Positions 1 to 64,000 of a stretch of 64,000 nt of DNA are shown piece by piece; the first letter of the stretch is position 1, and every line of letters starts with the position of its first letter. This DNA comes from Anas platyrhynchos (taxonomy: Eukaryota > Chordata > Aves > Anseriformes > Anatidae). The DNA is taken from contig NC_092607.1 of the NCBI RefSeq assembly GCF_047663525.1, positions 5,489,001 to 5,553,000 on the forward strand, written 5' to 3'. Both the position numbers and the translations under genes were made by a program. A model generated the notes under the pieces. The model saw only the letters and a program-made list of their open reading frames with translations. It did no database searches and was not told where the DNA came from.

Positions 1-632
1 CTGGAAGTTATCACACAAACGGCTGCACCTTACGGTATTCCCAGAAAGAGTGCCTGCTGGAGACGAGGCCAGGAAAGGCACAAAGAAAAGCCCTCTATAC
101 ATCTAAAAAGGCAAAGATCCAATGAGACTGAAGCCTAATTTTATTCCCAAAAAGCAGTGTTGGGCTGAGCAATGGATTCTCGTTGCTCCTGGGAGGGAAC
201 AGTGCCATCTGCTGTGCCGACACGAGCGCTCTCCGGCCCTGGGGCAGGACAAGCGCTGAGGTTTGCAGACAGCTGCTGGAAGCAGAGCCCTCGCAGCCAC
301 TCTCTGGTGCAGCTTCTGCAAGGGTTCTTTGTGCTGCTCACCCTGTTCTGAAGGGAGGAAGCAGATCCTTGGTGTGCTCAACTCCTGAGCCTTGAAGCAG
401 CCACGATGCAGCAATTTTTTCCCCAACTCCCCTAACCCAAACACACAGCATAAAAAGCCCTGGTTTCTCTACCTGCATAGCAGAGGTAATAGCCATCCCG
501 CTGCAGAAGGTCGAGAGCATCATAAGGGCAAAGCTGTGAGGAGGTCCACCAGCCTGGACTACATTTGTGCCCTACTTTAAATACAGCAGTATCCAAGACA
601 CAGGCAACAGTTTGAACTTCTCTGTTGGAAAA

Positions 633-665
<33 letters not shown>

Positions 666-1839
666 AAACACAAGCAGGATTAACCAAAATCTGAAAATAT
701 CCAGATCCCAGTTTTCTGCTTGCCTCCTTTAACAATTAACAGCATGGAAAATAGGAAAATACCGATGCAGCTGCAAACTGAGGTGCCCAAGGAGGGCAAG
801 TTAATTGAGCGGTTTGTTGTCAGGAGACAGACTGCCTCTCCTGGGAAGGGAGAAACTCTGGGCACTGGGTGCAAAGCTGCAGAAAGCCTGCTCACCACCG
901 AGAGCTGCTGCCTCCTGTGCTGCATCTCAGTGTTCTTTACAGCTACGTTTTGCCCACAGAATGAGCCTAAGCAAGGCAGAAAAGTTTCACTCTAAGAATT
1001 TTTGCTATTCCCTGATATGATGCACAATATCAAGGAATCCAGTGATATCAAAGCAGAGACAGAGTGATCAATCCTCATACATGCTAATAAAACGTAGGAT
1101 TAAGAAACCACCCTATCATTTCTCAAAAAAAAAAAAAAAAAAAGTTAAAAGAAACAAGATTGTCCCAGCCATCTGGCTAAATGTAAACAGGAATCTTGAT
1201 GCTCTTTATTGCATTTTCTTGCTGTGCAAACCAGGCTCTTCCTTGAGTTGAAGCAATTGGCTAAATGAACAGGAAAGAAAACACGACCCAGGAAACAGCT
1301 GGGTTGCCAGGTGGTGCCTCTGTCACTCACAGGTTCTGAGCTTCTGCATCAGCAACCTTAAAAGCATTAAGTGCTAGGGGACTGCTTTTTCCTCTCCCAG
1401 CTAAACCTGAACATTTCTGCTAAGACACTTCACTGCACTTGAGATTGTCAGTCATAACTCCTATACAATACCAGAGCTTTAAAACGCATTTTGTTTGCAC
1501 ACTGTACAATGGGAGTTATTTCTATGACAAAAAAATACAAAGCCAAGGCTCTCAGCCATCCTTAAACCTGTTGATTCCAGTATTAACCCAGCTTTCATTT
1601 CTCTTTAGTGTGGACTTTGACACTGTGCCCCAGAAGATTATTAGAGTAAGAGCTCTGAGTCCTCTGGCAATTTTGCTCAGCTAAAACTCTAGTTTTATAC
1701 AACTAAGCTACAGTTATACAACCAACATTCAACTAACTTTAAAGAGTAGATGTCACTCGTGCAGGAAGAGGCCAAATGGCACTTACATAATGGACTCGGA
1801 TAACTTCAACATCATAAGGAACTGATGGCAGTAGTCACA
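1..1839. other. flank downstream of CHMP4B, no gene seen
   Basis: No family-recognisable exon on either strand. The only simple features are an uninterrupted A run at 629-655 and a 19-base A run at 1125-1143. If the human order holds, the next gene to the left would be RALY, but none of it is visible here. Use of the distal AATAAA at 1210-1205 would extend the CHMP4B 3' UTR into this stretch. Confidence 0.5.
629..655. repeat. poly-A run, 27 bases
   Basis: Uninterrupted A tract followed by an A-rich interrupted tail to about 669. Other A runs are at 1125-1143, 12620-12644 and 18432-18460. No retrocopy is recognised upstream of any of them. Confidence 0.9.
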
Positions 1840-2583
1840 GATGAAAATTAATCAAGATATTTAATACAGTGCAATCCATAGTAGTTTCTTAATTAAAATA
1901 ATTGTGTGCATGTATCTGAATGGGTTATTATCACAGAAAAAGCAATAAACATCATAGTGCTATGTAGAAAAATGTACAACTGAAATTTAAATCTTCCCAA
2001 CTTCCAAGATGCATTTGTCAACTGCAAATCATTATCACCAATTAAAATGGGAATAGTGACTACGCTGCTGCGGTGACAAACACAAGGCTAGCCACACATC
2101 AGTAAAGGGATATAAACATAACTTGCAAAGAACTAAAAACCTAAAGCAATCCTGCACCTAAACACAATAAGAAGCCGATGGTGGCTTACGACTTTTCCTT
2201 TTTAAAATGCCTTACAAGACTTCTAAACACACTTAAACTGACTTAAAATTACAGAGTGTTTTTCAGCTTATGTCAATTTAATATGGCCCAAACTTTTGAA
2301 GATGAAGATCCAGCAGTGGCATTAGCACAGTCCAAAAGCCGAATGTTTGATTTTGCAAATACCTTTTTACAGAAATTCAACCGTACAAACCGCAGGCAAT
2401 TCCTCCTGCTCCTCCTTCTTTCCTCCGTGCAGACCTCACTATGCAGAAAACAGCAATGCAGTTCCCACTGCTTCAGGTTAAAATTAAAAGTAAAGACATT
2501 TTGCTTATGCTTTCTCCTCAACACAACATATTTGCACCCAGAATAGGTAATCAAAGTCTTTTTCCAGCCATTTACTGCTGTGG
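1840..2583 (-). other. CHMP4B: probable CHMP4B 3' UTR
   Basis: AT-rich sequence follows the CHMP4B stop codon. An ATTAAA polyadenylation hexamer on the minus strand lies at 1865-1860, about 720 nt after the stop, close to the length I recall for the human 3' UTR. Other minus-strand candidates are ATTAAA at 2282-2277 and AATAAA at 1210-1205, so the true end is uncertain. Confidence 0.4.
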
Positions 2584-5500
2584 TTACTGCTCGCCTGCCC
2601 CTGCCCAAGCTACCAGCTGTTTCATGTCTTCATCCTCTTCTTCCTCTCTCTTCTTGGCTGCAAAATATTAAAAGAAAACCAGTAAGTTAAGAAAGGAAAT
2701 CTTGACAGAACCCTACAGCGTTCCCATTTGTTGGGGGAGAGAAGACCTAACCAATAAATGAAGCACCAAATGCCAGGTGAGGGGAAAAAAAAAATTACAC
2801 AAGACTTTTTCAATTGAAGGTACCTTCTGAAAAGCTACTGTGGGCTAAATATTCTGATGTTGCCCCTTTAATATGAAAAAAACATAGGAAGAATGCAAAC
2901 ATACATGAAGGTCAGGATGAGTACACCAGTGGCATCTACTGTTTTCCATAATCACCACGCCACAAAGGAGCAGACCCTGAGCCCTCAGTTTCTGAGCCCC
3001 TCCCAGAAGGATTTAGTTTCGTACAGAAACCTATCTCCTATCTCCAGTATCACACAGTCTCCCAAACAAAAACAAATTCCCTTACTCCATCTGTAAGTCC
3101 TCAAAGCCCAATAAAACAGAGGTACTGTGTTTTGGTCTAGCTGAGATTGGAACTGAGAGACTTCCAACTCTTGTGTCAGAAGAGTCCAACTCTTGGGCTG
3201 AAGCTACCTAGCACTAGCTCTGTGCTACTCCCCTCCTCATGCCATGAGCACCAGGACTCGGTTTCGTGCAGCTACTAGGAAGCATGATGCTATCATGTCT
3301 GGTCCTTTCAAGGGACCAAACCATGCTGTTTGTTACGATGTTACATGATAAATCTGGTTTCTGCAATTAAAACAATCCACTTAGCAAAATATTTTAACCA
3401 AGAAAGAGCTGCAGTAACTTTGGAAAACACCCAAAAAAGGGATTTCCTTTTTTCAAAAAAAGGTGTTTCAGCTTCAAAATCACTCTGCTTCAAAAGGGAA
3501 AAAAAAAAAAGTGTCAAATAATTAATACTTAGAATGGCTTACATAAAGGTTTCATTAAGATGATGCAAGAGGGAACTGAGTCAGCTTTAAGTCAAACTCA
3601 AAACCCATTCCTTGTAAAGATTTGGAATTTGTTTTTCTAAATTAAGATCTTCCGGTCTCCACTAAACAAAAACAGCTTCTGCCTGGATTGTTTCAGACAC
3701 CCATTTAGTTGGCAGACAACAACAACAAAACTCGAATTCAGACTGATTAAGTCAAAATCCAGACAGCTCCTGAAAACTGGAAAAGCAGGAAAGCTCACAA
3801 TTGTTTTCCATCCACTGAAAAGAAGGAAAGAGTCACCTCTGCTGCAGAAGACACACTAAGCATGCCCCTGAGCTGGTAGGAAAAGCAGTCCCTTTGGAAG
3901 TCTGGGCCATGGAGACCAAAAATACTTTTGACCCCAGTCTGTATTAAGTCAATTTTAAGTGAAAAACAATGAATGAAAACAAAAGCACACAAAATGAAAC
4001 AAACAACAACAGGAAAAAATCCACCCAGCACCATCCCCAGAATCCCAGGTTTTCCAAAATGCTGGACTCGAAGGCAGCTTTAAGTAAGAGGGGACTAGTA
4101 TGTCATTCAGAGTAGTGGGATTCAAATTTCCATGAAAAATCAGCTTAACCAATCCTGTAAGACACTGTTGCACACTCAGTTTTTTTCTATGAAAAACATT
4201 CATAATTTTTATGATTTATTATTTTAAGTGGTATGCCTACATAAGTGTCACGTTATGCTGTATAGCTGCTGCAACATGTACAATTATAATGCCCCTGACT
4301 AGTCAGCAGTCATTACTAGCTAATATAATGCAGAAGGTCTATTTAGTCGGTATGTTTTAATGTCCATATCCAACCAACACTAAGAAAACAAACCTCATCA
4401 AAACAGCTATGAAATAAAAAGGTAATGCCCACATTTATTTAAACGTTTCCTGCTGCTGTTGGATCTGAATTTGGATTGTCTCAGGCTCCAGATAGTTTGA
4501 TGGAATTCACTCCTTTCTCATCAACACTTACCAACGATTCTGCCTAGCAAAACAGAACCAGGAAAAAAGTGCAAAATCGATTACACTGAAACAAAACAGA
4601 GCACGCAAGGAGCAATCTTGATAGCATGCCATCTGAAGCAGACCTTGTTGTTTGGTATTGTCTGCTGCTTCCCAAGTCTTTAATTAGCCTGGAAAGCAGC
4701 AAGATAATTTTACAGGTACACTGACAACTAGTTGGGAGTATTTTTTTTTGTCCTCCGTCTTTTTGGACCTTTTTTCCCCTCCTAAGCAAGCACACAAAAT
4801 AAGCCGTAGTCTCTGCAGCTCTACTTGTAATGCCTTATGGCAGATTTAACAAACTGGGTAGTAAAGCTTCACATTCCATTAATACATGTCAAAGGTTTTC
4901 CCACTCAACTTTAAGTCACGAGGTATCACTTCTAGTTCACAGAAAAATGATTAGGTCAGATTTAACAGCAGCTTTGAACTGTGTAAATACTAACACTTCT
5001 TGACCACTCTTCACATTACATCACCACACCCATTTTTGCTAGGTATACATGTTCTAAAACTGTCATGACCACAAGTCTGGTACGGTCTGGCTTGAATACG
5101 TGCAAATGTCAGACAGAGGAGGCAACCACGGACTCCAAATAGGAGACTGAGGATATACAAGTGAGTTCCTCCCAAAAGCCAGAAAAATGGGAATAACATT
5201 TAAAAAATAAACAGCAGCAAGGAAGCATGCTTCAGTGTGGATATCTGAACCAGCCTGGGACTAATTCTAAGAGCTAATTTGCTTTCAATTCCTTTCCTTT
5301 TATATCCACGGTCTGTTTGTCAATATTACTTCCCTGCTGGATCAGCAGTGACTGGTAGAAGGTTCCCCCTGGCTTCCTTCTTCCACAACTTGACTCTACC
5401 CTGAGCATCATCTAGGCTGTGGATAAACTGGAAGTGCTAGAACAGGTAACAACTGTTCTTGTGATAGTTATTAATTCCCATAGTTACTGTGAAAGGCAGG

Positions 5501-8500
5501 TTAGCTCCTTGAAGGAACGTCACCAGATGTGATTTTGAACTCATGAAGCTGTTTCAAGCAAGGTGTCTGTGCTGCCTGTAGCTCAGATTCTTAAATCAGA
5601 GGAGCTAGAATTTAAGTGAGTGTGCGTTACAAAAACCCAGGATGTTTCTGGTCCATAAATACCTGGCTTTGATGGTATTGCTATTGAGGGCACGTTTGGT
5701 AGTGGTACTGTCTCGGGACCACTTATTTCCAGCAAGTTTTTGTCTAGTTCTTCTTGTTCTAGTTCCTCTAGTTCCGCCATAAGTTCATCCTAGTTTTATA
5801 AAGGAGAGAAAAGAAAAAGAAATTTTTAGATCATATTTATTATCAAGCAGATTTAGCTGGTCACGTTATCGCAGAAAAGAGCTTAATTGCACAGGATCAG
5901 AGCAGGAGAGAGATAAGGAATCTGAATCTTTGTCTGAATTCCTGTATTGTTCTCTTGTAGACTGAAGATGGTGGGGAAAGCAGTGAAAAAAGAAGATAGT
6001 GCAAGCCTAAATGTTATCAGATCGAGTCATCCAGACCATTCTCAGCATAAAATCAGGTACACAACTGCTGTATGTACTGGTAGAAACAGCAAGTAACACA
6101 TTCCAGGAGAGATTTTATATCCCAGTACTATAACTAGATACACGCAGCATGCAGATATTAAACGATTTCACTTAAACAGAGGAAAATTCAAAGCATACCT
6201 CATCAAAATCTTCCCCAAATCCTACTGGCTTTGAGATGGCTGTTGAAATCTCATCTGCCAGCTCTTGCTGTTCTGCAATGTCTTGCATTAACTCATCTAC
6301 TTTATCAATATCCCTGTAAAACAAAAGGAAAGAGTAGGCAAATCAGGCACTTTCCCAATCAGCACTTATGACCGTATTTCCTGTTTTCTATAATAATGCC
6401 ACACCATGGTGACATTTCACAAGGTTCTTTCTCAAAAAATATTTTGCATGCAAGTCTAAGTTCTATCTTCCTACACCTCACACCCTGATCTCAAAACAAA
6501 ACTATTTTTTTTTTTCTACTTTTCCCAAGAAGCTTAGCTCACAGCAATTATATACAGAGACCTTGTACAAAGAGGTTTTGGGTTGTATTATGACATTAAT
6601 AATAATTTGCTCTGTTCCCTAATCCAGCATTATTATATTACATCTAAAATATCTGCTTTTGGAACAAGTACAACATTCCCATAATGTAGTTTACCTTTAA
6701 TTACTGCTACATACACAAACTCCAAAGAAACTGCTACAAATGCAAATTGCAAAGAAAGAAGTTTAACTCTCCCCCCTTGAGACTTAAAATTCTTGCTGTT
6801 GTGAGGTGGATCTGCAGTGGTACACCCCCCCCATTTGCTTTAAACACTGATGCTAGCCTTCTGTTGGACAAAGTACATTTGCCATTATTTGCTTGGCATC
6901 ATATGACATGATACCAAACTGAGAAAGTGTTGGTCAACACACAAATATACCTAATATTTTAGTTTTATTTAAGTTACAGCCTTTTAAAAAGATTTTGCTA
7001 CACTCACTGTACCGTTCTTTAGGAAAAACTTGGTATTTAGCAGCTCAAGCAAACACCAAACTAAAGATTGCTACAGGCAGAAAAAGAGGGGAGTAACTTA
7101 CATGTTGTCGTGAGCAGCTTTCATGGCTTTAGCAGCAAGCCCCATGTTCTTAAGCACTTCCGTGTTCGTGTTGGCATTTTCAAGGGCTTCCCTCTGAAAT
7201 TCAATTGTGGATAATGTGCCATCAATCTGTGCAAGCTGCTTCTCATACCTTTTCTTACGCTTCAGGGCCTGAAGAGCAGCTGATCAACAGAAGGGAAAAA
7301 AAAAGTAGGATTTGTGAGATTTGTGCCCCAGACAGCCCCTCACCTTCTGTAAAAAAAATAGTATGAGGTACAGAGCAATGTCTAACATCTTCTATTCTTT
7401 GTTTTATATTTACCTCCTTCAAAAACATTGCTCAATTGTGGCCGAACGTGAGCTGCCCATCCATCCCCTGCCTCCAGAAGGACACGAGCCAAGCAGTGAC
7501 TCGAGGGCTCAGCATGGCCCCGTCAGCCGTAACAGACCACAAGGCAGAAGCCACGTTAGAGCAAACAGCAGGCTTCACCCTGCGAGCTGCTCTGCTTGGG
7601 AACACCTCTGCTCGCTCAGCCAAGCGGCACAGCACAGCTGCTGGCACAGCATCACACGAGGTTATGCTGCTGCTGCCCCTGCCGGCCAGCTGAACTCCTG
7701 TGAGCTGCAGGGAGAAGCAGCGTGTTTGGACGTAGAGAGAAGTAGTCCCAAATAAATAAACTGTGTGTGGACTGGTCCAGCTCCTCCTGCAGCACTCAGC
7801 TCCTCCCAGGCAGGGCAGGCACCCTGGCAGGCAGCAGCAGCCTGGTGCACGCTTGATCCGAGGGCACGGTGACAAGGAGTCAGATTTACACGTGGCCTCA
7901 CCTGGACATGGTTAAAAGTTTAGTAGGGGTTGTGCGGAGGCAAAACCTACCGAGCACTGTTGCTGATGGACCAAGTACAACACAACGAGAGACAACAACT
8001 TCCCTCCGAGGCACTGCTGCTCCCCTGAGAGCAGATTTCTTGCTCACGGTGTCATGGACTTGGTTATACAATACACATCCACCCACTTTAAAAACGCAGC
8101 TTGGACACACACCGCTGTTGTGACAGCCTTCCTCTCCGTTTCTTAACTTACAACACTATTTCAAACCTTTGCCTGTCCCTGTTACAATTCCCTAGCAGAT
8201 ATTTTGGAGAGGTGGGGGACTAAAGAGGAAGAAATCCTGGCAGCTTCCCTTATCTCCTCTACTAGAGCCACGATAACTTTGTGACACGCTGAGTAAATTC
8301 CTGCACCAGAAGCAAAATAGCTTGTTTCCTCAGAGCAGATTAAGCCAGCAGACACCTCTTGTATTGTCAGATGCCATCTTGAGAAGCTTGACAGCCCTTC
8401 AAGATAACACCCTAGCACCCAGCAGCTGTACATAGACCCCCAGCTCTGCAACTGGCTACGAATACACTCGTTTTGATCCTTTTCAAATTACCCCAGCATC

Positions 8501-11500
8501 CTGGAGGAATAAAGAAGTCCTTTGGGCAGCTGCAGCTTCGGCTGCCAAGCACACTTGGAGAGTACCACAGGCTGCCTTCGCAGACATGATCACAAGGACA
8601 AACGAACATCACCTCAGTTGTTCCAGCACAGGCCATTTCGGTGGCTGCCACCCCAACAATCAGCAAATCCCCCCCCAACGAGTGTTGGTGGCAGCAGCTG
8701 CAGTTTCCATGTGGCAGGAGCAGGGCATGAAGGGGTCTCCGTGTAACACGAAGGCGTTTTTTGGGACACGACACAGACTCACCTGGAACGTCCCAGCTTT
8801 GTGCCAGGCACAAAGCACAGAGCAGCGCGTTACTGGCACTTTCAGTCTGGTTCATGCTGCACTAATTGCTTAATTAAAGATATACAGAGTTATCTTAGGA
8901 AGATAAAACTGTTAATAGGCTGTGCTTATACACTGACAGATGCCAGGAAAGCGTCAGATAGCAAAAGAACAATTTTTTAGTGAAGCCTTTGTGCATTAAG
9001 GAGAATTATAGGCAAAACCAGGGGGTTTATAACCATTACACAAACCCAAGCACTGTGATTTACGTACAGTTCCCCCCCTGTAGCTTTCCCTGAGAATAGC
9101 CACGGTTTCTCTACACTTCCTGCTTACGTACTAAGCGAGCCCTGAGACACCAAACACCACGAGCATCATGGTGACAGAGCACGTGGTTGGGGTGTATCAG
9201 GGGTTGTGCAATCCTACCCCTCCCTCCGTCCCCAGCACGCCAGCTCAGCGAACCAGAACTGCGCTGCCCGGCCTTCGCTGCCTTCCTTCCGTCTGTCCTT
9301 CCTTTCCCGTCTGTCCTTCCTTTCCCATGTTAGCAGGGGAGAAAGTAAGAGAGATCAAGGCTCCTGCTTTTGCAGAAACAAGCTACGTACTCCTTCAACA
9401 CGCAGGGCCAAGCCCATGGGTCTGGGCTGCAGCCCCACCACCACCAGGCTCGGCGTGCCCCCACTGCTCGCCCCCAGCACCAAGCCCAGCCGGGGCCACG
9501 AGGTTTCTGCGCCCCCCCCTGCAGCGAGGACCCCTGAGGATCCACCCTCCCCTGGCCTGGATGCTCACCCAGACCTACTGGAAGATGAAGCTGTAGAAAT
9601 CCCTCCATGCTGCAGCCAGCAGATTAGAGGGTCACAACTCCCCACAATTTATTTTCATCCACGTTCCCTTGCTTAACTATCCCCACGTATTGTGTTTATA
9701 AGTAGAAGATTTTATTAAGCTGAAAAAAAAAAAACAAAACACCAAGTTCAGTTCGGTCACCCACATCACTTTCACCCTCCAACTCCGGGCAGTTTGAGTC
9801 CCACACACAGCCCAGCAGCGAGAGGACACGTGCCTCTGGGGTCTCCTTTCTGCAAGCAGTGCTGACCCCGTGCTCCCCACGTCCCTGTCCACAGCTCAGC
9901 CTGGACCACAGGCAGACCCCGCAGGCCACTAACTGATCATTTCTGCCATCTAACAACAAGCAGTATCAATACAAATGCATCTACTTTCAAGTGAAATACT
10001 TAAAAGCGTGTGGTTTTTTTTCCAACCTTGTTACAATTAAGTTGGTTTTCCACCTCCCTCCTAGGACTGACTTCTTAATTTTCAGGTGTCTCTGGGGCTA
10101 TAAATTGTCCACGTTGCTGTTAACTTCACAGAGCAGTGGTATCAGATGGAAGCGTACAGCTCAGGGGATGATTCTGGTTAGATCTATAACTACTTTATCT
10201 CCGCTCTCCTATTTAAGTGTCGATTTCGGAGGACTGATGAGCAGCTCTGCTGCTTTTATCCCGCAGAACAGCCCTCACCACCTGCACAAATACCTTGCGC
10301 TACCAGAACTACACATTTTTATTACATTTTCAATGAAGTCAAAGCTATAAATACTTCCTCTGAAAGGAACTGCATTAAATCTTTCTCCGCAACATCCATT
10401 TTCAGAACCTGAAATACATCCGAAGACAAGCCAGTTGGCTTCAGAACGCCCTGCAGCACGACGGCGTCTCACACAGATGCAAGGCACGGACGTGCCTTTG
10501 CAGTCGAGATGTAACACAGCCCAGCTCTGCTCTTCACGAAGAGGCAGCCATGAAAGAGGAGACCTCAGGACCTGCACCTCTAATTATGCCTTTACTATTT
10601 CCAAGACAGCAATTAAATCGGCAGGCAACGCAATTCAATACCCACCTGTAATTGCTGCGGAACTGCCTCAGCAGGACCTGCAACCAGCTATTAAACCCAA
10701 ACCATTTATTCCCTGACCCTGCCTGACGTGCCTCGCTTGCGACCCAGAACCTGTTGCTAGCACCCTGGCAGCAGGTTTCTCTAGAAGGAGCTCGTCACAC
10801 GCAGAAAATGTAGATCATTTCCTTACCCTGGAATAAAAAGCTGTATGAGACTGCAAAATCACCAAACCAGCATCCCAGAGCAGCTTCTGTGAAGCGCCTG
10901 AGATTCAGACACTCCAAGCAAACAGGATTAATGCTTTTCTCATTGGGACTTCCACCAAACTGTGGGCGATGCGTTTCTTACGAGAGAATCTGCGTTTGTG
11001 CAGGACGAAGCACAGACAGGCTGTGATCCCAACCCATCAGCAGTGAGTTATCCAGCAGTGGGTCTGCGCTGGATCATGCGGTGTGGCTGGGATGCAGAAG
11101 GCAGGCCCGTGATGCCAGGCCCTGCACTGAGCCCTCACCAGCTCCTCGGCACAGGACACGCAGTGAAGGACAGCAGGCACGGGAAAAGGAAACACGGTGT
11201 CTGCTCAGAAAGCAGCGAGCGGGCTGTAGCATCACCCTGACAGCCTTCCCTCATCACGTTCCACATAAGTTGTTAGGTAACGCCAGGTATTTCTCCTCCC
11301 AAAAAGCAGGAAGGCTTCAGATTGGGGTTAACTTGCTCTTGAATTAGCCTATTTCTATATAAAAACAGCAGCACCACTTCAAAGCACTGGCTGCTTTAGG
11401 AGGGGATCTTTTGGCTTGCCTTTTTCCCCCCCTCTCCTTTCTTTTTAGGTCAAGTCTCTCGCAGGAATCACAAAAGGACAGCGATTGCTGACCCATCAGA

Positions 11501-14500
11501 ACAAAGTGACAGATGACCAACTCAACCTGCTGAACAGCGTTGGATTCGATGCATCGATGCAAGCAGCATGGTGGTAGGCTTAGAATTAACTATTTAAAAA
11601 TAAAAATCCTAAGATCAATGCTTATCTTCGCTTAATAAATCAAAGCAAACCCCGTGATAGCAAAAACATTTGATGGTTACACAAAGTTAGTTTTCACAAG
11701 ACAACAGCTAGAGCCCGCTAGCACTAACACAGGATTTTAGGCAAATTTCACAACCCCCAGCCTGAAGGGGGACAGTGGGTGCTCTGCCTCCTAACCCCAA
11801 CGTGCAGGAGGGTATCCAGACACTTTAAATACCCTCCAAAACCTAACAGCGGGTAACAAAACTTATTTGAATTTTAGTAAATTTATCAGCACTTTTCATA
11901 GGCAAGTACCCACTGGAGAAAAACCAGAAATGTATATTATTATAATTAAATTGGAAGGTAATACATTTACAGCCAGCTGGGTGACTCCTGTTACCCATTA
12001 AGAGCTGGTGAGCAAGCTCCAAGGGATCTTTTCCATATGGCAGTTTGACATATTCCTCGCCTTTATTACCAGCTACAGCTGGGACATTGGACCCAATTTG
12101 CACTGATAAAGATGTAAACGGTCAGAGCTCTGGGTGAAAACTGCTTTCAATTTCCTGCACGGAAAAACACGTGCACAAGCAAATTTGAAGAAAATTTCAC
12201 AGCCTCCTTAGGAAGTCAAACTTTTTGACATATAAAAATGCGTTCCTTCTTTCCTTTTCAGTCTTCAGTTGCTGAACTGCAAAATATTAGTTAATTTTTT
12301 GCGCTTTTTTTTTTTTATTATTACTTTTAAGTTTCCTACCTCCTTGAATTTCTGTGGTAGCCCTCCCCAACAGGCCAGCAGCAGCTTTATGCTTACTGTT
12401 CGACCACAGAGAGCAAAAAGAAGGCACAACAGCAGCCAGGGCTCCAGCACAGCTGATAAGCAGGAACTCATGTTATGGTTTTCAGCCACTCCTCTGTGCG
12501 ATAAATGAACATTCATGAGTGAAAAGGGCAGAGTCGTTTTGCCAGACTATCCTCCTCTGTCTGGGCTTACAAGTCTGAAAGAGCAAAACAGTTCACCCAA
12601 ATAATTTCACTTTGTTCTCAAAAAAAAAAAAAAAAAAAAAAAAAGCTATCTGGAAGAATTTTATGTAATTTTTAAGATATTTCAACCTGTAAGTAAACAA
12701 TTATTAATAGAGCCAATATAAGCCTAAAATCTCCCTCATAATATTTACAATAGTTTGGGAATGAAATAAGAAAAAGGGTCAGAGCAATCAGAAGTTAGCA
12801 GGATAATAAAAACACATTTTTTGCTAAGTAATACTGCATTCAGAGAGAAAAAACTGGCTCAGAACATCAGTAAGTCCATCAAAAATCAACAGCCCTGCTG
12901 CAAGTAAGTCCTGCTTGTACACTTGCAGGACAAGCAGTGTTGATGGGGTACTTACGCCCACAGCAACCCTACTGAAAAAATGCTTTTAAATATCCTTAGT
13001 AGGAAAATACAGACTGGTTTATACAGAAACAAGAACTCAGGACTCCTTTTTCTTGGAGCTCCAGGCTCTGCTGGCAACAACACATCTCAGCTTGAGGAGA
13101 GCAGGAGGACCAGGTGCTTCAAGGAGCACTGGGAACGGTGGCAAAAAACACTGGGGAGTTTCACTGAGCTCCAAACCAGGCTCCTACGGAGCTCCGGGCG
13201 TTGTGAACCCGGGGAATTTGTCCTGACTGACGGCTCACAAGGTGCACACTCTCTGCCTGCCCACCTCCCGCCTGTAACTGGAAGGAATGGCACAGCGATC
13301 TGGTAGCATTACACCAGACACCTGAAACAGAAGCAGAGGAAGATGGGTTAATAGCTCTGATTGCTGCAGCTGGGGTGGGGGTGATCTCACATCCGATTTT
13401 TTCAGTTCTCTCTGGCAAGAAGAAATGGCAGAATCAGAGACAGCAGCAGAAATGATCGCCAGCCATATTCAGACACAACGAAAAAGTTCCATTAGAGCCT
13501 CAAAAAAACATGTATACTGTGCCTGCCGTGTCGTGCCAAAATAAATACCATGAGAGAAGAGCAGAGAGGCTTCCCAAAGGGGTCTTCCTGCCCCTCTCAC
13601 AAAGCCCAGGCACCAGAGGTGAGGGACTCACGGCACGGCACATTGTACCGTCAGCCCGTCTCTAATTCACCTGACAGAAGCAGCCTCATTATTTTTGCTG
13701 CTGCTGAAAACGTGGTTCCATCTTCCTGCTGCTTGCCTAGGCAGAAAATATAATCATCAACAACATCCTCGCTGCCCTTGAAATGGGATAAGCAAGAGGC
13801 ACCACAAAGCGTAACACAAATTGCTGCCTGGCTGGCAGCGGCCTCCCCTCTGACAGTGCCTGTTAATCTCCCACTCCACTGAGAATTAGCAAGCGGCTCA
13901 CGGTGTCTCACAAAAATCCCACGGAGATCTAACTTAAAGCAATCAGAAAACACCCTCCTATGCTACAAGCAGACAGAAGGCTCGATGTTAACCCAGCAAT
14001 GATAAATCCCACCACGCTTCCCAAAATTCCTTCGTAGCTCTGAGCTCAGCCTTGAATAAGCGACCTAGCTCTGAGGCCTGCTGGCTCAGAAGAGCTGAAG
14101 GACGCTCGTAGGGGCTCAGCCCCAGCAGAAAAGCCCCAGGCAGCACCTTGCCACAAGCAACCCGCAGCACGTCCCAATGAAGGTGAGAGCAGCCAGGGCT
14201 CGCACCGTGCAGCAGCTGGCAACTCATTTATCTGCTCAGGGACCAGAGGTCAGACCTTTTCAGAGCACTTCTGGGCTCTGACAACAACCCTCTGGGCTGT
14301 TTCCAAACCCCCCGGTCCTGTTACAGCAGCTAGAGAGCACCCTTGTCCTTCACACTTCTGCCTGTTTGTTTTTTTTTTTGGCGCAGGTACCGGTGCTGGA
14401 AATACCTCCTGCCCTTCAGCTGCTCCAGCAGAGCCTCGTGCCTGTCCTGCACGCTGGTGACACCTCTCCAGCTGCGAAGGAACACGAAGCCTTCCAGGGA

Positions 14501-17500
14501 CACTAACAGCACACCAGCTCGGACGAGGGACTGCAGAGGAAGCAAACAGGGCCAGGAAGCAGCACCAAAGCCTGTTCCTAACTGGTGGCCCGTGAATCAC
14601 CTGCCTACATTCAGCACAAAACGTCAGAGGTCAGAGAAGAGAGTTTTGGTTTTAAGCATCGCGGTGTGGAAGCGGATGGGAGAAAGAGGCACTCAAGCGT
14701 GGTTAAAAATAAATTCACATCAACTCCAAGGCTCACACAGGGTAAAGCAGCCGCATTTCTTTCCCAGGGAAGATCACTTACCAGGATCTGTGATGCCCAG
14801 AGGATACACGCAGGCCTAAAAGTCCCTTTATGCTGAATGCTTGAAGCCATCAGCACACATTTCCCCCACTACCAGGCCCTAATGCCTCTAGCAAAGCTCC
14901 CAGAAAGCAGCCACCAGGGCTGGCAGCAGCCTCCTGTGCCCCTCCTCGAGAGGCGGTGGTGGTTTTGCCCGGGAAGAGACCAGGGCTCTGTCTTTTTTCT
15001 CCATTTATCTTTCTGTGTCTGTCTACAAAGCATCTATTTGTTCCCAAACCCTCTCCTCAAAGGACGGCAATGTTTCCTAGCTCAAAGATTAAGCGGCTGA
15101 TTAAAACTACTCGAGGAAAGCATCTCAACCCAGGCAGAGTAAAAGAAGGCTCCTGCCCTCTCTGAATTCAAACCAAGAAGATTACAACTTCCTCTTGAAG
15201 AAAGCAGTGCAAGGGACTGAACTAAACAACACAGATTCATGGTTTAAAAACGTAGAAATACACAAGGGGGGGATGAGCAAGAAGAAAGCACCCCTGCACA
15301 CCAGCACCACAAGCTCTGCTCCGTGCAGTACCCAGCAGAGCGGTGACAACCAACTTCTCTGCCCGAGCAGCACCCACAGCACGCCGGGACCAGCCCCGTG
15401 GCTCCGCACCCCACAGCTGGGGTGGGAGGAGCTGTACTGGAAGCCTAACATGCCTCCTCGCCACCCTTCCTTATACCAGTGAGCCAGAAATAGCCATTTT
15501 TATGAGCACAGAAAGCGTGCTTCCGAAGGTCACAACCCATGATTGCAAGGGGATTTACCGTCAAGGCGGTGACTCGGGCACTCGGGCTGAAAATCACCGA
15601 GCGAAGCTTGTGGGGCCGGAGCTGGCGAGACGAGGAACTTCCTCCTGGGCACAACCTTCTGCGGGAAGCGAGGTTAAAGGTCCAGGATCACAGAAACCCT
15701 TTGAAGCTGATTTCTTTGCTCTCTGAACACCACAACAGCAATCCTCTGGTCAATAATCCTCACTGAGATGATCTCCAGGCGAGCCGTCCTGGGCACTTCT
15801 GTCTTTTTCCCTGCGGCCGCTGGGGTAAATCACCCTCTCACCCTCTCCAAGTGCCCCCTAACATCGCTCGCTGTTAGAAACCTGCACCCTACTTCACATC
15901 AGTTTGATATTTATACGCACTCAGAGACATTATTCAGAATTCAACAAATGTTGAAGGGTTTCGGATGAAAAAAGTGTGCTCGTTAAGGGCTCTTTAGGAT
16001 CCTTACACACCGCAAATGCTCCTTGTGGGTTTTCTTCTTTATTTTGTGACTGCTGAAGGACGCCCAGCTAAAGAGAATCCCATGAAAAAACTGTCTTCCT
16101 CTGAGTCTCCTTGCCAGAAACGTGTTGGAGAGGTTCAGCTGTACAAGAACAGAAACAGCTCCTCTTCAACATCTCAACAAGTTCTTCTTTGACAGGAATT
16201 AAGAATCCCTAAGTTTAAGCAATAGTTTTTAGACCAAGACGCAAAATCCGTGAGACCCTACCTTTAAGTGGCTCATTTGGAGACTTGTTCTTCCCGGGGA
16301 ATGAAGTTACTGGCTGGGAATCTGTCACCCTTTTTCCAGCTCTATGTAGCTCCCACTGCAGTGTCACCACACTGAAGAATTTCACTGAGGCTGTCACAAT
16401 ATTTAGCACTTCCCTCAACATCTCATCTGGGGAAGTTTCGCTAGTTTGAGAGCTGAAAATTTTAACGTCTTTCATGAATTTTCCAATTCCAACACGGATG
16501 ATGAGAAGGGGAAAAAGTTGGGGAAACCCCAAAATTACAAAGCAAATCCAGCTGTGCCCATGCCCTTCCCAGCAGCAGCCACCTATTTCAGCACCCCGGT
16601 ACCACCAGGAAGGTCTGCGGTGCCCCAGTCTCCTGGCCTGGCCACCAGCAGAACCTCCCCGGGGCCATCAGGTGTCCGAGGGCTCTCCCCATGTCTGATG
16701 TGAGCGTTTTTAGCATCCTCCAACTGCGCCCTGTCCGTTCCAGGCACTTTGTGCCACAAGTTCTGCTTCGCAGGACACCCGGCTGCAAATCCAGAGAGCA
16801 CTGAAGTGCCCACGCCACTCCAGCTTTTAGTTTTGCAAAATGATGCGTTTTTGGGTGTCACGAGTAAATGGGGATGTTTGGCTTTACACCCTGCTCCTGC
16901 CAGACGTGCAGAGCCTCGCTGCCTGCAGGCCAAGCCACATCCTCCCAGCTCACACTGCACACCGTGCGAGCGGCACAAAGCACCCCAGAGCAACAGGGAG
17001 GGCAGCGCTCACAGCTCCAGGTTTTTTTTCCAGGTAAGGATTTCACTGGGGAGAGCACAAATCCATCCAAATCCTGGCAGCAGCCTTCCAGCCAGCAGCA
17101 TGTGGCCTGCTGTGTGACTGCAGCTCCGAACCCAGCCCAGGAGCCCTTCAGCAGGCTGTATGAGCTAGAGCTGAGCTTACCGAGCTCCTGGAATCCAGCA
17201 CATGACACACCGCGATAGAAAAAGCCATAAAAAAGCACTAAAAGCAAAGGCAGTGGCTGCCAGCACACCAGGCTTCCCCTCTGACACGGAAGAGAGGAAG
17301 GCTGGGCTGCAGCACGGCGTCACCACATCGCAGCTGGCAGAGCCACAGGTTTGGGGGGAGCTTTGTGCAACTTTTTCCACAGGTGTTTTGATGTGCTATC
17401 CCCGCTCTCGCACTGAAGCTGTGCTCTCCAGTTCAGCACCTGGAGCTGAAAGCCGACCTGCCCGCCTGCCTGCGGCAGCTCCAGGGTCTGCTGAAAGATG

Positions 17501-20308
17501 ACAGGGAGCATAAAGCCTCGACTTTCAGCTTCAGCTCCCACCCAGCTTTCTTGTTTGGCTTTCTTTTTTTGGCGTGAGGCAGACAACAGGAGTGTTCTCT
17601 TCCCAGGAAAAGCCTGAATTACACAGCTGGTATTTAGCTGTGGTTTTGCATCCATTTTGTACTTGGTCACTGGTGCCGAAAAAACAGCACTGTGTTTATT
17701 TACAGAGCGGGAGGAGCTGACTAGCTGGCAGGAATCAGAGTTGGTAGAAAATCCATGAAGCGTCAGCCTCCTGCTAACACCTGAATATAGCTACTGCACA
17801 TCAGCGTGGTGTCAGCTTCTCCCTCTTTCCAGGACTGGGGACCTCGTGTTCGCTGACAAAAGGTAAAACCCAGCAGCAGGCTGGCACGGGACTGCACTGA
17901 TTTTCTCTGGATCTGATCCCTGGTGGGCTGCTCCTAAAAGCAGCACCCGGCAGGGCACCCGGGCTCTCCCCCTGCTGTCAACTTCCCACTGAGACAACTT
18001 CACCTCCAGGTTTCCATCAGAAAAGGCAGGGCACTTACAGAGACAACACCACAAAACAGGCACAACCCAGGTCCTTCCGGCAGGCAGAACACTCACTTGC
18101 ATCTTTTCATCCCGTTCTAAGGATGACCAACCTTCTCCTTGGCAGTTTTCCACCCCATGGACAACAAACGGTAACCGCAGGAAAGCCGGAGCTGCTGCTC
18201 TCCCTACCACACACCGAAAACAGCACCGACGCCTTCGCAGCCACCTGACCTTGCAGATTGTTGCCTTCCCCCTCCCCAGGAGCTACTTGGGTGCTGTGGA
18301 GAAGGAATTGGTAGAGCAAAAGAAAAAAAGAAAAAAAACTGCTGCCTGTCAACATCCCAGTGTTTGAGTCCCTTCCGGAGGCACAGCGGTCGTAAAACTG
18401 CCACAGCGTGCAGCCAGAAAAGAAAGACCATAAAAAAAAGAAAAAAAAAAAAAAAAAAAACTTCCTAGCACAAGTTGAAAGCCTCCCGTGCCAAGAAGCA
18501 ACGCAGCCTAAGGACACGCTGAGGACGTTTATACCAGCTGGTTACTCGCTGTAACTTCAGAATTTGACGAGAAGCTGCCTGGTTGCACAGCCCAGACACC
18601 CTCCACGCAGACGATGAAAAACACACACACAAAACACGTCCATAACTTCATAAAAGCCCTGCGTGTGCCTGGGGCAGGTGCTGTAAGAAGTTTCTGTGCT
18701 TCCCTCTGGCTCCAGGGGTGCCGAAGGAGCTGCTGAACGAGCCTTCAGAAACCGCGTCCGCTTGGCAGCCGAACAAGGGCTCGGTGTGCCAGCAGCACAG
18801 CGCGGCTCCTGCCGTGACGCCGAGGGGGCAGGACGTGCATCCTCCCCCCAGGAACATCGCTCCGCGTTCCCCAGGGCGCCTCCATCCCCCCGTGAAGCTC
18901 CCTGCCCACTGCTGCAGATGTGCAGGTTCCCCTGCCTGCTTTCCACAGCAGCCCCTGCTAACAACAGCGAGACCTCCCGGCCGTGCATCTTGGCAGAGAG
19001 CGGGGATAAAAACCTCCAGAGGGAAATCCAGGAGTCTCAGAGAGGTAAGAAAGCTGGAAGGATTTTTAGAGGTGGGTCTTTTAAAAGTTCAGATCCAATA
19101 AAAAGCCAATCCTTAAAAACCATCCCTAATAAGTTAGCTTTTTTTTTTTTGGAGTTGCTTAAAACGTCTCCATTAGATAAAAACATTCCCATTAAAAGCA
19201 GACTTTCCTAAGTAAAACCAATTTGTTTTTATTTTTCCCCTAAGTTACAAATTTCCCCTAAGTTACAAAAAGTGACTTCGCACCAGTCACAATTTCCGGA
19301 TTATAAAACAGCCTGAAGTCAGAGAGAGATAAATCCACACAGCCATGTGACAAAAAGAAACACGCAGACGGAATTTGTCCCAGCTCAGCTGATGAGTGAC
19401 ACCCCGAACTCTGCAGAAACAAACGGCGTGTCCCGAGGAGAACTCACTTCCCAGCGAGCCAGCAGAAACCCACGGGCTCTCCCAGAGCCCAGCATTAACA
19501 CTGGCCTCTTGGCTCCGGAGAGGAGAAAAAAATAAAAGTTTCCTTGAGGGGGGGGGGGGGGGGAGTGGGGGGGGTTGGCTTTCCACCAGAAAACCATCCT
19601 CAGCCCTTCTCGTTTTCACAGCTCCTTAATTACTCCTCGGGATCCTGTTCTGCTCGGAGACCTCAATTAGCCTGACCCAGAATCCTGCAGCTCGGGCAGG
19701 TTCTTCTCCCTCCTGCGCCTCCAAGGAAAGGCAATGCCTCCGCTGCCCACAGAGAGGCGTGGGGAGAGGCCTCAGAGCCCAGAGCCCGTGGGTTTGGGTG
19801 GGAAGGGACCTCAAAGCCCACCCAGTGCCACCCCCTGCCCCCAGCCCAGGCTGCCCCCAGCCCCCCCCAGCCTGGCCTTGGGCACCCCCAGGGATGGGGC
19901 ACCCCCAGCTCCTGGGGCAGCCAGGGCAGGGCCTCGCCGCCCTGGGAATGAAGAATTTCCTCCTTCCACCCCACCTGAGCCTGCCCTCTGCCCGTTTAAC
20001 GCCACCCCCGGCCTGCCCCAGGCCGCAGCAGGCAAACAAGAGGCGCAGGGAACCGGGCCCGGCGGCAGGGCTCACACAAACACCCCCACACACCCCCCCC
20101 CCGGCCCCTCACCGCGCTTGTTCTTGGTGCCGTGCTTGCGGGCGGCCGCCAGCTCCTGCTCGATTTTCTTCTCCAGGAACTCCTGCTTCTTGCTCAGCAT
20201 CTCCTCGGTGTCGCGGAGCCGCTGGATGGCCTCCTGCGGGGACGGGCCCTTCCCGCCGCCCTTGCCGCCGGCCCCCACCCCAAATATCTTCTCCAAGAAC
20301 CCCGACAT
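2584..20308 (-). CDS. CHMP4B: CHMP4B, ESCRT-III core subunit, 5 coding exons
   Basis: Coding exons in transcript order: 20308-20113, 7279-7102, 6313-6199, 5789-5663 and 2657-2584 (stop TAA). They total 690 nt, 229 aa (human 224). All introns are GT-AG and phases join. Residues 1-65 carry a Gly-rich N-terminus and the first basic helix (PQEAIQRLRDTEEML, then KKQEFLEKKIEQEL). Residues 66-163 complete the Snf7 core, including KNMG and DIDKVDELMQDI. The acidic region around EELEQEELDKNLLEISGPE (exon 4) is diagnostic for CHMP4B rather than CHMP4A or CHMP4C. The C-terminal helix MKQLVAWAG should bind the Bro1 domain of ALIX; here it ends AGEQ, slightly longer than human. CHMP4 proteins polymerise into membrane-remodelling filaments in multivesicular body sorting, cytokinetic abscission and membrane repair, and are disassembled by VPS4. 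The start ATG at 20308 sits in a good context (GCAGCC before ATG). Confidence 0.97.
2658..5662 (-). other. CHMP4B: CHMP4B intron 4
   Basis: A 3.0 kb GT-AG intron: donor after CCAG at 5663, acceptor TTTTGCAG at 2665-2658. It is AT-rich with only short A runs. I see no repeat family or nested gene. The shorter introns 3 (5790-6198) and 2 (6314-7101) are likewise featureless apart from short T runs. Confidence 0.7.
19548..19574. repeat. G-rich tract in CHMP4B intron 1
   Basis: Sixteen G in a row at 19548-19563, then AGT, then eight more G. On the CHMP4B transcript this is a C-rich tract. A G-quadruplex could form on the plus strand. Confidence 0.9.
19785..19990 (-). mobile_element. CR1 LINE 3'-end fragment
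   Basis: On the minus strand the sequence reads as the CR1 tail: a degraded GAGGCCCTG..CTGCCC segment, GGTGCCCCATCCCTGGGGG, then TTTGAGGTCCCTTCC. The terminal octamer repeats are missing, so the 3' tip is eroded; the 5' side is truncated as usual for CR1. It sits in CHMP4B intron 1 about 120 bp from exon 1, in the same orientation as the gene. Confidence 0.8.
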
Positions 20309-20309
20309 G

Positions 20310-20650
20310 GCTGCGGCGGCTCGGGACGGCTCCGGCCGCGCTCGGCGCTCGCCTCAGCCTCGGCCTCCTCCTGCTGCTGCCGCCGCCGCCGCCCGGGCCG
20401 CTCCGGTCACCGCCCCGCCTCAGCGCCCTCCCCCCCTCCCGCCGCATACAACTCCCAGCGTGCCCCGCGGCGCAGCGCCGCACCGCCGAGCGGCGGTCGC
20501 GCGAAGGGCACGCTGGGAAATGGAGTCCCGGAGGGGCGGGGCCGGGCGCGGGGCACGCCGGGGAGGAGCGGGCTGCCGGGAGGAACCGGGAAGCGGCCCC
20601 CAGAGGGCGGTGACGTCAGCGGGGCGTTGCCATGGCGGCAGCGGCCTGAG
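20310..20650 (-). promoter_or_regulatory. CHMP4B: CHMP4B CpG-island promoter
   Basis: A GC- and CpG-dense block lies directly upstream of the CHMP4B start codon. A perfect cAMP-response element TGACGTCA is at 20611-20618. Two ZNF143-type elements face each other at 20447-20464 (plus) and 20529-20506 (minus); they share the 13-bp inverted repeat TCCCAGCGTGCCC at 20453-20465 and 20518-20506. No TATA box is evident. The arrangement suits a broad housekeeping promoter. Confidence 0.75.
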
Positions 20651-20864
20651 GCAGGGCCCGGCCCGGGGAGGTCCCGCGGCGGGGCTGGGCTTGGTGTTAA
20701 TAATTAGCGAGATACAGACAGCGATACAGCCCTGTATCGGCACTGCTCGTATCGGTACTGCCGGTACTGGTCCTGGGGCGCCGCTTCAGCAAACGCCCAG
20801 GGCGCCCCGTGATCCAGCAAACGCTGGGCAGGGCAGGGGCAGCCCCCGGGGCTCCGACGGGGGG

Positions 20865-21400
20865 GAGAGACCCCCAAAATCACCCGGTCCAACCCCTGAG
20901 CTAACACTGACCTGCCCTCCACTGAACCGTATCACCAAGCACTACACCGAAACGTCTGTTACAGCCCCCAGGGACGGTGACTCCACCACCTCCCTAGGCA
21001 GCCCGTCCCAGTGCCTCACAACCCTCTCCATAAAGAAGTTTTTCCTGACATCCAACCCAAACCTCCCCTGGCGCGACTTTAGCCTGTTCCCCCTCGTCCT
21101 GTCACCAGGCAAATAGACCAACCCTCACCCCGCTACAGCCTCCTTTAGGGTACCTGTAGAGAGCAATAAGGTCGCCCCTGAGCCTCCTCTTCTCCAGGCT
21201 GAACAAGCCCAGCTCCCTCAGCCGCTCCTCGTAGGACTTGTTCTCCAGGCCCCTCACCAGCTTCGTCACCCTTCTCTGGACTCGTTCGAGCACCTCGATG
21301 TCCTTCTTAAAGTGAGGGGCCTAAAACTGAACACAGCACTCACCAGAGCCGAGTAGAGGGGGACAATCACTTCCCCAGCCCTGCTGGCCACACAGCCCCT
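20865..21400 (-). mobile_element. CR1 LINE 3' portion
   Basis: On the minus strand, from 21400 downwards, it encodes the end of the CR1 reverse transcriptase, including [20 protein letters not shown] and [17 protein letters not shown] (21293 to about 21160). It then shows the CR1 3' UTR signatures: remnants of GAACAGGCT, AAAACTTCTTTATGGAGAGG, and GGAGGTGGTGGAGTCACCGT. The 3' tip decays around 20865. It lies just upstream of the CHMP4B promoter. The element is 5'-truncated and inactive. Confidence 0.92.
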
Positions 21401-24400
21401 GCCTCATTCTGGCTTGTTATGTTTGTAACGGCAGACACAGAACAAAGACAGGCGCACACAAAAAAAAAATACACAAGAAAAGTCCACCAAGGCTCAAAGA
21501 AAATGTGCCCAGGGTAGGAGAGCCCTCAGCAGGACACCTCAGGAGCTGGAACACCAGCAGCGCTCTGCCTGCCCTCGGTGACTCGCAGCCCCCTGCCCCA
21601 GCCCGGCAGCAGCCAGGCACCCACCACAGGAACGCGGCTCCTGGGTTCTCCCCATTTGGCCCACGGGAAACAGAACAATTTGTGCGTGTCTTAATTGGCC
21701 CTGGGTTTCATCGGAGCTTATTCAGCTGGGCAAAACAGCACGGCATGGGATTTCAGAGCTCTTGGCTTGCTGCGATGAGCCGCCTTCCCCACACAGCACA
21801 GCACCGAGCACTGCTCACAGCTCACCACGCCTCAGTGACAGCGCCTGCTTTTTCGTAATTAAATTCTCTTTCCCACAAGGTTTTCCATCATGACAAATTT
21901 TAATCTGCAGAAGAGAGGGTTTTGTTCTTCTTTTGAATACCTGCATTTTGTTCCTTTTCAAACAAAGGCACTGAGGCCCCAGGACCACCTACCTGGGGCA
22001 GCTGCAGAGCCGCCAGCCCCTGGGAAGCAGGGGGACAGCAGCTGCCACGCTCCCGGGCATCACCCAGCCCTTCCCCGGGGTGGCAGCTTTCATCAGACAG
22101 CCACAAGGTTTCCAGGCAGAGCTGCACAACCACCCGGCCCAGCTGCCCTTCAGCTCAGGGCCTTCTGTTGTTACCTCACACTAATCACTCGGAGATTTAC
22201 TCTAAGATCATTACGGCCAAGGGAAAGCTGCGCTGAGCTAGCAGTGCCCGTGAGCACAGCCCCACCACGCAGGTATCGAGCATCAGTGCAGCATCTTTTG
22301 GCCCCAGCATCCCACGGCCACACATGAAGCTGTTTTACAGCTCCGCTCCCAACCCTTATTCCACTCAGTGCAGCCAGCGGACACCAGATTCCAGCACCTT
22401 GTTTCAACTGGCTGAGCTGGGGGAAGCAGAGGCCCTAAAGGAAGGGCCATGGAGGCCTCCAGCCCCCGCCTGTGAGCTGAAGGAGAGCCATGCCCACACG
22501 TTGGCCTCTCCGAACAGAGCCAGCTGCAGCAAGGGCCCAAAGCCACATAATGACACTGTGCAGTGTGGGCAGCGAGGGGAGGAAAAGTTTGCTAAATATA
22601 CTCCTCCTAGTTCTTTCTCCTGTTCCCCTCCTGTGAGAACTGTTTTTAAAAGTTATTGTGGGCAAATAAATTCTGCCCTTCAGAGCAGACAAGGTTCCCA
22701 GAAGCACAGAGCCATTTCCTCCAAGCATGCTCCCTCAGAGCAGGAGGCTTGGGGTATTGCTGAGTTTTGAGTACGAGCAGGTACCGCGACCTCCCAGCCC
22801 CTCCACAACCTCATCATGGTGCCGGACGTGTTTTTGATCAATGTTTCTTTCCACTGAGTCAGCATTTGCCATGTTCTGGCACGTCCTTGTTGCCTCCCAT
22901 CCTGTTCCTCTGCACCCCTGAAGAGTCCAGCCCCATCCTTTCTTCTCTATGCCCTCCTGCAAACTCCCGGTTTCAGAATTAAGCAAAACACACCGCAAGG
23001 ACACAGCAGGAGTACCTGGAGGTCCAGCCGTGGGCTGGAGCTCAGGCAGGCAGCAGGGGCAGAGCAGTGGGAGCAGTAATGCTGGGCTGGCTGTGCCAGC
23101 AGCCAGGAACAGCCACAGGTTACCCCACGTGGCAGCAGAAGTGAGGTACCCAGGGCTGACTGACCCGGTGCGCTGCCCTGCACCACCCCCAGCTCAATCG
23201 GCAGCATCTTCACACCGCCAGCTGATCAGCTCATCACCCCAAATTCTCCACCTGCTCTGCTGACCTGTACAAGACAAATGCAGTGGGGAGAGCAGAACAT
23301 GAGGACAGCACGTGCCAGGTGGACCCCGAGGCAGCAGGGGTGTTTCTCCAGGTCTGGGTCACGTTCCCTTTTCCAACAGGCAGGACCAGCTCACCAGCAC
23401 TGAACTAAGGCTGAGTGTGGCATGGGAAGGAAGAGGGAGCCTAGCAGGCAAAACCACACTCGACTGCTCTCCTGCCTACTTTGGGCTCCACACCCGCCCA
23501 CACAGCTCCTTTCCCAACACCACACAGCTTTCAGTTCCCTCCCATTAGGTGCCGTGGGTTTGGTGTTCCCACCTCGCTTTTGGGACTCCTACTTAGGCAA
23601 TCAGATCAGAGAAGCCGTGTGGACAGCAAGAGCTGTTCCAGTCGCACAGGACTTTCCTGCTCCCTGACCACTGCCACCCCGCTGCCAGCGTCCCACTGAA
23701 ATGATTAACCAGCCCATAAAACTGAGCTAAGGGAATGTAGGGCTGGGAATCAGCTAATGGAGGAGTGCAGCAGATGCTACAAATCTGGCTCGTGGGCACA
23801 TCACAGGTTTCCTGTGTGACCCTGGACAGGTCGCCTCGCCCAGGCCTTCGTTTCTCCCACTGTACAGAAGTGTCAGGAAGGGAGGTGCCACATTTAACTG
23901 TTCCAAGGACTGGCTCGCTGATATCTAAGGCACTTGGAGATCCTTGGGTATGGAGAAAACCATGAGACCACCACTGTGGAAGCAACACCAAGCACACGTG
24001 TGCCCAGAGCCAGCAGCACAGAGCTGCTCCCACCCATCGACTCGACACAGCGTGCCAGCTCCATGGTGTTTATAACACGTAGTACAGACACGGTGATCTT
24101 TCTGCTGATAACAGACAGGGAAAAGAAAGATACCAGACAAGTCTGTCAGGGTATTTCTAAACAGTGTTCCCGAAGGATCTCAGGATGAACTTGCTTCCAC
24201 TAGGAAGGATCATTTGTTTGCTCTTGGAAAGGCCACCCAAATACTGGGCAATATAGCTTTCAGGCCAGAAAAACCACAGATGGGACAGGCTGTGATTTGC
24301 AAAGCCACCTGATTTCAGCAGCTCTGTTGGTTGCACGTTTGTTTGCTCTTTCTTCTCACCCTGATTCAGGGATCTTAGTCTTTCCTGCCCTAGGCTGACC

Positions 24401-24638
24401 AGTGATGCAGAGGGACAAGAAGAGACAGAGCCATTCCCTTCAGTGCCTTGTGCCATCAGTAGCTTCCAAGCAGTCCTTTGCCCAAGGACGGGAAGAACAA
24501 GTGGAGATGAAAGCCCTTCTCTCCCATATCCATCTACCTCCCCACAAGAGCCTTGGTCTTTTTCACTGAGCCAAATTTCTGCACCACATCTGACGACCCC
24601 AGCAGCAGCCCTGAGCCACACGGTGGCTCTTTACACAG
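21401..24638 (-). other. ZNF341 3' UTR and intergenic spacer
   Basis: This stretch lies between the ZNF341 stop codon (24639) and the CR1 element. The part next to 24638 must be ZNF341 3' UTR. I found no AATAAA on the minus strand; the nearest variants are AATAAG near 22355 and ATTAAA at 21904-21899, so the 3' end is unresolved. No coding exon is recognisable. Confidence 0.5.
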
Positions 24639-44311
<19,673 letters not shown>

Positions 44312-44436
44312 CTTGGAGCCGGGGCGGGCACGGAGCGAGGGGAGGGGAGCGGGGAGGGGGCGGCCCCCACCCGCCCGCCCGCCGCCAGGGGGCGGCCCCG
44401 TCCCGCAGCCTGAGGGGCCGGGGAGCGGCGGGCGCC
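44312..44436. promoter_or_regulatory. bidirectional ZNF341/PXMP4 promoter
   Basis: Only 125 bp separate the two divergent start codons. The interval is almost pure GC with several GC boxes (GGGGCGGGC, GGGGGCGGC). A CTCF-like core CCGCCAGGGGGCGG lies at 44382-44395. The ZNF341 start is embedded in CAAGATGGCG, a YY1 and TISU-type element (consensus SAASATGGCGGC), which fits a very short 5' UTR. No TATA box is seen. Confidence 0.85.
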
Positions 44437-46628
44437 ATGGCGGGCGGGGGGGCAGCGCCGGGCCCCGCGCCCCGCGTCCCGCTGCGGGCCCTGCTCCGCG
44501 CCCTCAACGCCCTCCTCAGGCAGCGCCGCCACCGCGCCGCGCTCGCCGCCATCAAGGGCTTCCGAAATGGAGCCGTGTGAGTGGGACGGGGACATGGGGA
44601 CGCGATGGGGACGCGATGGGGACGGGGGGGGGGCGGCCGGTGGGGGCACCGCGCTCCCTGGGGGGGCGTCTGCTGGGTGCCGGGGGGGCTGGTCCGGCTC
44701 CTGGGGTGCTCCCCTGGCGGTGTCCCCCCAAACCTCACCGTATCTCTTCGTTTTCACAGCTACGGGGCAAAAATCCGCGCCCCCCACGCCCTGGTGATGA
44801 CTTTCCTGTTCAGGAGCGGCAGGTACCGGCCCGCATCACTCCGGCCCTGTTCCCCTAAGGCCCGGGTTTAAGAGCAGGAGGATCCGTGAGCCCACTGCTG
44901 TAATAACCAGCAGGATAACGTGTATGGAGATACACAAGTGTATGCAGTGTGCAGGGCAGCCACTTGTCTGGGGGTTGGGCCTTGGCAGAATTCGGCAAAA
45001 GCACAGTGTGAGCAGAGCGTTGATGGACCCCCGATGGGTGCCCCACACCCCGGGGTGCCCCCCTCACAGAGCAGGAGGTGTCCGTGGGGTACCAGAGCTG
45101 AGGGTGGAGGTGGGTAAGGTCCGGGCTGGTTTTTGGTGGTGCTGCCTGTTCGCTCTCCTAATTGTCTGTTTCTTTTGTCCAGTTTAAGAGAGAAACTGAA
45201 GTCGATCGCTCAGGCTACGTACACCCATTCCCGGAACTTGGCGTATTTTGTGTTCACCTACAAGGGGCTGATGGCGTTGCAGTCCTGGCTACAGGGGAAA
45301 AAAATCCCATTTCATTCTTTCTTGGCAGCCTGCATTGGGGGTTGGTTAGTGTTTGGTGAGAACAATCCTGTCAACAGCCAGGTAAATGTCTTTGGTGGAC
45401 GTTGGGTTGACAAAAAGACCAGCGGGTGGGTGGTTGTGTGCCGGGAACTGGCCGGAGTAGCGCGGCATCGTGCTGGTGGTTCTTGCTGTGCAGCAGGACC
45501 CGTTCACAGTATTGCTCTTTGCACAAGTTCTCTTTTTGACTGCTCCGCGCTCAAGCAGTAGGAGAGGTGGCTGTGTGCCTCCGGGACAGAGAGTGCAGTT
45601 TGAGAGCTAACAGCTCTGCTTGGCCTCCAGAGTTGCATCTAGGACAGCAGGTTCGCAGCCCAAAGCCACCTGGTTCCCCCACACGTTCTCTGAGCTGTGG
45701 TAACCGCCTGCCTCTGAGCTCCTGGCCTGCCTGCTTGTAGAGTTAAACCCACGAGCTTGAGCTTTGTCATTTGTAGAGAACGATTGATTACAGAGCTACG
45801 CTTAACTGAACTGCTTAAACTGACAAAAGGTGCTCAGGGGGAGTCTGATCCAGAGCTGGTTGTTACTGACTTCAGTTTGGGTCGGAAAAACACAGACACA
45901 GATTAATCAGAAGTGTTCTACTTGTGCAATCCCCTGCAAGACAGCACCTTCGGTCTGGTTTTAGGATGTGTCCACGCTACTGAGCCTGTCTGTATCTGCT
46001 TGGCAGGGTGACAGGGCTGCTCTGTGGCTATTGGCAGCAGCATCTGGGGTAGTGTTAACTTAGCAAAGATGAAGGTTGTGCAACTGAGCTGCAACTGTGC
46101 AAAGATCTGTTGCATCAGGTGTGATTTACTGCTTACTAAATGAGAGCACCTGCAGGGAAGCAAGGCTTTGAGGTCATAAGGAAGACACAAACATCTCCAA
46201 TTTAAGATTTTTTGATATGTGAACCTACAGTCCGTTTGCCGTTAACGTTGGGTAAACTGTTCCTGCCCCTCTTGCACAGCTTATCCCTTCTAAATCACTT
46301 CCTCTGACCAGGTTTACTGGCTAGGTTCTCTTCCTGATGTTCTCTGGGTTTTATTTTTATGCAGATCGTTATGTACCTGCTGTCTCGTATCCTGTTTGGC
46401 TTGTCTCGGCTGGCGGTGGAGAAGGGCTATGTCCCGCAGCCCAAGCAGGATCCCTTTCCACTCGTTGCTGCTCTGGTGTGGGGAACAGTTCTCTGGCTCT
46501 TTGAGTACCACCGACAGACGCTGCAGCCCTCCCTGCAGGCCTCCATGACCTATCTGTATGACGACAGTAACGTATGGCATGACATTTCGGACTTCCTCAT
46601 TTACAACAAAAAGCCTGCAAGCGAGTAG
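44437..46628 (+). CDS. PXMP4: PXMP4, peroxisomal membrane protein (PMP24), 4 exons
   Basis: Coding exons 44437-44576, 44760-44822, 45183-45381 and 46365-46628 (stop TAG) sum to 666 nt, 221 aa (human 212). Introns are GT-AG and phases join. The N-terminus is Gly/Ala/Pro-rich, followed by the conserved ALLRALNALLRQRRHRAAL and KGFRNGAVYGAKIRAPHAL. Hydrophobic stretches that fit membrane spans are around LAYFVFTYKGLMALQSW, FLAACIGGWLVFGE, IVMYLLSRILFGLSRLA and LVAALVWGTVLWLFEY. The C-terminus NVWHDISDFLIYNK matches the family. PXMP4 belongs to the Tim17/Tim22/Tim23/PMP24 family and is imported into the peroxisome membrane by PEX19; its exact function is not settled. Confidence 0.97.
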
Positions 46629-47260
46629 TTGGTTCCTTGGAAAACACCTGTGAACATGACGGTACCTAAGGGAAAAGGTTGTTCTGTCGCTCTCGACTGG
46701 TTATTATTATTTTTTTTTTAATTAACTTCTGTCAAGGAGAGTTGCCTCTTGTGTCCTGACCAAAATGTTCTGATCAGTCTTCTACTAGCTCTGTTTAGAG
46801 CGAGTTAATACCCCGCAGAAACTTGTTGCAATGCCTCAGGGAGAGTAAAATGCCTTGGGAACCTTCAGTTAAAATCAGTCTTCTTTTAAAGATGCCTTAT
46901 TTTTCCTGTGAATGTTTTTTTTTTTGATTGGTTGGGTTTTTGTTTCCTTTTAAGAAAGGAAATATGCTCGTAAAATGGCAGCTTGACAGTAATTGGGGAA
47001 TAGGTCTAATCATGGAAAAAATGCTCTAGGAGTTGTCTGGGTGCTCACGAGATGGAAGCATTTTTCTGCGCTGCTGTGCTCCCTGTCGTGGGAAGATGGG
47101 AGTGGGAGCCCTGCTCGGTTCTGGAAGCTGAGACATAATTTCTTGATTTCTAAAATATTGCAAGGAAGGTTGTGTGCTCCCTAAGAGAGTTCCTCTGCAA
47201 TCTTTCTTCTCTCAGGGAGGCAATAAGATGTTTGAGAATAAAACTTCTGAGATTCTCTCT
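46629..47260 (+). other. PXMP4: probable PXMP4 3' UTR with polyadenylation signal
   Basis: After the stop codon the sequence is AT-rich, with T runs near 46710 and 46918. The first AATAAA on the plus strand is at 47237-47242, about 610 nt after the stop, followed by a U/G-rich stretch. A more distal end cannot be excluded. Confidence 0.5.
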
Positions 47261-50200
47261 CATGAGTCTGGTAAATCAGGCTTGGAAGGAATATTTTTTT
47301 TCTCAGTTTCTTTCATCCACTTGGGCTGCATCTGTCTTTCTACCCAGTGCACTAACTTAATACCCTGTAATTATTTAAAACTTATTTGTAAAGCTTTTTG
47401 AAAGCTGCTTAAATTAAATACCAGAAACAGTTACGCAATTTAAACTCCTTTGAAAACCGGCTGAGGCACATTGCGTGCCCTCGGCTGTCACGCTGGGTAC
47501 TTTATACGTAGCAGTGAGATGCACTTTCGCTTTGGTGGAAGCCCATGGGTCCAGAGTCCACCCCCTGCACCAGTGGGACGACCTCACTGTCATCAAGCTT
47601 GAATGTACGTGTAGCTGCTGCAGTCCTGTCACTGGGCCAGGCTGAGGTCACGCAGGAGTATTCAGGTGGCTCTTCCTTTGAATGCACTGCTGAGCCCCAC
47701 AAACAGCACGTGCCAGGCCTTCACTGAGGGTTGACTGGCCAGCTGAGAAATGCTCCATTTCATCAAAACAAAAACTTTTCAAGTTGATGAAATCAAACTG
47801 TTAACAGCATTAAGCACTGCTAGGTCTGTGTGACACTAATCCATTCGTTCACTTAATGACGGTGTGTAAAACCAGTACGTCAGGAATTATTTCAGTGTGA
47901 TATCACAAGAGTTAATAAGCTCCCTGTGCTGTTCCCTTTTGTCTCAGTCAATATTATTTGTTTCTTGCTCTTTTACCTTCTCTTGTCTAAAAGAAGTTAG
48001 CCGTCTGTGTACACATCCACTTTTCCACCCTGACCTTGTTGTTTCATAATCCCACTGATGGTGCTCTTCATCATTTTTTGCAGTCTCCTCTTTACAATCC
48101 AAGCTCTAGCAATTTGTTGTATTTAATGCTGTGACTGGAATAGGAAGTCCAAGTTCAGGTACCTTCTGTGTAGGAAAAAGTTCTTGATATCTTAAAGATG
48201 TTTTTCCTTCATCTCGTAAACTTTTTTATTACTACTGTGCATCTTCTGAGTGCTGCTTTGCTTTTTATTTTTCCACGCTCTCTATCACCAAGATGGAGAG
48301 TTGAATGTTCCCCTCCCCACAGCCTGTCTGTTGCTGTGAGGTTCAGGATCGAATCACATCCAGAGAGGCTCAGCTTGAGTAGAAATCAAGTCTTCTTTTC
48401 AGTCTTGACCTACGTCTGACACTGAGGGGAGCTACGTGTGCTGTGAAGTCTCAGTGCAGAGATGGAAGCATCCTTGTGCTCATCCCATGCAGATCTGTGA
48501 CTACTCTTCTTTGTGCCCAGAAAACAAGGTATTACCTTACCATCACCTGTGGTCCCTTTACCTGCTGTCATGGTCCGTCTGGAATGTTGGGGTTGGAACA
48601 CGGAACAGAATTTTGTCAATTTTTCTGGGCCTGGAGAAGTTAGGAACTGTTTTTGCACTTCCTTCTAGTTCAATATTTTCTTTTGTCTTGGTGATCTCAA
48701 AGATTCAAGTAGAGGGAGAAAAAAACATGAAGCTGTAGCTGAGTTGTGATTTCTGTGTAAGTATCATGTCTGTGTTTGCTCCGCTGGTGGGTGCCTGAGG
48801 CAGGGTGTCCTGACAGGGGCGTGCTGCACCTGACCTTTGTGGCAGAAACCTCAATGTGGTTCTGAACGAGCGTGTTAATATTGAGCTAATGTTGCTGAAC
48901 AACCTTTGGTGGGATTTGAGAAAACCCTTCCAGAATCTCAGAGCAATGGCTTGAGAATTTCTTCCTAAAACTGTTAGACTGACAAACCCCAGGCCACATG
49001 CAGTTACTGCAGCACACGCTGCGGCCTGGCTCACACGTGAGCTGTGTCTATTTGAAGTTTTTAACGTTTTGAACAAATTGCCAATGTTCTTTCAGGAGAA
49101 GGGCTTACAGTTCTCTTCCACGTGAGCTGATGTGCTTCTGCTAGTCGTTGTGAAGTCAGAGGGAAATGTCCTTTTTGTGCTGCCACACGCAGTACCTCTG
49201 TCCTCTCTAGGTGGCAGAATCAAGCCAACAGCAGGGCTCCAGCAGCAACTTGGCAACTGGCCGCCGGTCGTCCTTGGTTCAAACTGCCCTTTTTCTCTCG
49301 GGAATCTACCGCCAACCTCACTTTCAAAGTAAATCGTGCCTGAGACTCCAACCATCTGTACTGGTGACCCAGGAACCAGCTGCTGTCCCTGGAAGCGAAG
49401 TGCAGCTCGTCCCAGGAGCAGGTTCTGTGCAGCCGCCGTTCGCTGCGCTTTGGGGGACGGTTTGTGCTCCTGCTGTGTGCGGGCAGGGCGCTAAGCTGCA
49501 AGTCACTGCTTTCCCCGGGGAGGTAATTGGGACGGTTCCTTAACGGCATTAGTGCACGTTGCCTCTTCTGCCACCAGATAGCTGGGGCCGGACCCCTTAT
49601 GCTGCCGATGTGCCGGAACAATGCGGGCGTGTAGTAAGGAAGCGAACTAGAAGTAATTTGTCTGAGTCAGACTTTTGGATACATAAGTGACACTCCCTGC
49701 CCTCCCCCAGCGCATTGTGTAAGGAATTGAGTCCCCTGTTTGTGTTCCTTTTTATTAGCATTAAAACCAAAAGGAATAAAGAGACAGTTGGGAAGCCACC
49801 TGCGAATCGGCCGAATGCTGAAGGAATCACAAAGGAGAGCCGTTTTTTCTCCCCGACCCTGATCAGTTTTGAATTTTAAGATGAACATGCTTTTGTTTGT
49901 CTACGTCGACCTTATTTCCTCTTCTTATTTCTTCTCAGCCACCTGACTCTGAGATGCTGAGCGCCTCGAAAGAGGAGCAGGGCATCTCCATGTTTAGCTC
50001 GGTTTGTCAAAAATCGGGATTTCTGGATAAAACTGGTGTGTTCGTTTTAAATTGATGCTCCTCCTTCAGATTTTAAGCCTCTTTTACAGAGGGAACTTTA
50101 AAGGTTAATGAATTGAACTGATCAAAAGTTTTCACCAAGCCTTGACTCTGTATCCTGAGCTATTAATCATTTATTTTATGAGTGAACAAAGCGAGCTGAG

Positions 50201-53200
50201 GGTTATTTACAGCCGCCGCATGCTGCCCTGGCATACCTGCTGTGCTTCACTTCTCTTTGGAAAATTGCTCTTACATTAGTGTGCTTTTTCAGGATTGCTG
50301 AAGGAAACATGTCCGGGACAATTACATTATTTAACAAGGGTGAAAGCTGAATGGGTGCGTGATATTTGGTTTAGCTGAGGTACTGCATCTGATCTGTGCA
50401 GTTCAGGAGAGGGTCATTCTGAAAGAAAAACTGCAGAAGATATTTGGTGTCGGTGCTGCAAGACTTCCTTGCCCTGGTGGAGAAGTTTAAGCTCTGCTTT
50501 AAACCGAGCTGGGTGTGGGGTGGCAATGATGGGATGGCCTCAGGCTCCTGAAGCAGACCAAAAGCAGGTGTTCAGAACATCCCCCCTGCACCCTGAGCTC
50601 TGCAGCCAGCTGGGAGCCTTCGTGGATGGCTGGTGCTAGTGAAGGAACAAGTAACCACTGCGGGTATCCTCTCGAAGGAGAAACTGGTATGACTCAAGCT
50701 CATTTTCACTGCCTCAGCACAAACACGACCTTTGGAAAATACCCTGAGCCGCGCACTGTTTCCTATTTGTCAGGTTGTGTTTGTCTGCCTGGATCCTGCT
50801 AACCTGAGCAGGCTGTGCTCGCCTTTCTGGTGCTGGTTTTGAAATCCACCTGATAAGGAGTAGAAAAAACGAGGCGTAATGCTGCCCAGTGCCATGTCTG
50901 GCTGCCACTGTTAGTGTTGTAGGGGTGCTAATCTTGAATTCTCAACCTGTGTGTTCACACCAGATTGTTGGAGGAGGTAACTTTTTTTCCTTTACTTAGA
51001 ATTTGCTTCTCTCTCATTTCTTTATGAAACTAGTGATGAGGAGGGGAGAAACAAATTAAATGCTCTGTAATGCAAATATTGTTACCTCTGGTTTTGGCCT
51101 CGCTGTATTTTACATTGATAATTGCCATGTAGTCCAGGTCCTGATTGTCGGATGGCGTAGGATAACACTAAGTCCATAACCTCAGGTAACTTGTGATGAT
51201 GCCAATCAGAATGCTTGTGGCAACTCCCCAGTGGGTTTAAGCAGTGTGGAGGAAGGGGCAGTGGGGCTGGAGTAGCTCTGTCTGCTGTGAATCAGCTTCC
51301 TGTGCAGCCGGTGCAGCAGTCAGCCTGCTGTAAGATTTCTGCTCACCTCCTTTGCAGATTATTTCTGTATAGTTGGGTTTTGAAGATCATGTTGTGCTTT
51401 CTATAATAATAATAATAAACTAATTTTTTGACTTTTTTTTACTGTCATCATTTAAAGTATATTTAAAGTAATGCTTAATTACTGCGTGCTACTAGTCCTG
51501 CCTGCAGAGAAGAAATGCACAGAGGGTTTTTTGAATGAGCCGTGCCCTCATGTTACCTGCTCCCAAAAGCCAGCGCTGGATTTACCAAGCCACCAGCCTG
51601 ACCTGCTGCAGCCCCTGGGAAGGATCCCATCCCCAGAGACAAACTGGGGTGGCTGTCGTCTTCCTGAAGCACGAACTTCCCCCTGTACTGGCTGCTTGGA
51701 CCTCTCAGGTGTTGCTGTATCTTCAGACCAAGTGAGTCAAACTGAGGCTGGGCTGCACGATTCGTGACGTGTGCCGACTGGACGTGCTCGGTGTGAGCAG
51801 GAATGAACAGGACCGGCTCTTGCATTGCAGCATGAAGTCAGCCTGGCTCCTTTGGGCTCCCTGGGGTGGTTTTAGGGCAGGCTGCTCCCTGGTACCTTGC
51901 AGCCCGTCGCTGACGTGGGCAGGTGGCTTCAGAAAGCGTGCAGCTTCCAAAGAACACAGGGCTGAGTCTGCCTCTCCCATTAGCTAGGAAAAATAAGGAC
52001 TTACATAAATGATCTGGGTGCCTCTTTAGAGCTGAGAGCTACAGAGGAGGTGTGCCATGGAGGTAAAAGGAAACACGGAGAACCTCTTCTTGGTGCCACC
52101 AGCTGAGCAGCTCCTCTCCTCGGTGTCTCTGTGCCACCAGCTGAGCCAACTCACCCAGAGCAGCAGCAGGATGCCCGCTGGAGGAAGTCGTGCGGGTGCG
52201 GTTGTGCCGGTGTGCGAGCTGAGCACAGCTCACAGCTCACAGCTGCAGAGAGCGGGGCCGGGCTGCAGCTGGCAGGGACAATAAACGCTTTGGGGGTTCT
52301 GCGTGCTAAGGCTGGATGAGCTCGGGGTGCTCCAGCCCGAATCGGGAATGAAGCAGCATCCTCTGCATCTTGCCAGCTGCACGCATGAAGGAGGTGTGCC
52401 TGGCAGGCAGGCTGCAGGCCCGCACAGCCCCTCTGGCCTCTCCAAACACAAAGCACTGTTTGGGTCCAGCCTGTTCCTGCAGGTTGCATCCTTCCAGCCC
52501 TCCTTGCTGCGTGCTCCCACAGCCGGGAGCTGCTTGCACACACCCTTACAGCCCCCGCCCCAATGAGTGCTTTGGAGGCAGCCAAAAATCATGACAGCAA
52601 TGGGATAAATCCCGCTGGTGTCCAGAGCATGAGGAACCCTCCTGACCCTGTCGGTGATGGAGTGGGCTGCAAGAGCAGCAGCCCCTGCAGCTGTGCCGGG
52701 GGGATTCATCTGCATGCAGGGGAAGCCCCCGTCCCCCTCTCCCCGCAGCACTTGCTGCAGTGAGGGTTTGCCTCCCGGTTTGCCTCCCGTTTGTCCTCGC
52801 ATCTGCCCTTTTCCAGCGCCACCTCGCAGATTTGGCACCGCGGCCCCGTGGCACAGCCAAGCCGTGCAGGGGGGGGTGGGCACGGTGCAGGGCTCAGCCT
52901 GCTCCTTCTGAATAAACCGCCCTGTGAATTGGGGGGGGGGGGATAAAAATAACTAAATAAACGCTCGGGCTGCCAGCCCCCCCAGCTGCCCCCGGCCTTT
53001 GTGTGTGTGTGTGAGGGAGCAGCTGGTGCGGCAGCTGCCTCCTGCCAAACCCTGCCTGGCCCGGCCGGGGCTCCCTAGGGACGGGCAGCTCCTGGGGTGG
53101 GCTTTGTGCGTGTCCCCCCCCCGGCAGCTCGCAGGCAGCTGCTCCGACTGCTGCTGGCGGGACACGGCAAGGGCCCAGCAGCCCAGCGGGGAGCCCTGCC

Positions 53201-53500
53201 CGAGCCCTGCCCCTGCAGGGGGGCGGCAGCGGCTCCGTGCGGGGCTGGGGGCTCCCGGCCCGGCCCCACCGCTCCTCGCCCCAAGCCCCCCGGGCCCCCG
53301 GGGGCGTTTTGGGGTCGGATTCCCTCGTTTTGGGTTCTCTGAGCTCTGCCCTCCCACGCGGGGCTGTTATCAGGGCCCTGCAGCCGGGGGTGCCGGCGGG
53401 GGGCGCGGCCCTGCCCCTCCCTGCCCGGCTGCCGGGCCCCGCGGCGGGGCCGTGCCCGTGGCCGTGCCCCCGGGGCCGCTCCGGGCGCGCCGTGCCCGCG
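47261..53500. other. PXMP4-E2F1 intergenic region
   Basis: About 6 kb without a recognisable coding exon. An ATA microsatellite is at about 51404-51418. From about 52.7 kb the GC content rises into the E2F1 CpG island, with a G run at 52930-52941. Isolated AATAAA motifs (for example 52280-52285) have no gene attached. An exon-like stretch at 49939-50000 was considered and not accepted. Confidence 0.55.
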
Positions 53501-53539
53501 GCCGCCGCCGCTTCCCCTTTAAGGCGCGGGCGCGCTCCG

Positions 53540-53888
53540 CGTCCCGGAGCCGCCCCGCGATTGGCCCCCGCCTCGGCTCGGCGCCTCGGATTGGCCGCCT
53601 GTCAGCGCGTCCGCCGCCGCCCCGCTCGACCAATGAGCGGCCGGCACCACCCCTCTCCCCGACGGCTCCGACCAATGGGGCGCCTCCGTCCGAAGGGCGC
53701 AGCCAATGGGCGGGCGCGCCCAGCCTGGCGCCGCTTTCGCGGCAAAAAGGATTTGGCGCGCAAAGGCGCGCGGGGCCGGAGCGCGGGGACTGCCCGGCGG
53801 TGGCGCGGCGCGGAGCGGCCCCGCGCCCGGCATGGGGCGCGCCCCGGCCCCCGCCCCGGCCCCGGCCCCGCCGCCCGGCCCCTGAGCC
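53540..53888 (+). promoter_or_regulatory. E2F1: E2F1 promoter: five CCAAT boxes and paired E2F sites
   Basis: NF-Y CCAAT boxes lie at 53560-53564 and 53590-53594 (inverted, ATTGG), and at 53630-53634, 53672-53676 and 53703-53707 (direct), spaced 30-42 bp. They are followed by opposed E2F sites TTTCGCGGC at 53735-53743 and TTTGGCGCG at 53752-53760. The sequence through both sites is nearly identical to the autoregulated core of the human E2F1 promoter as I know it. E2F/RB complexes repress this element in G0/early G1 and release it at G1/S. No TATA box. Confidence 0.88.
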
Positions 53889-56661
53889 ATGGCGGCGGCG
53901 GGCGGCTCGGCGGGGCTGGCGGCGCTGCTGGGCAGCTCCTCCCCGCACCTCCTCATCGTCTCCTCCGCCGAGGAGCCCGCGGGCGGCTGCCGCCCCGACG
54001 CCGACCTCCTGCTCTTCGCCACGCCGCAGCCCGCCCGGCCCGGAGCCGCGCCCCGCCGCCCGGCACTGGGGCGCCCGCCGGTAACCCCCGGGACGGGGCG
54101 GGTGCGGGGTGCGGGGAGCCGGGGGGGGGTTGGGGCGGGTGCAGGGGGGCGGCGAGGGGCCGGGCCGGGCCGTGCCACGCGGTGCCCCGCGGGCCGAGCC
54201 AGGCCCTGCCCGGCCCCGGCGCTCCGGAAGCCGCGGGCGGGGGCCGCCTCCTGCCGGGGGGGGGGAGGCAGCGCCGAGAGCCCCGGGGGGAGGCCCGGGG
54301 GGGGGGCCGGGTGCCGGCCGCCCCGCTCAGGAGCCCCTGTCCCGCAGGTGAAGCGCAAGCTGAATCTGGAGAGCGACCACCAGTACATAGCCGAGAGCCT
54401 GCCCGCCGCCCGCGGCAAGCCCAGGAACCCCGGCAAAGGTACCGGCACCGGGCTCAGACCTCACCGCGCCGCGTCCCGGGGTCAGGCTGGGCCGGCTGTG
54501 ACCGCGCTGTCCCCAAACTGCGCCGCTGTGCGCTGGGCTGGGGACAGGGACCCCCTGCAGGGGCCGCCCTGCCCAGCTGCGGGGCTCTGTCCCTGCCCCT
54601 GGGGCTGTCCTTGTCACCGCAGCCTCCTGCACGCACCCCTGCCACCCTGCAGTGTCCCCGTGTGAGCCACCAAGCCCAGGCCTTGGTGCCACAGCACAGC
54701 TCACGCTCGCAGTCGAGTGCAGCTGGCAGAGCCCTGCCCCAGGGTCCCACAGCAGCCTTCCTGGGGAGGACCCTCCTGCCCCCAAAAAATAGACCTTGGG
54801 GTCATGCGGAGCGAGGTGGCACCAGGATGGTCTGGGGACCTCCCGGCTCCAGGGCTGGGTTCCTGCAGTGGCTGAATGCTGCTTGTCCTCGCCCGCTGGC
54901 AGGGGCGAAGTCTCCCGGGGAGAAGTCCCGCTACGAAACCTCGCTGAACCTCACCACCAAGCGCTTCCTGGAGCTGCTGAGCAAGTCGCCCGACGGCGTG
55001 GTGGACCTCAACTGGGCGGCCGAGGTGCTGAAGGTGCAGAAGAGGCGAATCTACGACATCACCAACGTCCTGGAGGGCATCCAGCTCATCACCAAGAAGT
55101 CCAAGAACAACATCCAGTGGCTGTACGTCCCCGGGGACGGGGTGGGGGACGCTCGGAGCAGTGGCGGTGATGACCGTGGAGATGGTCGTGGGGGGGTGCT
55201 GGCTGCATGGGACAGCCAGGGGGGAGGTGACAGCCCCGTGTGTCCTGCAGGGGCAGCCAGGCCGCCGCGGGGGCCTCCAGCCAGCACCGGCTGCTGGAGA
55301 AGGAGCTGCGGGAGCTGCAGGCGGCCGAGCGGCAGCTGGACGACCTCATCCAGACGTGCACGGTGCAGCTGCGGCTGCTCACCGAGGACCCCGCCAACCA
55401 GCAATATCCTTCCGTGCGGGGCCGGGCCGGGTCTGGCGGGGTTGGAGGGCTGGGGGCGGTCGAGCCCCGGCGCCTGTGGTTGCCCATGTGGGGCTCGGTG
55501 CGTGAAGGCGTCCCCGTGTCTGCTCCTTGACCCGCCACACCGCAGCCTACGTCACCTGCCAGGACCTCCGGAGCATCGTGGACCCCTCCGAGCAAATGGT
55601 GATGGTTATCAAAGCCCCCCCGGAGACCCAGCTCCAGGTCTCGGACCCGACGGAGGTGAGTGGCGGCCCTCCCCGGTCCCTCCCCGGCTCTGCAGAGCCC
55701 TAGGTAACCCTCCTGGGCTCCCTGGGTGTTCCCCCCGCACCGTGTCTCACCCGTCCTGCCTTTTCCCCAGGCTTTCCAGGTCTCCGTGAAAAGCACTCAG
55801 GGCCCCATTGACGTGTTCCTCTGCCCCGAGGACAGCTCGGGGGTCTGCAGCCCCGTCAAGAGCCCCTTCAAAGCGCCTTCAGAGGAGTTGTCCCCCGGCT
55901 CGTCGCAGCCCAGAGCCTCCCCTCTCCTGCATCCCGCCCAGGACATCAACATGCCGCTGCTGCCCGGCGAGCAAGGTGGGCGGCGGGGCTGGGGGCAGTG
56001 CCTGGGCTCTGCGGCACAGGGACAGCGTCCTCAGCATGGCTCAAGCCCCATGAGCCTTGGGGGTGAGGGTGCGGGGCTGCAGGCGATGCTCGGGCTTTGT
56101 TTTTGCTGCCTGTTACGGGTGGCTTGGCCTCCGTGCTCGTGTTTCCCTGGCTGCCCACCGGCAGCGATGGTCTGCGCCGTGCTGAGCTCGGCAGAGGCAG
56201 CCTTGGAGGTGTGTGCCAAGGAGAGGTCGCTGGGCCTCTCCATCCCGGCACCCCATGAGCAGTTCGGGCCACGCTGTCCTGATGACCTGGATGTTTCCAA
56301 GCTCTTCAGGTCATGCCATGCGTGCTTTATTGGTGGTGGTGCAGAGCATTGCCCAGAGGTGCCGTTCCATGGTGTGTCATGGGACTGAGAGTCGCTTTGT
56401 GTCCCCACAGAGGCCCTGCTGCCGGGCGCCAGCGTGCTGCCCAGCAAGTGTCCCGCCGAGGAGGTGAGCCTCTCGCCGCTGGCCTCCATGGACGCCCTCC
56501 TGGAGCAGAGCAAGGACGATTTCTCGGGCTTCTTGGCGGACGAGTTCATTGCCCTGTCACCGCCGCAGCCGCAGGATTACCACTTCGGCCTGGAGGAGGG
56601 CGAGGGCATCAGCGAGCTCTTCGACTGTGACTTTGGGGACTTCACGCCCTTGGACTTCTGA
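53889..56661 (+). CDS. E2F1: E2F1, cell-cycle transcription factor, 7 exons
   Basis: Coding exons 53889-54080, 54348-54438, 54903-55122, 55251-55403, 55541-55655, 55771-55975 and 56411-56661 (stop TGA) sum to 1227 nt, 408 aa. All introns are GT-AG except intron 4, which is AT-AC. Residues 1-64: divergent Ala/Gly/Pro-rich N-terminus with LLLFATPQ. Residues 64-75: cyclin A-binding motif PVKRKLNLE. Residues about 100-168: winged-helix DNA-binding domain ([31 protein letters not shown]). Next come the leucine-rich DP-dimerisation helix, then the marked box ([33 protein letters not shown]). The C-terminus holds the RB-binding transactivation motif [19 protein letters not shown]. It is shorter than human (437 aa), mostly in the N-terminus and the linker. 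It activates S-phase and apoptosis genes as a heterodimer with DP proteins. ATG 53889 was chosen because it gives the conserved N-terminus directly after the promoter. Confidence 0.98.
55404..55540 (+). other. E2F1: U12-type AT-AC intron of E2F1
   Basis: This 137-nt intron begins ATATCCTTCC, a near-perfect minor-spliceosome donor. It contains a U12 branch-point match TCCTTGAC with the branch A at 55530, and ends in AC at 55539-55540, ten nt after that A. It has no GT donor. Only this AT-AC excision restores frame: CA joined to C gives His, then Ala-Ala-Tyr-Val-Thr-Cys. E2F family genes are known to carry minor introns. Confidence 0.95.
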
Positions 56662-57740
56662 AGCAGGCGGGTGCCCGCGTCCAGGCGCAGCCGCCGAGGG
56701 CGAAGCCCCCTGAAACCAAGGGGCCGTGGGGCAGAGCAGGGGACGGCCGCCCCGTGCCCGGCTTTGCCTCTGCGTGGTTTCTGGTGCCTTTCCTGGGGGT
56801 GTCCCTCGGCGGTGCAGCGGCCACAGGCCCTCTCGCCACCCCCCTGCAATATTTCCTTCCCCTCCAGCATCTCGCTGCGGTGTGACCGAGCCCAGCGCCG
56901 CTCAGGGCAGCTCTGGTCCTTGGGGGGGGGGGATGCTGGGGTGCGGGGGGGCTCCCCTCTCGGTGCCCCCTCGCCACGGGGGTGCCCGTGGCAGAGCTTT
57001 AAGCAGTCCTGTGTATAGATTGGATTAATTTATTTTGGTTCCCTGGGGACAGCGTTTCGTTTCCTGGGAGGGGCGGGGGGGGGAGGCGCGCGGCAGTGTG
57101 GGGGTGCCGGGAGGTTTCCTTATGCTGGAAAGGGGCTGGCGGAGGTGTGGGGGTGCCGGGTCGCTGTGAGCCCCCCCTGTGCGGGGAGGGCACCGTGCCC
57201 GGCTGAGCGTGGGGTATTTATTTATTATTTATGCCATGTGGGAGCTCTCCCAGGACGTGGTGGGCAGGGGGAGCAAGAGTGGGGCATGAAGTGGGGGGGG
57301 AACAGTGCTGGTGGAGGGCCCCAGCGGGGGTCTGCTGGCACACCCCAGCTTTGCTTTTGCCCCCAAACGGGGCGCTGGCAAAGCCCCTGCCGTGCCAGGT
57401 GGCCATGGGAAGGGCGATGGGACAGGAATGGGGCCGTGTGTGTGTCCCCCAGGGATGGGGGGGTCCCGGGGGTGCATGGGGCCGGGGAGCATCCCCACCC
57501 CCTGGTGCCGGTGAGGACCAAACATTGTCTCCAGGTTTTCTCTTCTAAATTCCCGTGCAGCCATCCAGGCCGAGCCCCTTCTGGGGTTTGGTTCCTCCTC
57601 CCTGGCCCAAGGGTTTGGGGGGGTGGCAGGGAGGAAGGGGGGGCCCTGGGCCGGGCTGGAGCCGCACTTTCACTTACTGCCTTTTAACAAGCTTGTGTTC
57701 CTCTGAGCTTCGTGTTTAATAAAGATTTCTACTGACTCTG
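56662..57740 (+). other. E2F1: E2F1 3' UTR
   Basis: GC-rich 3' UTR of about 1.07 kb, a length like the human one I recall. It ends at a canonical AATAAA at 57718-57723 followed by a U/G-rich element (CTGGTCTCTACTTTGGGG). It contains G runs near 56922 and 57066. Confidence 0.85.
57718..57723 (+). terminator. E2F1: E2F1 polyadenylation signal
   Basis: Canonical AATAAA about 1.06 kb after the stop codon, with a U/G-rich downstream element within 40 nt. Confidence 0.85.
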
Positions 57741-59814
57741 GTCTCTACTTTGGGGCTGGGCTCAGCTGCCTGGGGATGGATGGGGGCCTGAAGTGTTGCC
57801 TACACCCAGAGCTAAGGGCTGGGGGGTTGTTTGTTTGTTTATTTTAACTTGAAATGCAAAGGTGGGGCTCTCAGAGTCTGCAGGAAGCACTTCGGTGGGT
57901 GAAGGACAGGAAGGGGGTGTCCCTGCAGGGCTGGGGACACCGCAGATCCCAGGGAGATGGGGACATCGAGGGACGTGGGGGAGGACGGCGTGGCGGGTCT
58001 GGGGGTGGCTGGGCCGTGCCGCTTCCTTCCCGTCTTTGTGCGCTCGCTCCTCGTTCTTTCTGCCTGGCTTCCTGCGTGTTACTTATTTAAATACCCTGAT
58101 AAATATTTCACTCCGGCCTGCGTTGTTGCATAAGCCCTCTGCTCCTACCCGGGCATACAAGGCCGTGTGGTGCCGGGCTGCCCCGTGCTGCTGGGGCAGG
58201 TGCAGTACTCACACGGCTCCTCGTGCTGAGCTGGGATGGGTTTGGGTTTGGGGGTGAGGGCTCCCTGCCCTCGGGGCTGTGCTGGTCCCTTCCTTCTCCT
58301 CTGCAGGGTGCCCAGACCTGGTGGGGCTGCAGAGCCTGGAGCAGCCGTGATGCAGGGAGGCGGTTCCAGAGGGGTTCATGGCACGGGAGCATCCTCGTTC
58401 ACCTCCTTTCCTGCCTCCTGCCATGGGACAAACCACCCCGGCCTTTGGGTCTGGGCTGGGCCGAGGCAGTGGGAAGGTGGCAGGTTGTGCTGATAGGGAT
58501 TTCCTTCTTGGTGAGTGCTCGGCGTTGTTTCCTGACAAACAAAGCCCAGCTGGGAGAGCCTGGCTGCCAAGCCTGGCCTGGGTGGATACGTGGCGCGTGT
58601 CGAGCAGTCGTTTATCCCTTCCCATTTTTCATGTCCCTATTTTTATTTGTGGAAAGCTGTACCCACTTTCGTGATGTCTGCAGCATGGAGCAGCACAGCT
58701 TTTCCCCTTCCTCTGAGTAAAGGTGAACCTCCCTGCACCGCCACCAGCAGTGCTCACCGCCCTGCTTGCGGGATGCGATTCCTCGGGATCAGCAGTCCCT
58801 ACAAAAGCAGGGCCAGCACCGTGAGCCCCGGCAGGGCCAGGGCACATCCCCACTGTGCCATGCAGCCCATCTGTGGAGCAATGCACGGGCTGCCCCACGC
58901 CGGGCAGAGCTCTACAGGAATAGCTGCTGTGTCCCAGGGATGAGTCACGGTGCAGCTGAAGGGCTTCCCTGCTTCTATTTCGGATCCCTGCAGAAAGAGC
59001 TGATCGCCCGTGTAGGAGTTCTCGCTTCTGACAAGCACGCGTGGGGATGGGGCGAGCGTGGCTGTGCCACCTGGAGTGGGGAGTTGGGCACGAAGGGAAG
59101 GAGCCTGACACCAGCCCTGTTTGGGGCCCGACTCCAGCCCCGTTTGGGACCTGCCATCCCCCTGCAGGTGGGACAGCCACCTTGCTTTGCATTCCGTACT
59201 CCACCTCCCCAAAAGCACTGGCATTTCTTTGGAAAATAAGCAAAGCAGGGAGCTGAAACGCAGCCTCGTTTATTCACCAGACACCAGCAAGCGGGTGCTG
59301 CGTTGGTTGATACCCGGCTGTGTGCCTGTGCCCCGCTCTGCCTGGGCAGCGCCACCGCTGCAGGGCCAGCAGCGAGGCCGTGCCCTCCTTCCCTCCTGGA
59401 GGCGTTTGGGTATCAGCCATGGCTTGTTTTGGGAAGGAGACGTGTTGGGAAGGAGAAGCCGTGAGACGAAACCTCCCCATGAGGCATCCTCACGCTGGCC
59501 ACCTGCTCTGCTCGCAGCCGTTTCCCCCTGGGAAGGGGGCAGCCGGCCAGCCCCGCGTGCTGTGGCTCCGTCATGTCGGGCTGGGAAGCGTCTCGGCTCT
59601 GGAAGCTGGGTTACGAGAAGCTCAGCAAAATGGGTGAGGCTGCAGAGCGCCCTGTGAGGAGAGGAGCTGTGCTGATGCAGCCTGCCGGGCCCTCACTCTG
59701 CGCCCAAAGCCCCGGGTTGTAAATAAACCCCTGGGATGTGGGGTGGGAGAGGAGTGGGGAGAAGGGAGGCTGCAGGGGCCACCTGGGCCAGCTGTGGACA
59801 CCAAGGGGCCTTTG
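57741..59814. other. E2F1-NECAB3 spacer
   Basis: About 2 kb of GC-rich unique-looking sequence. In humans small genes (C20orf144, ACTL10) lie around NECAB3, but nothing here resembles an actin-like reading frame. No repeat family is recognised. Confidence 0.5.
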
Positions 59815-60420
59815 GCACCACTGGGGGGCAACTGGAGCCAGCTGGGAGCTCACTGGGCTGACTGGAAGCACACTGGGGATGCAGTGGGGATGCATTGGCA
59901 CCACTCTGAGGTGACTGGGATCACACTGGGGTGACTGGGATCACACTGGGGATGACTGGGGCTGTGCTGGGCTGACTGGGATCACACTGGGGATGCAGTG
60001 GGGACACGTTGGCACCACACTGGGGCTGACTGGGATCACACTGAGGTGACTGGGATCAAACTGGGCTGAATGGGGCTGTGCTGGGCTGACTGGGACCACA
60101 CTGAGGACGCATTGGCACCACACTGAGGTGACTGGGATCATGCTGGGGCTGACGGGATCACACCGGGATTACACTGGGACTGACTGGGGCTGTGCTGGGC
60201 TGACTGGGACTGCACTGGGGACACACTGGGGACGCATTGGCATCGCACTGAGGCTGACTGGGATCATGCTGGGGCTGACTGGGATCACACTGGGGTCACA
60301 CTGTGCTGACTGGGATCAGGCTGGGCTGACTGAGGCTGTGCTGGGCTGACTGGTACCGCACTGGGGATGCACTGGGGACGCACTGGCACCACACTGGGGC
60401 TGACTGGGATCACACTGGGG
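59815..60420. repeat. minisatellite, basic period about 10 bp
   Basis: About 600 bp of variants of a decamer of the form NNNACTGGGN, such as TCACACTGGG, CTGACTGGGA and GCTGTGCTGG. Longer blocks recur every 105-145 bp: GCTGTGCTGGGCTGACTGG begins at about 59951, 60066, 60187 and 60333, and variants of TTGGCACCACACTG recur in parallel. The array stops immediately before the NECAB3 CpG island. Confidence 0.9.
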
Positions 60421-60684
60421 CCGCCTGGAGCCGCCCCCTCAGCAGGGCCGCCACAGCGGCGACCACCGCGGCCCCCCTTGCCCCGCCCCGCCCTTCCCCT
60501 CTCCACCAATGAGGAGCGGGCCGGGAGGTGCCAATCACCCGGCTGGGCCAACCGGAGCGCCGCGGGGGCGGGCCCGGGGCTGAGGCAAAGTTGCCGGGCG
60601 GCTGCGGAGCCGCTCAGGGGCAGCGCGGGGTCCGCCGGCCCCTCACGGCCGCACCTCACGGCCCCCTCAGCGCCCCTCACGGCC
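60421..60684 (+). promoter_or_regulatory. NECAB3: NECAB3 CpG-rich promoter
   Basis: GC-rich block between the minisatellite and the NECAB3 start codon. It has GC boxes around 60480-60490 (CCCCGCCCCGCCC) and two CCAAT boxes at 60506-60510 and 60531-60535. No TATA box. Just before the ATG a GCCCCTCACGGCC-like unit repeats about four times, from about 60638 to 60684. Confidence 0.75.
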
Positions 60685-63630
60685 ATGGCGTGCGCCCAGC
60701 TGCTGGCCATGTGCCTGCTGCCGGCCAAGGCCGGTGCCGTGCCGCACCGGGAGCCGCTGCCCATCTTCCACGACGTGAGTAGCCGGCGCCGGGGAGCGGG
60801 CCCCGTGCGGCCGAGGGGGGTGAGGGGGGTGTGGGGGAGCGGGACGGAGCCGGGCCGGGCCGGGCCTCAGCCCCGCAGCTTGCCGGAGGGCGTTTAACGC
60901 CTTATAACGCCTTTTAACGCCTTTTAACGTCTCCCCGGGCGGCTCTCTGCGGCTGGCTGGCTCCCAGCCGTGCTCCGTCCCGAGCATCGCCTCCGCTACC
61001 GGCACCTCCGAGAGCCCCGAGGCGCGGAGCTGCCGCTCTGCCCCCCCCCAGAGCCGTGGGGATGGGGCCGGGGGGCTGCGGCTCGCTGGGGGCACCCAGC
61101 GGGGCCTGGGGAGCTGCAGGAGGGGCTGGAAGCAGCTCCAGGGGGTTCCCCGCTGATGCTCGTGGCGGGGAGAGCTCCCGGGGGCTTCTGCTGTGATGAA
61201 GGCTGAGAGGGAGAGGTGAGAGAGGGGGCCAGGGGAGAGAAAAGCAGCCTGTGCCTGCCTGGATGTGCCAGGTTGTGCTCTAACGAGCCAGGTCAGCTCT
61301 CCTGGTCAGCGCTCCGGCATTCGCCACTGCTGGAAGCTGCTCACAGCCCGGGGAGGTGAGGAGGAGGAGGAGGAGGAGGAGGAGTGGGGGGGGCTTTATC
61401 TGATGCTTCGCTGTGGGTGCTGTGCGAGCCGCAGCGCTGCCGTTGCAGTTCTGTCTCTGCAGACATCCCAAGCCTCTGGGATGTTTGGCTCCCAGGCTGG
61501 ACCCCGGGGCTCCTTCGCTTTCCTCTCTGCATACCAGAGACTGAGCAGAGCCGCCTGGGCAGCCAGCCGTGAGCACAGTGCTTTCACCCTGCTGTCCCCT
61601 CCCTGCAGCCAGCCTGGCCCTGGCTGAGTGTCCGGGAGCTGGGGTTGCTTCCAGTCCTGTGTGCAGGGGTAAGCCTGTGACATCCTTCCTTCCCAGGGCT
61701 GGGGGGCTTGGGAAGTGTTGGTTCAGGGCTTCCTCCATCGCTCTCAGCCTGCGTGCCGTCGCAGGCACTGAGTGGGGTGCAGCTGCTTGGGCACAGGGAC
61801 AAAGGGACAGAGACATCTCTCTTTCAGGCTCGCAGCAGCATTCCTGTGTTTTTGGAGCTGCCAGCTGCCCTGAATGCGAGTGAGGATTGAGGCAGGGCTC
61901 CCCAGCAGCCCACGCAGACCTGTTCCCACTCTCAGGCTGAGTCCCCCTCACTGTCCCCAGCATCACCCGGCCTCAGGGGAAATGGGGCAGGCGCTGCCCC
62001 CTCTCGCAGGGCTCTGGTGGCTCTGCTTCCCAGCTGAGCTGAGCTCAGGTAGGAAGTGCAGACCCGAGAGCCCTGGTGGCAGCAGATGCACCAGCAGACC
62101 CTTTAGCCTGGAGAAACCTTTGCTTTAAAACCCAGAGAAATCCCTAATGTGTGGGAGCTGCAGGTTTCTGTACTTAGCTCTAGCAAGGAAGCTCTGGAGC
62201 GCGACGTGGGAGCCCTGATGGGCGTCCACAGAGCTCCCTGCTCTACTTTCATGCCGGAAGGCAGCCTGGCCCTGCTGGAGGCTGGCACCCTGCAGGTACG
62301 TTACCTAACGCTGGGCAGCTCAGGGCAGCGCCTCCAGAGGAGTCTGCTTTGCTCAGAAGAGCATCCTCCGAGGCATCCCTGCCTGTTTTTGGCCATGGGG
62401 ATGGACCGGAGAGTTCCCTGCTGGGACCAGCATCAGAAAATCCTCTGCCCAGTTGCAAGGGAGCAGCATCTTTGGGAACAGGATTCTGCTTTCAGCTGTC
62501 TTTGCCTCTGCGCAGTTATCACGAGCACCTCAGTGGCTGACTGCGGGCTGAGCCCTCAAACAGTGCAGCAAAAGCATCAGCGGGGAGCAGGGGGTGCAGG
62601 GGCAGCTCAGCAGGGACGGGGCCTCCTGCAGCCAGGAGCAGAGCTGGTCTGGGGCGCTTTGATCAGCGCTTTCTACTTTGCAGCTGCTTGGAAAAGAACC
62701 TAGCACCGTCTGCCTTCCCTCTTTCCTGCCTTTTTTTCATTCCTGATCTTTCTTCAGACCTGGAAGGGATGGCTGAAAAGAAAGTTGTTACACAACTTGC
62801 TGTTGTCAGCTCTGCTAGGATGTGCTAGCCAAAGCCTGTGCTGCGCTGTCTGCGAGATGTTCCCAGGCTGCAGAAACCGTGCAGTTCCTCCCCAGCCAGC
62901 CAAACCTGCAGAGAGCTGCTGGTGAGCAGGGAGGGAGGAAGGGACGAGGAGCCCCAGCTTTCTGCTGGGCCATGGGCAGGAGAGTCGGGTTGAGACACGG
63001 CACTGGAGCCGCTCTCAAACTGTGCTCTGGGTCCGAATTCGTTACAGATGAGTGAATGAATGAATGAATTGCACTGGAGGGGGTTCACGTGTCCAGGTGT
63101 CCCAGGCAGAAGGACTGGGTGGTTACACCGCTCAGGGCAAGAGCTGCCCGTCAGTGCTGAGGGTTGAAGTGTCGGCAGTGATGCTCGAAGTGTTTCCATT
63201 GTGGGCGTTTTTTTGCTCAATGTCCTTTCATTGAAAGGATCTGAACAATTCAACACCTCCCATCACAAGTCTGTAGCAAAGCCGCAGCGATGCCCTTTCT
63301 CCTCTGTCCCCCTCTGTTCTCTAAAAGATGCTCTGAGCAAGTGCTGGGCCCGCTCAGGCAGCAGCGGGTGTGCTGGGAGCTGTGTGCGGCGGAGGAGAGG
63401 GATGGTTTTCATCATTTACAAAGGGAAATCTCCCCCAGACCGGCGTGTGCAGCGCTGTCCTTCCCAGCTCCGGTAACGCGGGCTCCTGCGGGGCCCGGAG
63501 GTCTCCCCGCGGTGGCTGGGGAGAGCTGGCAGCTGGCTCGCTCGCTGTTGAGCCGTGCCGCTCTTCCTGCCGCCTCTCAACCCCGTCGTGTTTTTTCCCT
63601 TTCAGATTTTCCGGCGAGCCGACAAGAACG
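60685..63630 (+). CDS. NECAB3: NECAB3, EF-hand calcium-binding protein, first two exons only
   Basis: Exon 1 is 60685-60774 (30 codons, MACAQLLAMCLLPAK..LPIFHD) followed by the donor GTGAGT. Exon 2 is only 25 nt, 63606-63630, encoding IFRRADKN plus one base, between TTTCAG and GTGAGT. MACA..L..CLL and FRRADKN are characteristic of NECAB3 and open its EF-hand. The remaining EF-hand, NECAB coiled-coil and ABM-type domains lie beyond the right edge. In mammals NECAB3 binds APBA2/X11L and affects amyloid precursor processing; it has also been linked to HIF-1 regulation through APBA3. The position next to E2F1 matches the human map. Confidence 0.93.
60891..60930. repeat. 10-bp tandem repeat CTTTTAACGC x4
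   Basis: Four consecutive decamers (CGTTTAACGC, CTTATAACGC, CTTTTAACGC, CTTTTAACGT) about 115 bp into NECAB3 intron 1, within the CpG island. Confidence 0.9.
61358..61384. repeat. GAG trinucleotide repeat
   Basis: About eight GAG/AGG units in NECAB3 intron 1. Confidence 0.9.
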
Positions 63631-64000
63631 GTGAGTGCTTTGTTCTGCCGCCGCCTCCCCCTCGCAGCCTGGCTCCGGGCGAAGCAGCAGCCCTTCCCCG
63701 CCGAGAGGCTCGCTGCAAGAGCAAAGGATGAGGGCAGGCAGCTCTCTGCCTGGAAGAAAAACGCCTTTCTGCTCTGCCTGCTGGAGGAAACACCGGCCGG
63801 GGGCTGGGAGGGGGCTCCCCAGCCTCACCACCCATGTGTCACGGGGGGCAGAGCCTCCCGGTGCTGGGTGCTGCTCGGTGGGGCCAGCAGCGGGAGGGAG
63901 GGCAGAGCAGGCTGTGCAGCACGGCTGGCTGGGCTCCGGCAGGCTTTTTCTCCACCCCTTGCAGGACTGTTTTGGTCTCTGCCCCCTGTTTGGGTGACCT
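63631..64000 (+). other. NECAB3: start of NECAB3 intron 2
   Basis: Intronic sequence after the 25-nt exon 2, running off the window. Exon 2 ends with the first base of the next codon, so the following exon, expected to encode DDGKLSFEEF-like EF-hand residues, lies beyond 64000. Confidence 0.8.

Follow-up and report, generated by a model that had tools for sequence, protein, structure and literature searches.

The window, a 64,000-nucleotide stretch of the duck (Anas platyrhynchos) genome, carries an E2F1 coding gene on its plus strand at 53889..56661, recognized through its translation, Pfam domains and a PDB match. Seven coding exons, placed by translation, specify a protein of 408 amino acids; exons 1 to 4 occupy 53889-54080, 54348-54438, 54903-55122 and 55251-55403, and exons 5 to 7 occupy 55541-55655, 55771-55975 and 56411-56661. 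Two Pfam families, PF02319 and PF16421, were matched by this protein, with residues 106-169 corresponding to the E2F/DP winged helix (E2F_TDP) and residues 183-276 to the CC-MB domain. Exon 4 encodes the coiled-coil, or dimerisation, part of CC-MB, and exon 5 takes the domain up from about profile position 37 with its marked-box part. A search of the PDB with the complete protein matched five distinct sequences, the best of them human E2F1 (2aze_B, E 1.6e-38), to which the junction of exons 4 and 5 aligns without a gap. With both E2F_TDP and CC-MB present and E2F1 as the closest match, the gene is, as judged from sequence comparison, the E2F1 orthologue. Upstream of its start codon, TTTCGCGG (53735-53742) and TTTGGCGC (53752-53759) lie near each other, a pair resembling the paired E2F sites carried by the mammalian E2F1 promoter. 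The motif TTTSGCGC by itself occurs in the window no more often than chance predicts, with 2 found against 3.32 expected.

Introns 1-3, 5 and 6 of this gene are of the GT-AG type, and intron 4 (55404..55540, plus strand, 137 nt, phase 2) is the exception. It reads ATATCCTTCC...CTCCTTGACCCGCCACAC and has the organization of a U12-type intron of the AT-AC subtype, the class handled by the minor spliceosome. In such introns the 5' splice site follows the consensus (A/G)TATCCTT and the branch site follows TTCCTTRAC. The donor ATATCCTTCC lies at 55404..55413 and the terminal AC at 55539..55540, after which the sequence continues in the frame of the exon 5 homologue. The putative branch site CTCCTTGAC (55523..55531) is the top-scoring 9-mer within the last 40 nt and agrees with the consensus at 8 of 9 positions. 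Its context, TCCTTGAC, puts the predicted branch adenosine at 55530, 10 nt from the intron end. This distance falls slightly below the published optimum of 11-13 nt (PMC3584512), as do the 10 nt found in E2F3, E2F4 and E2F5. The coordinates in the original prediction, from the donor at 55404 and the branch adenosine to the closing AC, are all correct.

The donor ATATCCTTCC has 1795 sites on one strand of the genome and 1889 on the other, compared with 1226 and 1099 for a reversed control, and is so common that by itself it proves nothing; it was accordingly dropped as independent evidence for a minor intron. Within the window, counting both strands, there are two RTATCCTT sites and five YCCTTRAC sites, and the joint donor-branch-acceptor pattern has a single occurrence, at 55404, a count that carries no shuffle control. 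A U6atac gene is found at G000:C18:8834717-8834844 with 128.4 bits against a cut-off of 33. A stable RNA fold was also considered as a special feature of intron 4 and was ruled out by shuffling, as 147 of 200 shuffled versions fold at least as well (z 0.60).

The strongest evidence that intron 4 is a minor intron is its identical position in all six E2F paralogs. A CC-MB profile search of the same genome, admitting E values up to 10, gave 17 matches at six loci, which we take to be E2F1 (C21), E2F2 (C24), E2F3 (C2), E2F4 (C12), E2F5 (C2) and E2F6 (C3), the numbers being assigned by sequence resemblance and recall rather than from a tree. A parallel search with the DNA-binding exons, which also entered into this assignment, gave 20 matches, some of them at other E2F/DP-type loci. 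In all six paralogs a ATATCCTT donor interrupts the reading frame in phase 2 at a distance of 110 nt from where the CC-MB match begins, and an AC directly precedes the start of the following exon, as set by frame and homology. The best branch-site 9-mer in the last 40 nt agrees with the consensus at 8, 7, 9, 8, 9 and 8 of 9 positions from E2F1 to E2F6, and its adenosine lies 10, 16, 10, 10, 10 and 11 nt from the intron end. On these sequence comparisons, E2F1-E2F6 of the duck share one minor intron at one codon position and in one phase. Together with the motifs and the gapless human alignment, this gives good support to the proposed assignment of intron 4 to the AT-AC minor class.

The branch site of the E2F2 copy is weak. 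In this intron (G000:C24:4387310-4387075, minus strand), the candidate branch site TTCCTATAC, with its 7 of 9 matches, lies 16 nt from the end and closes a run of 15 T residues, and the intron may be drifting towards major-type recognition. Its donor ATATCCTTAA contains an in-frame TAA, so that retention would end the reading frame after three codons.

It had also been claimed that excision of the AT-AC intron is the only one that keeps the frame. As worded, this is wrong, and the idea has been abandoned: with donors at 55300-55519 and acceptors at 55480-55655, 121 GT/GC-AG pairs also preserve the downstream frame. These pairs raise the question of whether the major spliceosome might instead remove the intron through a GT-AG pair, and the highest-scoring donor, a GT at 55498, reaches 6 of 7 in a simple consensus count. 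However, among the best 25 of the 121 pairs, the AGs combined with 55498 fall inside exon 5, and their use would keep intron-coded residues in the protein while deleting some of exon 5. For the five frame-keeping pairs that lie entirely within 55404-55547, the donors score 3 or 4 of 7, and the protein would gain 4 to 21 residues. Both the gapless alignment to the human protein and the position shared among paralogs belong to the AT-AC junction, and it is exceedingly unlikely that a GT-AG pair is used in its place. Despite the 121 alternatives, homology and the paralogs point to the AT-AC junction as the predicted site of splicing.

If intron 4 were kept in the transcript, translation from exon 4 would continue for 42 new codons and end at the TGA at 55528-55530, giving a predicted product of 260 amino acids. 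This open frame and its end are as originally proposed, and so is the composition of the product: Pfam analysis finds E2F_TDP intact and positions 1-38 of the 96 of CC-MB left, the latter scoring 27.4 bits against a Pfam cut-off of 33.9, with the remainder of CC-MB (the marked box) and the C-terminus missing. A premature stop on retention is not peculiar to intron 4, since retention of introns 2, 5 or 6 would bring a stop within the retained intron and retention of intron 3 would bring one beyond it. Intron 1 (54081-54347, 267 nt) behaves differently; retained alone, it leaves the frame open and yields a protein of 497 amino acids with an insert of 89 residues, the sole intron of the six to do so.

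The fate of a transcript retaining intron 4 depends on where its stop lies. From the stop to the last exon junction there are 330 nt, and two junctions, those of introns 5 and 6, lie downstream of the stop. Under the rule of more than 50 nt applied in PMC6717393, this makes the retained transcript a predicted target of nonsense-mediated decay (NMD), by which, following this rule, it would be degraded. The original prediction had offered another outcome, a possible regulatory or dominant-negative form. In this reading, the retained form would be a regulated isoform of 260 amino acids, made when the minor spliceosome is limiting and acting as a dominant negative; it would consist of the DNA-binding domain, the coiled coil and a tail of 42 residues, with the marked box and the RB-binding and transactivation region absent. 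The 42 open codons and the intact DNA-binding domain agree with such a protein, as does the published retention of the E2F1 minor intron in mouse and human when the minor spliceosome is impaired (PMC12332006). According to PMC6717393, retained minor introns in mouse are shorter than non-retained ones, likewise in human, which also suits this short intron. However, the transcript falls under the NMD rule, and with 38 of 96 CC-MB positions left, below the Pfam cut-off, pairing with DP would probably be weakened. The place of the first stop also differs among the paralogs, from 3 to 78 new codons, and PMC6717393 gives 467 minor introns as never retained across eleven mouse tissues. In the open-licence literature, no truncated dominant-negative E2F1 was found; titles and abstract openings there gave no report of a retained intron in chicken E2F1. 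Retention itself has published precedent, but a dominant-negative truncated protein is very improbable and the less likely fate of the transcript.

What remains to be accounted for is the position of the stop. The TGA at 55528..55530 lies within the branch site, is the first in-frame stop on retention of intron 4, and its A at 55530 is also the predicted branch adenosine. The coincidence described as a stop codon built on the branch point is thus real, but no special meaning attaches to it, as the branch consensus itself carries TRA. Because TTCCTTRAC includes TAA or TGA, any consensus branch site brings a stop into one of the three reading frames. A TRA is present at the branch site in five of the six E2F introns, E2F2 having ATA instead. 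On retention this TRA would be read as a stop in E2F1 and E2F3, but not in E2F4, E2F5 and E2F6, where it is out of frame. Each of the six introns would end the retained frame, the first stop being reached after 42, 3, 42, 78, 22 and 27 new codons from E2F1 to E2F6, and only in E2F1 is the branch-site stop the first. Intron 4 of E2F1 is short and has a GC content of 73%, with few other stops, which explains why its branch-site TGA comes first. When its interior was shuffled 20000 times with dinucleotide composition preserved, the donor and branch site held fixed and the real phase kept, 77% of the shuffled versions had no earlier in-frame stop. Combined with a phase chance of one in three, this means that about one such intron in four should show the pattern. 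The E2F3 intron offers a coincidence of its own: its first retained stop is also reached after 42 codons, at a TGA 124 nt into the intron and far from the branch site.

Such a stop could in principle have been selected, if minor introns tended to place their branch-site TRA where retention reads it in frame, as an inbuilt fail-safe, and its in-frame placement in both E2F1 and E2F3 would fit. Yet two of five is close to the third that chance would give in the absence of selection, so that no excess of in-frame branch stops is seen among these paralogs, which are too few to rule out a bias. E2F2 lacks a branch-site TRA and would stop at its donor instead, and in long introns earlier stops make the branch stop irrelevant, the E2F3 intron containing 59 in-frame stops over 2627 nt. 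Selection of this kind is very improbable, and the best account of the branch-point stop is that it is a by-product of the branch consensus rather than a special device. A search of titles and abstract openings in the open-licence literature gave nothing on stops at the branch point of U12-type or minor introns. A tempting pattern is thereby emptied of significance, as about one reading frame in three should place a stop on the branch point of a U12 intron.

Taken together, intron 4 is very probably an E2F-family minor AT-AC intron whose retention is mostly non-productive, acting on dose rather than giving a new protein. The structure of the gene, the motifs, the conservation among paralogs, the position of the stop and a U6atac gene are observed in the genome; that the intron is actually spliced in birds, how fast, and what becomes of retained transcripts are inferred. 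In the proposed mechanism, U11 and U12 would recognize the intron by its ATATCCTT donor and its CTCCTTGAC branch site. Excision by U4atac/U6atac together with U5 would then join exons 4 and 5 without disturbing the frame. If removal of the intron is delayed or prevented, the frame would end within it and leave a transcript that is mostly non-productive, either held in the nucleus or cleared by NMD, and E2F1 output would drop. Retention would thus have a dose effect. That the branch TGA is the first stop reached follows from three circumstances: the TRA of the consensus, an intron length that brings this TGA into frame, and a short, GC-rich intron that holds few others. The fate of retained E2F1 transcripts in birds is predicted from sequence and rule; the retained E2F1 RNA detected in PMC12332006 indicates that decay was incomplete there, and the dose-control role of minor introns is itself debated, neutral processes being argued in PMC10639083 to possibly account for much of minor-intron evolution; the 467 mouse minor introns without retention also tell against such a role. 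A far more elaborate scenario can be imagined in which the bird intron is kept when U6atac is low and the transcript escapes NMD, so that a DNA-binding E2F1 of 260 amino acids lacking the marked box and RB-binding domain damps E2F targets, the branch adenosine then doubling as the final base of the alternative frame. Were this true, the end of the isoform could not mutate without harming splicing, but the scenario as a whole is extremely improbable. With retention as a dose effect, were it regulated in birds, the amount of E2F1 would depend on minor-spliceosome capacity.

Much of this has counterparts in published systems. E2f1, E2f2, E2f3, E2f5 and E2f6 are entered in U12DB, and E2f4 was added in PMC6717393, where the standing model is described as slow minor splicing and a premature stop followed by NMD or an aberrant protein; in PMC6865273, 75% of the E2F family are minor-intron genes. 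Retention of the E2f1 minor intron is raised in Rnpc3-recombined AML cells and E2F1 retention is seen in A549 cells given a U12 antisense oligo (both PMC12332006), e2f4 is retained in zrsr2-mutant zebrafish (PMC9501576), and p38MAPK activation, which raises U6atac, increases the splicing of the minor introns of E2F2 and E2F6 or the expression of these genes (PMC3728624). Conservation in chicken is also on record, as 94% of human minor introns are conserved there according to a figure cited in PMC10639083. The E2F1 intron is therefore already known, as are the class to which it belongs and its retention when minor splicing is impaired, and the bird copy is the expected orthologue.

The closest systems are the E2F1-E2F6 minor introns of mouse and human listed in U12DB and MIDB, with which duck E2F1 shares the gene and the intron class. 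At the level of gene and intron class, no difference beyond the species is seen. Read by eye, the mouse E2f1 forward primer given in PMC12332006 encodes QLQES of the exon 4 coiled coil, by comparison with 2aze_B, and this placement is consistent with the same intron position in mouse E2f1. Next comes the E2F2 minor intron of Patel et al., retained above its flanking major introns as cited in PMC6717393, which is the same family intron with the same proposed control by slow removal. The duck copies of these two genes would end their frames differently, E2F2 after 3 codons at the donor and E2F1 after 42 at the branch site, and the conservation of the minor intron from E2F1 to E2F6 in the duck agrees with the published work on the E2F family.
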